Origin: Natrinema caseinilyticum
GTDB lineage: Archaea; Halobacteriota; Halobacteria; Halobacteriales; Natrialbaceae
Reading direction: 5' to 3'
Assembly: GCF_024227435.1 (NCBI RefSeq)
Contig: NZ_CP100446.1
Coordinates: 186,001-250,000 of the forward strand
Length of the DNA: 64,000 nucleotides
Positions 1-64,000 of this stretch are shown here, one piece after another. Made by a program: the position numbers and the translations under genes. The notes under the pieces are model-generated. The model saw only the letters and a program-made list of their open reading frames with translations. It did no database searches and had not been told where the DNA came from. Within the stretch, counting starts at the first letter, position 1. Every line of letters starts with the position of its first letter.

Positions 1-1
1 A

Positions 2-463
2 ACCAGCCTGTTGCTCCACAATTCACTTGTGGGGACCGTCACCGTTGCTGGGGTACAGGCAATCCTGCTTGGCCTTGTGTTTCTCGTTCTCGGCCTCGGA
101 AACGTCATTTTCTGGATCGTGACGACATTCATCGCAGCGATGATTCCCATAGTCGGTGCGTCGATCGTCTGGATTCCAGCGTCGCTCTATTTGTTCCTTG
201 CCGACCGTCCCTTTCCCGCGGTCGTGTTGTTGATCTTCGGAGCAGGCGTTGTCAGTACAGTCGATAACATTCTCCGTCCGATAGTAATACGACGGGGAAC
301 ACAACTTAGTCCAGCTGTCACAATCATCGGCATTTTCGGCGGAATTTCGCTCTTCGGATTTATCGGCCTCTTTATCGGCCCGATCGTCCTTGGGTTGATG
401 AAGCTTATCATTGAGATACTCGTACAAGAGTATTCTGAGTCAGGAGCAGTCAAACAGGAGTGA
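2..463 (+). CDS. AI-2E family transporter, C-terminal part (cut by window edge)
   Basis: The frame is open from the first bases of the window, so the gene starts upstream and only about 153 residues are visible. They are almost all hydrophobic and form several membrane helices. A conserved family-type stretch around PIVGASIVWIP is followed by a loop with DNILRPIVIRRGTQLSP and a final helix pair. This matches the C-terminal half of AI-2E/UPF0118 permeases (the PerM-like family), which are usually about 330-370 residues long. The substrate is not known; the family name comes from a proposed autoinducer exporter and should not be taken as function. A Usp gene follows 150 bp downstream on the same strand. 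Confidence 0.85.
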   Translation, partial: TSLLLHNSLVGTVTVAGVQAILLGLVFLVLGLGNVIFWIVTTFIAAMIPIVGASIVWIPASLYLFLADRPFPAVVLLIFGAGVVSTVDNILRPIVIRRGTQLSPAVTIIGIFGGISLFGFIGLFIGPIVLGLMKLIIEILVQEYSESGAVKQE

Positions 464-617
464 GAGGCACATTGAAATCATCAACACTTGATTTTATCTG
501 TACCATACAAGTGCTGTGTTTTTAGGACAACTGTGGAACCTCTCATCTCAGAGGGTTTCAATGCTCTGCAAATGCAACTGACACGGCTATCATTACACTT
601 TCCACCATCTAAACTCG

Positions 618-1031
618 ATGTACGAACGCGTTCTCATACCGACCGATGGAAGCGAAAACGTCGCTCATGCAGTCGAAAACGGAATCGCGATCGCGGACCA
701 GTTTGGAGCATCAGTCCATGCACTTTCGGTTGTGCCGTACGTCGTGACGCGTGATCATATTCGATACTATCCGGAGGAGCATGCAGAACATGCCGTTGAA
801 GATGTCGAACAGCAATGCCATGAGAAAGGAGTCGACGTAGTGACCGAAACCCGGAAAGGGGAACCAGCACAAGAAATCCTGGAATATAGTGAAGAGAACA
901 ACATTGATATCATCGTGATGGGTACTCACGGGAGATCTGGATTCGATCACGTGCTTATCGGCAGCGTCGCGGAACGAGTTGTCCGACACGCGACGATTCC
1001 TGTCTTAACAGTTCGGTCAAAAGCCGAATAG
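618..1031 (+). CDS. Universal stress protein, single UspA domain
   Basis: This is a 137-residue single-domain Usp, the normal family length. The N-terminus MYERVLIPTDGSE is the usual first strand and nucleotide loop. The C-terminal part carries GTHGRSGFDHVLIGSVAERVVRHATIPVLTV, abbreviated as the ATP-binding pattern G-x2-G-x9-G-S/T. The protein is probably a soluble ATP-binding dimer. It lies in an island where two transporters also carry Usp tails (6588-9044 and 19180-21423), which suggests a common stress theme. The start is the first ATG of the domain. The partner and exact signal cannot be read from the sequence. Confidence 0.93.
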   Translation: MYERVLIPTDGSENVAHAVENGIAIADQFGASVHALSVVPYVVTRDHIRYYPEEHAEHAVEDVEQQCHEKGVDVVTETRKGEPAQEILEYSEENNIDIIVMGTHGRSGFDHVLIGSVAERVVRHATIPVLTVRSKAE

Positions 1032-1162
1032 CTTCGCGGAACCGCCAACTTGTGAACTGCCTCGGGATCGATACCTGTGGATTCACACAGGATTAGGGCA
1101 AATACTGCTTGTCGATGAAGCCCGACGATCGTCGCATCGCAACATAGGAGCGGCATCGAGAC

Positions 1163-1320
1163 GTGGATAGAAGATCTCTGATAGAGTCTGAAACCCCCCG
1201 ACCGATTCGGCTGCGGCAGATCAGTGAACCGGACGATATCACGGAGGTGACGTTCTTTCTCGCGAGTGATCATTCGTCATCGATGACAGGGAGACCAACA
1301 CTGGATGACCAACTTCGATA
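1163..1320 (+). pseudogene. Relic of a short-chain dehydrogenase (SDR) C-terminus
   Basis: The + strand frame here reads ISEPDDITEVTFFLASDHSS followed by SMTGRP. This is the usual SDR C-terminal signature (G-E-P-x-D-I-A-x-x-x-x-F-L-A-S-D-x-S-x-x-T-G). No Rossmann fold, YxxxK catalytic site or proper start precedes it, and downstream the frame runs into sequence antisense to the P-type ATPase gene. I read it as a decayed gene end left between the Usp gene and the ATPase. The rest of the 1032-1352 interval holds nothing I recognise. Confidence 0.5.
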
Positions 1321-1352
1321 CAAAGCCCAAAGCCGACTTCGAGAGCCGATCA

Positions 1353-3941
1353 TCAGTACCTCGCCCGCCAGCGTTTGTGTATCGAATCAACCACCAGCAA
1401 AACGGGTGACGCAAGTAGAGCGACAAGGCCACCTTCCAATGGCGGTGGTGCCTGCCCGAGAATCCTTGCAATCGGCCCAACGAAGAGGAAGGCAAGCAAC
1501 GCCAGTAGTTCGACAATGACGGCACCGACCAGAAGGCGGTTCGATGTCCAACCCAACTCGCCCGGCCAGTGAGTCGTGCTCCGACAGGCGAATGCGTTTG
1601 CCATCTGGCCCACAACGACGGCAGTAAACGCCGCACCTGACGCAGCGAATAGTTCAGGTTGCTCGGGAAATGGCCCGCCCGGTACCCAACCAAAGGCAGC
1701 GAGCGAGACGACGAATGCGGTCATCTCGACGGTTGCTTCAGCCGGGCCGAGAACGCCGAATGCACGACCGAGTACCGTCTCGTCGATAAGATGTTCGGCC
1801 TCGAGGGGCTGCTCGAGCACATCTTCAGCGGGCGGTTCCGAACCGAGTGCGAGTGCTGGAAGGAGATCTGTTCCGATGTCGAGTGCAAGAATCTGGAGGA
1901 TGCCGAGCGCAAGCGGGAACTGACCCGCCGCGAGTGCCCACACAACGAACGGGGTGAGTTGGGCGACATTGTCAGTGAGATGGTAAGTAAGGAACCGTTT
2001 GATGTTATAAAACGTTGCCCGACCTTGCCTGATCGCGTTGACGATCGTCTCGAAATCATCGTCAAGCAGTACGAGATCAGCCGCTTCACGTGCAACGTCC
2101 GTTCCTGAGCGCCCCATCGCAACGCCGACATCGGCCTCTTGCAGCGCTGGCCCATCGTTGACACCATCGCCAGTCATCGCTACGACGTGCCCACGATCCT
2201 GTAACGCATGGGCGATCAGGAGTTTATCTTCAGGACTGACTCGACTGACCACGACACCATCGCGGTCCAAAAGCGCTCCGAGCATCTGGTCGTCGTCCGG
2301 AAGCTCATCACCGTCAATGACGAGTCCATCATCGCCTACCAACCCGACTTCTTCGGCGATCGCTCGCGCCGTCGTCGGATGGTCACCCGTTATCATCGCT
2401 GTCCGGACGGACGCGTTCTTGCTTTCGGTGACAGCCGCCGCCACACCGGGACGTGGCGGGTCCTCGAGACCGACGACGCCGACCAACTCGAGGTCCGTTT
2501 CGATCGCCTCGAGATCGGCATCGGCAGTCACCTCGTTTGCCGGTCGGGTTGCGACCGCGAGAACGCGAAGGCCACGTTCCGCCATCTCTGCGACGACCGT
2601 CTGCACATCGCCCGCTTCATGACGCGTCCGCTCGATGACTGCCTCCGGGGCACCCATGACCAACAGCTGATCCTGCGTCAGGACAGATGTTCGCCGCCGC
2701 CGGGGATCGAACGGGAACCGCTTGACCTCTGGGTCAGTCTGGATCTGATCCTGAATGTCTACATCCAGCCGACGAGCGAACGTAACGAGCGCAGCCTCCA
2801 TCGGATCCCCGTGTGCCACCCACTCCCCATCGCGGCGTTCGATGTCACCGGTCGAACACCGGGCGACGACGGTTCCCAGTTCTCGAAGTAGGGGTTTCGT
2901 TTCGTCGCCAACCTCCACAGTTCCCGTTGGATCATAGCCGTCGCCCTCGATATGGGCAGTGCCCGCCGGTGTCCACGCTTCGACCACAGCCATCCGATTT
3001 TGCGTGAGCGTTCCCGTCTTATCCGTACAGATGAACGTCGTCGATCCAAGCGTCTCGACGGACTCGAGTCGTCGCACGAGCGCGTTGTCGGCTGCAAGGC
3101 GCTTGGCACCGACGGCGAGTGACATCGTGACGCTCGGGAGCAGGCCTTCAGGAACAAGTGCAACCGTGACGCCGATGGCGAAGAGAATGCCGACGCTGGG
3201 ATCGGTTCCAAGTGCGACGCTCACAGCGAAGAACACACCACCAACTGCGACCGCGACAGCTGCAATAATTCGAACAAGTCGATCGATCTCACGATGCAGT
3301 GGTGTCTCCGGCCGCTCTCGTGCACGTGTCAGCGCTGCAATTTCGCCGAGCCGCGTTTCGGAACCGGTTGCTCGAACCACCCCTGTTGCTTCACCTTCGA
3401 CGACGAACGTGCCCGCATATGCCGTCTCACCTTCCTCAACCGGCTCCGGATCACTCTCACCGGTGAGTAACGAGACATCGAGCTGGAGGGAGTGAGAGTC
3501 AACGATCTCGAGATCCGCCGAAACACGATCTCCTGGGCCGAGCAGTACGACGTCATCGACGACGAGTTCCGTCGCATCAATTTCACGTATCGTCCCGTCA
3601 CGTCGGACAGTGGCTCGTTTCGGGAGTAAATCTCGGAGCCGTTCGGCTGCACGTTCGGCGCGGTATTCCTGTGCGAACGCAAAGAGCCCGTTGATCACGA
3701 CGACCAGAACGATGGCGATCCCGAGTTCCATCATGCCGGCGACGACAGCGAGGCCGCTTGCCACCCAGAGCATGATTGCGAAGAAGTGAACAAACTGCTC
3801 GGCGAGCAGCCGCCAAGCCGGTGGCGGTTGCTGCGTTGGCAGGACGTTGGGACCGTCACGTCTGAGTCGTTTCGCTGCTTCAGAGTGAGAGAGGCCACGG
3901 ACGCGACGGATGGAACGCGAGCGGGGTGGGTTCTGTTCCAT
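1353..3941 (-). CDS. P-type (type II) cation-translocating ATPase
   Basis: This is an 862-residue membrane pump with all P-type landmarks: an N-terminal cation-ATPase domain, the TGES-type loop near residue 160 (LLTGESDP), the membrane motif PEGLL at about 264-268, the phosphorylated aspartate D307 in DKTGTLT, and MTGDGVNDGPAL in the P domain. The C-terminal helices include LGILQILALDIGTDLLPALALG. The PEGLL motif and layout put it in the type II group (Ca2+ or Na+/K+-like pumps), but the ion cannot be fixed by eye. It is one of two P-type ATPases in the island, the other being at 9837-12443. The start MEQNPPRS lies at the head of the cation-ATPase N domain. Confidence 0.92.
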   Translation of the reverse strand: MEQNPPRSRSIRRVRGLSHSEAAKRLRRDGPNVLPTQQPPPAWRLLAEQFVHFFAIMLWVASGLAVVAGMMELGIAIVLVVVINGLFAFAQEYRAERAAERLRDLLPKRATVRRDGTIREIDATELVVDDVVLLGPGDRVSADLEIVDSHSLQLDVSLLTGESDPEPVEEGETAYAGTFVVEGEATGVVRATGSETRLGEIAALTRARERPETPLHREIDRLVRIIAAVAVAVGGVFFAVSVALGTDPSVGILFAIGVTVALVPEGLLPSVTMSLAVGAKRLAADNALVRRLESVETLGSTTFICTDKTGTLTQNRMAVVEAWTPAGTAHIEGDGYDPTGTVEVGDETKPLLRELGTVVARCSTGDIERRDGEWVAHGDPMEAALVTFARRLDVDIQDQIQTDPEVKRFPFDPRRRRTSVLTQDQLLVMGAPEAVIERTRHEAGDVQTVVAEMAERGLRVLAVATRPANEVTADADLEAIETDLELVGVVGLEDPPRPGVAAAVTESKNASVRTAMITGDHPTTARAIAEEVGLVGDDGLVIDGDELPDDDQMLGALLDRDGVVVSRVSPEDKLLIAHALQDRGHVVAMTGDGVNDGPALQEADVGVAMGRSGTDVAREAADLVLLDDDFETIVNAIRQGRATFYNIKRFLTYHLTDNVAQLTPFVVWALAAGQFPLALGILQILALDIGTDLLPALALGSEPPAEDVLEQPLEAEHLIDETVLGRAFGVLGPAEATVEMTAFVVSLAAFGWVPGGPFPEQPELFAASGAAFTAVVVGQMANAFACRSTTHWPGELGWTSNRLLVGAVIVELLALLAFLFVGPIARILGQAPPPLEGGLVALLASPVLLVVDSIHKRWRARY

Positions 3942-4046
3942 TCACCGGTACTCCACACTCACCATCTCGAAAAATCCTTCAATGGTTGGATTGGTATAAT
4001 TGTTGGAGATTCATTACATCTCGTCGTCCGCAATATGATCTGGGCA

Positions 4047-5273
4047 TCAACAAGATACAGAATCCGGCCGTTCGAGTACTTCGACACCGATGAGTGGCTC
4101 CCCGGAGAGTGCACGGACATACGCACCGCCAGCGATTGAGACCCGCGAGAAGTCATCTTTGTCGAGGCCGTATAGTCCGATTGCGTGGGCTGTATCTCCC
4201 CCACCGATGATAGAGAAGCATTCGGTGTCGGCAATCGCAGAGAGGACTTCGGTGGTTCCCTCGGCGAATCGTTCATCTTCGAAGACGCCGAGTGCACCTT
4301 TGACAAAGACAGCCTCGGACTCGGTAACGAGATCGGCGTAACGCCTGGCCGTCTCTGAGCCGATGTCGAAATAGGATGTCTCTTTTGTGACACCCTCGAC
4401 GGTTGTCTCCGCACGAGTGCCGTTGGCCTCATACGCGAGATCCTTGAGGAGGTGTAAGCGATCACCGTACTCCGCAAGCACGTGTTTGATCGTCTCCTGA
4501 TGAGCCTCCCACTGGTGGTCAAAGAGTTCCGTCCCTTCGATATCATACCCCATGTCGTGACCAGCGGCTCGCAGAGATAGTTCACCGATAACGCCACCGA
4601 GACAGAACTGATCGACCGTCTTATCCACCCGTTCGATGACTGGGATGGAGTCCTCTGCTTTCGTGCCGCCGAGCGCCAACGTGACGGTCCCGTCGAACGA
4701 TCGCTCTCGAATGGCCGTGTTTGCCGTATACTCGCGTTCCATTACGCGACCTGCGTATGCATCCATGACGCAAGGGAAGCCGACGATCGAGGCGTGTGAT
4801 CGGTGAGCGACCGAGTATGCATCGTCGACGTAGGCGTCGAACGCCGGTGCAAGCGTCTGAACGAGTTTCGTTTCACCCTTCCTATCCGAGTCTTCCTCAG
4901 GTAGTTCCCCATCACACATCCGGACGTTCTCAAGGAGGAGCACGTCACCCGACTCGAGGCAGTCAATTGCCGCGAGCGCGGCCTCGCCAAATGTATCGGG
5001 TACAAAGTCGACTTCTCGTTCGAGGTGTTCAGCGAGGATATCGGCGTGTTGCCGCAGTGAGATGAACGTCTCCTCACCGGGCCGGCCCTGGTGTGCAAGC
5101 AGTGCGATCGCATGGTCGCGGTCGAGCAGTTCGCGGAGCGTCTCAGCGTGACGTGCGAATCGACGGTCGTCCTGTACGATGCCGTCTTCGACGGGAGCGT
5201 TAACGTCGATCCGTACGAGCAGCCGCTGTTCTGGTTCGAGCTCGTCAATGGTGGAAAACGTCGTTGTTGTCAT
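4047..5273 (-). CDS. pgk: Phosphoglycerate kinase
   Basis: This is a 408-residue phosphoglycerate kinase, the usual archaeal length. The N-domain carries RLLVRIDVNAPVEDG and the substrate-binding LAHQGRPG. LLLENVRM and VDDAYSVAHRSHAS follow, and the C-domain carries TLALGGTKAEDS and the nucleotide-site IIGGGDTAHA. The enzyme transfers phosphate between 1,3-bisphosphoglycerate and ADP. I chose the ATG at 5273 (MTTTTFSTIDEL) over one eight codons upstream because haloarchaeal Pgk begins just before the T-L-D/E-D-L element. The broken GAPDH gene lies 71 bp upstream on the same strand, so the two were probably an operon for the lower glycolytic step. It is likely a second, non-housekeeping copy. 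Confidence 0.95.
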   Translation of the reverse strand: MTTTTFSTIDELEPEQRLLVRIDVNAPVEDGIVQDDRRFARHAETLRELLDRDHAIALLAHQGRPGEETFISLRQHADILAEHLEREVDFVPDTFGEAALAAIDCLESGDVLLLENVRMCDGELPEEDSDRKGETKLVQTLAPAFDAYVDDAYSVAHRSHASIVGFPCVMDAYAGRVMEREYTANTAIRERSFDGTVTLALGGTKAEDSIPVIERVDKTVDQFCLGGVIGELSLRAAGHDMGYDIEGTELFDHQWEAHQETIKHVLAEYGDRLHLLKDLAYEANGTRAETTVEGVTKETSYFDIGSETARRYADLVTESEAVFVKGALGVFEDERFAEGTTEVLSAIADTECFSIIGGGDTAHAIGLYGLDKDDFSRVSIAGGAYVRALSGEPLIGVEVLERPDSVSC

Positions 5274-5344
5274 ATTCTGATCACAGATATCCGTCACAGC
5301 CGTTCAGATGGCTGAGTCGGGGTCGATTTCTGAGGCTGGCGACA

Positions 5345-6464
<1,120 letters not shown>

Positions 6465-6513
6465 TTATTGATAAGAAAGACAGATCAACTGTTTTGCTGA
6501 TTACCTGAATTAA

Positions 6514-6574
6514 GGCGCTAAGGCCCCTTCCTCAACGAGCGACCGGAGGGAGCGAGTAGGGTGGGGTAGTTCAC
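6514..6574 (-). repeat. Chimeric IS200/IS605-type end relic (61 bp)
   Basis: Read on the minus strand the segment starts GTGAACTACCCCACCCTACT, like the right end of the TnpB element at 49644. It then continues into TTGAGGAAGGGG and ends TTAGCGCC, like the left end of the same element at about 51251. It is preceded on the + strand by AATTA, as is the intact element's left end. It therefore looks like two element ends joined with everything between them removed, or a miniature non-autonomous derivative. It lies between the GAPDH pseudogene and the permease gene. Confidence 0.75.
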
Positions 6575-6587
6575 GCATGGAAGAATG

Positions 6588-9044
6588 TCAATTCTGACGT
6601 TCATCACTGTCGGCGGAATCATCCTCTTCTGGAGCATTTATCGACTGAAAACTCTCGCTTCGACCTTCCGGCGACGGTCGACGGGCGAACCATTTGTGGG
6701 CCCATCTGACGACTGCGGATCGAATGAATCGGTACTTCCTAACCATCAACACCTCTTCACCGAACCGCTCGCCGACATCTTCGGCGATGTCTCCGAAGAG
6801 CGTTTGTGGGACAAGACCTGCCTGCGCTGCTCCTGCAACGATCGTATCGACGTTATTCTCCTCAGCGTACTCGACGATCGCGTGAGCGACATCGCCATCC
6901 GAAACGACCGCTGTTTCGCTCTCAACGCCCACCCGCTCGAGCAACGCCCGTCGATCCCGAACGAACGTCTCCGCGTCGTCCCTATCACTGGTTGCGACGT
7001 TTAATAACGTCAAATCCGCATCGTATTCGCTGGCGAGCGTACCGCCGACTTGTTCCGCGTACGTCGCGTGTGGACCGCCGTCGGTCGGTACAAGGATCGA
7101 CTGTGGGACGACCGGGCCGGCAGTCTTCGCAACGATGACATCGCAGGGCGCGTTTTCGACGACGTGATCGATCGTGGACCCGAGCATCGCGCTTGTGATT
7201 CGCTTTCGGCGACCACGCCAGCCGAGAACGACCATATCGCTGTCGTACCGTCGCGTGAGATCGACGATACTACGTCCCGGAGTTCGACCGACGGTGACGC
7301 TTCGGTGTGCCGGGATGTCATCTGGGGCGTACTGCATTGCATCAGCGAGCATCTCTCGTTCCTCGGAGACGCGCTCACCACCCCGTTCGATCGGTGTCTG
7401 AACGGGCATCGTGACGATCGTCGTCAGTAACAGTTCGCCGTCGTTCCGGCGAGCGATCGCACTGGCGATGTCGACGAGCCGTTCTGCGTTTTCAGGTTTG
7501 TCGATCGGAACGAGCACCTGATAGGGCCGTTCTTGTATGGCGCGTTCCTCGACGAGGGCCCGCGTTTCGGGAACTTCCGTCCGGCGAATGCGTCCCCGGG
7601 AATAGACCCAGAACACGACCACACCAGACCCGATCCAGCCGACTGCGATCGCCCACGCGAGCGGGCTGTAGTTGAAGAAGTAGACCGCGAGGAGGAGCTT
7701 CGTGCCGATCCCGATCATCGGAACGTACGGAAACCACGGTGCCAGATAGCCGTACGTGAGCTCCTCACCGAGTTCCCGGCGGATCTTTATCATCGAGTAA
7801 TTCACTTGCAAGAACAATAGCAGGAACATCAGATCCGTCGCCGCAGCCACCTGTGCGAGCGGAAGCGAGACGGCCATGACGGCGATCAACGCACCGCTGA
7901 GAACGACTGATATGTACGGTGTCTGATTCTCCGTGTGGATTCGGCTGAACGACTCTGGAAAGACGTGATCGTGTCCGAGCGCGTAGCCCACGCGCGAGCT
8001 CGAAAATGTTGTCGCGTTGAGCGCGGCCAGCGATGACAGGATACCAGTCAGAAGAATGATTAGCGTTCCGTAGGGCAACAGTTGGCCGACAGCCTGCGCG
8101 AGGCCAAATTCGCCCAAGTGACCGACGACTTGCCAGACGGCGGGGTTCGCCGGGAGGTCAGGGATCGTCGTGCCGCCGATGCTGTCCGTCGCCTGGGCGG
8201 TCTGGATAAGGTCAGGTGTGACGGTGATCGCACCGAGCATCACGATCCCAATCAGAATATAGAGGGTGACGACGATAAGCATCGAATAGAAGACCGCTTT
8301 CGGAACATTTTCTCGAGGATTGATGACCTCACGTCCAGATTGAACGATGATTTCGTACCCCTCGAAGGCGATGAAGGTCAGCCCCATCGCGAGGAAGACG
8401 CCGCCTGCGCCGTTCGGCGTGAACGGCTCGAGATTACTGATCGTCACCTGGGGTGACGAGACGGCGACTCGAAAGCCGGCCGCGATGACAACAACGATAA
8501 CGACTAGTTGGAGTATCGTGACGACATTTTCGGCGAAACTGGTTTCTTTCGTCCCACGGTAATTCACGTACGTGAACGCAGCGGTCGCAAGGACGGCAAA
8601 TCCCTTCTGTAATTGAACGTCTGAGAGACCCAGTGTGAGCTCGAAGTACGCTGTGAGAATCAGCGTGACAAACGAGCCGAATGTGAGAACGTAGAGAGAC
8701 CCAGCGACAGCGTGGGCGAACCAGCTCATCCATCCAGAGATAAACGCCTGCGACCTGCCGAGTGCCGTCCGGACCCACAGGTAGCCCCCACCGGGTTCCG
8801 GAATGGCACTTCCGAGCTCGGCATACGTCATCGCGGTGAAAATGGTGATGATCCCATTGAGTGCGAACGCGAGAACCAATGCTGGACCCGCCTCTCCTGC
8901 CGCGAGTCCGGTAAGAACGAAGACGCTCCCACCGATCATCGCTCCGACACCGAGGAGAGTGATATCCGTAAGCGTCAGCTCGCGAGCGAAATCTGCCCCA
9001 TCCTCTCCGGAGGAAGTCATTCCTCCAGTCTGATTATCTCTCAT
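6588..9044 (-). CDS. APC-family amino-acid permease with two C-terminal Usp domains
   Basis: This 818-residue protein has an APC transporter of about 12 helices (residues about 20-480). It starts LTLTDITLLGVGAMIGGSVFVLTG, here shortened to the typical G-x-G-x-x-I-G-x-G first-helix signature, and includes the PEPGGGYLW segment. Two UspA domains follow: the first begins QVLVPIDKPENAERL (about 505) and the second SILVPTDGGPHATYA (about 655). Fusions of this kind occur in haloarchaea and are thought to let nucleotide or stress signals act on transport. The substrate is probably an amino acid or polyamine, not resolvable here. The start overlaps the stop of a small membrane-protein gene by 11 bp, so they are probably co-transcribed. 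Confidence 0.93.
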   Translation of the reverse strand: MRDNQTGGMTSSGEDGADFARELTLTDITLLGVGAMIGGSVFVLTGLAAGEAGPALVLAFALNGIITIFTAMTYAELGSAIPEPGGGYLWVRTALGRSQAFISGWMSWFAHAVAGSLYVLTFGSFVTLILTAYFELTLGLSDVQLQKGFAVLATAAFTYVNYRGTKETSFAENVVTILQLVVIVVVIAAGFRVAVSSPQVTISNLEPFTPNGAGGVFLAMGLTFIAFEGYEIIVQSGREVINPRENVPKAVFYSMLIVVTLYILIGIVMLGAITVTPDLIQTAQATDSIGGTTIPDLPANPAVWQVVGHLGEFGLAQAVGQLLPYGTLIILLTGILSSLAALNATTFSSSRVGYALGHDHVFPESFSRIHTENQTPYISVVLSGALIAVMAVSLPLAQVAAATDLMFLLLFLQVNYSMIKIRRELGEELTYGYLAPWFPYVPMIGIGTKLLLAVYFFNYSPLAWAIAVGWIGSGVVVFWVYSRGRIRRTEVPETRALVEERAIQERPYQVLVPIDKPENAERLVDIASAIARRNDGELLLTTIVTMPVQTPIERGGERVSEEREMLADAMQYAPDDIPAHRSVTVGRTPGRSIVDLTRRYDSDMVVLGWRGRRKRITSAMLGSTIDHVVENAPCDVIVAKTAGPVVPQSILVPTDGGPHATYAEQVGGTLASEYDADLTLLNVATSDRDDAETFVRDRRALLERVGVESETAVVSDGDVAHAIVEYAEENNVDTIVAGAAQAGLVPQTLFGDIAEDVGERFGEEVLMVRKYRFIRSAVVRWAHKWFARRPSPEGRSESFQSINAPEEDDSADSDERQN

Positions 9045-9219
9045 TGTCGTGTGACCTGTTCTGGTCGCCGACAGGCTCTCGGTGCCTCTCCTGCTCTGGT
9101 GGTGTGTTCAGTTTATTCACCACGTGGCGTCCGTGAATAACGGCTCCGAGCAAACCGACCCATCCAGCGATCGTGAGTACAGTCCCGATGATGAGACCGA
9201 TAGACGCTGGCATCAACAC
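9034..9219 (-). CDS. Small single-helix membrane protein
   Basis: This is a 61-residue protein with one or two hydrophobic segments (SIGLIIGTVLTIAGWVGLLGA) and a charged C-terminal tail rich in E, R and N. It overlaps the start of the APC-Usp gene by 11 bp on the same strand, which supports translation. It may be an accessory subunit of the permease or an independent small membrane protein. No family was recognised. Confidence 0.55.
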   Translation of the reverse strand: MLMPASIGLIIGTVLTIAGWVGLLGAVIHGRHVVNKLNTPPEQERHREPVGDQNRSHDNER

Positions 9220-9300
9220 TTTCTTTCAGGCGCATCCACAAAATGTTCGTTTATCGGTGTGGTGAATGACACTATCAGAAGTGTGTCTCGGGCGATGCAA

Positions 9301-9756
9301 TCACCGCCCTTTCCAACTCCAAAGTGCAAGAGCGGCGAGTGCGATCGCAACGATGACGAGAAGAAACAACTCACTAATTTCACCGATCGAAACTCCTGTC
9401 GACGAGACCAATTCCGTTTCTTCCATTAAGAACAGCACCAACAACAGCAATCCGAACAGCGATGCGATCGCCATGCCGATTCCTTCTCTGATAGCCCATC
9501 GAAACTCTCGGATGTCGGCCTGAGTTGTCGTCGACGGTGTCTCTGTCGGTACCTTATACGACACTTCGATATCCTCGCTCCAAGGCGTTCCAAGATAACC
9601 AACGATGTATGAAAGGAGAATAGCAGCGATCATGATTATAGCAAACGAAAAAATCCCAAACAGTAGTGTCGGCGGTGCGAGCAACACAGTGATGACACCT
9701 GCGGCAACAGTACATCCACAGAGCATTACTAGAAATCTCTTAACCGGTGTCCTCAT
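9301..9756 (-). CDS. Hypothetical four-helix membrane protein
   Basis: This is a 151-residue protein with two N-terminal helices (about 7-50), a soluble stretch with DIEVSYKVPTETPSTTTQA, and two C-terminal helices from GIGMAIASLFGLLLLVLFL onward. I chose the ATG at 9756 (MRTPVKRF) because an AT-rich TTTATTATTAA box lies about 25-30 nt upstream, right for a leaderless haloarchaeal transcript. ATGs at 9774 and 9801 are alternatives. It sits alone between the permease and the MgtA-like pump, 80 bp from the latter. I do not recognise a family or function. Confidence 0.65.
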   Translation of the reverse strand: MRTPVKRFLVMLCGCTVAAGVITVLLAPPTLLFGIFSFAIIMIAAILLSYIVGYLGTPWSEDIEVSYKVPTETPSTTTQADIREFRWAIREGIGMAIASLFGLLLLVLFLMEETELVSSTGVSIGEISELFLLVIVAIALAALALWSWKGR

Positions 9757-9836
9757 GGACGTATTATACGCCATGCACCCATTTATTATTAATAGTAACA
9801 CACAAATACAATCAGTGAATCATATAATTCTGAAAC

Positions 9837-12443
9837 TTACTCGTCGGGTGGTTCCGATGCATCTGTCGCCACGAGATGCCGGTAGAAAACGTACTTGACG
9901 ATCTCGGCAGCGGTGACGTACGATAGAACGATCATCGCAACGATCGCGAGGAAAATCGGCGGTAATGGTGTGAATTTAAATACTGTTCCTATCGGCGTGT
10001 AAGGCAAGGTCGATGTAATGACAATGATAGCAATCGTTGCGGCAATCAGATAGCGGCTCGGTGAACTCCGGAAAAGCGGGCGGCGCGTTCGAATCACGAG
10101 GACAACGATCGATGCTGAAATAACGGACATGACGGCCCATCCTGTGCGAAACTCAGCCACTGACGCGTTGAGTACGATCAATAACACACCGAACGTGACG
10201 AAGTCAAAGACCGAACTAACGAGTCCAAACGTCGCCATGAAGCGTTTGATGAATCCGAGATCCCATCGATGTGGCTGTTCGACGAGTTCGTGGTCGACCT
10301 CGTCGGTTGAAATAGTCAATTCAGGAATGTCTGTTAGGAGATTCATTAGTAAAATCTGGGTCGGAAGAAGCGGAAGGAACGGCAGAAATAACGACGCAAC
10401 AGCCATACTGAACATGTTACCGAAGTTTGCGCTCGTCGCCATGAAGACGTACTTCAGAGTATTCGCGAACGTCTTTCGCCCCGACTGCACACCGCGTTTC
10501 AGGACGTGCAGATCCTTCTCGAGCAGGACGATATCGGCCGCTTCCTTCGCGGCGTCCACGCCGCTGTCGACCGAGAGGCCGACATCGGCCGCGTGTAACG
10601 CCGGTGCGTCGTTGATCCCGTCGCCAAGGTATCCGACGACGATATCGGCATGCCTAAACGCCCGCAAGATCCGTTCTTTCTGATTCGGCTCGATTTCCGC
10701 GAACACCGTGACCGTTTCGATACGAGCGACGAGCGCTTCGTCCGTCAGCTTTCGTAACTCAGTCCCGGTGAGGATCTCAACATCCTCGAAACCAATGTCT
10801 TTGGCGACGTGTGCTGCGACATGTCGATTATCACCAGTGATTATCCGCACAGAGACGCCAAGCGAATCCAATTGCTCGAGTGTATCGAAGACGCCGGGTT
10901 TGGGCGGATCGTAAAGCACCAAAAAACCCGCAAACGTCATGTCTTCTTCGCCGGTCTCGTCAATGTCCATCCGTTCTGTCTCGCGATATGCGACACCCAA
11001 AACGCGAAATCCGTTGGCGCTGTACGTCTCGAACTGGGCCAAGAGGTCCTCACGAATGCTGTCGAGTGGGACTGTCGCGCCGTCAGCTCCAATCGCAGTC
11101 GTACAGACTTCAAGAACGTTCTCGACCGCGCCCTTTGTCACGAGCGTATTTCGTGATGTCGCCTGCCGGTGGTTGTTTAGTGATCGAGTCTGATCGGATC
11201 TCAACCCATCGGCTGGGACGGTGTCACCGGTAAGGAGTACACTCAATCGTTTTCGAGTGAAATCGTACGGCACCTCGTCTAATTTTTCGGTTCCTGTGAG
11301 GTCTTCATCGAGCTGTCGAACCGCTTCATCGATCGGATTATCGAAGCCGGTCTCATAGGCAGCGTTCAGGTACGCGAGTCGTCGGACTCGATCGCTCCGG
11401 TTTCCCGTGATATCTCGTGCAGATTCGACGCGAACTTCACCCTCTGTAAGGGTTCCCGTCTTATCCGTACAGAGGACGCTCATACTCCCGAAGTCCTCAA
11501 TCGACGAGAGTCGCTTGACGATTACACGTTCACAGGCCATTGCCTTCGCCCCGCTCGCTAGATTCACACTGATGATTGCGGGGAGTAGTTGCGGTGTTAA
11601 CCCAACTGCAAGAGCAAGAGCAAAAAGAAACGAGTCCAGCACGGGTCGAGCGAAGTAGACGTTGATCGCGAAAATACCAAGGACGAGCAACAGCGTGACT
11701 TCGCTCAGGAGCTTTCCAAAGCGACGAATTCCGCGCTCGAACTCGGTCGTCGAACGTTGTTGAAGATGCTCCGAGATCCTTCCAAATTCCGTTTCACGCC
11801 CCGTTCGCACGACGAGCGCCGTCGCTTGTCCACTTACAACATGTGTTCCCATGAAAAGAGCGTTTGACCGCTTCGCTAACGGGGTGTCAGCCGGAAGCGT
11901 ATCAGGGGACTTTTCGATGGGATATGCCTCGCCCGTCAACGCAGCTTCGTCAACGTTTAGATCCGACGATTCGACCAATCGACAGTCACCCGGAACCGTA
12001 TCACCCGCTGAAAGCCGGACGATATCGCCGGGCACGATTTCCTCAACGGGGACATCGATATCTTTCCCGCCCCGCCGAACTGTCGTAGTAAGTTGGATCG
12101 TCTCGAATAGACTCGCAACGGCGTCAGCCGCACCTCGCTCTTGCCAGAATCCAAGTAATGAGCTGATGAGAACGATGCTCACGATGATAGCCGCATCCGC
12201 CCGGTCGCCGACAATGAACGCCACCCCGGCAGCGAAGAGTAATATAAGGACAATCGGACTGCGAAACTGGCCGACGAATAGTCGGAAGTCTGTCGCTCGC
12301 TGCCGCTCTCGGAGACGGTTGTACCCGTACGTGGAAAGGCGAGTTTCGGCCTCCCGTGGCTCAAGTCCTCGTTTGGTGGCATCTAGCTGACCGTAGAGTT
12401 TCTCGAGAGGCTGCGACCAGAAGGTCGCGGTATCTTCGCTCAC
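9837..12443 (-). CDS. P-type ATPase, MgtA-like (type IIIB, Mg2+ uptake)
   Basis: This 868-residue pump starts with a short cation-ATPase N domain, then shows ALTGEAYP near 169-176, the membrane motif PQLLP at about 284-288, D327 in CTDKTGTLTEGEV, and GDGINDAPALHAADVG in the P domain. C-terminal segments LPTQILLMNLLTDIPELTIS and PHRWDLGFIKRFM resemble MgtA/MgtB Mg2+ importers. In MgtA the membrane motif usually reads VGLTPEMLP; here the acidic residue is Q, which could change transport. It is the second P-type ATPase of the island. Regulation is not apparent. Confidence 0.88.
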   Translation of the reverse strand: MSEDTATFWSQPLEKLYGQLDATKRGLEPREAETRLSTYGYNRLRERQRATDFRLFVGQFRSPIVLILLFAAGVAFIVGDRADAAIIVSIVLISSLLGFWQERGAADAVASLFETIQLTTTVRRGGKDIDVPVEEIVPGDIVRLSAGDTVPGDCRLVESSDLNVDEAALTGEAYPIEKSPDTLPADTPLAKRSNALFMGTHVVSGQATALVVRTGRETEFGRISEHLQQRSTTEFERGIRRFGKLLSEVTLLLVLGIFAINVYFARPVLDSFLFALALAVGLTPQLLPAIISVNLASGAKAMACERVIVKRLSSIEDFGSMSVLCTDKTGTLTEGEVRVESARDITGNRSDRVRRLAYLNAAYETGFDNPIDEAVRQLDEDLTGTEKLDEVPYDFTRKRLSVLLTGDTVPADGLRSDQTRSLNNHRQATSRNTLVTKGAVENVLEVCTTAIGADGATVPLDSIREDLLAQFETYSANGFRVLGVAYRETERMDIDETGEEDMTFAGFLVLYDPPKPGVFDTLEQLDSLGVSVRIITGDNRHVAAHVAKDIGFEDVEILTGTELRKLTDEALVARIETVTVFAEIEPNQKERILRAFRHADIVVGYLGDGINDAPALHAADVGLSVDSGVDAAKEAADIVLLEKDLHVLKRGVQSGRKTFANTLKYVFMATSANFGNMFSMAVASLFLPFLPLLPTQILLMNLLTDIPELTISTDEVDHELVEQPHRWDLGFIKRFMATFGLVSSVFDFVTFGVLLIVLNASVAEFRTGWAVMSVISASIVVLVIRTRRPLFRSSPSRYLIAATIAIIVITSTLPYTPIGTVFKFTPLPPIFLAIVAMIVLSYVTAAEIVKYVFYRHLVATDASEPPDE

Positions 12444-12792
12444 AGCGTATTACTCAGTAACCGGCTCCCACGCTCAAGATAATAGTTGCAGGGCCTGCGC
12501 TTATTTCGCCCCTAGAAAGAGCGCTGGTATCACGGCACTCTGTGGCGAGGAAAGGCCAAAATATCCGTGGTGGCGAAGTCAGAGCCACCGACTGAGAGGA
12601 TGCCAAGAGGTAGACAAAGCGATTCGCAATGCGTTCGCAACGCAGAGGATTATCAACGCACCGCGTGTGATGAGTGCCTGTTTGCTAATCTCGACGGCGA
12701 AAATGAACTTGGACGACGTTATGTCCAGATCACATTATTTCAATATATCCGCTCGAAAACACCTATTTGCTAAAATCACGTTATTTGTCCGC
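12444..12792. other. Intergenic region between the MgtA-like and phaE genes
   Basis: This is a 349-bp non-coding stretch between divergent genes. An AT-rich part (CATTATTTCAATATATCC near 12734-12751) lies about 40-60 bp before phaE and could hold its promoter. I see no other gene or strong repeat. Confidence 0.5.
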
Positions 12793-13374
12793 ATGGATTC
12801 TGATCTCGAGCACACCCCGGTTCTTGGGTGGCAACAGGCCGTCGAATGGCAATATGAGACCGCACGGGCCATCTTGAAACAGTCGCTTGAGGTTCAGCGT
12901 GCCGGCGTCGACAGTTGGTTGAATGCGACAAAATCGGTAGTTCCCTCAGAGTCGCCGCAACGGGAACAGCTTCGTCGTCTAGAATGGGGCTACGATATCT
13001 GGGAAGAGACGCTCTTGAATATACTCATACATCTCGACGATGCGATTTCAGAGGAGGGTATCGATCTGCGGCAACTCCAGATGATCTGTCTCCATGCGAT
13101 GGATGATGCGTTCAGTGAAGTGGCGAGTCGGCCCGTGTTTGCAGAAGATATGAACGATACTCTGGAAGAGCAACTTACTGAGCAACGACAATTAAATCAG
13201 CTACGACGTGATGTCCTGCATGCATTGAACCTTCCGACGGATCGTAGCCTCGAAGAGGTGGGTAAATGGTTGCTCCAGATGGAAGCTCGCCAAAAGAAAA
13301 TCGAGGAGAAACTCGATGCGATTCTCGAAGCCGCCGATATTGAAGGGGAGGAACAGTTCAAGGTGATCGAATGA
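12793..13374 (+). CDS. phaE: Class III PHA synthase subunit PhaE
   Basis: This is a 193-residue soluble, helical, acidic protein. The length fits haloarchaeal PhaE (about 180 residues). It contains the W-x-x-A-x-x-W-type N-terminal helix (LGWQQAVEWQYE), a middle segment with ALNLPTDRSLEEVGKWLLQ that matches the end of PhaE proteins, and a coiled-coil tail. PhaE has no catalytic site and activates PhaC. I start at ATG 12793 (MDSDLEHTP) because the longer frame upstream has no family resemblance. The stop overlaps the phaC start in an ATGA, so the two are translationally coupled. Confidence 0.9.
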   Translation: MDSDLEHTPVLGWQQAVEWQYETARAILKQSLEVQRAGVDSWLNATKSVVPSESPQREQLRRLEWGYDIWEETLLNILIHLDDAISEEGIDLRQLQMICLHAMDDAFSEVASRPVFAEDMNDTLEEQLTEQRQLNQLRRDVLHALNLPTDRSLEEVGKWLLQMEARQKKIEEKLDAILEAADIEGEEQFKVIE

Positions 13375-14462
13375 CCCCCTTCCCCGACCCAGTAACAGCA
13401 ACTATTGACCTCCAACGACAGGTCATGGAAGAGACGTTAGATTTCGGGAGAAAGGCCGAGGAGTTGCCTGACCGACTCCGAGAGATTGACCATGCAAATC
13501 TAGGGCAGACGCCACACGAAGTCGTTTACGAGGAAAACAAGCTCGAACTGCTTCACTACGAGCCGCTTGTTGAGGAAGACGAACGACACAGCATTCCGTT
13601 TCTGTTTGTCTACGCGCTCATCAATCGGCCGTATATCCTTGATCTACAACCCGATAAGAGCGTCATTCGTCGGTTTCTCGAACACGGCTTCGATGTCTAT
13701 CTCATCAATTGGAATGAACCGTCGGTCCTTGACCGCCAACTCTCGCTCCACCACTACGTCAACGTCTACATGGATAACTGTGTAAATATCGTCCGCAAAC
13801 GCTCGGAGCGAGAAGCCGTCAACCTGTTCGGCTACTGTATGGGTGGAACGATGAGTGCGATGTATGCCGCCCTTCACGCAGAGAAGGTACGCAACCTCGT
13901 GTTGTTGGCTACGGGTCTTCAGTTCGACGGGCGCGCCGGCGTTCTGGAGATGTGGGCTGACGATTACGATCCCGAGGCCATCGTCGAGACGTTTGGAAAT
14001 GTTCCGGCAGAGTTTCTTGCTGCTGGATTCGCTGATATGAATCCCATTAACAACTATATGACGAAGTATGTACAACTGTACCGAAAACTCGACAACGAAG
14101 GATTCGTCGAGAACTTCGGCCGAATGGAACGCTGGTTACGCGAAGGTGTAGACATTGCAGGGAAAACCTACGTTCAGTTCATCGGAGATATCTACCAAGA
14201 CAACAAACTCTACGAGAATGAATTCATGCTCAATGGGACTCACGTAGATATCCAGAATATCAACATGCCTGTGCTTCAGGTTGTCGGTGAATTCGACAAT
14301 CTCATCCCACCCACAGCCAGCAAACCGTTCAACAACGTGATCGCGAGTGATGACACCGAGATAATGGAGTTTCCCTCGGGACATGTCGGACTTGCCGTTT
14401 CGGACAAAGCACACGCCAATCTCTGGCCACAAGTGTGCAAGTGGCTTGAACGCCGCTCGTGA
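13371..14462 (+). CDS. phaC: Class III poly(3-hydroxyalkanoate) synthase PhaC
   Basis: This is a 363-residue alpha/beta-hydrolase-fold synthase. The nucleophile is C156 in the lipase-like box GYCMGG; the other triad residues are likely D in VGEFDNLIPP and H in PSGHVGL near the C-terminus. It polymerises hydroxyacyl-CoA into carbon-storage granules together with PhaE. At 363 residues it is close to bacterial class III PhaC (about 355). Many haloarchaeal PhaC proteins have a long C-terminal extension, which is absent here. It overlaps phaE by 4 bp. No phaB, phaA or phasin gene is visible nearby, so monomer supply must come from elsewhere. Confidence 0.95.
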   Translation: MTPFPDPVTATIDLQRQVMEETLDFGRKAEELPDRLREIDHANLGQTPHEVVYEENKLELLHYEPLVEEDERHSIPFLFVYALINRPYILDLQPDKSVIRRFLEHGFDVYLINWNEPSVLDRQLSLHHYVNVYMDNCVNIVRKRSEREAVNLFGYCMGGTMSAMYAALHAEKVRNLVLLATGLQFDGRAGVLEMWADDYDPEAIVETFGNVPAEFLAAGFADMNPINNYMTKYVQLYRKLDNEGFVENFGRMERWLREGVDIAGKTYVQFIGDIYQDNKLYENEFMLNGTHVDIQNINMPVLQVVGEFDNLIPPTASKPFNNVIASDDTEIMEFPSGHVGLAVSDKAHANLWPQVCKWLERRS

Positions 14463-14511
14463 ATATGCATCTTCGCGTGTAACCCGTTCGTAGCGAATAC
14501 TGCGCGCACCC

Positions 14512-14685
14512 TTAGAACTCAATACCACTGATCCATCCCTCATCAATACAGCGAGGACAGTGATCTTCATCCCGTTCCTCTAAACACGATCGATGAAAAC
14601 GGACGTGGCAGTGGTCACAGGAAACTATATCATCTTCTCGTTGAAAGTGTTCTCCGCAGATGTAACATTTCTTTGAACCAACCAT
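14512..14685 (-). CDS. Small PHD/RING-like zinc-finger protein
   Basis: This is a 57-residue protein from ATG 14685 (MVGSKKCYICGE). The spacing is C-x2-C-x12-C-x2-C-x4-H-x2-C-x8-C-x2-C, a C4HC3 pattern as in eukaryotic PHD or RING-variant fingers and in short haloarchaeal zinc proteins. Nothing else fits in the chain, so it is probably a bare finger for protein or nucleic-acid contact. It ends 50 bp from the end of phaC, convergent with it. A longer in-frame start at 14790 adds residues with no finger resemblance. Function unknown. Confidence 0.65.
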   Translation of the reverse strand: MVGSKKCYICGEHFQREDDIVSCDHCHVRFHRSCLEERDEDHCPRCIDEGWISGIEF

Positions 14686-15268
14686 AACCGAAGATACGAC
14701 GAGCAAAGAGAAAAATATTCCACCAGCTGTGGGGGGCTCGAGGTTATCACTCACTAAGGTGTAGGAAGTCTGATCAACTACCCACTGCATTTAGGAGAGT
14801 GCCAGTACTGGCAGTTTATAAGAAGATGAGCGAGTTCCAACAATCTACTTCATCGATGAACCCTTCTCGATAAGTGTCTTCTTGAGCGGAACGCCAGTGC
14901 GTGAACCAGAAGTTCACCTATTCGGATTTCCCGGCTGCCGCTCCGGGCGTCACCCGGACAGTAGCACTCATGATTCGGCTTCTTTTGCACTTGGACCGTC
15001 AGCATCATGTGCTCGATGGTACAGAATACAGGTTGATCTCTTGTACCCTATGGTTGGCTCACGCACTCATAGCATAGCAGCGTTTCCATCGAGTTAGGTG
15101 ATTTCCATGCCATATGGGTATATTAATATCCACCAGCATAGTTGAAATATACTTGAGGCTATTGACTTTCATTCGTCTCAGATTCGACTGGAGTTGATGC
15201 ACAGTATTCAGGTAGTTGGCGTGAGTGTGCGGGTAGTCGTTTTATCGAGTTGCGGAAGGAACAGAACC
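14686..15268. other. Non-coding stretch after the zinc-finger gene
   Basis: About 580 bp with no convincing gene on either strand. The AT-rich part near 15120-15150 (TATTAATATCCACC) could be a promoter for the small membrane peptide downstream. I see no repeat or RNA gene. Confidence 0.4.
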
Positions 15269-15379
15269 ATGACCATGAGCACAGGTGTCATCATTGCGGT
15301 GATCATCTGGGGGTTGAACGTTATAGCACTAATCGGCGCAATCTGGGTGATAGGGACCGAATGGCGATCAGACAGGTAA
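15269..15379 (+). CDS. Possible 36-residue single-helix membrane peptide
   Basis: From ATG 15269 the frame gives one long hydrophobic helix (STGVIIAVIIWGLNVIALIG) followed by a short charged end (EWRSDR), the look of many small haloarchaeal membrane peptides. There is no partner gene in the same direction and no known family, so the call rests only on composition and frame. Confidence 0.35.
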   Translation: MTMSTGVIIAVIIWGLNVIALIGAIWVIGTEWRSDR

Positions 15380-15555
15380 CCAGACAGAAGGCTCGTTTTA
15401 CTCTTACGACTGGCTTTCGTACTTTCCCACACTTTCGGATTGATATCTACCCAGCAAGTGTGTGAGAAAACATTCATATCGGCCTCGGATCTAAGTCGTC
15501 ATCCTTTCGGGTGGCTCAGTGCGGTTCGATAATACCCTGATAAACACAGATCCGC

Positions 15556-17289
15556 CTATGAGGATGACTGCTCTGCTCTCCAGCGGTCAATGACATCGTC
15601 GACCGATTCCTCGGGTTTCACACCGCCAGCGTTCGCCGCGAGTCCCGTCGTTTCAAACATCTGTACAACCTCGGACTCTGCCCCCGCAAAGCGGAGGTCG
15701 ATTTCGCGTGAGTCGAGTTTTTGTTCAAGTTTCCCCAACATTTGTGCGGCCTCGAAGTCGACTGTTGACGACGATGTAAGGTCGAAAACGACTAATTCGA
15801 CATCAGAATCGCGTTCTGCAAGCCGTTCGAGGAGGTCGATCCGAACCGTATCTGCGTTCGCGTAAAACAACTCAGCTTCGACGCGGTAGACGAACACATC
15901 GGTGATAGTCGTTGCCGCCGGATACAAGTCGAGAGCGACGAAGTGGTCCGTCCTGACAATCTGACCGAGTTCGTGTGTCAATGGACGGCTGACCCGAGAA
16001 ATCGCGATCAGCAACGAGAGGACGACGCCGACGAAGACGCCCCAGATCATCCCGACTGTAAGTACCCCGAGCAAGGCCGACATCGCGATAGCAAACTCAC
16101 TTTTGCTCACGTGGTACAGTTGACGGAGTGCGTTCGTATCGATAAGGCCAGTGACGGCAACGATAACGATTGCTGCGAGAATCGTTTCTGGAAGATTCGT
16201 GAACACGCTGGTAAGAAAGAGCAAGACGACGGCAAGAACAAGAGCAACAACGGCGTTCGTGAGTTGTGTCTTGCTGCCGACGGCGTCATTGAGCGCTGAC
16301 CGAGACATACTTCCACCGACGACAAATCCGCCACCGAAGCCAGCAGCGAGGTTGGCGCCGCCATCAGCTAGCAGTTCCTGATTGGCATCGGTTTGGTAGT
16401 CGTGGCGTCTAGCAAATGTCTCGACTGCGCTGATGCCTTCGACGTACGAAAGAAGAAACAACGCGATGGCAACGGGGACGAGGGACCCAATCGTCGGAAT
16501 ACTGGGAACCGCTGGAACCGTCAACGAGGGGAGGCCGCTCGGAATCGATCCAACGATCGCAACACCGCGGGCCTGTAGATTCGTGACCGACATAAGCATG
16601 ATCGAGAGAACGACGACGAGGAGCGAATTCGGGGCACGCGGCAAGTAACGTTCTCCGAAGACGAGCAACACGATGCCAGCAACACCGACGGCCAACGTCT
16701 CGGGGTTCGTCTCAGCGAGATTGGTTCCGGTGTACCATATCCGCCCAAAGAACGTTTCCCCAAAGAAGGCACGTGACGCGCTACTCTCGATGCCGAATAG
16801 TTTGTTAAGTTGGGTCGACATGATGTACAGCGCCGCCCCGGCGGAAAACCCCGTGAGTACCGATTCCGACATAAAGTGGACGAGAAATCCCAACCGAAAC
16901 ACCCACGCGATAACTGCAAAGACACCGACGAGAATCGTGGTGATAATTACAAGAGACGCGTATGAGGCGCTGTTTCCGCCAGCGACTGCCCCAACACCAC
17001 TTGCGAGCAGGATCGCCAGCGCCGAGGTCGGTCCCACCATGACCTGCCGGGAGGTGCCAAGAAAAAGGTACGCGATGGCGGCCATCAACCCGGCGTACAA
17101 GCCAGTCTCCGGTGGCAAGTTTGCAAGCGATGCGTACGCCAACCCCTCAGGAATGACCGCCGCTGCAACGGTGATTCCCGCGACGATGTCCAGACGGAGC
17201 CACGACTTATCGTACTGCGGAAGCCACTCCAGTACCGGAAGAGAGGATGAAAACCGTTGGCTAAGCCGTTCTTTTAGATCTTTTGACAC
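15556..17289 (-). CDS. SulP-family anion permease with STAS domain
   Basis: This 577-residue protein has a SulP transporter core (residues about 20-430), beginning YDKSWLRLDIVAGITVAAAVIPEGLAYA, which contains the family signature P-E-G-L-A-Y-A. A STAS domain follows (about 455-560, with VVFDLTSSSTVDFEAAQML). SulP proteins exchange sulfate, bicarbonate or other anions; the substrate cannot be fixed here. It lies 44 bp downstream of the DUF1254/DUF1214 gene on the same strand, so both may be one transcript. Confidence 0.93.
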   Translation of the reverse strand: MSKDLKERLSQRFSSSLPVLEWLPQYDKSWLRLDIVAGITVAAAVIPEGLAYASLANLPPETGLYAGLMAAIAYLFLGTSRQVMVGPTSALAILLASGVGAVAGGNSASYASLVIITTILVGVFAVIAWVFRLGFLVHFMSESVLTGFSAGAALYIMSTQLNKLFGIESSASRAFFGETFFGRIWYTGTNLAETNPETLAVGVAGIVLLVFGERYLPRAPNSLLVVVLSIMLMSVTNLQARGVAIVGSIPSGLPSLTVPAVPSIPTIGSLVPVAIALFLLSYVEGISAVETFARRHDYQTDANQELLADGGANLAAGFGGGFVVGGSMSRSALNDAVGSKTQLTNAVVALVLAVVLLFLTSVFTNLPETILAAIVIVAVTGLIDTNALRQLYHVSKSEFAIAMSALLGVLTVGMIWGVFVGVVLSLLIAISRVSRPLTHELGQIVRTDHFVALDLYPAATTITDVFVYRVEAELFYANADTVRIDLLERLAERDSDVELVVFDLTSSSTVDFEAAQMLGKLEQKLDSREIDLRFAGAESEVVQMFETTGLAANAGGVKPEESVDDVIDRWRAEQSSS

Positions 17290-17333
17290 TGTGACTCACC
17301 TTTTGCTTATCGCAACTCCCGTTGTTGGTGATT

Positions 17334-18473
17334 TCACCCGACCAGCTCGGCCTCGGGGAACTGATAGCTCCCGTTGATGATTGGCTCGCGTGGTTGATAG
17401 AGTCGGACGATATAGTGCCATCCTTCTGGCGTGTAGATGAAGTTCGGCTGGTCGGGGTCGCCGCCAAAGTGGATCGTGACACTGCCGTCAGCGTCCCGTA
17501 CTGCGGTCACATTGTTGACCGAATACGCGTCGTACTCGTTCTCCTCGAGGTAGAGGTCACGGTTGTAGACGGTGACTGACCAGAACGCGTCGACGGGGAC
17601 GTCTTCGTCGACGGTGAGTGTGTATGGCGTTGTGCCATCATTCTGGGTGGGAATCCGTTGGAGGAAGAGCGCTTCCGACGGCTGCGGGACGCCGGTCCAC
17701 CCCGACGGACTGGCGACGAAAAATTTCACGGGGTCGACTTGATCGACGTCACCATACGCGCCCGAGAAGTTCTCGAGCGTGGTAAAGACTGTCGTGAGCG
17801 CGTCGTCGAGTTGGTTGAATGATTGTTGATCCCAGTTGGGAATCTCGAACGAGCCAGCCGATGCTTGTTCGACGCCGATCTCGTCTTGGAGTTGCCGGAC
17901 TTGCGTTACATCGTCTGGGTCGTTCGGGTCAACAAACGTGCGGATCAGGACGCCAGCATACCGAGTCCCAACCATGTCTTGTGAGATCGTGTACGTGCCA
18001 GGTTCGGTGACGCTCAGCTTCACATATTGATTCTCGTTCTGAACATTCATTGACTGGTAACGGTCACCGCTGTCTGGGAGCGTGATGGTGACTGGCTCGG
18101 TCAGATCGAACACACCGAGTGAGTAAATCGTGTCACGATTTGCCTCGACGTCCAACTGCTCGCTGACTGGCGTTATATCTCTGAAATTATAGAGCTGTCC
18201 GAACCCGCCCTCGTCGACGGTTGCCTGGAATGAAGCATGACAGTTGGCGCGTGGGTAATTCTCCCATGTCACTGGGATCGACTCGCCATCTGCTGACGAC
18301 TGCTGGTCCGTCTGCTGGGCGTTTGCTTCCGAGGACTGTTGGCTGGCAGTGGCGCTGCCGCCGGCTAGCGAGAGTATTCCGGCGAGACCTGCCCCGCGAA
18401 GTGCGCTTCGACGCGTTGCCCGCAGCGGTTCGGAGTCCGATTCTTGTGTCGTGTGGTTTGTCCCCTTGTACAT
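17334..18473 (-). CDS. Tat-exported DUF1254/DUF1214 domain protein
   Basis: This 379-residue protein opens with a twin-arginine signal (ATRRSALRGAGLAGILSLAGG, with RR at about 20) followed by a Q/S-rich linker typical of exported haloarchaeal proteins. The mature part has the DUF1254 region (FRDITPVSEQLDVEANRDTIYSLGVFDL, split as D-x-x-Y-S-x-x-V/I-F-D-L) and the C-terminal DUF1214 region (FWSVTVYNRD, then YIVRLYQPREPI). The domain pair has no fixed biochemical role. It probably acts outside the cell membrane and sits just upstream of the SulP gene. Confidence 0.88.
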   Translation of the reverse strand: MYKGTNHTTQESDSEPLRATRRSALRGAGLAGILSLAGGSATASQQSSEANAQQTDQQSSADGESIPVTWENYPRANCHASFQATVDEGGFGQLYNFRDITPVSEQLDVEANRDTIYSLGVFDLTEPVTITLPDSGDRYQSMNVQNENQYVKLSVTEPGTYTISQDMVGTRYAGVLIRTFVDPNDPDDVTQVRQLQDEIGVEQASAGSFEIPNWDQQSFNQLDDALTTVFTTLENFSGAYGDVDQVDPVKFFVASPSGWTGVPQPSEALFLQRIPTQNDGTTPYTLTVDEDVPVDAFWSVTVYNRDLYLEENEYDAYSVNNVTAVRDADGSVTIHFGGDPDQPNFIYTPEGWHYIVRLYQPREPIINGSYQFPEAELVG

Positions 18474-18714
18474 GGCTCATTCCTCTCTGAGTGGCCCACA
18501 GCAGCAGTTGCGACCGACTCACACGCACCCCACTCCAGCATTCCATATAATACGGTAACGATACTCGAGAATAATTTCATGAGGTGATGTTGGTAGTAGA
18601 TTTATGACTGCTTCTGAATTCTTAATGAACTCCCTGTACCTGTCGTGAGCGCTCACGGACCCCGCTATTCACCCTTCAGTTCGTGTTGCACTTTCGCTGT
18701 GCATCTCGCCTACT
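18474..18714. other. Non-coding gap upstream of the DUF1254 gene
   Basis: About 240 bp between the Tat-exported protein and the IS5 relic. It should hold the promoter of the DUF1254/SulP pair. No gene is visible. Confidence 0.4.
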
Positions 18715-19145
18715 AAATACTCAGCTTCTCACGTGGCTGCTGCCAGTCGTATCCCTTGTCGGCTGCGAGGCTGTGCAACTCGCCCGCATTGCGGCGGGCA
18801 AGTTGCCAGCCGAGCTGCGTGCCGTGTCGTTTCTCGGTCGTACAGTGAACATCAAGAACGGCTTATGTATCTGTATCGGAGAGAGCCGTCGTTTTGAACG
18901 TCTGAACACGGTAATTCGTGCGACGGCAGTAGTGTTTACTCGCGCCCTCACGGTCAAAAAACGTCGTGTCCATCGCCGCATGACCAGATGGCTCGTGCAA
19001 CTGAGCCAGTCGGCACAACAGCACTCACCACACGGTCATCTTGATTCTATCAAATACCTTCACTAGCGTTGAATGATCTGGGAGATCAGCCTCTACCGGA
19101 CGCAAATTGGGTTTGGAACGGTCAGATTGGTAGTTAACAGGCAGA
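18715..19145 (-). pseudogene. Decayed IS5-family transposase fragment
   Basis: On the minus strand the frame reads VFDRIKMTVW, stop, then RLAQLHEPSGHAAMDTTFFDRE (interrupted here for length: the DDE region D-T-T-F-F-D-R-E), then CRRTNYRVQTFKTTALSDTDT, stop, then AVLDVHCTTEKRHGTQLGWQ and SLAADKGYDWQQ. These are landmarks of haloarchaeal IS5-group transposases. Two in-frame stops and missing N- and C-terminal parts show it is dead. No inverted repeats remain. A + strand open frame over the same bases is only its shadow. Confidence 0.85.
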
Positions 19146-19179
19146 AAGTGTGGTGAGAGTGCCGGTCGGGATCTGATCG

Positions 19180-21423
19180 TCAGACCGAACTCAGTACTGC
19201 CACCGGACAGGACGCGTTGTTGATCACGTATTCGACGTTGGGGCCAAAGAACGCTCGCTGGGAGATGGGCCGGGTATTCGTCCCCATTACAATCACGTCT
19301 GCACCGTTTCGATCCGCAATGTCGACGAGTTCGACACCGGGTTTGTCTGATACTGTGACAGTGGTGACAATCTTCGCCCCGAGTTGTCTACCAAGTTCTG
19401 CGTCACGGTCAACGATTCGATCGCCGACATCGACCTCGTTCGTGAGGTCGGGGCTGTCCACGAACTGATCACTCGAGCCGGAGCGAGCGACCACGTGTGC
19501 AACTTCGACCAGGGCGTTCTCCTCGGCTGCAATCGTGAACGCCACCTCAGCTGCGTGGCGACTGGACTGGGTCCCGACCGTCGGAAGGAGGATTCGCCGG
19601 ATCGGTTCGTCTATCTGCCCTGGATCGCGCTTTACACTCTCGGACGTGCTGACGACCATCGTCGGACACGGCGTTTCTTGAACGACGCGGTCGATCGTCT
19701 CGCTGAACAGCGGTCCGTCGGGATCGGTTCCGAGAGTTCGTTCACCGACGACAACCATGTCGTACCCGACGTCAACGTTCTCGAGAATCGTATCCGCCAC
19801 ACTACCTGGAGCGTTCACTACGAGCTGTCTCATCGGACTCGCCTGTTCTCCCAGTCGCTCTTCGAGCTCCGTGAAGGCGCGCTCGGCAGATTCAGATTGT
19901 TCTGTCGCCCGCGAGTCGCTCCCTCCCCGGTTCAGGAGACGTTCGCCAAACCAGCCACGGACACCGTCGGCGGTCGACGCGTCGGAATCGTCAATGTAGA
20001 GGAGGTCCAGATCGGTTTGAAGCGGTCGGAACAATGGACCGATGAGCCGGGCAGCGTACTGAGTGTCGACGGTTCCTCGTGTCGGCAACAGAACGCGCGT
20101 AAGATTGTTCACGAAGCTCTCCTGCAGATACTCCTCCCGCTCGAGTCGTTTTCGTTCCGCATCGCCCATCTCGATCTTCGGAATCGACCAGCGCATGATC
20201 GCGGGCGCCATTAACGACGTTGCAATGGCGACCGCGACGATGATACTGTACATGCTCGTCGTCAAGATACCGAGTCCGAGGCCGATCGTGGCGACAATGA
20301 TCTCCATCGCCCCGCGGGCGTTCATGCCGCCGCCGATCGTGATCCCCTCCCACCTCGAGAGCCCGGCCAGTCTTGAGCTGCCCATGATCCCACCGAATTT
20401 ACCGAAGCAGGCGATTGCGAACACAGCAACCCCAACGGTGAGGACGGCCGGATCTGCTAGTGCAACAACATCCATCCGAAGGCCCGCGATGGCGAAGAAA
20501 AGCGGCGCGAAGACAGAGAGCGCCATCGTCTCGAAGCTCCGTCGAACTTGGTAGTTGAATCGTTTCACCTGACCGACCAACACGCCGACGACGAACGCAC
20601 CGAGAATCGCCTCGAGCCCCATGTACTGGGTGATTGCTCCCGCAGCGAGTGCAAAAACCATCAGTGTGGATAGCAATGCGGCATCGCTACCAACGGCATT
20701 ATCGACCCAGCGAATCGTCTCCGCGACGATGCGTCGCCCAACCGTGAATGCGATACCAAGAAACACAACCACTGACAGGACTGTGGTCACAGCCGAGCCG
20801 AACTCAACGACCCCCGTTCGAGCGAGTCCGGCGACCGTGGCCAGCAGGACCCAGCCGATCGTATCGTCGATCATCCCTGCCGCGAGAATCAACTGACCAA
20901 TGTCGCGTTGAATGACCTCTAGTTCGATGAGGACTTTCGCGATGACCGGAATCGCCGAGATGCTCATTGCAGTCGCCATAAATAGGCTGAACACGACGCG
21001 CTGATCGGGCGCCCCGATGAACTCGACGGGTAGAAACCACCCCAGTGTGAATCCAGTCGCGAAGGGGACGACAATACCGCCGAGCGAGAGAACGACTGCC
21101 GTTCGTCCCTTGTTGATAATGAGATCGATGTCTGTTTCGAGGCCAGTGACGACCAGCAACATGATGAGTCCGATCCAGGAAATGATTTCGAGAAGGTGGA
21201 ACTGACTCTCCGAAACCGCAAACAGCGACTCGTACACAGCAGGTGTAACAACGCCTAGAAAAGACGGCCCAAGGAGGACGCCCGCGAACAACTCTCCAAC
21301 GACCGCTGGCTGGCCCATTAAACTGAACGCCTCACCTAACAGTCGTGCGACGAAGAGCAGTAGCGCCAACTGTACGATGACGAGTAACAGTTCGTGGTGA
21401 CTAAGCGGTTCAATAACTACCAT
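19180..21423 (-). CDS. Cation:proton antiporter (CPA2) with tandem Usp domains
   Basis: This 747-residue protein has a Na+/H+ exchanger-type membrane domain (residues about 10-395), starting LARLLGEAFSLMGQPAVVGELFAGVLLGP with the CPA2 signature, and including ATAMSISAIPVIAKVL and the paired acidic residues of AAGMIDDTIGW. Two Usp-like domains follow (about 440-580 and 600-745, ending with GTNTRPISQRAFFGPNVEYVIN). It probably exchanges Na+ or K+ for H+, with Usp domains sensing nucleotide or stress. It is the third Usp-bearing gene of the island and marks its right edge; beyond it the gene content turns plasmid-like. Confidence 0.93.
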   Translation of the reverse strand: MVVIEPLSHHELLLVIVQLALLLFVARLLGEAFSLMGQPAVVGELFAGVLLGPSFLGVVTPAVYESLFAVSESQFHLLEIISWIGLIMLLVVTGLETDIDLIINKGRTAVVLSLGGIVVPFATGFTLGWFLPVEFIGAPDQRVVFSLFMATAMSISAIPVIAKVLIELEVIQRDIGQLILAAGMIDDTIGWVLLATVAGLARTGVVEFGSAVTTVLSVVVFLGIAFTVGRRIVAETIRWVDNAVGSDAALLSTLMVFALAAGAITQYMGLEAILGAFVVGVLVGQVKRFNYQVRRSFETMALSVFAPLFFAIAGLRMDVVALADPAVLTVGVAVFAIACFGKFGGIMGSSRLAGLSRWEGITIGGGMNARGAMEIIVATIGLGLGILTTSMYSIIVAVAIATSLMAPAIMRWSIPKIEMGDAERKRLEREEYLQESFVNNLTRVLLPTRGTVDTQYAARLIGPLFRPLQTDLDLLYIDDSDASTADGVRGWFGERLLNRGGSDSRATEQSESAERAFTELEERLGEQASPMRQLVVNAPGSVADTILENVDVGYDMVVVGERTLGTDPDGPLFSETIDRVVQETPCPTMVVSTSESVKRDPGQIDEPIRRILLPTVGTQSSRHAAEVAFTIAAEENALVEVAHVVARSGSSDQFVDSPDLTNEVDVGDRIVDRDAELGRQLGAKIVTTVTVSDKPGVELVDIADRNGADVIVMGTNTRPISQRAFFGPNVEYVINNASCPVAVLSSV

Positions 21424-21646
21424 TACACCAGCACCTATCTACTGTGGCAGGCGTGCTACTCCGTCGAAACACTTTATTCAATATATCTGAAGTGATGTGA
21501 TAATTCACAAGTTGAATTTGAGCGGATGCATACCCAGCGTCGCTCTTGAACAAGAGTGGAACGCCAGACGACGCACCGATCAAAATGGAGACCCCGGCAT
21601 CCGCTGACTAACGACTCTCCAGCTGCTCGAGTCCGGCGTATTTTTG

Positions 21647-21669
21647 AGACCCCTGAGGGGCGGAGGTCT
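21647..21669 (+). promoter_or_regulatory. Nested palindromic element, copy A
   Basis: The outer arms AGACC (21647-21651) and GGTCT (21665-21669) pair. The loop holds an inner CC-TGA-GGGG-CGGA. A TATTTTTG box lies just before it, and the ArdC-like start codon is 48 nt after it. The same layout with different but still complementary arms recurs at 49583, 52136, 61950 and 62498. Confidence 0.6.
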
Positions 21670-21717
21670 TCTCGAGTTCAGTTCGATTCGATCCGACTCG
21701 AGAAGCAGTGATCGAAC

Positions 21718-22653
21718 ATGGCTACGAGCAGCAGCTCCCGGGAAACGTTCGACGATTCGGACACCCGGCACGACGAGATGCACAGTACGATCGAAGCATG
21801 GATCCAGGACCTCGTCGACGAGGTTGATGACGCCGTCTCGAGCGAACAGTTCAAAGAGTGGTTGGACGTCCAGAGTCGTTTCCATGACTACTCGCACCGA
21901 AACACGCTGTTGATCAAACTCCAGTGCCCACACGCGACACGCGTTGCCGGCTATCGAACATGGCAAAACGAGTTTGACCGACACGTCAAAGAAGGGGAGA
22001 CAGCGATCTGGATCTGGGCACCCATCATTGCAAAGCAGTGCCCTGACTGCGGAAACTCGCCGTCGTATCACGAGCGCAGTGGCTGTGAATACGATGAAAC
22101 CCCTCCGGACAGTTGGGAAAAGGGACTCGTGGGCTTTCGGCCCGCACCCGTCTTCGATATCTCACAGACTGACGGCGAGCCACTGCCCGACCTCGAGACC
22201 GAAGCCAAGGGACAGGCTGACGAGTTGGTTCCCGCACTCCTCGAGGCAGCAGATCCCCTCGAGGTGGACGTAGAGGTCGTGCCACCCCAGGACTGGTCGC
22301 ATGGGAGTGCCAAGGGAATCTGTGAGTACCGCCCTCAAGAGCAGCCACGCGTCGCCGTCCGTGATCGTGAGAACGACGCTGATCTTGCCGTCACGCTCGT
22401 TCACGAGTACGCGCATGCGCTGTTACACAGTGGCGTCGACGACGAGGCTGAGCGATCGAAACGCGAACTCGAGGCCGAAGCGGTCGGTTACATCGTTGGA
22501 CGGCGCTTCGAGTTGGATACCAGTGGATCAGCGTTCTACCTTGCCGCGTGGCACGGAGACGAGCCAGAGACGGTCCTCGATCGGTTTGAGCGGATCAGTT
22601 CGACTGCCCAGGAGATCATCGACGTTATCAGCGAGGTGGTCGACGATGAGTGA
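21718..22653 (+). CDS. ArdC-like antirestriction protein with HExxH metallopeptidase domain
   Basis: This is a 311-residue protein. Residues about 25-140 resemble the ArdC N-terminal ssDNA-binding domain (NTLLIKLQCPHATRVAGYRTW, split here as N-x-L-L-I then RVAGYRTWQ, then GETAIWIWAPI). A CPDCG/C insertion may bind zinc. The C-terminal part has HEYAH at 229-233 with a downstream EAEAVGY, the zinc-peptidase site of the ImmA/IrrE type. ArdC proteins protect incoming plasmid ssDNA from restriction, which fits the conjugation remnants here. A broken paralogue lies at 52188. The next gene overlaps by 8 bp. Copy A of the nested palindrome lies in its leader or promoter. Confidence 0.82.
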   Translation: MATSSSSRETFDDSDTRHDEMHSTIEAWIQDLVDEVDDAVSSEQFKEWLDVQSRFHDYSHRNTLLIKLQCPHATRVAGYRTWQNEFDRHVKEGETAIWIWAPIIAKQCPDCGNSPSYHERSGCEYDETPPDSWEKGLVGFRPAPVFDISQTDGEPLPDLETEAKGQADELVPALLEAADPLEVDVEVVPPQDWSHGSAKGICEYRPQEQPRVAVRDRENDADLAVTLVHEYAHALLHSGVDDEAERSKRELEAEAVGYIVGRRFELDTSGSAFYLAAWHGDEPETVLDRFERISSTAQEIIDVISEVVDDE

Positions 22654-22864
22654 TCGACCGCTTCTGCTCGAGATCATCACTGCACTCGAGGAACAGGGCC
22701 TCGATCGAGACGAGTACCAACTACAGCGGATGATCGACGCCGAAGCCCTTGAGCGACTTGTAGACTCGACGGGCCCACAGACTGATCTCGAGATTCGATT
22801 CTCGGTTGAAGAGTTCCGCGTGGTGGTTACATCATCCGATATAGCTGTGCTCCGTATCTCGTAA
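22646..22864 (+). CDS. HalOD1-type small protein
   Basis: This is a 72-residue protein starting at ATG 22646, overlapping the end of the ArdC-like gene by 8 bp, so it is likely coupled to it. The pattern L-x-x-I-I-x-A-L-E-E-x-x-x-x-D-x-x-x-Y-x-L-x-x-x-I-D-x-E-A-L-E-x-L followed by a beta-rich end (IRFSVEEFRVVVTSSDIAVL) matches the haloarchaeal output domain HalOD1. The role is unknown; such domains often appear alone or on response regulators. Confidence 0.75.
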   Translation: MSDRPLLLEIITALEEQGLDRDEYQLQRMIDAEALERLVDSTGPQTDLEIRFSVEEFRVVVTSSDIAVLRIS

Positions 22865-22981
22865 AACGGGTCGCCAAGCCAAGGATGTCATAGGATCGTT
22901 CATAGATCCTCTGAGCATTATTTTGCGAGTGTATTCTTTCATACCAGAAACAATATAAGATCTTGCCTGAACCAATAGAGT

Positions 22982-24157
22982 ATGCCGTCCTCAGATGGCC
23001 AATCCTCACCGATACGCCGCACGGTCCTCGCCGCCTGCGGGACTACCATGCTTGCCGGCTGCTCAGACGTCTTTGAGACTGGCTTGTCTAAACCACCTAT
23101 CGAATGCTCTCCCACAGTCTCTGCATGGCCTATGTACGGCTACGATGCCGCTCGCGCGAGCCATGTGGCTTCTCGTGATCTGCCGTCGGCTGACGCTGAG
23201 GTGGGTCGATTCTCCCAGACCGGTGCTCAAACAGGTGGCGGTGGAAGTGTCGAAGCGCCGCCAGTCGTCAATGATGGGATTGCCTACGTCGCGGGGGACA
23301 CCCGAATCGAAGCCCGCGATATCAAGACCGGGACACGTCTGTGGGAAACCGACCCCGGGGATGGCGTCAATACGAGTCCGGTTTTAGCCTGCGGGACCGT
23401 CTACGTGAGTACGCTCAACGAAACGCTCGCACTCGATTCAGAGAACGGAGATGTGCTCTGGCGAATGGATGGAGGGGCACATAGCGGCGTATCTACTTCG
23501 CCGGTCGTGGTTGACGATACAATCTACGTCGCGGTGGGCGGAATCGCCGCCCTTGACGCCGAAACGGGTGATGAACGCTGGCACGCACAGACAGATCACA
23601 GTGCGCAGGGAGTTGCCGTGGCCGATCGTGTCTATGTCGGTGCAGGGAGCAACGGCAGCGGTGAGGTGGCTGCATTCACGCGTAACGGCGACGATTGGTG
23701 GCGCACGACTGAACCCGGAGAAGTTTATACCGCTCCCGCAGTCGCCAACGAAACGGTCTTTGCCGTCTCGAAGACGGGTACCTTGACGGCGCTCGCTGCT
23801 GCCGATGGGAGTGTCGAGTGGCAGGCAAACGTCGAGCCAGGCATCTACGTGCCGCCGGCGGTCGACGACGAGCGCATTGTCGTCGCAGCAGGCAATGCGC
23901 GGACGATGGCCTTCAACGCGACAACTGGTGATCGCCTCTGGACGTTCGAGACGGGCGTTAGCAAGGGAGCACCGGTCATTGTTGGCGACCATGTGCTCGC
24001 TACAGGGGCGAACACGGGAGTCCATATGCTGGATGCCGCGACAGGTGACCGTGTTCGCCACTGGTCCGCTGAGAATGTGGGCTCTCAACCAGTGATCGCC
24101 GCTGATCGGTTATTCTATCTTGGCTGGAATGTTTCGGATGTTTTCGTAGTCGAATAA
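22982..24157 (+). CDS. PQQ-type beta-propeller lipoprotein
   Basis: This is a 391-residue protein with an N-terminal RR and a lipobox (TMLAGC, Cys near residue 25), so it is likely Tat-exported and lipid-anchored. The rest is made of repeats of the form A-L-D-x-x-T/N-G-D-x-x-W (for example ALDSENGDVLWR, ALDAETGDERWH, AFNATTGDRLWT), the blades of a PQQ-like or BamB-like propeller. No quinone-site residues are evident, so it is more likely a scaffold or binding protein than an enzyme. It is transcribed in the same direction as the ArdC-like gene but 117 bp from the HalOD1 gene. Confidence 0.88.
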   Translation: MPSSDGQSSPIRRTVLAACGTTMLAGCSDVFETGLSKPPIECSPTVSAWPMYGYDAARASHVASRDLPSADAEVGRFSQTGAQTGGGGSVEAPPVVNDGIAYVAGDTRIEARDIKTGTRLWETDPGDGVNTSPVLACGTVYVSTLNETLALDSENGDVLWRMDGGAHSGVSTSPVVVDDTIYVAVGGIAALDAETGDERWHAQTDHSAQGVAVADRVYVGAGSNGSGEVAAFTRNGDDWWRTTEPGEVYTAPAVANETVFAVSKTGTLTALAAADGSVEWQANVEPGIYVPPAVDDERIVVAAGNARTMAFNATTGDRLWTFETGVSKGAPVIVGDHVLATGANTGVHMLDAATGDRVRHWSAENVGSQPVIAADRLFYLGWNVSDVFVVE

Positions 24158-24167
24158 TCAGTCCGAT

Positions 24168-24399
24168 CCCAACCGTGGTCATTTCTTGGGCGTCTCTTTG
24201 ACGGTCACCCCCAGCAGTTGAACGTCGCGATGGCTCGCGCCCAGCGGTTCTATGTGGTTGTCAGCGACTGGTACACGTTTGCCCATCTGCAGACGGTTCC
24301 GACGAAGACTCTGTCCTGTACGCCAGTCTCTACTCATTCCTCGAGAACATCGGGAGACTACGCCAGGTCGAACCAGAGTTCATTCCTGTTCTCAAGTGA
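24168..24399 (+). pseudogene. C-terminal relic of an SF1 (DNA2/UPF1-like) helicase
   Basis: The frame reads FLGRLFDGHPQQLNVAMARA, then QRFYVVVSDWYTFAHLQTV, the motif VI region of superfamily 1 helicases (L-N-V-A-x-x-R-A). After VP a one-base loss shifts the frame, and the next frame gives DEDSVLYASLYSFLENIG and RLRQVEPEFIPVLK, then stop. No helicase core precedes it. It is the tail of a deleted helicase gene just before the GHKL gene. Confidence 0.75.
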
Positions 24400-24440
24400 C
24401 CGCACGGTTCGGTTTGTGTGGTGCCAGATGAGTGGACACC

Positions 24441-26138
24441 ATGACAGATCATCTGACGTTATCGGAGTTCGCAACGAGCGAGTCAACTGACTCGAGGCCG
24501 GCCAGTCAGCCATCGACTGACGAGACCGTGACGATGACCGCTGACGAGCGGGTCGCAACGTACCTCATCGAGGATCAGATGGCGGATCTCACAGACGCGA
24601 TTCGCGAAGCTGTCCAAAACGGCATCGACAGTCCGGGGTCATCCCGTGTGTTGGTCAGCATCTCACCTGAGCGGTCGATCATCCTCGATGACGGTGCTGG
24701 TGTCGATCTCGAGTCGACCGAAGGGCGACGCAACCTCTCAGTGCTGGGTGCAGGAAGCAAGCAACGAGCAGACGACGAGACAATCGGCGAGTGGGGCATC
24801 GGCAAGGGTGCGATCATCGCGAAGGGTGCCGTTCGTATCTGGAGTCACGACATCGCACTGTGCTTTGACTACCGAGATCGACGCGATTCGGGACCGTGGG
24901 CAGACGTCAGCGGGCGCGATGGCCAACTCGTTGACGCTGAGCATCATCTCGAGGGAGTGCTCGTCGAGATCGATCACTACGAAGACGAAGTGCCGGACCC
25001 GGACAGCTACCGGTGGCGGCGCTACGTTCGTTATCTTCGCAAGCGCTTCGCGTACGTACAATCCCAGACAGGCGTTTCGATCGTGATCAACGGCGAACCG
25101 GTCGACAAGGGCGATCCACTCGAAGTAGTGGCTGACTCGCCACATCCGTCGCTCACACGCGAAACTGAGGATGCGATCCTCGCACTCGAATACACACCTC
25201 ACGAGGGACTCGACATCTACAGCAATGGGCTGTACGTGACGACAAAGCGCGAGTACGGACTCGGTGGGGTGGTCGTCTCGAAGGGCAACTTGACGCTGAA
25301 CTTTGCCCGCAACGATATCCAGTCGGGCTGTGATCGGTGGCAACGGATCGACAGCGCACTTGAGCAGGCACGTGACGATCTATATGCTGAGGTCTCGGAC
25401 GATCGGCTGACTGCCGAGAGTCGGGAAGTGATGATCGAAGCGATGGCATCCGAGTCATCGGACGAGCAGTGGGCAGATCGCAAGCTGTTCCAGCTAGCAA
25501 CGGAGTCCCGTATCAGTCTCGAGGAGATCCAGGCGGCCCCGAAAATTGGGTGGGTCGACGGTGCGGAAAAAGGAGCGGACAAACTCGTCGAACGGGGCTA
25601 TGTCGTCCTCGATACGAGCGATACAGCGACCCAACGACTTCGCGATCTCGCCACCGATGAGGACACGTCGATAGCGGTGCCGGAGACGTTCGATGTTGGC
25701 GAGCAAGCAAAGTCAGAAGGTGTCTGGACGGGCTACCATCGCATCGAGGACGAATCGCAACTGAACGCTGATCAGCGACGGTATCTCCGCTTTGCTCGAG
25801 TACTCGCACGAGAGCTTGGGATTGAGCGAGATGTGTACTACGGAGAGGCAAGTGCCGATGCCTGGACTGACGGCAGGACGTACATCGTGATCACTGACTC
25901 GGCGGTGACGAGCCGCCAGCGTGCAGTCTGGATGCACGACCTGTATCTCGTGGTGTTGCACGAGGCGGCCCACGAAACCTCGAGTCGGGATCGGCCTTCT
26001 CATGGGCATCACTTTGAGAGTTCGTATCGGTCGCTCGTGGAGGAGCCAGGTAATCGACGTTCGTTCGCGAAGCTTGTCCAGCAGATCGTCGACGAGGGAT
26101 TCGAGTCCGTGTTCGAAGAGTATGGGATGGGGGTCTAG
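24441..26138 (+). CDS. GHKL ATPase fused to a C-terminal HExxH metallopeptidase-like region
   Basis: This protein is 565 residues from ATG 24441 (MTDHLTLSEF); a GTG three codons upstream is an alternative. The Bergerat-fold ATPase comes first: N-box EAVQNGID (about 55-62), G1 box DDGAGVD (about 83-89) and G2 box GEWGIGKGA (about 116-124), as in Hsp90, MutL and histidine kinases. A long middle region follows. Near the end HEAAH (about 507-511) is followed by HGHHFE, a plausible zinc site. No kinase dimerisation or receiver domain is present. ATP-driven chaperone- or MORC-like action coupled to a protease is an inference. It sits in a plasmid accessory block; a defence or anti-defence role is possible but unproven. 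Confidence 0.75.
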   Translation: MTDHLTLSEFATSESTDSRPASQPSTDETVTMTADERVATYLIEDQMADLTDAIREAVQNGIDSPGSSRVLVSISPERSIILDDGAGVDLESTEGRRNLSVLGAGSKQRADDETIGEWGIGKGAIIAKGAVRIWSHDIALCFDYRDRRDSGPWADVSGRDGQLVDAEHHLEGVLVEIDHYEDEVPDPDSYRWRRYVRYLRKRFAYVQSQTGVSIVINGEPVDKGDPLEVVADSPHPSLTRETEDAILALEYTPHEGLDIYSNGLYVTTKREYGLGGVVVSKGNLTLNFARNDIQSGCDRWQRIDSALEQARDDLYAEVSDDRLTAESREVMIEAMASESSDEQWADRKLFQLATESRISLEEIQAAPKIGWVDGAEKGADKLVERGYVVLDTSDTATQRLRDLATDEDTSIAVPETFDVGEQAKSEGVWTGYHRIEDESQLNADQRRYLRFARVLARELGIERDVYYGEASADAWTDGRTYIVITDSAVTSRQRAVWMHDLYLVVLHEAAHETSSRDRPSHGHHFESSYRSLVEEPGNRRSFAKLVQQIVDEGFESVFEEYGMGV

Positions 26139-26283
26139 CAGAACGCAGCCATCGCTTCTGGACAATTCCGATACTCGAGTGGCGAGATATCGAACTGACT
26201 CGAGTTGAGTGCAGAAGATCGAGATCAACAGAGTGTGTTGATCTATCTGGAATACAAATCCGCTCTTCGGAGAGCCGTTAACG

Positions 26284-26556
26284 TTAACACTGCCTCTCTG
26301 GCGACGTAACCCGAAGTTCGTCCTCGACTTCGTAGAAGTAGCCACGTTCGAGGAGCCGCGTCAGTGCGTGCTCGACGTCCCGTTGCTCGAGTGCTAACTC
26401 TGCATCGGCGGCCAGAATGGCAGTGGCATCGTCATAATTGATCAGCGGAACACTGTCTTCGCCAGCATCTGGCCGACATGCCTGCGTACACAGCCGGTCG
26501 TAGCACTCGAGAATCCACTCCGGAAGTGGTGGCCGTGGATCTGTGACGCGAGCCAT
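26284..26556 (-). CDS. Small hypothetical protein, winged-helix-like
   Basis: This is a 90-residue protein. The order LPEWILECYDRL, DDATAILAADAELALEQRDV, EHALTRLLERGYFYEVEDEL resembles a short winged helix (helix, helix, then strand-turn-strand), so DNA binding is possible. It lies 120 bp downstream of the helicase operon on the same strand. No named family was recognised. Confidence 0.6.
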   Translation of the reverse strand: MARVTDPRPPLPEWILECYDRLCTQACRPDAGEDSVPLINYDDATAILAADAELALEQRDVEHALTRLLERGYFYEVEDELRVTSPERQC

Positions 26557-26681
26557 TGCAGTTCTGTCTCGTTGTTTCGACAGTCATTCGCTTAACAGTA
26601 TCCGTCGAATACGGCGTTGATCCTGAAGCCGCAGTTGCAGCACTTGAGATTGGAATGTTAAAATAAAGTCCTGGGTGAATA

Positions 26682-29621
26682 TTAGTAGGTTGAAGGCTTT
26701 TGTATTTTTTCGGAGTGAATGTGTTCACCGACCACGGGCGTCGTTATTTCGTATAACTCCTCGAGTGTGAGCGGCGATACTTCCACACGCTCATTATCGG
26801 CGGTATAGAAGATGCTGGTCGAGATAGTTCGATCTGGGTACTGCTCGGCTGCGACGTGATAATAGACGCTGAGCTGTTTCCTGTATTCGGCCTCTGCATG
26901 GCGGGAAAGGTCCGTCTTGTAGTCAATAATCTGGATCCGCTCCGATGTGATTACAAGTAAATCGATAATGCCGACAAGAGTGGCCTGTGGATCCAAATCC
27001 AAGGGAAGAATCGCCGTAACTTCTGGTTCAAATTGCCCGTCAAGGGTATCAAGGAGCGTCGCAACGTGTTCCTGATCGTCATTACTCGGTGAGAGATCGT
27101 CCCCTCGTGCATACTTTTCGGCGAATTCGTGAAGCTTGTCCCCGAATTCCGTCCCTCGTCCTTCCGTGACCTCGTCGTACACGCTATCATCCATAATGTC
27201 GTGGACACTCATCCGGTGGGGACTCGTTCGTTCGGGTGGCGTAATTGAAAACGACACCTCGTCTTCCCGATATTCGGTTTCAGTATCGACGGATGGTTCG
27301 AGTTCGATCGGCTCGAGCGGGAGTTCGGTGAAGAAAGGACTTGGCGAGTCACCAGCTGTGAGGAACAGATGTCGCTTCGCTCGAGTCACCGCGACATAGA
27401 AGAGTCGACGCTCTTCGTCGTATTCCGATGGCAAACAGCCGGTGAGAAGATCGTACGGCCAGTGTCTGTGGACGTAAGGCTGACCGCTCGCCTCGCTGTA
27501 GATGGATCGTTGTCTGAGCCCGATCAGTTCCCGATACTGGATCGTACCTGATGATGGTCGCCCGTAATGCGGGAACGCTCGTCGGTTCATGTTCGCACAG
27601 AACACAATAGGATATTCCAACCCTTTCGCGCTGTGTATCGTCTGAAGCGTGACGGAATCCTCACCCGGACTCGAATCGATTTCAATCGTGGATCCGGCCT
27701 CAATGTGTTCCTCTATGTAGGTAATTGCCTGGCTTCGGGTTGCGAGCGTTGTCTCGTACATACCGGTGAGTTCGCCGAGTAAACCGTTTGCATACGCTCC
27801 ATCGTATCCGTATTCGTCGAAGACAATTCGGGCAAATCCACCGATGGTTTCACACTCTTGTAAGGAGTCCCGAAACGCAATCATTGCGTCGGGATACTGT
27901 TCAGTCTCGAGGATCTCACGAGCGTGCGGGAGCGTGCATCCAACTTCTTCCAGAACGGTCGCCCATCCTCGTTGATCGTTCGATTCACAAATCCGAAGCC
28001 ATGCTAGCAGAAGTTTCGCCTGATCGGTATCGAATAACTCCACCCCACCCTCATACGCAATTGGAATACCGTATTCGTTCGCCCTCTCGAGGAGGTCACG
28101 AGCAAACGATCGAGTTCGAGTAAAGACGGCAATATCGCTATACGATGGGGAGCCAAGCCGTTCTCGTTCAGCAGCCGCTTGCTCCTCCACAGACATCTCT
28201 GCTGTCGAGACCGGTTCATCTCTTACCTCGACACTGTAGTCCTCGTTTCCGACGACATGCTGTATTCGATCGAGAAGCAGTTCGATCTCATCTTCGTGGG
28301 TAACCGCCTGAATGTGACTGTTATTAACGCGGCTCGTGGCCTCGAGTTGCGTTATCTCGTTCTCTATTTCCTCCGCATCCAGAGTCTCACCGTGTGTTGC
28401 TGGCGTTGTCAACGTCTCCGACGCCAGTGAGAGAATCGATTCCGTGGAGCGGTAGTTCTTCTTCAGTGGTATCGTTTCGACCTCGTCGACGGCATACTGA
28501 ACTCGGGTCTCATCACGATTCAATTCCGCCTTGTATCGCGAGATCCGTTCCTCGAAATTCTGAATGTTTTCGACCGTGGTATACTGGAACCCGTAGATAC
28601 TCTGTTTCCAGTCGCCGACGACGCAGATGTTATTATCAGCAGCAAGGAGCAGCGTGAGTTTGAATTGCAACTCGTTAGTATCCTGGAATTCGTCGACCAT
28701 GACATACCGGTGGCGAACCTGTTCGCGAACAGCTGCGTCCTCACACAGCATCACGAACGCCATCACGAGCATGAGCCCTTGTGTGAGGTAGTTACGCTCG
28801 AGCGCATACTCGAGGTACTCGAAATAGACATCGTGTACAAAGGCGAGTAGGTCCTCTCGGTCCTCATCAAATGCCTGCTCGACAGGTTCTGAGTGAAGTT
28901 GTGGGTACCCGACAATCTCGTCGGCTGTCGGTGCATCGGGAACATATTCAGTTGCATCCCACCCACTTACTGACGAGCGTGAATCGGATTGTGTGGGACC
29001 GTTTGCCCCTTCATTCGGTCGATTTTCCCGTTCAAAGATGTCTATGAACGCCTCCCGGTCACCCAGAAGCGGAGTACCGGTATCTCGGTACCACCCGTCG
29101 CGTTCAGGAATTATACCTTTCGCAGCGAGTTCGGCAATCAACGAGCGCAGAGAACTGGGATCGTTCAGCGCTGCCAAAAGATGCTTGTGTTCAGGATGAC
29201 GGTCTTCGAAACGAGTGATGAACGTATTGAACAGCTCTCCCTCCCGAATCCCATCCTCGATTAACTCGAGTGATTGTGGAATCTGGTCGTCAATCCCGAT
29301 TTTGGCCGGGATTTCGTGACCATAGCGTCGAAGCAGCTGATAACAGTAGCCGTGAAATGTGCTAATCGGAGCGTCCTGTAACTGGACGGGATCATATGGG
29401 GACTGGCGAGCGATCCGATCGGCCATCTCTGCAGCCGCATTCCGCGTGAACGTGGCCAAAAGGATGTCCTCTGGTTCGATATCCGGTTTTTCGAGGATAT
29501 TCGCATACCGGTGCGTTACAGTGAACGTCTTGCCCGTTCCTGCGCCGGCATCGACGAGATAGATCCCGTCGGTCTGTTCGATCAGTGTTTCTTGCTCCCG
29601 GTTTGGTGATATTTCAGTCAT
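26682..29621 (-). CDS. UvrD/AddA-like helicase with C-terminal PD-(D/E)XK nuclease
   Basis: This is a 979-residue SF1A helicase-nuclease. It has the Q motif NREQ, Walker A GAGTGKT (about 26-32), FTRNAAAEM (motif Ia), VDEFQDTN (motif II), GDWKQSIYGFQ (motif III), TIHSAKGLEYP (motif V) and VAVTRAKRHL (motif VI). The C-terminal region has VGIIDLLV and IIDYKTD, the D...D-x-K core of a RecB-family nuclease. I start at ATG 29621 because it overlaps the upstream stop as ATGA, and codons before it add only an R-rich stretch. With the next gene it forms an AddAB-like pair that could resect DNA ends. Confidence 0.88.
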   Translation of the reverse strand: MTEISPNREQETLIEQTDGIYLVDAGAGTGKTFTVTHRYANILEKPDIEPEDILLATFTRNAAAEMADRIARQSPYDPVQLQDAPISTFHGYCYQLLRRYGHEIPAKIGIDDQIPQSLELIEDGIREGELFNTFITRFEDRHPEHKHLLAALNDPSSLRSLIAELAAKGIIPERDGWYRDTGTPLLGDREAFIDIFERENRPNEGANGPTQSDSRSSVSGWDATEYVPDAPTADEIVGYPQLHSEPVEQAFDEDREDLLAFVHDVYFEYLEYALERNYLTQGLMLVMAFVMLCEDAAVREQVRHRYVMVDEFQDTNELQFKLTLLLAADNNICVVGDWKQSIYGFQYTTVENIQNFEERISRYKAELNRDETRVQYAVDEVETIPLKKNYRSTESILSLASETLTTPATHGETLDAEEIENEITQLEATSRVNNSHIQAVTHEDEIELLLDRIQHVVGNEDYSVEVRDEPVSTAEMSVEEQAAAERERLGSPSYSDIAVFTRTRSFARDLLERANEYGIPIAYEGGVELFDTDQAKLLLAWLRICESNDQRGWATVLEEVGCTLPHAREILETEQYPDAMIAFRDSLQECETIGGFARIVFDEYGYDGAYANGLLGELTGMYETTLATRSQAITYIEEHIEAGSTIEIDSSPGEDSVTLQTIHSAKGLEYPIVFCANMNRRAFPHYGRPSSGTIQYRELIGLRQRSIYSEASGQPYVHRHWPYDLLTGCLPSEYDEERRLFYVAVTRAKRHLFLTAGDSPSPFFTELPLEPIELEPSVDTETEYREDEVSFSITPPERTSPHRMSVHDIMDDSVYDEVTEGRGTEFGDKLHEFAEKYARGDDLSPSNDDQEHVATLLDTLDGQFEPEVTAILPLDLDPQATLVGIIDLLVITSERIQIIDYKTDLSRHAEAEYRKQLSVYYHVAAEQYPDRTISTSIFYTADNERVEVSPLTLEELYEITTPVVGEHIHSEKIQKPSTY

Positions 29622-32212
29622 CGGTCTGTGAGTATGAGGTCTCGATGATCGACGCGGTCCCAAGTCGGTCCTTCCTCCCGATAGGCTACCGGAAACCGAC
29701 TGTTTCGATACTCGTTCACGGCCTCGAGTTGCTCATCGACGAATGCCTCGAAAGCATCGAGGTCCGATTGCAGGACGTATCCGGTCGGTACATCGTCAAG
29801 ATCTTCGATCACTTTCTCGCAGCCTTGACGAACGTACTTGTACTCGCCGACGCGCTCCTGGGCATATGCGACGAACTCTTCGGTGATCGTCGCCCGTCGC
29901 TCGGGATCCTTTCCAGCCCGGGGAAGCTCGTGAGTCTCGAAAAAGTCCCTGTAGGCTTCGTACCCAAGCGGATGCAGTGCCCGACACCGCTCGTTCGAGT
30001 CAGCGTAATCGGTTACACTCTCGAAGGTATCTCGACTTGCGACGAACTCGCTAAACGTCGCCGGGACGTAGGTAATTGTCGTGACAAGCTCTGCTGGATC
30101 AGGCGGAGATCCCGTGAGGGTTTCATCGACACCCTCGAGCAGATGAACGAAATGGAGTTCGAGGCGCTCGTCCGGCCGTTCCTCTCGATGTTTGGCAAGG
30201 TAGACGAGTGCCTGAAAATTGGGGTACTCATCGACCGGATCGATTGATGCCGCCTCAAGTATGTCCGAAGCGTCCTTCTTGTTCCCGGTCTTGTAATCGA
30301 CGATCGAGGTTTCGCTCTGGATCAAATCAACGTATCCGTGAGCGCCAATCGACGTCGATGCGAACCAGCGTTCCGTTAGCTGCGAGTCACACTCGACACC
30401 GAGTTCGGTAGCGAGTTCGTTTTCGTGGTTTCGGTGATCGTAGGTGTTGTATCTTCCTTCCGATGGCGGATTTTTGTCTAAATACGCTGTGATCGCATCG
30501 AGTCCGACCTTCAAATACGTTCGCTGAACGGCTTGCTTCGAGTTACTTAGGTATGGATTCAACCGCTCACACATCGCGTCAAGCACGCGACCGCGCTGGT
30601 CTTCTAGTATCGATGGATCGGAAACGTAGATCTCAGCGGCCTCGTGGAGAAGCGTTCCGCGAACCATGTGAACTGACGACGGCGATTGGACCAACCGATC
30701 GAAGTACGCATCTCGAGGCGAATTTGCGAGGGCTTTCAGTCGAGATTGACTGATCGTCTCTATGCGTTGGGGTGGTGTCGAGGGACCGTCTGGTTCAGGA
30801 AACGGCGACATCAAATCTGAGGTCGTGTGCCCGCCGTACCGTGTGTGTGGGAGATCACCGAATGAGTCAAACGGCTCGTCACGGAGTCGTCGCAGATACA
30901 CGCACGGAGTCACGTCGCTTCCGGCCTGCGTCTCTTGGACGAAATAGTACCGTTGTGTCCCGTTCTGGAGCAGTCGCTCGAATCGCTCGAGGTCGCGTTC
31001 TAAGTATGCTTCTCGGTCGATCCAAGGATAGTCCGGCGGGCTCTGTGCCCACTCCGGGCCCAGACCGACGTAGAAGACGACAGGTCGGTCAACGTATGCT
31101 GTGGACGTCGCATCCGCTAAGAGAACTCCGTCAGTAGCACTCGAGTCCGTTGGAACAGTAAACGCATCGAGATAGTACCGGAAACGCGAAACGCGATCCT
31201 CTGTGACCTGCGCGTCCAGTATACCGAGGTTCTGAAGCTCGCGTCGAAGTTCAGCTAACCCTGTGCTGCTGATCGACTCGTACACCGACACGACATCACG
31301 GAACGTTCCTTCGTCGACGGCTTCCTGGAATTCAACGTAGCCCCCAAGTTGATCTGGCTCGAGCGAATCTGCCCGTTGTTCTTCTACATCTTTGGGAAGG
31401 TCGATCCCAGCCGTCGCGAGCACCGGTCGGATTTCCGTGACTCGCTGATCGGACCCCGAAAATGTTGCTTCTAGCAGTCGGAAAAACGCCCGAACATCGT
31501 CATCATCCTCGAATCCAGGTCCACCGCGATAGGGAATTTCCCGTGCTTCAAGGGCAGACTCGATCAGCGCACTATACAGACTATCCTCGGCAAGAACGAT
31601 CCCAAATCGATCCGCTGTGTCTGGATCAATCTGGTCGACGATTGCCGAGACGATTGCTGTCGCCGATGGGAAGATATGTAGCTTGGGGAAGGGAACGTGA
31701 GTGTCGCCCAGCGACGAATAGGTTTCGTACCCATCAGGAGGGAGGAGTTTTCGGTCGAGTTCGGACAGACGAGCTTCGTCAATTACCGCAATCTCTTGCT
31801 CCGATGAGAGCGTCGTGCGCTCGATGGACCGATAGCTGCTCTCAAGTTCCCCCAGCATTGATACGACCAATCGGATAGCGGAACTGTCGAACTCAGGATA
31901 CTCGAGTATCTGTTCACGGTCGCCCGTCGCTGTCCAACAATCGATACACAACTCGAGTGCTCTCACTGCTTGCTTCCACGAGAGATCCGTCTGTGCGACG
32001 ATTTCGAAAAAGAGCGGTCGGATGTCATCGGGAAACATCTCCTGAACGGCATAGCTTCGCGGTGTAGCCGACAACCGACCGATTCGAGGGCTTTGCACTC
32101 GGTTATCAAGCGCAAGTGCGAGGGGTGCTTCGCCAGTAAGAGCAATATCGCAGTTCGCAACCTTCGAATAGAGCTGATCGATTGACCGTGCTTCTCGTAA
32201 TGGCACAGTCAA
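29618..32212 (-). CDS. AddB-like protein with PD-(D/E)XK nuclease domain
   Basis: This is an 864-residue protein, first gene of the helicase-nuclease operon. Its N-terminal two thirds resemble the inactivated helicase part of AddB-type proteins without a usable Walker A. The C-terminal third has GTLLHEAAE, then GYVDLIQSETSIVDYKTG, giving the H...D...D-x-K nuclease core. AddB partners AddA in double-strand end processing. Both proteins here appear to keep an active nuclease site. The stop overlaps the AddA-like start in an ATGA. It is plasmid-type rather than a chromosomal repair locus in its setting, beside a Fic-like gene in divergent orientation. Confidence 0.8.
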   Translation of the reverse strand: MTVPLREARSIDQLYSKVANCDIALTGEAPLALALDNRVQSPRIGRLSATPRSYAVQEMFPDDIRPLFFEIVAQTDLSWKQAVRALELCIDCWTATGDREQILEYPEFDSSAIRLVVSMLGELESSYRSIERTTLSSEQEIAVIDEARLSELDRKLLPPDGYETYSSLGDTHVPFPKLHIFPSATAIVSAIVDQIDPDTADRFGIVLAEDSLYSALIESALEAREIPYRGGPGFEDDDDVRAFFRLLEATFSGSDQRVTEIRPVLATAGIDLPKDVEEQRADSLEPDQLGGYVEFQEAVDEGTFRDVVSVYESISSTGLAELRRELQNLGILDAQVTEDRVSRFRYYLDAFTVPTDSSATDGVLLADATSTAYVDRPVVFYVGLGPEWAQSPPDYPWIDREAYLERDLERFERLLQNGTQRYYFVQETQAGSDVTPCVYLRRLRDEPFDSFGDLPHTRYGGHTTSDLMSPFPEPDGPSTPPQRIETISQSRLKALANSPRDAYFDRLVQSPSSVHMVRGTLLHEAAEIYVSDPSILEDQRGRVLDAMCERLNPYLSNSKQAVQRTYLKVGLDAITAYLDKNPPSEGRYNTYDHRNHENELATELGVECDSQLTERWFASTSIGAHGYVDLIQSETSIVDYKTGNKKDASDILEAASIDPVDEYPNFQALVYLAKHREERPDERLELHFVHLLEGVDETLTGSPPDPAELVTTITYVPATFSEFVASRDTFESVTDYADSNERCRALHPLGYEAYRDFFETHELPRAGKDPERRATITEEFVAYAQERVGEYKYVRQGCEKVIEDLDDVPTGYVLQSDLDAFEAFVDEQLEAVNEYRNSRFPVAYREEGPTWDRVDHRDLILTDR

Positions 32213-32398
32213 AGAACTAACTCAGTTTACTTGAACTTAGCTAATTTTCGATATATTAGCACGAGGTATAGGAGGTTATCGACGCCGTTGAGAAGTTGCT
32301 TGCCGATGACTGTTAGCGAATTTCTATATGTCCCTTCTTTTGGGGGCCCTTAGGACAAAAAATAGAGACTATGTGCCTCCGGTACGTTCCCGAGTTTA

Positions 32399-33241
32399 AT
32401 GACCGGTCTCGTCCACTACCACCACCCCGACGACGAGCAATATTCACTTGCGTACGTTACGCTCGATCACGACGAGATCGACCCCGACGATGGGAAAGTC
32501 GAAACCTACCAACTCGAGAAAACGGTACATGTCCTCTACACCAACTCCGGGGCAAGTGGAACGGTCGACGACATCACCGAGGATTTTGAAGCGATACTGG
32601 ACGAAATGGATGAATCAGACCGGCTCGTGACAGTGCGAATTCTCCAGACGTTCGAAGGTGTCCTCGAAGCCACAGAACTCGAGGAGGGAGAGAAACTCGA
32701 GATTTACAAGCAGATCGACGTTGGTCGAATTCCAGCTGCACTCGAGCACGTCGATTGGTCGAAATCGGTAGTCGAGGTCGCAGGGCAGTTGATGTCGTCC
32801 CTCATTTTGGCCCACCCCCTTCCAAACGCCAACCATCGAACCTCGATCGCATTCGCCGAGTGGTACCTCGAGAGTGCCGAGCCGTCGTTTTCGCTCCCGA
32901 AGTTGGCGACCGAGAGCTACGACTGGAAAGAGTGGGTCGACACGTATATCGCCGACTCGAAGCGACTGCTCACCGTACGGCGAAACACAACCCCGTTCAG
33001 GTTGCTCGATGAGTGGGGCTGTGAGATCGTGTTGCGAAAAGGTGGGATTGAAATCGAGCTCTCGGAGTACGACCTCGAGCTGCCACAGTCAGAAGCCCTG
33101 TCGACATATGCGACTCATCATACCGAACTCTGTACCGAGTTTATGATCGAGTCAGTGACGCGAGCCGGAGCGTCGCATCTGCGTTTTGAGAATGGGGTCG
33201 ACAAACAGGAGTTCCTCGAGTATCTGGAATCTAGCGAGTAA
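32399..33241 (+). CDS. Fic/Doc-like protein with a degenerate active-site motif
   Basis: This is a 280-residue protein. Residues 139-148 read HPLPNANHRT in the place where Fic proteins have H-P-F-x-x-G-N-G-R-x-x-R. The catalytic H and the P are kept, the anion-hole G-N-G-R is A-N-H-R. Surrounding helices (SSLILAHPLPN then SIAFAEWYLES) fit a Fic fold. It could still transfer AMP or another group, or be an inactive relative. The N-terminal 100 residues have no known fold. It is divergent from the AddAB-like operon with a 186-bp gap and convergent with a 34-residue gene. Confidence 0.6.
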   Translation: MTGLVHYHHPDDEQYSLAYVTLDHDEIDPDDGKVETYQLEKTVHVLYTNSGASGTVDDITEDFEAILDEMDESDRLVTVRILQTFEGVLEATELEEGEKLEIYKQIDVGRIPAALEHVDWSKSVVEVAGQLMSSLILAHPLPNANHRTSIAFAEWYLESAEPSFSLPKLATESYDWKEWVDTYIADSKRLLTVRRNTTPFRLLDEWGCEIVLRKGGIEIELSEYDLELPQSEALSTYATHHTELCTEFMIESVTRAGASHLRFENGVDKQEFLEYLESSE

Positions 33242-33251
33242 GGCGTACGTG

Positions 33252-33356
33252 TTAGTCCCGCAGCTGGGCAACGGTTCGTCCGAGTTCCCGAGCACGTTCG
33301 CTCTCGGAGATGTCATACCGTTCTTCCAGCGACCGAAGTTGTTCTTCGAATTCCAT
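33252..33356 (-). CDS. Possible 34-residue peptide
   Basis: From ATG 33356 the frame reads MEFEEQLRSLEERYDISESE and ends GRTVAQLRD. It is amphipathic and highly charged, one helix-turn-helix in size, and lies 11 bp from the Fic-like stop in convergent direction. It could be a tiny antitoxin or a chance frame. Composition favours a real peptide. Confidence 0.4.
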   Translation of the reverse strand: MEFEEQLRSLEERYDISESERARELGRTVAQLRD

Positions 33357-33429
33357 GGTGGTACGGGAGTGTGCTCCTCTACAAACAGATAGTGCGTCGT
33401 CGAATAAGTAAGTTCTCGTGCTCAAGCGC

Positions 33430-34521
33430 TCACTCTGGGTCGGATGTCTCTGTATCAGATAGTCGGCTTTCTACTTCCTCACAGCGCTCGGCTACTATCG
33501 ACGCTCCCTCGAGGGGGCTGTCGGCATCCAGTGCCGCTCGGTACAGTTCTGCCGTACGTTCCATCGCCTCTCTCGTTAGTTCGTCTGGTTCCTCGAGCCA
33601 GTAGCTATCAGCGAGTTTCTTGTACGCCCAGGGATCCTCGGGATACTCCTCGATGAGTGACTCGAATTCCGCCCTGCTGTCGGCGGTTCTGTCCAGTTCC
33701 GCGAGCGAGTCGGCGATGAAGTGACGAAAGTCGAGTAGGAACTCGTCAGATGCATCCGGGAACTGCTCGCAGACCTCCCGACAGAATTCGAGTCGGTACT
33801 CATGATACGCTGGATCATCTTCCGCTACGGTGGCAAGGTCACTGTCGAGCGATCGAATGAACGCCTCGAGCGAGAGAAACGACGGTAATTCTCGGTCTGC
33901 CTCATCGTTAGACGTGATTTCGTCGGGTGTTACGGCGACGATGTACTCCCAGGCAGTTAGCCACCGATCGCAAGCCTCAGCGCGGTTCCCTTTCTCACGG
34001 AGATCGCGTCCCTCCTGAACGAAGTCGTAGATCCGTTCTTTGTTCGGGGTGTCGGGTGCCCAGCGCTCCCAGAGTACTTCTGCGGCCATCCAGATGAAGT
34101 CCTGATCATAGCCCGTGACATCAACCTCGTATTCAGCTTCCCACTGCTCGGAGAGTGTAGTCGCCGAATTGAAATTTTCAATCCGACTCTGAAACATCGT
34201 CTCGCTCGTTTCGATGGAGTGATCGGCGAGTTTTTCGACAATTTCGTCCGTCGAGAGGGCTTCGACGTCGCTGAGTTCCCACGCATCAGCAGGGTGGGTC
34301 CCGTTTGATGTGTCGGCTATTCGTTGCTCACGGTGAGCGGGTTGACTTGCTTCTTGGACCTCTTCGTTGCCACTCTCACCTAATCCGTGTTCGTCGACGT
34401 ATTGCTCGACACGCTTCTGATCAATCCGACTGAGTTCGTCACGTTCGTGGTCCTCGTAGAGATGCTCACGGATCGCAGATTCCTCCTCAAAGGTTTGCTC
34501 GCAGTAGCGACACTCGACCAT
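33430..34521 (-). CDS. C2H2 zinc-finger protein with TPR-like C-terminus
   Basis: This is a 363-residue acidic protein. The first 26 residues form a classical C2H2 finger, C-x2-C-x12-H-x4-H (CRYCEQTF ... HLYEDH). A low-complexity linker follows, then a helical region with repeated 34-residue-like units (EFESLIEEYPEDPWAYKKLADSYW is the clearest TPR, split here as E-F-E-S-L-I-E-E-Y-P-E-D-P-W-A-Y). A finger that binds DNA or protein plus TPR repeats suggests an adaptor. It stands alone. No function can be named. Confidence 0.7.
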   Translation of the reverse strand: MVECRYCEQTFEEESAIREHLYEDHERDELSRIDQKRVEQYVDEHGLGESGNEEVQEASQPAHREQRIADTSNGTHPADAWELSDVEALSTDEIVEKLADHSIETSETMFQSRIENFNSATTLSEQWEAEYEVDVTGYDQDFIWMAAEVLWERWAPDTPNKERIYDFVQEGRDLREKGNRAEACDRWLTAWEYIVAVTPDEITSNDEADRELPSFLSLEAFIRSLDSDLATVAEDDPAYHEYRLEFCREVCEQFPDASDEFLLDFRHFIADSLAELDRTADSRAEFESLIEEYPEDPWAYKKLADSYWLEEPDELTREAMERTAELYRAALDADSPLEGASIVAERCEEVESRLSDTETSDPE

Positions 34522-34669
34522 TACTCGAGAACTATGTATGCGGGTAGAAAAACAACAGGTGTGAACAGGACGTGCGCTCCGGAACGCCGAGGAAGTACGT
34601 AGCCTGCGATGTCGTCTTCACCGAGGTGTCTACTTCGCTAAAAAGCTGAAACGGCGCATTTGACCGATT

Positions 34670-35119
34670 TTACGGTGCGGCGGCTACCGTGTCGTCAGTC
34701 GCTGGATCGAACGGGAGGTTGATCACGAGTTCGTCGAACCAGACGACCGGGCGCTTACTCTGGCCGTCTTCCTCGAAGAAGATGATGCCCAACTGGGCGA
34801 GCCGACTGAGTTCTTCGTGGACGTTCTTCACATCCCGGTCAACAACCTGTGCGGTCTCATTAATGCTGGATGGCTCTTCCTGGCGGATGGCTTCGATGAG
34901 ATCAAGGACGCACGGCGTCAGCGTCTCCATGAGATCGTCGTAGCTAGTGAACGAGAGTGTCGGCGGGGTATCCACCGCATCGTCCTGCTCGAGCGTCTCA
35001 ATGCCGTCGGTGACATCATCGTGGAACTCACTGGACGACTTGACGGTCACGACGAGGGTTGATTCGGCCCGAAGCTGTTCGCGCTCCATCGGGTGCAGCG
35101 GCGGCGTGGTATCGTTCAT
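34670..35119 (-). CDS. HVO_A0114-family winged-helix DNA-binding protein
   Basis: This is a 149-residue protein from ATG 35119 (MNDTTPPLHPME). The middle has LTPCVLDLIEAIRQEEPSSI and ETAQVVDRDVKNVHEELSRL, a winged helix-turn-helix, followed by the wing IIFFEEDGQSKRPVVWFDELVINLPF typical of HVO_A0114 proteins. These are often the regulator or antitoxin half of small two-gene units. Here the expected partner is missing; only a 25-residue fragment lies upstream (35143-35220). Confidence 0.8.
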   Translation of the reverse strand: MNDTTPPLHPMEREQLRAESTLVVTVKSSSEFHDDVTDGIETLEQDDAVDTPPTLSFTSYDDLMETLTPCVLDLIEAIRQEEPSSINETAQVVDRDVKNVHEELSRLAQLGIIFFEEDGQSKRPVVWFDELVINLPFDPATDDTVAAAP

Positions 35120-35142
35120 AGGTATCACCGTGGGTGATGGCC

Positions 35143-35220
35143 TCACTTGACATCGAGCTCGGAGAGCGTCTGCTCACCGTGAAGAGCAGTGAGGGCGTGA
35201 AGCTCGCCTCCAGTGAGCAT
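35143..35220 (-). pseudogene. Truncated 25-residue fragment upstream of the HVO_A0114 gene
   Basis: From ATG 35220 the frame reads MLTGGELHALTALHGEQTLS then ELDVK and stops. It resembles the first helices of a MarR-like winged helix, cut before the recognition helix. It ends 23 bp before the HVO_A0114 start, in the place where a partner gene is expected. It may be a remnant or a leader peptide. Confidence 0.35.
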
Positions 35221-35545
35221 ACTGTTGCATAATATCGAATTGATGTATAAGTGACTTCGCTATCTTGCAACAACCGACTGGCCCAGTCAAGTCAGCGCAC
35301 AGTATTAACGTCGATCCGAGAATCTCCACAGTGCTCTCGAGAGGATTCCGGTGACAGCTGGCGTCTTCAGACACACCCACAAGGAAGTCATTGGAGTGAG
35401 ACCGACAACGACCGATCAAATGACGTACCACAGAGTAACGGTACACTGCATACAACCGCTCTTATGCTGGATATTAGGTGGACGGATAGAGTGAGACCCT
35501 TCTCAGGGGTTGTGGGTCGTCGGGAGACACCCGCACCTGTCGACG
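35221..35545. other. Intergenic region with palindromes
   Basis: About 325 bp without a gene. It contains a GACCC (35495-35499) and GGGTC (35514-35518) pair with an AGGGG-bearing loop, weakly like the nested element found elsewhere, and the arm of the 9-bp inverted repeat at the end of the next gene. Confidence 0.4.
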
Positions 35546-35557
35546 TCAGGTGTCTCC
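35523..35557 (-). terminator. Perfect 9-bp inverted repeat at the end of the coiled-coil gene
   Basis: GGAGACACC (35523-35531) pairs with GGTGTCTCC (35549-35557) across 17 nt. The right arm lies in the last codons and the stop codon is in the loop. On the minus strand it would form a hairpin at the mRNA end. No T-run follows, so termination is a guess; it could also protect the 3' end or bind a protein. Confidence 0.4.
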
Positions 35558-36412
35558 GGAACCGGCCATTTCACCGGGGATGTCGACGTCGTCCATCAAC
35601 AAGACACGTCGTTCCGTGTACTCGAGGCCGTTCTTGCGCTGTGTCCGCTTTTTGACTGCTAGCCTGCTCTTCGAGAGATCGAGTAACGCATCGATCGTTC
35701 GGGAGACCAATTTCTTCGCGTAGTCGTCACTGATGCCCTTCTCCTGGCGTCGAATCCAGTGTTTCATATCGCCAGCGGTAACATACTCTCGAACGCTTGC
35801 ACTTCCCTTTCGCCAGGGGTTGTCTCCAACCGACGGATCGGTACGTGCCTTCCAGAGCTTTGCAGCAAGCCGTGACGGAAGCGCCGATGTCGTTGCCCGG
35901 AGCATATCTTCGTCCATCTTCGCGAGCTGCTGGAGTGGAAGCAGATCCCCATACGAGAGGGAGACATCGCCACCACGCTCGAGTGGGTCGTCACTCTCGG
36001 GCAATCGGAAATAGCTCTCACCATCGTCTTTGCGGATGCGCTCGAGGCGGCCATCCACAACGTCGATCTCCCCATTATCGATGTGTTCTTCTAGGAGGTG
36101 TGCGCCCTTCTCGAGTTCTCGTGCCTGGAGTTCACCGACGCGATCCTTGTTGGCGTTGAGTTTCTTCTCGTGGGCGTCTAGTCGTGCTTCGATGGGTGTC
36201 TGTGATACTTCCAAGTCCTCGAGGCGTGCTTCGAGATCCTTGTTTTCGCTGTGGGCTTCCTCGAGTTCGGCCTCAAGGTGACCTATGCGGTCGTCCTTCC
36301 GGGTGAGTTCGTCCTCGAGGGTTGTGACACGCTCGTGAAGGCGCTCGAGTTCGTCGACGAGTGTTTGGAGTGTCTGTGCGTCAGGTTCGGGACAGTCTGT
36401 GTTCGCGCTCAT
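35546..36412 (-). CDS. Coiled-coil plasmid protein
   Basis: This is a 288-residue protein. Residues about 12-105 form a heptad-rich coiled coil (LVDELERLHERVTTLEDELT and on). The rest is basic and globular, with ISDDYAKKLVSRTIDALLDLSKSRLAVKKRT, a helix pair that could contact DNA, and a C-terminal strand region. Proteins of this build are common on haloarchaeal plasmids but have no assigned role. The gene is 280 bp from its upstream neighbour and is followed by the 9-bp inverted repeat. The interval 36413-36693 upstream shows nothing I recognise. Confidence 0.7.
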   Translation of the reverse strand: MSANTDCPEPDAQTLQTLVDELERLHERVTTLEDELTRKDDRIGHLEAELEEAHSENKDLEARLEDLEVSQTPIEARLDAHEKKLNANKDRVGELQARELEKGAHLLEEHIDNGEIDVVDGRLERIRKDDGESYFRLPESDDPLERGGDVSLSYGDLLPLQQLAKMDEDMLRATTSALPSRLAAKLWKARTDPSVGDNPWRKGSASVREYVTAGDMKHWIRRQEKGISDDYAKKLVSRTIDALLDLSKSRLAVKKRTQRKNGLEYTERRVLLMDDVDIPGEMAGSGDT

Positions 36413-36693
36413 TTGGTTCTGGATTCTGGGTTCGATGGCATTGTCGGGCGATTCGACTCGCGCTGCTGGTCGATGTCGGGAACGCTGATGGAGCAGTAGA
36501 CGACTGACTCGAGAGCCGTCTCGAGGAATCGAAGTGGCCGTCTCCCCGAAAGACGTCTTCGTATTCGAAAGTCCGGTGTCGGTCTACCGGGGGTTGGTGG
36601 CTCCGTCTCGAGTGGCGAAGTGTGGTGGTCTACTGCGCTGGATAAGTCAAGCGATCCCGAGGAAGTGTGCTAGATCAGCTAGCTACCCTCGGG

Positions 36694-37311
36694 TTAGAGT
36701 CGACAGTCATGGCTTGCCAGCGTGGTAAGCGAGTCGAACGGACACTCGCAGATATCGCAGTAGTGTCTCTGTTCCGTGAGAAACGTCTCATGGTTCGTGT
36801 GGCCGCCATCGGGAACGGCAGACTGTCTTTGTTGATTGGGTCCACTAGAATCGTGCTCGCTGGGCCGTCCCTGTACGTGAAGATCGACTTCGGTAATCGG
36901 TTCACGACCAGTTTCTCTCCAATCGCTGTTGCGGCGTTCGTGTTCGATCCGCCAGGCTTCGCCACCGGTATCGGGGACAATCATCACCCGGCGGCGACGG
37001 CCGCTGATCGACGTGTACTCAAACACGAATTCGACGGTTGGTTCGGTGGGCTGGTCGCAACCGCCGTCGGTTGCAAGACGTGGGTCGTCATCAGCATCGA
37101 CGAGCAGAGTTCCGTCCTCGGTCTCGAGAGTGTGGGATCGGATATCGTCGTCGGCGATAATGATCTCCGAGCCGTCGGTCGCTTCGATGTCGCCCGGTTC
37201 GTAGCCGGCGACGGCGCGGGCCTCCGCTCGAAGGCGCATCTCGCGAGCGCCTTCGCGCTCGAGTTGTTCGGCACGCTCTGCGACAGCTTCGTGATCGTTG
37301 ACGAACGTCAT
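36694..37311 (-). CDS. Hypothetical protein with C-terminal zinc-finger motif
   Basis: This is a 205-residue acidic protein. The last 25 residues read HYCDICECPFDSLTTLASHD then C, a C2H2/C2HC finger (C-x2-C-x12-H-x1-C). The N-terminal part starts with a helical region, and the middle has YTSISGRRRRVMIVPDTGGE. It overlaps the upstream small gene by 4 bp (ATGA), so the pair is one operon transcribed through the folded leader at 37614-37690. Confidence 0.65.
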   Translation of the reverse strand: MTFVNDHEAVAERAEQLEREGAREMRLRAEARAVAGYEPGDIEATDGSEIIIADDDIRSHTLETEDGTLLVDADDDPRLATDGGCDQPTEPTVEFVFEYTSISGRRRRVMIVPDTGGEAWRIEHERRNSDWRETGREPITEVDLHVQGRPSEHDSSGPNQQRQSAVPDGGHTNHETFLTEQRHYCDICECPFDSLTTLASHDCRL

Positions 37312-37613
37312 TGGTCGCCCACCTCGACAGCGCCGACGATCGCGTCAGCCATCGTCTTGAACAGGTACTGCACTTCGAAGCCGCCGCGACGGTCGGCGAT
37401 GTAATCAATCCAGTCGTCGATCGTCTTCTCGACGTCCACGAGGTCGTAGCGGACGGTGCGCTCGCCGTTCTCGATAACGTGAACGGACTCGTCGGTCGTC
37501 CGATAGACGTGGTGTGCGCCCTCGTTGTCGATGCCGACAGAGATGTAGTCAGCGCGTGGGTCAGTAGTCTGTGCTTCCGAAACCGTTTCGTGGGTTCGCG
37601 GTTGAACACTCAT
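37308..37613 (-). CDS. Small conserved-looking plasmid protein
   Basis: This is a 101-residue protein from ATG 37613 (MSVQPRTHETVS). It has a strand region (ADYISVGIDNEGAHHVYRT, VHVIENGERTVRYDLVDVEK) and a C-terminal helix (FEVQYLFKTMADAIVGAVE). It looks like one globular domain of unknown fold. The start codon directly abuts a 7-bp hairpin, and a three-way-junction fold lies before that, so its translation is probably regulated. It overlaps the next gene by 4 bp. Confidence 0.65.
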   Translation of the reverse strand: MSVQPRTHETVSEAQTTDPRADYISVGIDNEGAHHVYRTTDESVHVIENGERTVRYDLVDVEKTIDDWIDYIADRRGGFEVQYLFKTMADAIVGAVEVGDQ

Positions 37614-37690
37614 TGCTTCTGTAGCTCCAGAAGCGCAGGTCGGCTGCTCCAACAGCCGGCCGAGAATCGGTTTTCCCGGCCACCCTGCGC
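37614..37690 (-). promoter_or_regulatory. Folded 5' leader: three-way junction plus start-abutting hairpin
   Basis: Stems, in + strand coordinates: P1 pairs 35-39 of the 376xx block with 84-88 (GCAGG/CCTGC, 37635-37639 with 37684-37688, extendable by two pairs). P2 pairs 37658-37662 with 37677-37681 (GGCCG/CGGCC). P3 pairs 37641-37646 with 37653-37658 (CGGCTG/CAGCCG). P4 pairs 37615-37621 with 37628-37634 (GCTTCTG/CAGAAGC) and ends one base before the ATG at 37613. P1 encloses P2 and P3, and P4 stacks next to P1. The promoter likely lies near 37719-37726, so the whole fold would be transcribed as a leader. Confidence 0.6.
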
Positions 37691-37723
37691 CTCATAGTTG
37701 CTACTCTATCAGCCAATCTATTA

Positions 37724-37756
37724 AACCTATTGGTTGTAGGTTATCACCAGTAGGTT
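37724..37756. promoter_or_regulatory. Operator-like repeats between divergent genes
   Basis: Three half-sites: AACCTA (37724-37729), then inverted TAGGTT (37737-37742) and TAGGTT again (37751-37756). They overlap AT-rich boxes that could serve both the minus-strand leader gene and the + strand winged-helix gene at 37789. Autoregulation by the winged-helix protein is the simplest reading. Confidence 0.5.
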
Positions 37757-37788
37757 TTTGGCCATTGCCATCAACTTATCATACACCG

Positions 37789-38031
37789 ATGAGTATAGCA
37801 ACCAAATCTATGGACGCAGACGATATGCGCGACGCTGATTGGGCAATCCTCGACGTGCTTCGCGAAGGGCGTGCAAATGCACCGCTTATCGCCGAAGAAG
37901 CGGGCTACTCTTCGCAGTACGTCCGAGAGCGACTTGGGCGTCTGAAACAGGACGATATCGTCAAGCCACTGGGGCATGGTATCTATGAAATCAATGAAGA
38001 CGAAGTTCCGGAGCATGATCACAATGAGTAA
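37789..38031 (+). CDS. Winged-helix regulator, phiH1-repressor-like
   Basis: This is an 80-residue protein from ATG 37789 (MSIATKSMDADDMRD). DADWAILDVLREGRANAPLI, then AEEAGYSSQYVRERLGRLKQ, then DDIVKPLGHGIYEI form a winged helix like small haloarchaeal phage phiH1 repressor-type proteins. The divergent promoter region carries a repeated AACCTA/TAGGTT half-site. The next gene starts inside its stop (ATGAGTAA) but is broken by an amber codon. Confidence 0.8.
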   Translation: MSIATKSMDADDMRDADWAILDVLREGRANAPLIAEEAGYSSQYVRERLGRLKQDDIVKPLGHGIYEINEDEVPEHDHNE

Positions 38032-38281
38032 CCAGCAGCCGCTGTCAGATCTCAAGGTTCACGAACGGTCGCTCGTCTAGGTCCGCAACGCACTTGCCGC
38101 ACTCCAGCAGGTGCCGGCTGTTGGGCTCGACGAAGCGAAACCGATCATTGAGAAGGGTCTTCCAGAGTCCCAATCCAGAATATATGATGCTCTTTACAGA
38201 TTATATCAAAACCGGACAATTACTCATCTTGATGGAGATAAATTAGTAGAAAATAACGTAAATAACCCACTTGACCTATGA
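38024..38281 (+). pseudogene. Downstream partner gene interrupted by an in-frame TAG
   Basis: From ATG 38024, overlapping the upstream stop by 8 bp, the frame reads MSNQQPLSDLKVHERSLV, TAG (38078-38080), then VRNALAALQQVPAVGLDEAK and PESQSRIYDALYRLYQNRTI to a natural stop at 38279-38281. Without the TAG it would be an 85-residue protein, probably helical and DNA-associated. One nonsense change makes it a young pseudogene, unless read through. Confidence 0.65.
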
Positions 38282-38290
38282 AGATTCTTA

Positions 38291-38551
38291 TTAACTCTCT
38301 TCGGTAAATCGGCTTTCTGCTTCTTCAAGCACCTCCTCTTCGTCAAGTTTCCAGACTTCTTCTCTGATGAAATAGCCACCATGATCATCGGGCCCTGGAC
38401 CTTCCTCTATTTCAAACTCACTACCAGTTACGACACCTTGATTTTCGTGATGGGAGATCCATACTGACTCAGCAGGCCCGCCATATGGGAGAAATTCAAT
38501 AGTATATTGGGCTAACCTCAGTTCCTCATCGGTAAGCTCTGACGGATCCAT
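38291..38551 (-). CDS. Small acidic hypothetical protein
   Basis: This is an 86-residue protein, very rich in E and D (pI clearly acidic), starting MDPSELTDEELRLAQYTIEF and ending in an E-rich helix (KLDEEEVLEEAESRF). One small alpha/beta domain is likely. Lower GC than its surroundings. No family was recognised; it is convergent with the interrupted gene. Confidence 0.55.
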   Translation of the reverse strand: MDPSELTDEELRLAQYTIEFLPYGGPAESVWISHHENQGVVTGSEFEIEEGPGPDDHGGYFIREEVWKLDEEEVLEEAESRFTEES

Positions 38552-39011
38552 ACAACTACAAATTTGGCCTTTCGTAATAAAATTCCCACACTTGTTCAGT
38601 CACATACGATAGTATAGATTCTCTTGAATACCGTTCTCGACCCCCATTTCGAGTGCTTCAACTGGAGTTCTGCGTGCAGAGATGAAGAGGGGGCACTGTA
38701 ATTTTTTGCGCTGTCGCCTTGGCGACACCCGCTAAGGGGACTTTTGGACAAAGTGCGAAACAACCACGCAAGGGCCGCGGTGCCAACCTTACACTCGAGT
38801 CGCACAAGAGTACCGACAGCGGGGGAGAGTCTAATTGGTACCCCAGATAGAGACCACCCACCAGTGGGGCTAACGGTCCTTCGTCACTACGGTCATCCCG
38901 ACGTGATGTCAGTAACCATGTTGCCTTCCGACCGTGGACCCATTCGTTTGACTGATACACCATGGGTGAACTCCAACGCCGGCTACCGAGCGAACACAAA
39001 CCTCACCGGGG
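38552..39011. other. Non-coding region with a perfect 7-bp hairpin
   Basis: This is 460 bp without a convincing gene. TGTCGCC-TT-GGCGACA (38712-38727) is a perfect hairpin next to a T-run (ATTTTTT, 38701-38707). Nearby AAGGGGACTT resembles the left-end sequence of the IS1341-type element at 51.2 kb, so part of it may be an old IS end. Nothing more can be supported. Confidence 0.4.
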
Positions 39012-40208
39012 TCACCGACAATTCTGACAGCCAAGCACTCCCGCAACCATGCTGATTGGATTCTCCTCTGAGAGTTGCGTGTTACAGTTATCACAATGAA
39101 CTTCGTCGGTTACGCCAGCACCGATCGCGTACGGTGCACGGACAGTGTCGGTCTGATCGCCGTCCCCCACAGTGAATTCGATTTCTCCGCGCTCGTACGT
39201 CACGAGCGTGAACGCAATGGGTTTGGTACTCACCTCTATCGCGTGTCGGCGATAGATTTCCTGCTGTTTCTGAGCGTACCCTTGTTCCTTCTCTCGTAGG
39301 AGTTGCTCCAGTTTAACTTCGAAATCTTCTTTCTCGGCTTTGAGTTCCTGCCGCTTCTCAAGTGCCTCCACACGTTGTTGCTGAGATTCTGCGCCGTCGA
39401 CGTCCCTAGCTACGTTCTGGAGACGGTTCGAAAGCGAATTTATCTCATTGCGATGATCGTTAATTCGCTGTTCCTGAAGCTGCCGGTATTCTTCAAACTC
39501 AGAATCAGCAGCACGAGATGCCGACTGACGAATTTCGGCGATCTCCTCCTGAAATCCTTCTACAGCAGTTTTCTGTCCGGCAGCGATTGCGTCTGTCAGC
39601 TTATCGGGAGCAATCGTCAGGTCGCTCTGATCATTCCCTACAGTTACGTCGTCAGGCCAGCCCGATTTTGGGCCGAAAAACTCGTCGACAAGTATCTCTG
39701 TAACACCAGGGAGCTTATCCTTTGACTCAATGTCGATCGTCACAGCTTCCAAGAATTGGGTCTGATACTCGCTGACCGTCTCGACGTCAATGCGTACGAA
39801 CACACAGATAGCTGTCCGGTCATAGTACGGACTGAACGCCGCGTCTACAACTTCTACATCACTCTCTACAATCCACAGAGGATACCGATAGTCGCCATCA
39901 ATCATCGAGTCCGTCAGGGCGAGTTGTCCGACGGTGGCCATCGATGCCGCTTCATCGAGCAGCTGTTGTGCAAATTCGCTCTCCGGCGTGAGTACGCAAA
40001 TAGAATCCTCTTCCTCGTCTCGTTTTTCACTATCCAGGGCAATTTCGAACTCGCGGCGATCGCTAAAGTCGACGTCTACGTGGGTGGGTAATCGCACCTG
40101 CCATCGGTTTCCGTTTTCACGGATGGCCGCACCGAGGTCGTTCAAATACTCCCGAGTGAACGCTTCCAACGCAGATTGCGTCACTGCATGAGTCACGTCA
40201 GTCATCAT
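39012..40208 (-). CDS. Coiled-coil protein with C-terminal zinc ribbon, SNF2 helicase partner
   Basis: This is a 398-residue protein from ATG 40208 (MMTDVTHAVTQS), overlapping the SNF2 stop. The N-terminal 170 residues are alpha/beta (ICVLTPESEFAQQLLDEAAS, YRYPLWIVESDVEVVDAAFS). A coiled coil follows (about 230-320, QRINDHRNEINSLSNRLQNV and on). The last 30 residues carry CDNCNTQ ... CQNC, a four-cysteine zinc ribbon. Its overlap with the helicase gene suggests a complex. A 5' truncated helicase upstream may mean the pair is no longer expressed normally. Confidence 0.65.
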   Translation of the reverse strand: MMTDVTHAVTQSALEAFTREYLNDLGAAIRENGNRWQVRLPTHVDVDFSDRREFEIALDSEKRDEEEDSICVLTPESEFAQQLLDEAASMATVGQLALTDSMIDGDYRYPLWIVESDVEVVDAAFSPYYDRTAICVFVRIDVETVSEYQTQFLEAVTIDIESKDKLPGVTEILVDEFFGPKSGWPDDVTVGNDQSDLTIAPDKLTDAIAAGQKTAVEGFQEEIAEIRQSASRAADSEFEEYRQLQEQRINDHRNEINSLSNRLQNVARDVDGAESQQQRVEALEKRQELKAEKEDFEVKLEQLLREKEQGYAQKQQEIYRRHAIEVSTKPIAFTLVTYERGEIEFTVGDGDQTDTVRAPYAIGAGVTDEVHCDNCNTQLSEENPISMVAGVLGCQNCR

Positions 40209-41856
40209 CTGCCCCCAGATCGAAGCTTTCGAAGACACCGCTGTTGAACTGTTCGACCTTCTGTGAGAGATCCTGTTGCTCTTCGAGGTTAATCGCCATC
40301 GCGTCGAAGTCGTTCTCGAGTTCAACCTCGGAATCGGCGTCAACTAACCGTTCGAAGATTTCGTCTTCAAAGTTCGTACCCGTCTCTTCGAGGCGAGTCA
40401 GGATGGTGCTCAGTTCGCCGACGGTCTGTTGGAAGAGATCGATCTTGTGGTACAATTTATCTAGTACGTACTCTTCGATGGTGTCGTTGAGAGCCATATT
40501 GAAAATATAGACCTCTCGTTTCTGGCCGATACGATGAATGCGACCGATCCGCTGTTCGACTTTCATCGGATTCCACGGAAGATCGTAGTTCACCATGATA
40601 TTACAGAATTGTAGATTCCGTCCCTCGTTCATCGCATCCGTAGAGACGAGGACGCCGCCGTTCTCCTGGAAATCCTCTACGATTTCTTCTTTTTCTTGAC
40701 TTGAGTGGCCGCCATGGAACGCATGTGTCGTGTAACCCTCTTCTTGTAGCCCTTCGAGAACCTGCCGCTGTGTCGCACGGAACTGCGTGAACACGATCAC
40801 TCGGCCCATTTCGACGTGCTCGCGGGCCTCTTCGACGATGTCGAACAATCGTTCCTGTTTCGTGACAGTCTCGATGGAATCAATTTTGTCTTGGATCGTC
40901 TCCAGTTCCTCTCTGTGGGTCAGTTCATTTTGCTCATGTAATTGCTTCTGGATCGTCCCCTCGAGTGCGGCGGGGCTACTGACGACTTCCTTCTGGAGTA
41001 ACATCAGGACCAGCTTCTGACCTTGATCCTGGCTGTACGCGCCACGGACGTAGTCGGTGACCTCGTTGTAGAGTTCTTTCTCATCCTCGCTCGGCTCAAA
41101 TGTTCGAGTATCGATGATGCGGTCGGTAAAGTCGATGTTCGTCTCCTCACGACGGTTTCTGATCATCACTTGTCCCAACCGACGTTGAAGTTCGTCGCGG
41201 TTTACCAGCGTCTCCTGATTGCTGTTTATGAAATACTGATGGAACGTGTCGCGGCTGCCGAACAGACCCGGACGAAGTAGAGAAACAATATTGTAGAGAT
41301 CGGTGAGTTGATTCTGGATCGGGGTTGCCGTGAGAAAGAACGCGTAGTCGTAGGTGAGCTCATCGATGAGGTCGTAGCGATCGGTCTCCTCGTTTTTCAC
41401 GTAGTGGGCTTCGTCCATGACGAGAACGTCCCAGTCTCGAGCGAGGACCGTGGTCCGGTGTCGGTCGCTCTTCGCGGTGTCGATACTGGCAATGATGCGA
41501 TTATGTGCGTCGAATCCCTGGAACTCGTCGTCGTAGTTGCAGACGAACTCGAGCCCGAACTTCTCGAGGAGTTCTCCTTGCCACTGTTTGGCCAGCTGGG
41601 CCGGGGTGAGGATCAGCACCGAATCGTCGGTCTCGCGGTAGTGCATCTCCTTCAGAATCATGCCCACCTCGATCGTCTTTCCGAGGCCGACTTCGTCCGC
41701 GAGGAGCCGTCGGACGGTCTTCTCGAGCGACTGTTGCTCGAAACCGACATGCAGACGGATATCAGCATCCACCTCGATCCGTTCGACAGCCAGTCGGCAC
41801 AAGATATGATGGCGGACTGGATCTCGGATCTGAAAATCAATCAGCACGACTCGCAC
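40198..41856 (-). CDS. SNF2-family helicase, N-terminally truncated
   Basis: The recognisable helicase starts at LLADEVGLGKTIEVGMIL (Walker A) and runs through VMDEAHYVKN (DEAH-type Walker B), LTATPIQN, VIVFTQFRATQRQ and QRIGRIHRIGQ (motif VI). It resembles HepA/DrmD-like SNF2 proteins, which usually have several hundred residues before Walker A and total 900 or more; this frame has 552. Codons before about 41740 are antisense to the VirB4-like gene, so the first 40 or so residues of this frame are not native. It is a truncated gene made by the head-to-head junction. Confidence 0.75.
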   Translation of the reverse strand: MRVVLIDFQIRDPVRHHILCRLAVERIEVDADIRLHVGFEQQSLEKTVRRLLADEVGLGKTIEVGMILKEMHYRETDDSVLILTPAQLAKQWQGELLEKFGLEFVCNYDDEFQGFDAHNRIIASIDTAKSDRHRTTVLARDWDVLVMDEAHYVKNEETDRYDLIDELTYDYAFFLTATPIQNQLTDLYNIVSLLRPGLFGSRDTFHQYFINSNQETLVNRDELQRRLGQVMIRNRREETNIDFTDRIIDTRTFEPSEDEKELYNEVTDYVRGAYSQDQGQKLVLMLLQKEVVSSPAALEGTIQKQLHEQNELTHREELETIQDKIDSIETVTKQERLFDIVEEAREHVEMGRVIVFTQFRATQRQVLEGLQEEGYTTHAFHGGHSSQEKEEIVEDFQENGGVLVSTDAMNEGRNLQFCNIMVNYDLPWNPMKVEQRIGRIHRIGQKREVYIFNMALNDTIEEYVLDKLYHKIDLFQQTVGELSTILTRLEETGTNFEDEIFERLVDADSEVELENDFDAMAINLEEQQDLSQKVEQFNSGVFESFDLGADDD

Positions 41857-43731
41857 AGCCTCAAAGCCGAGGATCTCCAGGAAGACATCGATCAGGCGAA
41901 GTACATGCGATCACTCGTCCGAGCGAACAAAGCCTCGTTCTACCGCGGTGGCGTGTTCATCCGACTGGCGGCCGACAGTGAACACGCCCTCAACAATAAG
42001 ACGACTCGTTTGCGGTCGATCATCAAGGACGCGCCGGCGAATTGTACGCTCAAGGTCGCGAGTCGGTGGCAGGAACGTGGTCTTGCAACGGTCTCACCAC
42101 TCGGAGCGAACGAACTCGGTCGCGACCGGATGTCGACACTGACGAATCAGGCGATCGGCGCGATGTTCCCATTCTCGTCGAACTACCTGATGATGGACGA
42201 GGGTATCGAATACGGCTATCACGGACATAACGGGTCACCGATTCGGATTGATCCGTGGGACCTCGAGACCGGCCACAGCGAACTCGTCGTCGGCATGCCC
42301 GGAGCAGGGAAGACGTTCGGCGGAATCATGCGCCATCTTCGGATGATGAAACGCCGCAACGATACCATGCTCGTCCTCGTCGATCCCGTCGGTGGCTTCC
42401 GTGGCATCGCAGACGCCCTGAACGCGAAAACGATCACCGTCGGCGGCGAGACGAAGTTGAATCCACTCGAGATCAGAGAGACGCCACAACACGTACTCGA
42501 ATCAACTGATGGGGTCTCACCACTGTCAGCGAAGAAAGACGAGGTTGCCGCTGTGCTCGAGAACTTTCTCGACGCTCGTGATATCGATCTCGGAGCCGAA
42601 ACGGGCGTTCTTTCGTACGTGATCGATGAGGTTTATCGCCAGGCAGGGATCGTTGAGGACGACGTCTCGACGCATACGTCGGCGAACTCACCGACGATGC
42701 AAGACGTCCACCGAATCCTCTGTGGTATCGCGGAGAACCCCGACGAACACAATATCGCAGACTCCGCCTCGGCTCGCGAACGTGCTGCTCGGTACGCAGA
42801 TGAACTTGCAATCGCGTTCCAGCCGTTCCGGGAAGGCGGTGCCTACGAAAACCTCTCACATCGCTCCGAGATCGACATCCTCGAGGGCGATAACAAAGTC
42901 GTCTATATCGATCTCGGCCAGATCGAGGGAAGCGCATCGGGGATCGACCGCCAGACGTTCCTGATGCAGTTGCTGCTGTCGACGATCTACCAGCAGGCGA
43001 AAAACACTGATCGGAACGTCGAACTGGCGATCGACGAAGCACATTATCTCTTCGAGGATCAGGCGAATCTCGATTTCCTTGAGACGGCGTTCCGTCACCA
43101 GCGCCACGCGGGCCTTCGAATGGTGTTACTCTCCCAGACAGCCCAAGAGTTCTACGAAACCGACCAGGCGGAGAAAATCATCGGCATGTGTCCGATTAAG
43201 GTCTTTCACAAGCTCCCCGATCTGGACGATGGGACAGCTGACAAAATCGGCTTGACGGAAGAACAACGCCGGTACGTCAGAAGTGCCGATGCTGGGAAAG
43301 AGGATCTCGGCTACAGCCAGTCGCTCGTCCGCGTCGAAGAACATGGAACGTATCCGCTGCACGTCATCGCCGACGAGTTCGAGACACGTGTTATCGAATA
43401 CGGACCCGCCGATCGCACGTTCATCGAGCAAGCGATTAGCGACGAACCGGCGGACCTACTCGCTTTCGAAGAGTTCGTCGAGAGGGAAGCCCAGCAAAAC
43501 GCGCTCGCGACACGGTTCGACCTCACTACAGCCGAGGCACAGGATGTTCTCGAGGGAGAGTTCTCCGAAGAGGAGATCCTCGAAGCGGTCGTGGATCAGG
43601 CGCTCGAGGACGCCTTGGATGAGACAGATTCTGATGGAACCGACGCTGACGAAGCGCGTGTCCAGGCAGATGGTGGCGAGTCACCATCATCGACCGAGCG
43701 GAAGATCGCCGAAACGGAGGGTGACGACTAA
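41749..43731 (+). CDS. VirB4-like conjugation ATPase, N-terminally truncated
   Basis: This is 660 residues from ATG 41749. It opens in the middle of the family (MQTDISIHLDPFDSQSAQDM), continues with Walker A GMPGAGKTFG (about 181-190) and Walker B NVELAIDEAHYLFED (about 424-438), and ends in an acidic tail. VirB4 ATPases power type IV secretion and conjugation. Full haloarchaeal relatives have a longer N-terminal region; upstream codons here are antisense to the SNF2 helicase. A frame open from 41308 is therefore chimeric. The next gene follows 4 bp later in the same operon. Confidence 0.8.
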   Translation: MQTDISIHLDPFDSQSAQDMMADWISDLKINQHDSHSLKAEDLQEDIDQAKYMRSLVRANKASFYRGGVFIRLAADSEHALNNKTTRLRSIIKDAPANCTLKVASRWQERGLATVSPLGANELGRDRMSTLTNQAIGAMFPFSSNYLMMDEGIEYGYHGHNGSPIRIDPWDLETGHSELVVGMPGAGKTFGGIMRHLRMMKRRNDTMLVLVDPVGGFRGIADALNAKTITVGGETKLNPLEIRETPQHVLESTDGVSPLSAKKDEVAAVLENFLDARDIDLGAETGVLSYVIDEVYRQAGIVEDDVSTHTSANSPTMQDVHRILCGIAENPDEHNIADSASARERAARYADELAIAFQPFREGGAYENLSHRSEIDILEGDNKVVYIDLGQIEGSASGIDRQTFLMQLLLSTIYQQAKNTDRNVELAIDEAHYLFEDQANLDFLETAFRHQRHAGLRMVLLSQTAQEFYETDQAEKIIGMCPIKVFHKLPDLDDGTADKIGLTEEQRRYVRSADAGKEDLGYSQSLVRVEEHGTYPLHVIADEFETRVIEYGPADRTFIEQAISDEPADLLAFEEFVEREAQQNALATRFDLTTAEAQDVLEGEFSEEEILEAVVDQALEDALDETDSDGTDADEARVQADGGESPSSTERKIAETEGDD

Positions 43732-43735
43732 CGCT

Positions 43736-44884
43736 ATGTCTCCGTTTGAGCGGCTCACGGAGGTATTCCATTCCTCGCCACAGTACGAGGCAACGCAACT
43801 CGATTTCGAAGGCGGAGAACCGTTCGTGCAACGGCAAGCAGACACTCCCGGGACGTTGCTGCGGATCCGTCCCTACAAAGAGAACGAGGGAGTGGTGGAT
43901 GGAGCCGGGTTGCTCCAGTCAGTCCACGACGTGACCACCAATTTCCGCGGGAAGAACACGAGCGATCACCACTCGTTCGAGGTCTGGTTCGACGAGGGAA
44001 AGATCTGCTTCTATATGCACGCTGCTACCGACGCAGCCGCTGACAAGTTCCGGCGCCGTGTCGGGAACAACTACGCCAACAGCGAGGTTTTCCGTGTTGA
44101 GGATGGCCACGCATTCCCCATCATCGAGCCTGACGAGTACGTCGCTGGGGCCTGGCTCGAGATGGAGAAGATCCCCTACTACCCGATACGCCATGATAAC
44201 AGCGAAGGTTTCGAGACGGATCCATACGGCGAGATCACGAGCGAGATGCTGTCGCTTGACGATAGTACGGTCGTCACTCAGGTCGTCTTCCGACCTGCAA
44301 AACAGTCCTGGACCGATGGCGATCGATTCAAACACAATAGCGTCGACGAACTCGCATACGCTCTCCGCCAGGGAACATCCGTCGGCTGGCTCAACCCACG
44401 GACGAGACCAGCGAGCGAGAAGGACAAGCAAGCTGCGAAGACGATCGAACAGCAACGCGGCCAACAGGCGTTTCACGTCAACATCCGGGTCCTCGCAGCA
44501 TCATCGGAGCAGGACGAAGCCGAGGCTCGGGCGCGCGGTGTTGCAGGCATGTTCAGGAAGTACTACAACGCGGTCACCGAGCAGGGGCTCGACGATATCC
44601 CGGTCTGGCATCGCAGGAAACGAAAGCGGGCCAACCGACTTCGACGGTTCGTCCAGCGAATGAGCGATCGGGACTGGATCGATCGGCGCATGATCATGAC
44701 CGTCGACGAACTCGCCGGCGTTGCCCACATTCCGAACGCGGAGATCGAGACGCCGAACATCGACTGGCGATATACTCAACGTGGTGATCGGGTCCCCGCT
44801 GACGTCGGTCAATACAACGAATCCGCCGATCGAAGCACTCCCAATCAACAGAACGTCGCCACGGGTGGAAGGGATGGTATTTGA
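43736..44884 (+). CDS. Conjugation-operon protein of unknown function
   Basis: This is 382 residues from ATG 43736 (MSPFERLTEVFHS). It sits between the VirB4-like and TraD-like genes, 4 bp after the former and overlapping the latter by 11 bp. It is soluble, alpha/beta in look, with HHSFEVWFDEGKICFYMHAA and FHVNIRVLAASSEQDEAEAR, then a basic stretch RRKRKRANRLRRF that could bind DNA. A role in DNA transfer is inferred only from position. Confidence 0.7.
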   Translation: MSPFERLTEVFHSSPQYEATQLDFEGGEPFVQRQADTPGTLLRIRPYKENEGVVDGAGLLQSVHDVTTNFRGKNTSDHHSFEVWFDEGKICFYMHAATDAAADKFRRRVGNNYANSEVFRVEDGHAFPIIEPDEYVAGAWLEMEKIPYYPIRHDNSEGFETDPYGEITSEMLSLDDSTVVTQVVFRPAKQSWTDGDRFKHNSVDELAYALRQGTSVGWLNPRTRPASEKDKQAAKTIEQQRGQQAFHVNIRVLAASSEQDEAEARARGVAGMFRKYYNAVTEQGLDDIPVWHRRKRKRANRLRRFVQRMSDRDWIDRRMIMTVDELAGVAHIPNAEIETPNIDWRYTQRGDRVPADVGQYNESADRSTPNQQNVATGGRDGI

Positions 44885-47800
44885 TCGCTTCTTCCGCAGC
44901 GAATCTGCCGAATCGTCAGCGAAAGGGGATGAGCAGACGAATACAGGTACACGAGCCATCGAAGGGGGAGAATCACTAGCTGAGTCACCACCCGTTCCTC
45001 AGTCGCGATTCGGCGAGTCGTACGATATCATCGAACGAGAGACGACCTCCATCGGCGGAGAGTCTGTAATATCTGTTACAGACAGTGAAGGCGTGGTCGC
45101 AGGCTCGTACATCCGCGAGATGTTCGAGGCAGGTGCCCATTCAGATTCATCTACCGTCCCGCTCTGGATTGGGTACGACGAGGATCCACAACGGGGGTTC
45201 CGCGAAGCACCGCTTCGATTCGATTCGCTCTTCCGCCATATCTGGATTACGGGAACCACTGGCTACGGGAAAACTACGGCGTTGCTGAATATGATGGTCC
45301 AGTGGGCGTATTCGGGCTACGGGTTCGTTTACTTCGACCCGAAAGGCCGTGACTCGCGCGAACTCCTCCGGAAGCTTCCCGAAAACCGTCTCGAGGACGT
45401 GATCTGGATCGAGCCCGGATCGACAACGCACGAGAAGACGGTCGGGATGAATTTCCTCGAGGTGCCCGAGTGCCAGACGATCGAGGAACTCGAGAACGAG
45501 ATCGAAGGCCGGGTCGAGAATCTGAAAGCGGTCTTCGACACGTCCGACTACTGGGGCATCAACATGGAGGCGATTACCGAGACGATGGCCCGTGCGATGA
45601 TGAAATCGGAGAAACCGTTCTCGGTCATCGATATGTACTTCACGCTGCTCAACGCCGAGCGACGCGAAGATTTCGCACTCGACGTCGAGGATCCCTATAT
45701 CCGGGAGTTCTGTCTCGAGATCGCGAACATGGAAGAAGAGACGGTCCGACCCCTCCTGAAACGGATCAAGTCCTGGGTCGAAAATTCGGTGATCCGTCGG
45801 ATTATTGCCCATCGCGAGAGTACGATCGACTTCCGAGACATCATCGACAACGATCGGATCGTCATCGTCCGAACGCCTGTCGAAAACACGGACATTAAGA
45901 AGATGGTCACGCTCGGCGTGATGCGGAATCTCTGGAGTGCTATTCAGCAACGGTCGTACGAACGCGTTGCCGATCCGGACCCCTATTTCGTTCTCTGTGA
46001 CGAGTTCGACGATATCGCGAGCGACAATCTCGACATCGAGTCGATGCTGGCCCGGGCCCGATCGATGCGACTGTCGGTGACTCTTGCCTCACAGTATCCC
46101 TCACAGTTCGAAGAGGGGACGCTCAAGGCGATGCAGAACAACTGTGACAACCTTCTCGCGTTCTCGGTGAACGACGTCGACGACGCCCGACTCCTGATGA
46201 AACGGTTCCAGGGCTATACAGCGGAGGACCTGATCTCGACTGATCAGTATCAGGCCTGGACGAAACTGCCCCTCGACGGTGGGCGCTACTCCGAGCCCGT
46301 TCTTCTCAACTCGTTCCCACCGTATCCTCCGCTTCGAGGAGCTGATGCGGTCGATGACATCATTGAGCAGAGTTTGGATCGCTACGGGACGGAACCGCTG
46401 ACGGATGCAGAGATCCTCCAGAACCTCATCTACAGCGACGCGAACAAGGCAGTCAATCCAGCGAAAATCCTCGACGAAACGATGGCCGACGCAATTCGCA
46501 CGGTCCAGATCCGGGAGGGCGTTCGGACGGAAAACGGCTGGGTCGATGTCACGGCTGTCGATGAGGAACTGTCTATGAAACTCAAGAAGAGCGAACTCGA
46601 GGTTGAGTATGCACACGAAGACCTTCCCGACGTGCGTGACGCGTCGCGATTGATCGACGTCGACCTGCAGGACGACGAGATCGTTGTTCGCCTCACTGAC
46701 GAAGGAGAAACACAGGTACAACCCGAGACAGGAATTGTCGGATCAGCCGGCGGGGCAAGCCACGATGCATTGCTCATGGATACAGAGGTGGCGCTTACAG
46801 AACGCGGGTTCAGTGTCGAAATCCTCGAGCAAGACGGGAGCGAACAGCCTGACGCCACTGCGACACACCCTGACCACGACGGTGTGTTCAATATCGAGGC
46901 CGAGACGACAACGCCTGACCGTCCCGCGAAGGTACTACAGAATCTCAAACGCGCTCACGAGGAGGATCGTATTCCGATCTTCGTTGTCCGTCCCGGTGAC
47001 CCTGAGACTGAATGGGCTAAGCGGGTCGAGAACATCCTGTCGCCGCCACTGCGCGAACGAGCGGACGGGACAGAGCAGTTCTATAATTTCGATGAGATCG
47101 TGACGTTTGGCGGTGGCGCAACAGCTCACGGTGGCGTAACCGCTGTTCGGCCACGCACATCCGGGTCAAATCGGACGGTCTGGATGCGTGAGGGCGAGGA
47201 CCGTGTTCTATCTGATGGCGACATAGAGTTGACCCGCGTTCCGGCCGATAAACCGCTCTCGAAGGATAGCATTCCAGCCTACTATAGTCACGACCGGGAA
47301 ACGGGACAGTACACCGTCTACCGGACTGGAGAGAGTCACAAATACGACTCCAAGGCCGACTTCGAACAGGATTGGACGCCGATCAAACGACCGTTCATCC
47401 CTGCCACCGACCTCCCGAACGTAGACTATTCGCGAGACAGTTACCTCGTGGTGATCCTGCCACCCAACGGTAACCCACTGGTTTTCCAGCATGGAGAGAC
47501 GTATCCGCTACCCGAGAATCCAGATCGCGAGGATCTGTGGCCCAGTGAATCTACAGTTGAGTCGCCTCAATCCGATAGCATGCAAACAGATTCTGGCGAG
47601 GATTCGTTATCACTACCGGTAGAATCTGATCCACCAGCTACGACTGCGTCAGTGGATGTCGATCCAGATGGAGACGGTGTCGAAGCGTTCACTGCGATGT
47701 ACGTCAGGCAAGTCGAGGGTGCGAAGGTTCCCCAAGAGGAGGTATTTCAGGCCTACGCTACCTGGACTGACCAGCAGAATATTGACGGAACGACCAAGGG

Positions 47801-47930
47801 CTGGTTCACCCGGAAATTACGGAACGTCGTTGATCTCGAGACTGACCGGTCCAGAGTAGACGGAGAACGTGTCCAGTTCTACATCGGTCTGACCCTGACA
47901 CAGGAAGGGAACGCACTGCTGGATCAATGA
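44874..47930 (+). CDS. TraD/HerA-like coupling ATPase with extra C-terminal domains
   Basis: This is 1018 residues from ATG 44874 (MVFDRFFRSE), overlapping the previous gene. It has Walker A GTTGYGKTT (127-135), YFDPKGRDSRELL, and Walker B VLCDEFDDIAS with LASQYPSQFEE, the pattern of coupling proteins that bring DNA to the transfer channel. Around residues 640-700 DATATHPDHDGVFNIEAETT resembles a PD-(D/E)XK-like core. The last 90 residues (FTAMYVRQVEGAKVPQEEVF, WFTRKLRNVV) look like the winged helix at the end of D5/plasmid primases. No N-terminal helices are obvious. It is the least damaged gene of the conjugation block. Confidence 0.78.
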   Translation: MVFDRFFRSESAESSAKGDEQTNTGTRAIEGGESLAESPPVPQSRFGESYDIIERETTSIGGESVISVTDSEGVVAGSYIREMFEAGAHSDSSTVPLWIGYDEDPQRGFREAPLRFDSLFRHIWITGTTGYGKTTALLNMMVQWAYSGYGFVYFDPKGRDSRELLRKLPENRLEDVIWIEPGSTTHEKTVGMNFLEVPECQTIEELENEIEGRVENLKAVFDTSDYWGINMEAITETMARAMMKSEKPFSVIDMYFTLLNAERREDFALDVEDPYIREFCLEIANMEEETVRPLLKRIKSWVENSVIRRIIAHRESTIDFRDIIDNDRIVIVRTPVENTDIKKMVTLGVMRNLWSAIQQRSYERVADPDPYFVLCDEFDDIASDNLDIESMLARARSMRLSVTLASQYPSQFEEGTLKAMQNNCDNLLAFSVNDVDDARLLMKRFQGYTAEDLISTDQYQAWTKLPLDGGRYSEPVLLNSFPPYPPLRGADAVDDIIEQSLDRYGTEPLTDAEILQNLIYSDANKAVNPAKILDETMADAIRTVQIREGVRTENGWVDVTAVDEELSMKLKKSELEVEYAHEDLPDVRDASRLIDVDLQDDEIVVRLTDEGETQVQPETGIVGSAGGASHDALLMDTEVALTERGFSVEILEQDGSEQPDATATHPDHDGVFNIEAETTTPDRPAKVLQNLKRAHEEDRIPIFVVRPGDPETEWAKRVENILSPPLRERADGTEQFYNFDEIVTFGGGATAHGGVTAVRPRTSGSNRTVWMREGEDRVLSDGDIELTRVPADKPLSKDSIPAYYSHDRETGQYTVYRTGESHKYDSKADFEQDWTPIKRPFIPATDLPNVDYSRDSYLVVILPPNGNPLVFQHGETYPLPENPDREDLWPSESTVESPQSDSMQTDSGEDSLSLPVESDPPATTASVDVDPDGDGVEAFTAMYVRQVEGAKVPQEEVFQAYATWTDQQNIDGTTKGWFTRKLRNVVDLETDRSRVDGERVQFYIGLTLTQEGNALLDQ

Positions 47931-48297
47931 GGCCTACCAGCCATATGACACACAAAAATCGGGCCTCAGCAGTCGTTCCCTGCCGCTGGATCCCAGCTTG
48001 GAGTACTGGTCAGTACAGGGCCTTAGATGGCCATAATCCCGTATCACAATCATCTGTCCACGCAGATCGGGCGGCCAGACAAACTGCATGGACATGCCTG
48101 TCCAGCCAGAACCGTATGACAGAAGCGCCGTCCACGCACAAATTCGACCCACAACCAACTAGTATATACTGGGTTCATCCCGCAGAACGATGGGTGGACA
48201 GGCAGGTCAGACAACACGGAGGCTATCAATCATTCTCTCGAGAAGATGACATAGTTTGTTCGAGGGCGATAGCGGATGCCCCTCAAGGAGGTCACCA
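47931..48297 (+). other. Inverted-repeat-rich gap between coupling ATPase and primase genes
   Basis: About 367 bp without a gene. GTACTG-GT-CAGTAC (48003-48016), TGGACA-TGCC-TGTCCA (48089-48104), and TGGACAGGCA (48195-48204), which is the exact complement of TGCCTGTCCA (48095-48104) 100 bp earlier. AGTATATACT near 48163 could be a promoter. The setting between transfer and primase genes would suit an origin of transfer or replication control region, but no nick site can be assigned. Confidence 0.45.
48286..48292 (+). promoter_or_regulatory. Strong Shine-Dalgarno for the primase gene
   Basis: AGGAGGT ends 5 nt before ATG 48298 and matches the 16S 3' end perfectly. Haloarchaeal messages are often leaderless, so this marks a leadered mRNA and fixes the primase start. 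Confidence 0.7.
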
Positions 48298-49557
48298 ATG
48301 AGTATCGAAAATTCAATCGACACAGCAGCACTGCCAAGTGGCTTGCGAGAGCGCAACCAGTGGGTCTGCTGGAGAGAAGAAAATCGGGATGGAAAGCCAA
48401 CGAAGATACCGGTGTCACCAAGCAGTGGTGGGTTCGCATCGTCAACGGACTCAGATACTTGGGCTTCGTTCGAGACAGCCCTCGAGTACGCCGACACAGA
48501 GAACGCCGATGGTATCGGATTCGTCTTTTCTGACGATGATCCCATCGTCGGCGTGGACCTGGATGACTGTCGAGACCCCGAAACGGAAGACGTCAACGAG
48601 ATAGCGTCGGATATCATCGAGCGCCTCGATTCCTATACGGAGATCTCTCCGTCAGGCACTGGATATCATGTGCTCATTGAGGGAGAACTCCCAGATGGCC
48701 GGAATCGCCGCGGCAGTATCGAACTGTACGACACCGCTCGGTTTTTCACCGTGACTGGCGATCATCTCGAGGAGACGCCACCCCGCGTTGCTCGCCGGCA
48801 AGACGCACTTGTCGCAATTCACCGCGAATACGTTCAGGAGACAGACACCGACAGCGGCTCAGAATCCGGCTCTCGTGGTCCGGCAAATGACCAGTCACAA
48901 TCGACCGGTACGGTCGATCTCGAGGATGAGGATCTCCTCGAGAAAGCACGGAATGCATCGAACGGAGAGAAGTTCGAACGGTTATGGCGTGGCTCGACTG
49001 CTGGCTACGACAGCCACTCAGAAGCCGATATGGCGCTGTGCTGTCTGCTGGCGTTCTGGACGGGCGGGAACCAGACACGAATCAATCGCCTGTTTCGACA
49101 GTCGGGCCTTCTCCGAGAGAAATGGGACGAGGTACACTATGCCGATGGATCGACCTACGGTGAAAAGACGGTCGAACGAGCTATTGCGAACACCTCTGAG
49201 TTCTATGATCCAGATGCAGGAGAGTCATCGACTGAAATCTCGAAAGACCAAAACGAATCGTCGACCACCGACGGACGTGACGAAACGAAGCAAAACCATG
49301 CCTATCTGGTCGAGAAAAATCGGTTGCTAAAAGACCGTATCAATGACCTCGAGGCCACGGTTGAGCGAAAAACCGAGCGAATTACCGAACTCGAGGAAGA
49401 GATTGAACGACTCAAAGTCGAACTCGAAGACAGTAACCGAGACACAGACGCGAGTCCTGGAGAACGAGCAGTCACCCCAAAGGAAGGCAAGCATGAGTCC
49501 AAGGCAACGTCTGTGTGGGGAAGGACGAAACGATTGTTCGGGAATGGCCCCGAATGA
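48298..49557 (+). CDS. PrimPol-like plasmid primase (NrS-1-type) with coiled-coil tail
   Basis: This is 419 residues from ATG 48298, fixed by the Shine-Dalgarno. The N-domain resembles archaeo-eukaryotic primases: VGVDLDDC (metal-binding D-x-D near 82-86) and EISPSGTGYHVLIEG (S-x-H-like nucleotide site). The middle FWTGGNQTRINRLFRQSGLL matches the helical domain that follows in NrS-1-like polymerases. The tail is a long coiled coil (LKDRINDLEATVERKTERIT and on). It probably primes plasmid or transferred strand synthesis. The nested element copy E and a TnpB element follow directly. Confidence 0.78.
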   Translation: MSIENSIDTAALPSGLRERNQWVCWREENRDGKPTKIPVSPSSGGFASSTDSDTWASFETALEYADTENADGIGFVFSDDDPIVGVDLDDCRDPETEDVNEIASDIIERLDSYTEISPSGTGYHVLIEGELPDGRNRRGSIELYDTARFFTVTGDHLEETPPRVARRQDALVAIHREYVQETDTDSGSESGSRGPANDQSQSTGTVDLEDEDLLEKARNASNGEKFERLWRGSTAGYDSHSEADMALCCLLAFWTGGNQTRINRLFRQSGLLREKWDEVHYADGSTYGEKTVERAIANTSEFYDPDAGESSTEISKDQNESSTTDGRDETKQNHAYLVEKNRLLKDRINDLEATVERKTERITELEEEIERLKVELEDSNRDTDASPGERAVTPKEGKHESKATSVWGRTKRLFGNGPE

Positions 49558-49582
49558 AAGTGAACCGGTGTGGTTCCGTTTG

Positions 49583-49604
49583 CCATCCCCGAGAGGGGTG
49601 ATGG
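49583..49604 (+). promoter_or_regulatory. Nested palindromic element, copy E
   Basis: Outer arms CCATC (49583-49587) and GATGG (49600-49604); inner CCCC-GAGA-GGGG (49587-49598). It is preceded by CCGTTTGCC, like the GAGTTTGTC before copies C and D. An ATG lies 35 nt after it (49640), just before the right end of the TnpB element, so the gene it once controlled may have been displaced by the insertion. Confidence 0.55.
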
Positions 49605-49643
49605 GTCCTCGAACCAGATACAGTATAGACCATCCAGGGATGT

Positions 49644-49780
49644 GTGAACTACCCCACCCTACTCGCTCACCGCTGACGCGGTTCGCTCCTTGAGGGTGGG
49701 GCTTCCTGCTTCCACGACGCGCTTTGCAGACACAGGTGTATCCACAGGGAGCCCAGTCTCCACAGGCGGTGATTCGGAGC
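49644..49780 (-). ncRNA. Predicted omega RNA of TnpB
   Basis: TnpB guide RNAs overlap the 3' end of tnpB and the right end of the element. Here the right-end hairpin (49652-49701) lies within the last codons of tnpB. The scaffold would end near 49644 and the guide would be the flanking DNA below that position, which includes the segment after copy E. The 5' boundary is a guess. Confidence 0.4.
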
Positions 49781-50888
49781 GTCCCGCTCCTACATCTTCG
49801 AGGCCGCGAGAAAGAATGTTCCACGCCGCGTTCGCGTCCCTATCTGCCTCGAACCCACACGACGGGCACGAGTGTTCACGAACCCACAGCGGCTTGTCCG
49901 TCTTGACACCGCAAGACGCGCACTCCTTCGTCGTATCTTTCGGGTCAACCGCGACGAAGTGCGTTCCCTCGCGCTCGCACTTGTATTCGAGCATCCGAAG
50001 GAATGTCCCCCACGCCGCCCCTGCTCGATTCCGTGAGTTACCGGGGAGTTCGACCAGTCCCTTCGCGTCCAAGTCCTCAACCGCCACCAAGTCGTACTCG
50101 CGAGCGTAGTAGTTCGATAACTTGTGGAGGAAGTCTCGTCGCTTCCGCTTCAACTCGGCGTGGCGTTCGGCCACTACCTTCCGTTGTTTCTCCCAATTCG
50201 TAGAGCCGTGTTCCTTCCGCGAGAGGTCACGTTGGGCGCGTTCGAGTCGCTCACGTTCCTTGCCGAAGTCGGGGCTCTCGATGGCGTACCCGTCGGTGTC
50301 GTGTACGTACGTGAGAATCCCCACGTCAATGCCGACGACCTTCTCGGGCGTCTCCGGCTTTTCAGCCGTGGCTTCGTCCACGTCGATGCCGAACGTAGCG
50401 AACCATTCACCCGTGGGTTCTCGCTTGACCGTGACCTGCTTGATGGTCGCGTTCTCGGGTATATCTCGGTGGAGGTGAATCGGTATCTCACCGATTTTGC
50501 TCAACCACAGCACAGGCCGACCACTCGTATTCTTGAGTTCGAAGCCGGACTGGTTGTAGGTGAGCGACCGATACTCCCGAGGTGGTTTCCACGTGAGCAT
50601 CCCCACGGCGCGTCCGTACTCCTTCTGCGCTTTGAGCGTAGAGAGGTTGTCGTAGACGCGCTTGACGACCATCTGCAACACTTTCGAGTGAATGTCTCCG
50701 AGGTCGTCCCACCACGATTTGAGGTCGGGGAGTCGTCCCTGCACCTCGTAGCGAGCGGGAATCTCGTCACCCTCGTTGAGCAGGTAGAGGACGTGGTTGT
50801 ACAGTTGCCTACAAGTATTGACGTGGTGCAGAAGCGTCTCAGCAATGTCTTCTGGTGGGTTGAGTCGATACTTGTAGTTGTACTGCAT
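49659..50888 (-). CDS. tnpB: TnpB RNA-guided nuclease (IS200/IS605 family)
   Basis: This is a 409-residue TnpB. The RuvC-like catalytic residues are D188 (GIDVG), E271 (VEDL) and D351 (DRDANAAWN). A zinc finger CASCG ... CPSCG (about 323-345) lies between the last two. The N-terminal NKxYRLNP-type helix bundle (YKYRLNPPEDIAETL) is also present. All active-site residues are kept, so it may still cut DNA under an omega RNA guide. It starts just after the DUF2080 gene on the same strand and ends 15 bp inside the right end. Confidence 0.92.
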   Translation of the reverse strand: MQYNYKYRLNPPEDIAETLLHHVNTCRQLYNHVLYLLNEGDEIPARYEVQGRLPDLKSWWDDLGDIHSKVLQMVVKRVYDNLSTLKAQKEYGRAVGMLTWKPPREYRSLTYNQSGFELKNTSGRPVLWLSKIGEIPIHLHRDIPENATIKQVTVKREPTGEWFATFGIDVDEATAEKPETPEKVVGIDVGILTYVHDTDGYAIESPDFGKERERLERAQRDLSRKEHGSTNWEKQRKVVAERHAELKRKRRDFLHKLSNYYAREYDLVAVEDLDAKGLVELPGNSRNRAGAAWGTFLRMLEYKCEREGTHFVAVDPKDTTKECASCGVKTDKPLWVREHSCPSCGFEADRDANAAWNILSRGLEDVGAGRSESPPVETGLPVDTPVSAKRVVEAGSPTLKERTASAVSE

Positions 50889-50891
50889 TTC

Positions 50892-51038
50892 TTACTCGTC
50901 TGAACTGGGTTCGGAGGTACGGACGACTTTCACGTCGGCACCGCGCCAGCTTTTGGGAACGATGACGTGGGCGCTATTGCCCGACGGTTTTGCAGTCCCG
51001 TCGAGGACTTCTTCGCCTTCGATTTCAAACCTATCCAT
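50892..51038 (-). CDS. DUF2080 transposon-associated protein
   Basis: This is a 48-residue protein from ATG 51038 (MDRFEIEGEEVLDGTAKPSG). The G-T-A-K-P-x-G-N-S-A-H-V-x-V-P-K-x-W pattern is that of DUF2080, the usual small companion upstream of tnpB in haloarchaeal IS1341 elements. It may be an AbrB-like DNA-binding fold. It lies 3 bp from tnpB and is probably co-transcribed. Confidence 0.82.
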   Translation of the reverse strand: MDRFEIEGEEVLDGTAKPSGNSAHVIVPKSWRGADVKVVRTSEPSSDE

Positions 51039-51217
51039 CACACATGTATAGACCATATATAGACATAAAGGTAGCGGTGGGCCTGTGGGACGAGTGTCGC
51101 GGGTGTGTGAGAACCGTTCGGCGTTAACGAGACGGAGTCTCGTTCGCACACCAGAAATCGAATATTTCTGGGGACGCTGTATCCCCTCCCTACTGCGCTA
51201 CTCGGTCGATTCGCTCC

Positions 51218-51248
<31 letters not shown>

Positions 51249-51289
51249 GCCTAATTACAATTAAGTCACCGCAGAGCGATTGTGTAGAC

Positions 51290-51541
51290 ATGGCCACGGA
51301 TCTCACCGAACGGGTGCAAGAAATCGCGGAAGCGCGAGACATCCCCGAATCGGAGATCCTCGAGCAGGCACTGGAACGCGGTGTCGAGGATCTCTGGATG
51401 GATGTCGTCCTCTCACGATACGTAAACGACGAAATCGATCGGGAGAGAGCGATTGAACTCGTTGGCCGAGACCGAGTCAAGCGTGCAGACCGCGAACTGC
51501 AGGTTGTCGGCGAAGACGTTCGCTGGGGCCTGAATGCGTGA
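51290..51541 (+). CDS. Antitoxin-like protein of a PIN toxin pair
   Basis: This is an 83-residue helical protein (MATDLTERVQEIAEARDIPE) with an RHH/UPF0175-like look: a short basic-acidic N-terminal helix pair and a C-terminal tail that would wrap the toxin. It overlaps the DUF3368 gene by 4 bp, the normal layout for antitoxin then toxin. The start lies 39 bp from the left end of the TnpB element. Confidence 0.75.
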   Translation: MATDLTERVQEIAEARDIPESEILEQALERGVEDLWMDVVLSRYVNDEIDRERAIELVGRDRVKRADRELQVVGEDVRWGLNA

Positions 51542-52005
51542 TTGTTGCGGTCGCAGATACCGGTCCACTAATCCATCTCGACGAAATTGGTGTGCTTGGT
51601 TTGCTCTCAGTTGTCGATAGGCTGCTCATCCCGCACACTGTATACGAGGAACTCGAAGCAGGGACGGTTCCGTCTGCACTTACAAGTATTGAGTACGAAA
51701 CCGTCGAGGCGGAGAAAGCTGAGTTCTCTGTCGACTTAGATCCTGGGGAGACAGCCGCTCTCGCGGTCGCATCTGAGCGCTCGGCTGTCCTGCTAACTGA
51801 CGACCTCGCAGCAAGAGACGCAGCTGAAGATCTCGATGTCGAGGTACACGGCTCGATCGGTGTCATTGTTCTCGGCTTCACTCGTGGAGAACTTACTAAA
51901 TCGAAAGCTATCGATCTAATGCGGGCACTCCAAACGGAGACAAGCCTATTCATCACGGAGGCAGTCGTGGAACGCGGAATTGCGCTGCTCGAGGAATCAG
52001 CGTAG
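51538..52005 (+). CDS. DUF3368/VapC-like PIN-domain toxin
   Basis: This is a 155-residue PIN protein with a GTG start overlapping the antitoxin gene. VAVADTGPLIHLDEIG holds the first acidic residue, LDPGETAALAVA the second (E), and VLLTDDLAARDAAE the third and fourth (D-D ... D), the PIN metal site of DUF3368 proteins. They are expected to be RNases. The last 90 bp of this gene are repeated at 54261-54350, without the rest. Confidence 0.85.
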   Translation: MIVAVADTGPLIHLDEIGVLGLLSVVDRLLIPHTVYEELEAGTVPSALTSIEYETVEAEKAEFSVDLDPGETAALAVASERSAVLLTDDLAARDAAEDLDVEVHGSIGVIVLGFTRGELTKSKAIDLMRALQTETSLFITEAVVERGIALLEESA

Positions 52006-52042
52006 CTAGTCAAACGTCAGTGCTGAGGTGCGGTCGTGTCAG
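51916..52042 (+). repeat. 127-bp direct repeat, copy 1 (3' end of the PIN gene)
   Basis: This covers the last 28 or so codons of the PIN toxin and 37 bp beyond. The same sequence with about nine differences recurs at 54261-54387 in the same orientation. Confidence 0.9.
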
Positions 52043-52067
52043 ACATCAAGAGAAGACGTCAGTTCTA

Positions 52068-52108
52068 TTAACCAACAGAAACGCACAGTTGCCAACGGTG
52101 TTGGTTAA
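52068..52108 (+). promoter_or_regulatory. Inverted repeat TTAACCAACA-N21-TGTTGGTTAA, copy 1
   Basis: Perfect 10-bp arms at 52068-52077 and 52099-52108, with 21 nt between. The same arms and spacing recur at 62433-62473. Both are followed 24-27 bp later by a nested palindromic element and then a start codon. Confidence 0.7.
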
Positions 52109-52135
52109 ACACTTGCCAGCAGCAACTATTTTTCT

Positions 52136-52154
52136 CCCCCGTAGGGGCGAGGGG
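52136..52154 (+). promoter_or_regulatory. Nested palindromic element, copy B
   Basis: Outer arms CCCC (52136-52139) and GGGG (52151-52154); inner GTA-GGGG-CGA. A TATTTTTCT box precedes it as in copy A. The start of the ArdC pseudogene is 33 nt downstream. Confidence 0.55.
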
Positions 52155-52187
52155 CGTTCCACACGTAAGCGTCCGTCATCGAGAACA

Positions 52188-52485
52188 ATGGCTACGAGCG
52201 ACTCCCAGCAGGTGTCCTTCAGCGATTCGGACACCAGACGTGACGAGATGCAGAGCACGATCGAAGCGTGGATCGATGACCTTCTCGAGGCAGTAACTGA
52301 AGCAGTCTCGAGCGACGAGTTCCAGCGATGGCTCGATACCCAGAGCCGCTTTTATGACTATTCGCCTGATTGCTCGGCAGTGCCCCATGCGACTCGAGTC
52401 GCCGGCTATCGAACGTAAACCAAACTTGTTGTCCAGGACCGGGGTATAACCGAGGCAACCGTGGCAGAACGAGTTCGATCGGTCA
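52188..52485 (+). pseudogene. Truncated ArdC-like paralogue
   Basis: The first 77 residues match the ArdC-like protein at 21718 (DTRRDEMQSTIEAWIDDL, DEFQRWLDTQSRFYDY, PHATRVAGYRT). A deletion removes the RNTLLIKLQ part and a stop follows GYRT. About 46 bp later TGGCAGAACGAGTTCGATCG resumes the homologous WQNEFDR codons, so an insertion split the gene. The metallopeptidase part is gone. Confidence 0.8.
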
Positions 52486-52500
52486 CTGGGCTCCTGAGTG

Positions 52501-52507
52501 TTTATAT
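52501..52507 (+). promoter_or_regulatory. TATA box of the mntA-hepT unit
   Basis: TTTATAT lies 25 nt before ATG 52532, the spacing for a leaderless haloarchaeal transcript. Confidence 0.55.
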
Positions 52508-52531
52508 GCCACGAGACCGTATTTCAAGGCA

Positions 52532-53014
52532 ATGAGAACCAGTGAGGAAACGACTATCGATAAATCCCTCCCTCTCGAGACTCTTCGAGCGGTCTTGCAG
52601 GAGCATTCGATCCAGCTGGCAATTCTCTTCGGTTCTCACGCAAGTGGCGAAACCCACTCTCGGAGTGACATCGATATCGCAGTGGAATTCGACACAGTCC
52701 GCCCGAGTGACCCGAACTACAACGAGGTCTTTTTCGGATTGAGTGCTGATCTCAGCGAGGCGCTCGGAACAGACAATGTCGATCTCGTCGATTTCCAAAC
52801 AACGTCACCGGAACTGGCGGAGACGATCTTCGATCGAGGCATCCTTCTTATCGGTGACCCAGAGCACGTGGCTGATATCCGAAGTCAACTCACGGAAATT
52901 GAGGAGAAGACTCAGTCACCGCGTGAACGGTTTGACGCGGCAGTAGCCAGAATTAATAGGCATCTCAGTGGGTCTGCTGTGACAGCAACCGATGGCGAGC
53001 CTCGTGATCGATGA
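52532..53014 (+). CDS. mntA: MntA-type nucleotidyltransferase antitoxin
   Basis: This is 160 residues from ATG 52532. The minimal nucleotidyltransferase motif G-S-x10-D-x-D is at 34-48 (FGSHASGETHSRSDIDIA). Known MntA antitoxins silence HepT by adenylylating it. The C-terminal part with DLVDFQTTSPELAETIFDRG fits the family. A leaderless promoter lies upstream and the stop overlaps hepT by 4 bp. Confidence 0.88.
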   Translation: MRTSEETTIDKSLPLETLRAVLQEHSIQLAILFGSHASGETHSRSDIDIAVEFDTVRPSDPNYNEVFFGLSADLSEALGTDNVDLVDFQTTSPELAETIFDRGILLIGDPEHVADIRSQLTEIEEKTQSPRERFDAAVARINRHLSGSAVTATDGEPRDR

Positions 53015-53478
53015 CGGACGATATTTTTCCCGCTGATCGTCTCAATCGAATACTCAATGCTGTCGAAACGATCGAAACCAGTTTGGGCGTTCTCGCTCGG
53101 AAACAGAGTCTGAGTCGGGAGGCGTACCACGCTGATTCTGACACACAGGACATTGTCGAACGTCGATTTGTCAAGATGACTGAGGCCGCGATCGATATTG
53201 GAGAGGAACTCGTCAAACACGAGCGTGGAACCCCTCCAGCGAGCAATCCACAATCAATGCGGGCTCTCGAAGAGCTTGGTATACTCTCTGCTTCGACAGC
53301 TGAGGAAATGGCACAAGGTGCCCGGTTCCGAAATGTCCTTGCTCATACTTACGGAAATATCATCGATCACGACGTAGTCTACAACGCTTTGCAGGATCTC
53401 GAGCGATATCGGCAGTTCGTCCTCGAGGTTCGTGACTACCTCGAGTCGATCGGAGCACTCGATGAGGACGTCTCCTAG
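53011..53478 (+). CDS. hepT: HepT-type HEPN toxin
   Basis: This is a 155-residue helical HEPN protein. The RNase motif R-x4-H is at 107-112 (RNVLAH), followed by TYG, the tyrosine region modified by MntA in known systems. It overlaps mntA by 4 bp. All key residues are present, so the pair is probably active. Confidence 0.88.
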   Translation: MTDDIFPADRLNRILNAVETIETSLGVLARKQSLSREAYHADSDTQDIVERRFVKMTEAAIDIGEELVKHERGTPPASNPQSMRALEELGILSASTAEEMAQGARFRNVLAHTYGNIIDHDVVYNALQDLERYRQFVLEVRDYLESIGALDEDVS

Positions 53479-53565
53479 ATGCACATATTCGTCAAGTGCG
53501 GCGGTTTCTCCGACGACAAGATCAAGAGTGCTGAATTCTAGCGTGGCCCCCGTACGTGATCCCTA

Positions 53566-53780
53566 GCTAAGACGATCCTCATAGCCTCACGATCAACGAC
53601 AAGTTCGAAGAGTACTACGAGAATGTGATCCACCACGGGTGACTGTATCTGAATCTCGATATAGTCAACGGACTCGTCGAGAAAGGCGAGGCCGTCAAAC
53701 GATCGAACTACTACACAATTACAGCGCATGATCAACGCGAACTCGAGGACCGTCGTGAGTGGGAAATCAGTACGTGGCGA
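53566..53780 (+). pseudogene. Broken PadR-like regulator paralogue
   Basis: The frame DDPHSLTINDKFEEYYENVI, HHG, TGA stop (53639-53641), LYLNLDIVNGLVEKGEAVKR and SNYYTITAHDQRELEDRREW matches the intact PadR protein at 53992. The stop replaces the R of HGRLYPNLD. The N-terminal helix is lost as well. Confidence 0.8.
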
Positions 53781-53991
53781 ACTACTCTCGAGTTCGGAGT
53801 GAAACAGTCGCGACCGCTGAACGTATGCGCTGGATCGAATCCCTCGAGTGCCGTTCCATCACGACCGCGGTCTCAGGATGTCGTGAATGGGAAGAGAGTC
53901 AGCTAGTGACATAAAGAACTGACTAGTTGTATTTGCGTACATACCTGTACGTGTGGAATAACAAATATCATCTCGCCTGAATGGCTGCCCC

Positions 53992-54264
53992 ATGGACGAC
54001 CTCACAGGATTCCAACGCGACCTGCTGTACGTAATCGCGGGCGCTGACAGACCATCCGGACAAGACATCAAAAATGAAATCGAGCAATACTACAGTTCAG
54101 AGATCAATCATGGGCGGCTGTATCCGAATCTCGATACGGTTGTGAATAAGGATCTTGTCGAGAAAGGACAGCTCGACAGGCGCACAAACTACTACGTGAT
54201 TACAGACGAGGGAGAGCAAGCGATTGAGGATCGCCATGAGTGGAAATCACAGTACATCGACTAA
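53992..54264 (+). CDS. PadR-family winged-helix regulator
   Basis: This is a 90-residue PadR-like protein: FQRDLLYVIAGADRPSGQDI, then NHGRLYPNLDTVVNKDLVEK (the PadR recognition helix region), then TNYYVITDEGEQAIEDRHEW. The stop codon is at the first bases of the second 127-bp repeat copy, so the C-terminus may have been redefined by that junction. A dead paralogue lies just upstream. It probably controls its own operon; the target is unknown. Confidence 0.83.
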   Translation: MDDLTGFQRDLLYVIAGADRPSGQDIKNEIEQYYSSEINHGRLYPNLDTVVNKDLVEKGQLDRRTNYYVITDEGEQAIEDRHEWKSQYID

Positions 54265-54387
54265 TGCGGGCACTCCAAAAGGAGACAAGCCTGTTCATCA
54301 CGGAGGCAGTCGTGGAACGCGGAATTGCGCTGCTCGAGGAATCGGCGTAACTAGTCAAACGTCAGTACTGAGCCGGGGTCGTATCAG
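54261..54387 (+). repeat. 127-bp direct repeat, copy 2
   Basis: This repeats 51916-52042 with about nine differences. It contains only the last codons of a PIN toxin. On one side it supplies the PadR stop; on the other it joins and truncates the 3' end of the RPH/PEP-synthase-like gene. Confidence 0.9.
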
Positions 54388-56603
54388 ATATTTCCGCGAC
54401 TCCCACCTCGCCTTCCGCTCTATCACAGTCTCAGACACGTCATTGAGGGGAGTCCTCCCACCGTCGAGAGCAGCTGCCATTTCATTGAGCTCCTCCCATT
54501 CTAACCAGTAGACATCGTCAGCCTGGTCAATTACTCCCGTTTCAGCGAGGCGAAGACCGACTTCTTCCGCCATCTGTTGTAACACTGGCCACCCTCGCCC
54601 GACCTCGGCGAGAATGTCTTCTCGAAGCGACGTGACGTTCTGGGCCTGCTTCAGCAGCCGACGAAATATCGGACGGCGAATCGGTCCAAGGCGACGCAGC
54701 ACGCTATCGGTCGCCTGTTGTCGTCGTTCTGAAAGCTGGCGCTGACGCATGTAGGGATCCAGTCCCTCGCTTTCAAGCAACCATGTGAGCGTATCGAACG
54801 GGAGAGATGGGTCCGTTGCGGGAACGGGTTTGAGAATGTCCAAATCGTAGATTGCATGCCCGTGTTTGTCGAGATACGCTTGGAACCGGTCTTGCCACTC
54901 CGTCCATACGTTGGCTGATACACTATCAGGTGGTATCTCTTCTGTGAGTGTCTTTTCCACATCCTTTCTAGGGGTATCACGGAGGACGTCGGCCAGTGCG
55001 GGATTCTCTCGACACCACGTTGCGATGTCAAAGAGTGCCTTCTCGGCTCGAATTGGCTCGCTGTCAAACCCCCGGAGGAAAATTTGGGGTGCCGGATCTT
55101 CGGATTGTCTGACGAACCGTTCGTAGAAGGAGGTGAACAGCGCCTCGTTTTGTCGGACCCGTAATAGAACAAACCGAGACGAATTGTAGTAATTAATCGC
55201 CTCTTGGAGGATGGTCTTGACGCCTGAAAGCAGCTCAGCTGCTTGGAGTTCTTTCACATTCTTCTTCTCCCATATTTCCACGGTCTGAACGTACTGGGGC
55301 CGAACTGTTTCTCGCCAGTGTGACCCGACATTACCGAGGATTTTTGGTATCGCCAAAGCCCCCGGCCCAAGATACGCAACAGGAATTTCGGTGCAAGCGA
55401 GACGGAGTAGTAGGCGTAGCCGTTGACGGTCGTGAAGGCGTAAGTTCCCCTAGAAAATGCGTCCGTTCCAAGGAATTCACGTGCCATTTCAACTGATGAT
55501 TCCGTCATGATTGGTCCACCGAGACTCTCGAAAAGTGGCGAAAGCGGGTCTGGAAGCAACTCGGCGGGACCTACACGAGCGTATGCCAGATTCGAATCTG
55601 GGACTGTCCAGTCACTGGAGGATGCCACTGCCTGCTCAGGGAGAGTTGTAATGGGGCGTGACTGAAGCAGAACAATTTCGCCATCGACAAGTGCCCACTC
55701 GATGTCCTGTGGAGTACCGAAGAGTTCCTCGACGTCCTCGGCTATAGAGGCGAGCGCCCGTATCTGGTCGTCTGAAAGGACGCGGCTCGAACGCTGTTCC
55801 GCCGAGAGTTCGATGGTTTCAGTTCCCCCACCCGGAATCGATTGGACGGCGACGCGTTTGTCGCCGATGTCGTACGATAGAATATCTCCTGTGGCCTTGT
55901 CGATTCGTACATGGTCGCCTGTTACTGCACCGCCGACCTGCGCCTCGCCGAGACCGAATCCTGCGTCGATGACCGCGACACTCCGTTCGCCGGTGGTAGG
56001 ATCGGCGGTGAACAGGATCCCCGACGCATCAGGGTGGGTCATCTCTTGGACGACGACGGCAAGTGAAACCTGGTCGTGCGGGATATCGTTTCGAGCCCGA
56101 TAGGTGATGGCGCGGTCGGTGAAGAGGCTCGCCATGCACGTACGGACTGCCTCAGCGACTTCCTCTTCGCCCTGAACATTGAGGAGTGTTTCGTGCTGGC
56201 CTGCGAACGAAGCACTCGGGAGATCTTCGGCGGTAGCACTGGAGCGAGCGGCATAGGCCTTATCAACACCAGTGTCAGCGACTGAGTCCTTTATTGCTGT
56301 TTGAACTTCGGAGGGTAACGACAACGACTGGATAGCGTCTCTGAGCGCCCCTCCAGCCTCTGCAGTGGCTTCCGTGTCCTGAGGGTCGAGAGATTCTAGC
56401 GCTCGGATTCGATCAGGAATGTCTGATTCGGTGAGGAGGGCGCTGTACGCTGCCGTTGTGACAACGAAACCCTCCGGAACCGGGAACTCTGCTTGTTTGA
56501 GTCGGGCTAGGTTCGCCCCTTTTCCACCAACGAGGGAGATCTCAGTAGCTCTCGAGGCGGTCAATGAAAGGGCGAACGGCAGGCCTTTGTCACTTTCACT
56601 CAT
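54355..56603 (-). pseudogene. RPH/PEP-synthase-like gene, frameshifted and 3' truncated
   Basis: The N-terminal part (56603 down to about 55370) has the ATP-binding domain: LVGGKGANLARL, ARSSATAEDLPSASFAGQHE and WALVDGEIVLLQSRP. At about 55366-55372 the frame shifts in GGCCGGGGGC, where a one-base loss fits. The second frame continues the central domain from PGALAIPKILGNVGSHWRET to about 54355. The phosphohistidine domain seen at the end of its neighbour is missing, cut where the 127-bp repeat begins. It starts in a TAATG overlap with the intact paralogue. The gene is dead even if the frameshift is a sequencing error. Confidence 0.82.
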
Positions 56604-59314
56604 TATTCGCCGTCTAGTAGTTCAATAATCCCGTTCGTGCCATCGACACGAATCCGCTGACCTGACTGTATTTTCCGGGTTGCATTGCGGACAGCGACGA
56701 CCGCCGGAATCCCGTATTCGCGTGCGACAAGGGAACCGTGACTCATCTGTCCACCCACTTCCACGACGACTCCGGCGGCATTCAGAAACAGCGGCGTCCA
56801 ACCCGGATCGGAAGACGGGGCAACGAGAATCTCACCCTTTTCGATTTGCTCTTCACTCGGATTCCGAACAACCCGAGCGACGCCTTCAACAGTCCCATCT
56901 GAAACACCAGTTCCCACCAGTGCCCCCTCTGGAATGTCTTCGCGTTCACTCTCACCGCTCAGAGCTTCACCATCACTCGTCAGGACCGGTGGGGCATCCA
57001 TCGAGGCGTGACGTCGAAATTCGGTGCGTCGAGCATCGATATCGACGTCAACCGATTCCCCATCGAGTGCGTCGAAGAGTTCCGATTTCCGAAGGAACCA
57101 CACGTCATCAGGATCGACGAGTGTCCCTTGCGAGGCCAGTCGTTCGCCAGCGTCACGAAGTACCTCGTGCCAAGCCGCGTAGAAGTATGCAACACCGTGT
57201 TTTGGATACTCGCGAGTTTGAATCCCATCGCGATACGTCCGGATCAATCGACTGACGAGGCGTCGGCGGAGTGAACCAAAGACCCTGTTGTCTGCTCGTT
57301 GCTCGAGCCGTTTTCCTGCCGCCGCCGCCTCTTGTTCTAATGCTTGGACGCGGTCGCGGTGTTCTCCAACGTCACTCGTCTTGATCGTTGATTGTACAAT
57401 GGACAGCAATACCGACGGATCATCCCGCCATCGAGGACGGCTGATATCCATCTCTCCAGTCGATCGGTGACCGAAGGAATCGAGGTATTCTGCAAGTTCA
57501 GAGCGAAATGCGTCCCCGCCTTCCACAGATTCGATTGCTTCGAGCGGAGCATCACGATTGAGGGCTTCAACGACGGCAGGATACTCTCGCGCTACATCTG
57601 CAAGGTCACCGATTCCGAGATTGACCTTCGTTAGCATTTCCTCTGGCAAGCCCCTCCCGACAGCGTTGACGTCATCGGGAGCGTCAGGGAATTGTCGTTT
57701 GAGTTTGCCCTCTGCGGCATTTCCGGCGATGAGTGAACCCATTGCTGGAAACTGCGTGGCCTCCCTGGGTACGTCGAAGACAACACGAACTTGTTCAGCT
57801 GTGTCTTCAGGAGACCGCACCTGGGTGGCGATGGTTTGCCCCCACGTTTCCCACTTTGCCTGTTCTCGCTCTGGGGACACAGGGTCACCAATGAACGCGC
57901 CAATGAATCCACCAAACACCGAGATGAGTTGAGGAATGGATTCCCGCAGCAGAGTCCAGGCCGAACTTGCAACAGTGGGTATTGAAGCAAGTCGTTCCAA
58001 GAGCGTCCGGTTTTGGTGAAACTCCTCGCCCCGTCGGTTGAGGAGGTCGCCGATAGCGGTCCCTATCTGCTCGTTCGCCTCACCCATCCGCTCGGGAAAC
58101 CGCTTTCGCATCGGCCCGAAGCGGAGTGGGGGCGATACGTTGAGGTAGATGCGCCCGCCTGCCTCGACCACCCATTGTGTCTCGGGGTCAAATCCGTATT
58201 CGGTGAACAGCGTTTGAACGTACGACTTCCAGACGTCTACCACGAGTGGAGGCATCGCTTCGGCGAACGACTGTCCATGCCCCATGCTGATGTAGACATG
58301 GAGACGGTCGTCATCTGGAGCGGGTGAGGGCAGCGGGAACAACGACGTAGTCGGTCTGGCCTGCAGGATGATGACCTCGCCATCTGTCACTGACCACTCG
58401 ATGTCCTGCGGAGTACCGAAGAGTTCCTCAATCTCTCGTCCGATCTTGACCAGTGCATGCACTTGGTCGTCGGTGAGTACCCGACTCGATCGTTCGAAGG
58501 TCGGAAGTTCGACCGTCTCCGTACCTCCGTTGGGTCGGCGTCGAACTGCAATCTGCTGGTCACCGACCTCGTATTTTCGAATATCGCCTGTCCGAGCATC
58601 GACTGTGATGCTGTCCGCGTTTACTTCTCCGGAGACAAGCGCCTCGCCGAGACCAAGAACCGCCTCAATGGAGGTAGTGTGGCGGTTCCCCGTCCGTGGG
58701 TCGGCTGTGAAGAGCACTCCCGAAACGTCCGGAGAAACCATTTGCTGAACGACGACTGCAATTGAGACATCTTCCTGTGAGATCCCATTTTTCGCTCGAT
58801 ACGCGATAGCTCGATCAGTGAACAGACTCGCCATACAGTCACGGATGCGGTCGAGGACCGCATCCACTCCCTGTACGTTCAGGAATGTCTCCTGTTGCCC
58901 AGCGAACGAGGCCTCAGGGAGGTCCTCGGCCGTCGCACTAGACCGCACTGCGTACGTCTGCGTCGAGGGGGTTCCTTCCTTGTAGAGTATTCCTCTGATG
59001 GAATCCCGAACGTCGTCTGGAAACTCTAGTTCCTGTATCTGCTTCCGCACGGTCGCGCCAACGTCTGCAATCGCTTCCGAATCCGTCGGTTCGAGTTCGG
59101 ATAGCGCCGCAATCGCTTCTCTCGTCGGTGTATCGATGAGCTGTTGATATGCGACGGTTGTCACACAGAACCCGTCCGGTATTGGAAATCCCGACGTCGC
59201 AAGCCGTGCGAGGTTTGCTCCTTTCCCGCCGACAAGCTTACGATCAGTCGCTGCAGGATCGCTCAGCGAGACGACGGCTGGGCCATCCAATTGTTCACCG
59301 TCGAGTTCACTCAT
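56603..59314 (-). CDS. PEP-utilising enzyme, rifampin-phosphotransferase-like architecture
   Basis: This is 903 residues. The ATP-grasp domain comes first (LVGGKGANLARLATSGFPIP, split as G-G-K-G-A-N-L-A-R-L; RSSATAEDLPEASFAGQQE; DIEWSVTDGEVIILQARP). A central helical domain of about 430 residues follows, and a C-terminal swivelling domain has H859 in GGQMSHGSLVAREYG. This order and length match rifampin phosphotransferases more than classical PEP synthases, which have a PEP-binding barrel at the C-terminus. It is often annotated as PEP synthase. The true substrate is open. It overlaps the TetR gene by 8 bp and its own downstream paralogue by 2-4 bp. Confidence 0.82.
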   Translation of the reverse strand: MSELDGEQLDGPAVVSLSDPAATDRKLVGGKGANLARLATSGFPIPDGFCVTTVAYQQLIDTPTREAIAALSELEPTDSEAIADVGATVRKQIQELEFPDDVRDSIRGILYKEGTPSTQTYAVRSSATAEDLPEASFAGQQETFLNVQGVDAVLDRIRDCMASLFTDRAIAYRAKNGISQEDVSIAVVVQQMVSPDVSGVLFTADPRTGNRHTTSIEAVLGLGEALVSGEVNADSITVDARTGDIRKYEVGDQQIAVRRRPNGGTETVELPTFERSSRVLTDDQVHALVKIGREIEELFGTPQDIEWSVTDGEVIILQARPTTSLFPLPSPAPDDDRLHVYISMGHGQSFAEAMPPLVVDVWKSYVQTLFTEYGFDPETQWVVEAGGRIYLNVSPPLRFGPMRKRFPERMGEANEQIGTAIGDLLNRRGEEFHQNRTLLERLASIPTVASSAWTLLRESIPQLISVFGGFIGAFIGDPVSPEREQAKWETWGQTIATQVRSPEDTAEQVRVVFDVPREATQFPAMGSLIAGNAAEGKLKRQFPDAPDDVNAVGRGLPEEMLTKVNLGIGDLADVAREYPAVVEALNRDAPLEAIESVEGGDAFRSELAEYLDSFGHRSTGEMDISRPRWRDDPSVLLSIVQSTIKTSDVGEHRDRVQALEQEAAAAGKRLEQRADNRVFGSLRRRLVSRLIRTYRDGIQTREYPKHGVAYFYAAWHEVLRDAGERLASQGTLVDPDDVWFLRKSELFDALDGESVDVDIDARRTEFRRHASMDAPPVLTSDGEALSGESEREDIPEGALVGTGVSDGTVEGVARVVRNPSEEQIEKGEILVAPSSDPGWTPLFLNAAGVVVEVGGQMSHGSLVAREYGIPAVVAVRNATRKIQSGQRIRVDGTNGIIELLDGE

Positions 59315-59936
59315 CGGAGAAGTCCTCGGAGTCCTGCTCTCGCGTCAGCCCGGCTGCGACAGCTGTAATGAGTGTCTCACGAACCTGGGGATATCGTTCT
59401 TCCCCGATGCGATCTTTTTGCTGGGCGAGTCGAACGACAGCCCTGATCGTGTGGGCAATCGTGTCTGGGTCCGACCCATTGACTTTGCCGTCATGGTACC
59501 AGCTCTCGATGTACGGAAGGAAGTGGTCTATTACACTCGCTCGTTTCTCAGTTGTTTCTTCGTCCGGAATTTGCTCGTGTATGCGGGGAAGTTCCTGTTC
59601 GTCGATGAGGACTTGCCGGAATATCGGATTGGATTCTATTTCGTTGAGAGACTGTTCGAGTAGTGCCGCGATTGCAGCCTCTGGATCATCATGTGTCTCG
59701 AACGATTCCCGCAATAATCGGGGAATCACTTCTTTGCTTTCTTGCTCTAGGATATCGAGGTAGAGCGCTTCTTTAGAGTCAAAGTACTGGTAGAAAGTGC
59801 CAGTGCCAATGCCCGCTGGTTCGGTGAGTTCTGATATTGTTGTCTTACGGATACCCTGCCGAGTGAACAGTTCTCGACCGGTATCACGGAGCGTTTCCCG
59901 GACTTGGTCTCGTTTCTCTTCTGAAAATGAAGGCAT
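59307..59936 (-). CDS. TetR-family regulator
   Basis: This is 209 residues. The N-terminal HTH reads RELFTRQGIRKTTISELTEP, then AGIGTGTFYQYFDSKEALYL, the classical TetR domain. The C-terminal ligand domain is helical. It is first gene of the operon with the two RPH/PEP-synthase-like genes and overlaps the next by 8 bp. A perfect 19-bp palindrome lies 65 bp upstream, so it likely represses itself and the operon until a ligand, perhaps a drug or metabolite, binds. Confidence 0.9.
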   Translation of the reverse strand: MPSFSEEKRDQVRETLRDTGRELFTRQGIRKTTISELTEPAGIGTGTFYQYFDSKEALYLDILEQESKEVIPRLLRESFETHDDPEAAIAALLEQSLNEIESNPIFRQVLIDEQELPRIHEQIPDEETTEKRASVIDHFLPYIESWYHDGKVNGSDPDTIAHTIRAVVRLAQQKDRIGEERYPQVRETLITAVAAGLTREQDSEDFSDE

Positions 59937-60000
59937 AGTTTGTGGGGAGTATTGATAGTGCGATTTGCTTCGTGACGACTAGATCTGCGCTATCTGAATA

Positions 60001-60019
60001 TTTGAACGTTTCGTTCAAA
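60001..60019. promoter_or_regulatory. Operator palindrome of the TetR operon
   Basis: TTTGAACG (60001-60008), TTT, CGTTCAAA (60012-60019) form perfect 8-bp arms around 3 bp. The position 65 bp before the TetR start fits a self-repression operator. Confidence 0.75.
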
Positions 60020-60395
60020 CGCTCATCTTCGGCTTTTTCGCTAGGAAGATTCTCGTACAGTAATACTGACAGTCCATCATGCGGTCTCAGGCTAGTACGC
60101 TTCCTCCCATCGAATGAAGCAGCTTCGTCGTCCTCTGAGAGGCTGCGAGGAATCGGTTCGTTCGCACAGAAGAGGGCACGCTAATCGAACTCCAGATCTG
60201 CACTGGGAACATCCGGCGCGTACTGTGACAAAGGGTTCGTCGTGCCGGGAAGCGGTCCTCCAGTTCGACAGATTTTCCCGGTCCCAAATACATCAGTCCT
60301 CGTACCGAGCACTTAGGTTACGACACTCGCGCCCTTACTTCTCCTTCGAGATGCCGACAACTGCCACTGGACGAAGGGCAAAGACGGACACGAGA

Positions 60396-61367
60396 ATGAG
60401 AGTCGTAGCGGCCAAAGAGTACGGCGGCCCGGAAGTCCTCCGACTCTACTCGGCTCCGAAACCCACCCCAGAACCCGACGAGGTCCTGATTCGCATCCGC
60501 GCGTCCACCGTCGGACCGGCTAACTCGGCCATGCGCGAGGGACGACCATTCCCCGTCCGCTTCTTCAGTGGCCTCCGACGACCCACGTCAATCCCGGGCG
60601 ATGCATTCGCCGGGGAGATCGCGGCCGTCGGTAGGGACGTCACGCGTTTCGCGGTCGGCGACCGGGTGTTCGGGACGACCGCGCCCGACTCGGGCGCGCA
60701 CGCCGAGTACGTCTGCGTCCCCGACGACGGCACGCTCGAACTGACGCCCGCGGACGTGAGTGACGCCGAGGCCGCCGCCGTCGCCGACAACGGCCTCACG
60801 GCGATGCTGTTCCTTCGGGACGTGGCCGACCTCCAGCCCGGCCAGTCCATTCTCGTCAACGGCGCTTCGGGCGGCATCGGGACGTTCGCCGTCCAGCTCG
60901 CCACGTACGTCGGCGCCGAGGTCACTGGCGTCTGCAGCACCGGGAACGTCGACCTCGTGCGGTCGCTCGGTGCCGACGCGGTCATCGACTACACGACCAC
61001 CGATGTCGCCGGGACGGGCGAGGCGTACGACGTGATCTTCGACGCTGTGGGCAAGGGGTCGTTTGCGCAGTTCGAGAACGCGCTGAATCCGGGCGGGCTG
61101 TATATGACGACCGTCCCTTCGGTGGCGATCCTCCTCGACATGGCCCGGACGAGGCTGTTTGGCGACAGGCGAGCTGTCTTCGCGGCCACGGGGATGAAGC
61201 CGATAGGCGTGCGGAAAAAATATCTCGGGGAGCTTAGAGAACTCCTCGACTCAGGGGAGATCCGCTCGGTGATCGGACGGCGGTACCCGTTAGCGGAGAT
61301 TGTCGAGGCGCACCGCTACGTTGACACCGGGCATAAGCGCGGGACAGCCGTGGTTACGATCGATTGA
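60396..61367 (+). CDS. Zinc-less MDR-type NAD(P)-dependent oxidoreductase
   Basis: This is 323 residues from ATG 60396 (MRVVAAKEYGGPEVL); an ATG at 60351 would add 15 basic residues. It has the GroES-like N domain (PGDAFAGEIAAVG, FAVGDRVFG) and a Rossmann fold (ILVNGASGGIGTFAVQLA). Zinc ligands of alcohol dehydrogenases are not seen, so a quinone-oxidoreductase-type activity is more likely. The middle of the gene is clearly richer in GC than its surroundings (many GCC/GCG/GTC codons), a sign of separate origin. It is divergent from the TetR operon. Confidence 0.88.
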   Translation: MRVVAAKEYGGPEVLRLYSAPKPTPEPDEVLIRIRASTVGPANSAMREGRPFPVRFFSGLRRPTSIPGDAFAGEIAAVGRDVTRFAVGDRVFGTTAPDSGAHAEYVCVPDDGTLELTPADVSDAEAAAVADNGLTAMLFLRDVADLQPGQSILVNGASGGIGTFAVQLATYVGAEVTGVCSTGNVDLVRSLGADAVIDYTTTDVAGTGEAYDVIFDAVGKGSFAQFENALNPGGLYMTTVPSVAILLDMARTRLFGDRRAVFAATGMKPIGVRKKYLGELRELLDSGEIRSVIGRRYPLAEIVEAHRYVDTGHKRGTAVVTID

Positions 61368-61940
61368 CAGGCCTAACCTCAAATGAGTCGAGACCACCGA
61401 ACGCAGTGTGGGATGCGGCGAGGACTCCCCTGAACAGGTCGAGACGACCGCCAGATCGGTTGTAACCGGCGAGGGGAAGAGACGTTCACAGACGAGTTCA
61501 CCTCGGCGAGACCTCAGTTCGCCGAAACGAGGAGTCATCGAGGACAGGGATGAGGAGTCACCCAGGGTTTTTGCCACCAAGTGGAGGGTGCTGTTCGGTT
61601 CGAAGAGTCCCCAATCAACGTCGCCGGGTTTTTGCTTGGTATGAAACCGATTCTTTCGGATTTAGGGGTTTCACCATCCCGTCGGGCACAATTCTCTCCA
61701 ATCCTCGTTTCGCGGACTCCGTCGAGGTCATTAATAGCGTCTGAGAACAGCCCGACGGCCCTATCGTTGAATCTTAGCCTGTCTTGCTATCCTCTACACC
61801 TCCAGAATCATCCAAAGGAAGGCTAGGGTACACCGGTGCAAACGCCGCTGGCTCTCTCCGGCCGAAGGGCCATCAAACGACGACAGTCTCTAGCCGATAT
61901 ATCAGAATTCACTCACTGGATGACGACGCGATCCACAGTT
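61368..61940. other. Non-coding stretch downstream of the oxidoreductase gene
   Basis: About 570 bp with several short open frames but none with protein-like composition or a recognisable motif. The two GGGTTTTTGC tracts near 61565 and 61625 are unexplained. It ends where the copy C box begins. Confidence 0.4.
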
Positions 61941-61949
61941 GAGTTTGTC

Positions 61950-61972
61950 GCCCCCGAGAGGGGCGAGGGGGC
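61950..61972 (+). promoter_or_regulatory. Nested palindromic element, copy C
   Basis: Outer arms GCCCCC (61950-61955) and GGGGGC (61967-61972); an inner CCCC-GAGA-GGGG is an alternative pairing. GAGTTTGTC (61941-61949) precedes it and the ATG is 25 nt after it. The same box and spacing recur in copy D. Confidence 0.65.
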
Positions 61973-61997
61973 TGTCGTAGGCACCCACTCAACAACC

Positions 61998-62420
61998 ATG
62001 TTTTCTGAACACGAGCAACAGCGATCACGACTCCCTAGCGAGCACACTGAACAGCCAAGCAAAGAACAATGGGCAGATCTCGAACCGACGCTTCCTCACG
62101 ACAGAAGTCCGACTAGCATCGTCTCTTTTGTCGAGTGCGCGCTCGTTGAACTCACCCACGAAGAGGTCGGTGTCGAGTTCATCTCGACGAGTGTTGCAGG
62201 AATGAAGCGGACGCAGTTCATTGCCGTCGACGACATCGGGCAGCGGTTCCAGAAGCGGTATTTCGGCGAGCGTCTCGGCTGGCACGAAACAACAGTTAGC
62301 CGCAACGCGGTTCGCGAGGAGTTGGTCAACCGACTCTCGCAGTCGTCCTCGGATCGAACCAACGAGACGCCGAACGCTGACCCAGATACGTTCCGCGTAA
62401 AGCCCATTCATCAGTTCTAA
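61998..62420 (+). CDS. Hypothetical plasmid protein
   Basis: This is 140 residues from ATG 61998 (MFSEHEQQRSRLPSE). After a polar start it has a compact region: SIVSFVECALVELTHEEVGV, then KRTQFIAVDDIGQRFQKRYF, then HETTVSRNAVREELVNRL. The last helices could form a small HTH-like fold, but I do not recognise it. Copy C of the nested element lies in its leader or promoter, and the next gene has copy D, so the two may be co-regulated. Confidence 0.6.
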   Translation: MFSEHEQQRSRLPSEHTEQPSKEQWADLEPTLPHDRSPTSIVSFVECALVELTHEEVGVEFISTSVAGMKRTQFIAVDDIGQRFQKRYFGERLGWHETTVSRNAVREELVNRLSQSSSDRTNETPNADPDTFRVKPIHQF

Positions 62421-62432
62421 TCCCTTTACAGG

Positions 62433-62473
62433 TTAACCAACACAGAATTGCATCCCTTTGGGGTGTTGGTTAA
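62433..62473 (+). promoter_or_regulatory. Inverted repeat TTAACCAACA-N21-TGTTGGTTAA, copy 2
   Basis: Arms at 62433-62442 and 62464-62473, identical to and spaced exactly as at 52068-52108; here one more base pair (C/G) can form. Nested element D follows 24 bp later. Confidence 0.7.
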
Positions 62474-62497
62474 CGACGTGGCAGCGAGGAGTTTGTC

Positions 62498-62520
62498 CGC
62501 GCCCGAGATGGCGAGGCGCG
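62498..62520 (+). promoter_or_regulatory. Nested palindromic element, copy D
   Basis: Outer arms CGCGCC (62498-62503) and GGCGCG (62515-62520), loop CGAGATGGCGA. GAGTTTGTC (62489-62497) precedes it and the ATG is 24 nt after it. Confidence 0.65.
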
Positions 62521-62544
62521 TCAATACGCGCCAACGTGATTCCC

Positions 62545-62835
62545 ATGCCCGGTACAGACGCACTCGACGATGCATCAGCCGACTACGAACGGTTTGAAGC
62601 GGAACTCGTCGCACAGGATCAAGATGCCGCCCGCGTCGCAGTAGCGGATATTGACGACAGGAGGGCCCATTCTCTTGTCAATGACCTCGTCAACGACGAC
62701 GTCGTCACTCCCATCCCCAACGAACGCGTTCTCGTCCACGAGCCAAGCGACGAAGCATTCGACTCGATTCTCCAACTGGCGGTCTTCCATCGAGGCTGGA
62801 CCGCCGCTCGCGACGCCGGCGAAGGAGGACAATGA
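62545..62835 (+). CDS. Hypothetical plasmid protein, first gene of a pair
   Basis: This is 96 residues from ATG 62545 (MPGTDALDDASADYERFEAE). It is acidic and mostly helical: ELVAQDQDAARVAVADIDDR, RAHSLVNDLVNDDVVTPIPN, and EAFDSILQLAVFHRGWTAAR. The frame overlaps the zinc-finger gene after it by 4 bp, a coupled pair seen as a type on haloarchaeal plasmids. Function unknown. Its leader carries both the inverted repeat and nested element D. Confidence 0.65.
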   Translation: MPGTDALDDASADYERFEAELVAQDQDAARVAVADIDDRRAHSLVNDLVNDDVVTPIPNERVLVHEPSDEAFDSILQLAVFHRGWTAARDAGEGGQ

Positions 62836-63173
62836 TGCAACAGACGCTCTCTGGCTGTGCCTTCTGCGACGCCCCGCCCGGCGCCGAGGTCGGCGAGGCG
62901 CACACCTGGGGACAGGACGAACGGATCACCCACACCATCTGCGTCGACTGCGCGATCCAGTCGAATCCCGATCCTGACGACCGTGACCACTACTCCTGCG
63001 ATAGCTGTGGTCTCGTCGTCGATGCGCTTGCAGCCCTCACACGGTTCCGTGTCGAACTCGGCCACTTGGAAGGCCCACTACAACTGTGTGCGAGATGTAG
63101 TCCCGGCGGCCCAGCAACGTACTGGACTCGCGACCTGGACAACCATCTCGTGAGTCTTGATACAGAGTCGTAG
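62832..63173 (+). CDS. Multi-zinc-ribbon plasmid protein
   Basis: This is 113 residues with three cysteine pairs that could make two zinc ribbons: CAFCDAPPG ... CVDC, then CDSCG ... CARCSPG. It has no catalytic motif, so an adaptor or nucleic-acid-binding role is likely. It overlaps the preceding gene by 4 bp (ATGATG over TGA). Confidence 0.7.
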   Translation: MMQQTLSGCAFCDAPPGAEVGEAHTWGQDERITHTICVDCAIQSNPDPDDRDHYSCDSCGLVVDALAALTRFRVELGHLEGPLQLCARCSPGGPATYWTRDLDNHLVSLDTES

Positions 63174-63240
63174 TCGGTCGTATGTGTCAGCGATGATTCT
63201 TGAGACCCTTATCCATCAGCACAGCCTACTCGCCCTACCG

Positions 63241-63834
63241 ATGACCGACACAGAACGCGATTCTCACGGGTACACCCCGATGAACTACGACTCGGACAGC
63301 GAGGCAGACGAGGTGTACCAGCGGTGTCTGTCGTATCTTCTTGCACACGCGCCTATTGAGCCCGACGACGTCGTGCTTGACATCGGTACGGGTACCGGTA
63401 TCGTCGCTTTCGAACTTGCGTCGAAGTGTGACCACGTGATAGGGCGGGATATCTACGACGAGTGGCTCCGGTACGCCCGTGAGAAAGCCGAGAAGCGTGG
63501 CATAGAGAATGTCTCGTTCGGTCACGGGTCATTCCGCGAACCGAACGTTGACGAACCGGTTGATGTCGTCGTTGCGAGCTATGCGCTGTACATGGCCTAC
63601 GACGAAGGGGGCGAGGACGAATTACGCGCCGCCATCGGCGGTCTCGCGTCGCTGAATTCGCGGTGCGTAGTGATCGCCGACAAGATGCGCTTCGCGCCGG
63701 TGCAGTCCCCAAGCGAGTACGAGACGTTGCCACCGATGGGAACCGTCGCAAATCTCCTCGTGGATGCAGGCTTCACGATCACCGATATCGAGATCATCAC
63801 TGAGTCGGTCGGTGTCATCATCGCCACCCAGTAG
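63241..63834 (+). CDS. Class I SAM-dependent methyltransferase
   Basis: This is 197 residues from ATG 63241 (MTDTERDSHGYTPMNYDSDS). SAM motif I is VLDIGTGTGIVAFELA (about 41-56), followed by the acidic GRDIYDEWL and VVVASYALYMAY. It has a complete Rossmann-type domain. The substrate is unknown, possibly a small molecule. I chose 63241 rather than ATG 63193 because the upstream codons are not part of the fold and an AT-richer CTTATCC lies about 30 nt before 63241. Confidence 0.85.
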   Translation: MTDTERDSHGYTPMNYDSDSEADEVYQRCLSYLLAHAPIEPDDVVLDIGTGTGIVAFELASKCDHVIGRDIYDEWLRYAREKAEKRGIENVSFGHGSFREPNVDEPVDVVVASYALYMAYDEGGEDELRAAIGGLASLNSRCVVIADKMRFAPVQSPSEYETLPPMGTVANLLVDAGFTITDIEIITESVGVIIATQ

Positions 63835-64000
63835 CGCCACATCGGCAGCCTCCGTCGAAAACTCAGCCGTACGGCACTTCCGAAGTGAGATACTGATTTG
63901 CTCAGTACGACGGTGGGCTTACCACCTTCAACAGTCAAGCGATGATAGATGAGTGAGGACAGTGAGTCAGGAGTAAGCGGAAAAGAGATGGGGGCAGGAA
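63835..64000. other. Window end, no gene seen
   Basis: The last 166 bp hold no open frame with protein-like features. Confidence 0.4.

Follow-up and report, generated by a model that had tools for sequence, protein, structure and literature searches.

What does a compact RNA fold do directly in front of a start codon, in organisms that favour leaderless messages? The question arises at ATG 37613 on the minus strand of the window, the 64,000-nt stretch of Natrinema caseinilyticum DNA analysed here, where a sequence-only reading had placed a three-way-junction leader beside a divergent operator and had called such a leader unusual. That judgement agrees with a transcriptome study of Haloferax volcanii, in which translational control by structured leaders is ‘not typical’ (PMC4983044).

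The leader 5′ of ATG 37613 has a minimum free energy of −46.3 kcal/mol; 200 dinucleotide shuffles average −29.2 ± 3.2 kcal/mol (z −5.4), and not one of them (0/200) folds as stably. A chance GC-rich fold is ruled out by this z score together with the covariation among homologous leaders given below. The elements of the fold are as follows.

37691–37684 with 37639–37632, minus strand: closing stem P1, 8 bp, with two further pairs possible out to 37693/37630 (8–10 bp).
37684..37693, minus strand: 5′ strand of P1 (GAGGCGCAGG), the predicted mRNA 5′ end, placed by the fold and by P1 covariation in 92 leaders.
37630..37639, minus strand: 3′ strand of P1 (CCUGCGCUUC), the final 5 nt of which double as the 5′ arm of P4.
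37658..37681, minus strand: hairpin P2, 37681–37673 with 37666–37658, 9 bp, apex A-rich.
37642..37657, minus strand: hairpin P3, 37657–37652 with 37647–37642, 6 bp, a near-invariant GGUG/CACC-type stem with a U-G or C-A wobble-type cap pair.
37615..37634, minus strand: start-codon hairpin P4 (GCUUCUG...CAGAAGC), 37634–37628 with 37621–37615, 7 bp, ending 1 nt 5′ of the ATG and excluding outer P1.

The three-way junction of a closing stem and two hairpins is thus borne out by the fold and by stem coordinates checked against the sequence, and the 7-bp hairpin one base before the ATG lies exactly where it had been placed. The closing stem is present, longer than the 5–7 bp first given to it; both inner hairpins, described as 5 and 6 bp, also exist, with 9 bp in P2 and 6 bp in P3. 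Positions 37634–37630 (GCUUC) are common to P4 and extended P1, and both stems cannot form fully. No terminator hairpin with a U-tract is found around the window copy, and a reading as transcription attenuator or terminator was dropped on that account. The window contains no tRNA.

The next question is whether the fold would be in the RNA at all, and the features that bear on it lie upstream.

37719..37725, minus strand: TATA box TTTAATA, serving the leader transcript, with a predicted start at about 37695.
37724..37756, no strand assigned: operator read from the sequence, with half-sites AACCTA 37756–37751, AACCTA 37742–37737 and TAGGTT 37729–37724.
37789..38031, plus strand: divergent 80-aa winged-helix repressor-type protein (HTH_24, E = 2.8e-6; PHROG transcriptional regulator, E = 2.8e-10).

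Across leaders, the profile shows a TTTATAAG-like box with its centre about 30 nt 5′ of P1, and an A-rich BRE at −37/−36. Since TATA and BRE keep a fixed distance from P1, transcription is expected to start about 3 nt 5′ of P1, a position predicted from the usual archaeal promoter spacing. In the window this places the start 5′ of P1; a start at or after 37620, which would have left the fold outside the RNA, is not what the TATA box predicts. The leader is predicted to fill the whole 5′ UTR, from about 3 nt before P1 to the ATG. In the window, an ATG at the predicted start (37695, minus strand; ATGAGG) opens a 43-codon frame over the leader and the start of ORF1. This ATG is not conserved in other leaders, and a leaderless upstream frame was set aside as an explanation, being missing from leaders that begin TAGAG.

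The half-sites noted earlier over the likely promoter are present, and the TAGGTT half-site overlaps the TATA box (37725–37719). At least two AACCTA-type half-sites occur at the 8 loci with the window's type of repressor and at 0/72 others. Because the operator tracks the repressor type, repressor and operator are taken to be exchanged together while the RNA stays. A short divergent ORF faces the leader at 81/86 loci, mostly of HTH type, with a few spurious. Another family of divergent repressor-type proteins (PHROG 26393, ‘...TDREYISGEGD...EELRDVVCE’), present at four loci (L008, L095, L105, L137), is accompanied by a different operator.

A divergent small HTH repressor with an operator at the promoter, as found here, is the arrangement of the phiH1/phiCh1 repressor–operator region, which likewise joins a small divergent winged-helix repressor to an early operon in a haloarchaeal virus. 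The phiH1/phiCh1 region has early lytic leaders and an antisense RNA, which phiH1 uses for control. The leader RNA model has no match in the immunity region of either phiH1 or phiCh1, which rules that region out as a carrier of the leader. The early region of the isolated tailed virus HJTV-4 (OP374082) carries a leader copy, 5′ of ORF48 and with the MarR-like ORF47 divergent; it differs in that its annotation has hypothetical genes only and leaves the RNA unannotated.

Is the fold, then, particular to this locus? Relatives of the 101-aa protein encoded at ATG 37613 (ORF1) occur in 32/125 genomes of the family (Natrialbaceae), and nearly all have the same leader architecture directly 5′ of their ATG, despite differing promoter regions and stem sequences. 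With a hand-set structure, 98.5 % of cells are paired across 22 leaders and 11 pairs show double changes. A covariance model built from this alignment (R1) finds the RNA in 118/392 genomes of the order (E ≤ 0.01), and a second, from 93 leaders (R2), in 130/391 Halobacteria genomes and 52/86 genera (E ≤ 1e-4); no genome beyond the order matches in a phylum-wide sample. The window's own genome has ten clear copies, the next match reaching E = 0.2. Rfam 15 gives no match at the window leader (E up to 5) and none at gathering score in 20 homologous loci. The leader belongs to a widespread RNA family absent from Rfam, and no published description of it was found in literature that mostly leaves out subscription journals. 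Copies lie on haloarchaeal plasmids, viruses and integrated elements, and in viral contigs as well. In one tailed-virus contig (L144:9874-13003) two leader cassettes with HNH-type genes lie among structural genes, like phage morons, and at another locus the leader has a CRISPR repeat (L004:2740-2769; Rfam CRISPR-DR24) at a distance of about 0.9 kb.

Pairing in homologues is kept through compensatory change in both the 22- and the 92-leader alignments. Among 92 distinct leaders, 97.0 % of cells are paired compared with 78.7 % when shuffled, in an alignment that was fitted to the model and is biased towards it, whereas the 22-sequence alignment is free of such fitting. Nineteen of 21 base pairs have changed on both sides, the leaders being related by descent and the compensatory cells therefore not independent events. 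For covariation the real leaders score 0.541 and shuffled ones 0.203, and slid partners never exceed 0.104. Stems preserved through compensatory changes within a predicted 5′ UTR mark this as a candidate structured cis-regulatory leader. Geometry is constant across 99 distinct leaders, with a P1 of 8 bp in 85 and no spacer between P2 and P3 in 91. Two distant homologues (L049, L050), whose leader has a larger P2 and a conserved AGGAAACG stretch, may represent a further subtype. The ORF1 proteins of L038 and L003 are nearly identical (95 %) and their leaders very different, which suggests that leader and gene recombine as modules.

An element acting as DNA (an operator, origin or recombination site), with palindromes that merely resemble RNA, would suit the carriage on mobile elements and the palindrome in the coding block described below. 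Strand and position are fixed between TATA and ATG, however, the covariation fits a nested single-strand fold with G-U pairs included, and reverse-strand matches of the model are weak; such an element is hardly credible here. The suggestion of a small-RNA-like control element likewise found no specific support, nearly all copies ending at an ATG.

If the leader is an RNA, what does the overlap of P1 and P4 imply? P4 begins within the P1 3′ strand and ends 0–1 nt 5′ of the ATG in 97/99 leaders, the AUG itself lying outside it. A P4 score of at least 10 is reached by 96/99 leaders; after tails are exchanged between leaders, a mean of 36 leaders reach it (maximum 47), and after shuffling 12 (maximum 20). 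As the P1 3′ strand is also the P4 5′ arm, the pre-AUG segment duplicates the mRNA 5′ end and competes with it for one strand. In 94/98 leaders at least 3 nt of that strand pair with both, through 33 distinct shared strings; GAAGCA/GAAGCA, AGACC/AGACC, GAGGCA/AAGGCA and AGGGCG/AGGACG are examples of such copies. In the leader alignment the shared columns show changes on either side of each of their two pairings. Read in one fixed register, P4 is paired in 70.6 % of cells compared with 58.5 % shuffled, a low value because the register slips one base between types. Among 20 new matches outside the set from which the rule was drawn, 16 pass a strict strand-exchange test. When each state is enforced, the two lie +1.9 ± 3.2 kcal/mol apart on a total of about −42, energies that apply to 37 °C and 1 M salt and not to molar KCl. 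An expression platform with mutually exclusive stems, such as riboswitches have, is thus predicted.

These observations lead us, with confidence a little above even, to read the leader as a strand-exchange translational switch of mobile-element operons. The RNA would act in cis and make up the complete 5′ UTR of a repressor-controlled operon's first gene. Once the divergent repressor leaves the operator at the TATA box, a transcript would start about 3 nt before P1 and fold into the three-way junction of P1, P2 and P3. Where the P1 3′ strand pairs with the mRNA 5′ end, P1 would be closed and the bases before the AUG unpaired, with translation probably on; where it pairs with the pre-AUG copy, P4 would form against the start codon and the base of P1 would open, with translation probably off. 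Near-equal energies would let a factor, growth condition, the exact transcription start or folding kinetics choose the state. The change may be small, since P2, P3 and inner P1 can stay formed in either state. Structure and conservation are observed directly in the alignments; from them we infer an effect on translation, its direction, its trigger and switching in cells. A start codon buried in structure does repress in Haloferax volcanii (PMC8241225). The earlier suggestion of a translational switch thus gains from strong covariation and from mutually exclusive pairing at the start codon, upheld on new sequences, with switching itself inferred. Shine–Dalgarno masking was discarded as an explanation: a GGAG lies in the P4 loop of the window and is no general feature of other leaders.

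The main rival to the switch is a static structured leader, in which junction and start-codon hairpin would serve to bring in or place the ribosome, or to shield the 5′ end, and no regulated switching would take place; its working form would be P1 with four or five inner pairs and full P4. Conservation on both sides of the AUG, the constant position at an ATG and a nearly invariant P3, whose U-G/C-A wobble-type pair resembles a recognition surface, all fit. We nonetheless consider it unlikely, as it leaves unexplained both the strong covariation of outer P1 pairs that clash with P4 and a 5′ end that copies the pre-AUG segment. Cleavage at P4, yielding a stable RNA of about 78 nt and a leaderless mRNA, would account for leaders that end so regularly at the ATG, and leaderless mRNAs are translated well in haloarchaea (PMC4983044, PMC8241225). 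With the leader matching none of the ribozyme or processing families that Rfam lists, and with the conserved coding block left unexplained, a processing signal of this kind is very unlikely.

The operon itself has these features.

37308..37613, minus strand: ORF1, 101 aa, a disordered conserved N-terminal tag and a small alpha/beta body.
37569..37589, minus strand: conserved coding block, codons 9–15 (GAAACGGTTTCGGAAGCACAG), with synonymous-site conservation and a palindrome at 37578–37590.
36694..37311, minus strand: second operon gene, 205 aa, with C-terminal relatives 3′ of other leaders.
35546..36412, minus strand: coiled-coil gene, 288 aa, recurring downstream on the same strand in 12/59 leader loci.

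Downstream of leaders lie mobile-element proteins that fall into about 19 unrelated clusters, a SWIM zinc finger and a RAMP-like protein among them, and many of these proteins carry a common N-terminal tag, MSxxxxTxETVS[ED]AQ. Within the tag, rare codons are fixed: E9 is GAA in 56/56 (29 % in bodies), V11 GTT in 49/51 (14 %), S12 TCG in 50/55 (32 %) and E13 GAA in 27/27 (29 %). In the window (37569–37590, minus strand) a perfect palindrome, CGAAACGGTTTCG, lies in codons 9–15, beside rare synonymous codons kept across unrelated proteins. To test this independently, 84,980 genomes were scanned for the 21-nt block alone, with the leader left out of account. The scan returned 23 matches, 20 haloarchaeal and 3 bacterial; 19 of the 20 haloarchaeal matches have a leader model match ending 21 nt (once 18) upstream, the twentieth folds alike, and the three bacterial ones have no leader model match. 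The RNA element is accordingly judged, from codon usage and co-occurrence, to extend into the gene, the first 15 codons being part of it. Pairing of the block with the P2 apex, the P3 loop or the P1 3′ strand shows no excess over swapped leaders and was rejected, though in the window CGGTTT of the coding block does match AAACCG of the P2 loop.

ORF1 is only 19–30 codons long in some loci; in several, a small conserved gene overlaps it or follows it closely, so that ORF1 may act there as a coupled leader frame. Five copies in the window's own genome (L123, L124, L126, L128, L129) have no evident HTH neighbour; in these ORF1 amounts to its first 16 codons or so, and a small RLEEV-type gene follows closely or overlaps. 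One leader (L106:3347-3418) lies 5′ of a RAMP-like CRISPR-associated protein with weak Pfam and TIGR03986 matches. The 101-aa protein has no curated family, its only match being an uncharacterised PHROG, and its structure model (pLDDT 72) has no fold match; assignment of a function from this protein failed.

Proteins bear on a further alternative, an autoregulatory leader in which the ORF1 product, the coiled-coil protein or a host protein binds the junction and thereby either prevents or permits translation, strand exchange being secondary. Three-way-junction leaders are known for ribosomal proteins and provide a precedent, and the coiled-coil gene does recur in the operon. The P3 hairpin is conserved, its cap pair alternating between U-G (38) and C-A (42), two pairs of like shape, and a near-invariant hairpin with such a cap suggests that something binds there. 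With downstream proteins so diverse, and the coiled-coil gene in only 12/59 loci, no encoded protein is constant, leaving a host protein as the possible binder; the ORF1 model, moreover, has no fold match. Control by a bound protein is, on this showing, rather improbable.

The proposed switch may be set beside known systems. Like translational riboswitches and other alternative-stem leaders, it has a junction-closing stem, one strand of which is also part of a hairpin at the initiation site; it differs in that its unpaired bases are mostly variable, no Shine–Dalgarno sequence is masked and the competitor is a copy of the mRNA 5′ end. Among the unpaired bases, where a riboswitch would keep a ligand pocket, conservation is only 46–66 % in the junction, and the P3 loop has a U at 87 % and a purine at 100 %. 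A single metabolic theme, as expected of a riboswitch, is not found among the roughly 19 downstream clusters. The leader would thus work like a riboswitch-type leader by analogy, and membership of that class is not claimed. Ribosomal-protein autoregulatory leaders (e.g. S15-type three-way junctions) also place a three-way junction beside the start codon, whereas this leader resides on mobile elements and has no Rfam match; no ribosomal-protein gene is among the downstream proteins examined. In the synthetic theophylline riboswitches of Haloferax volcanii (PMC8241225), structure over the start codon likewise controls translation, but those are artificial and ligand-controlled. The only natural archaeal riboswitch shown experimentally is the fluoride one of Thermococcus kodakarensis (PMC8241225).

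It seems evenly poised whether these leaders make up an undescribed class of archaeal control: a mobile whole-UTR switch in which the mRNA 5′ terminus and its pre-AUG duplicate compete for a strand of the three-way junction, joined to a conserved gene start of 15 codons and passed among viruses, plasmids and integrated elements, with repressors and payload genes that can be exchanged. Haloarchaea are thought to be without translational control through structured leaders, and a covarying two-state family in a third of the sampled genomes would change that view. The family would also point to early control regions in many haloarchaeal viruses and plasmids that lack annotation and, if the switch is real, would offer a natural regulatory RNA to a model group short of riboswitch tools.
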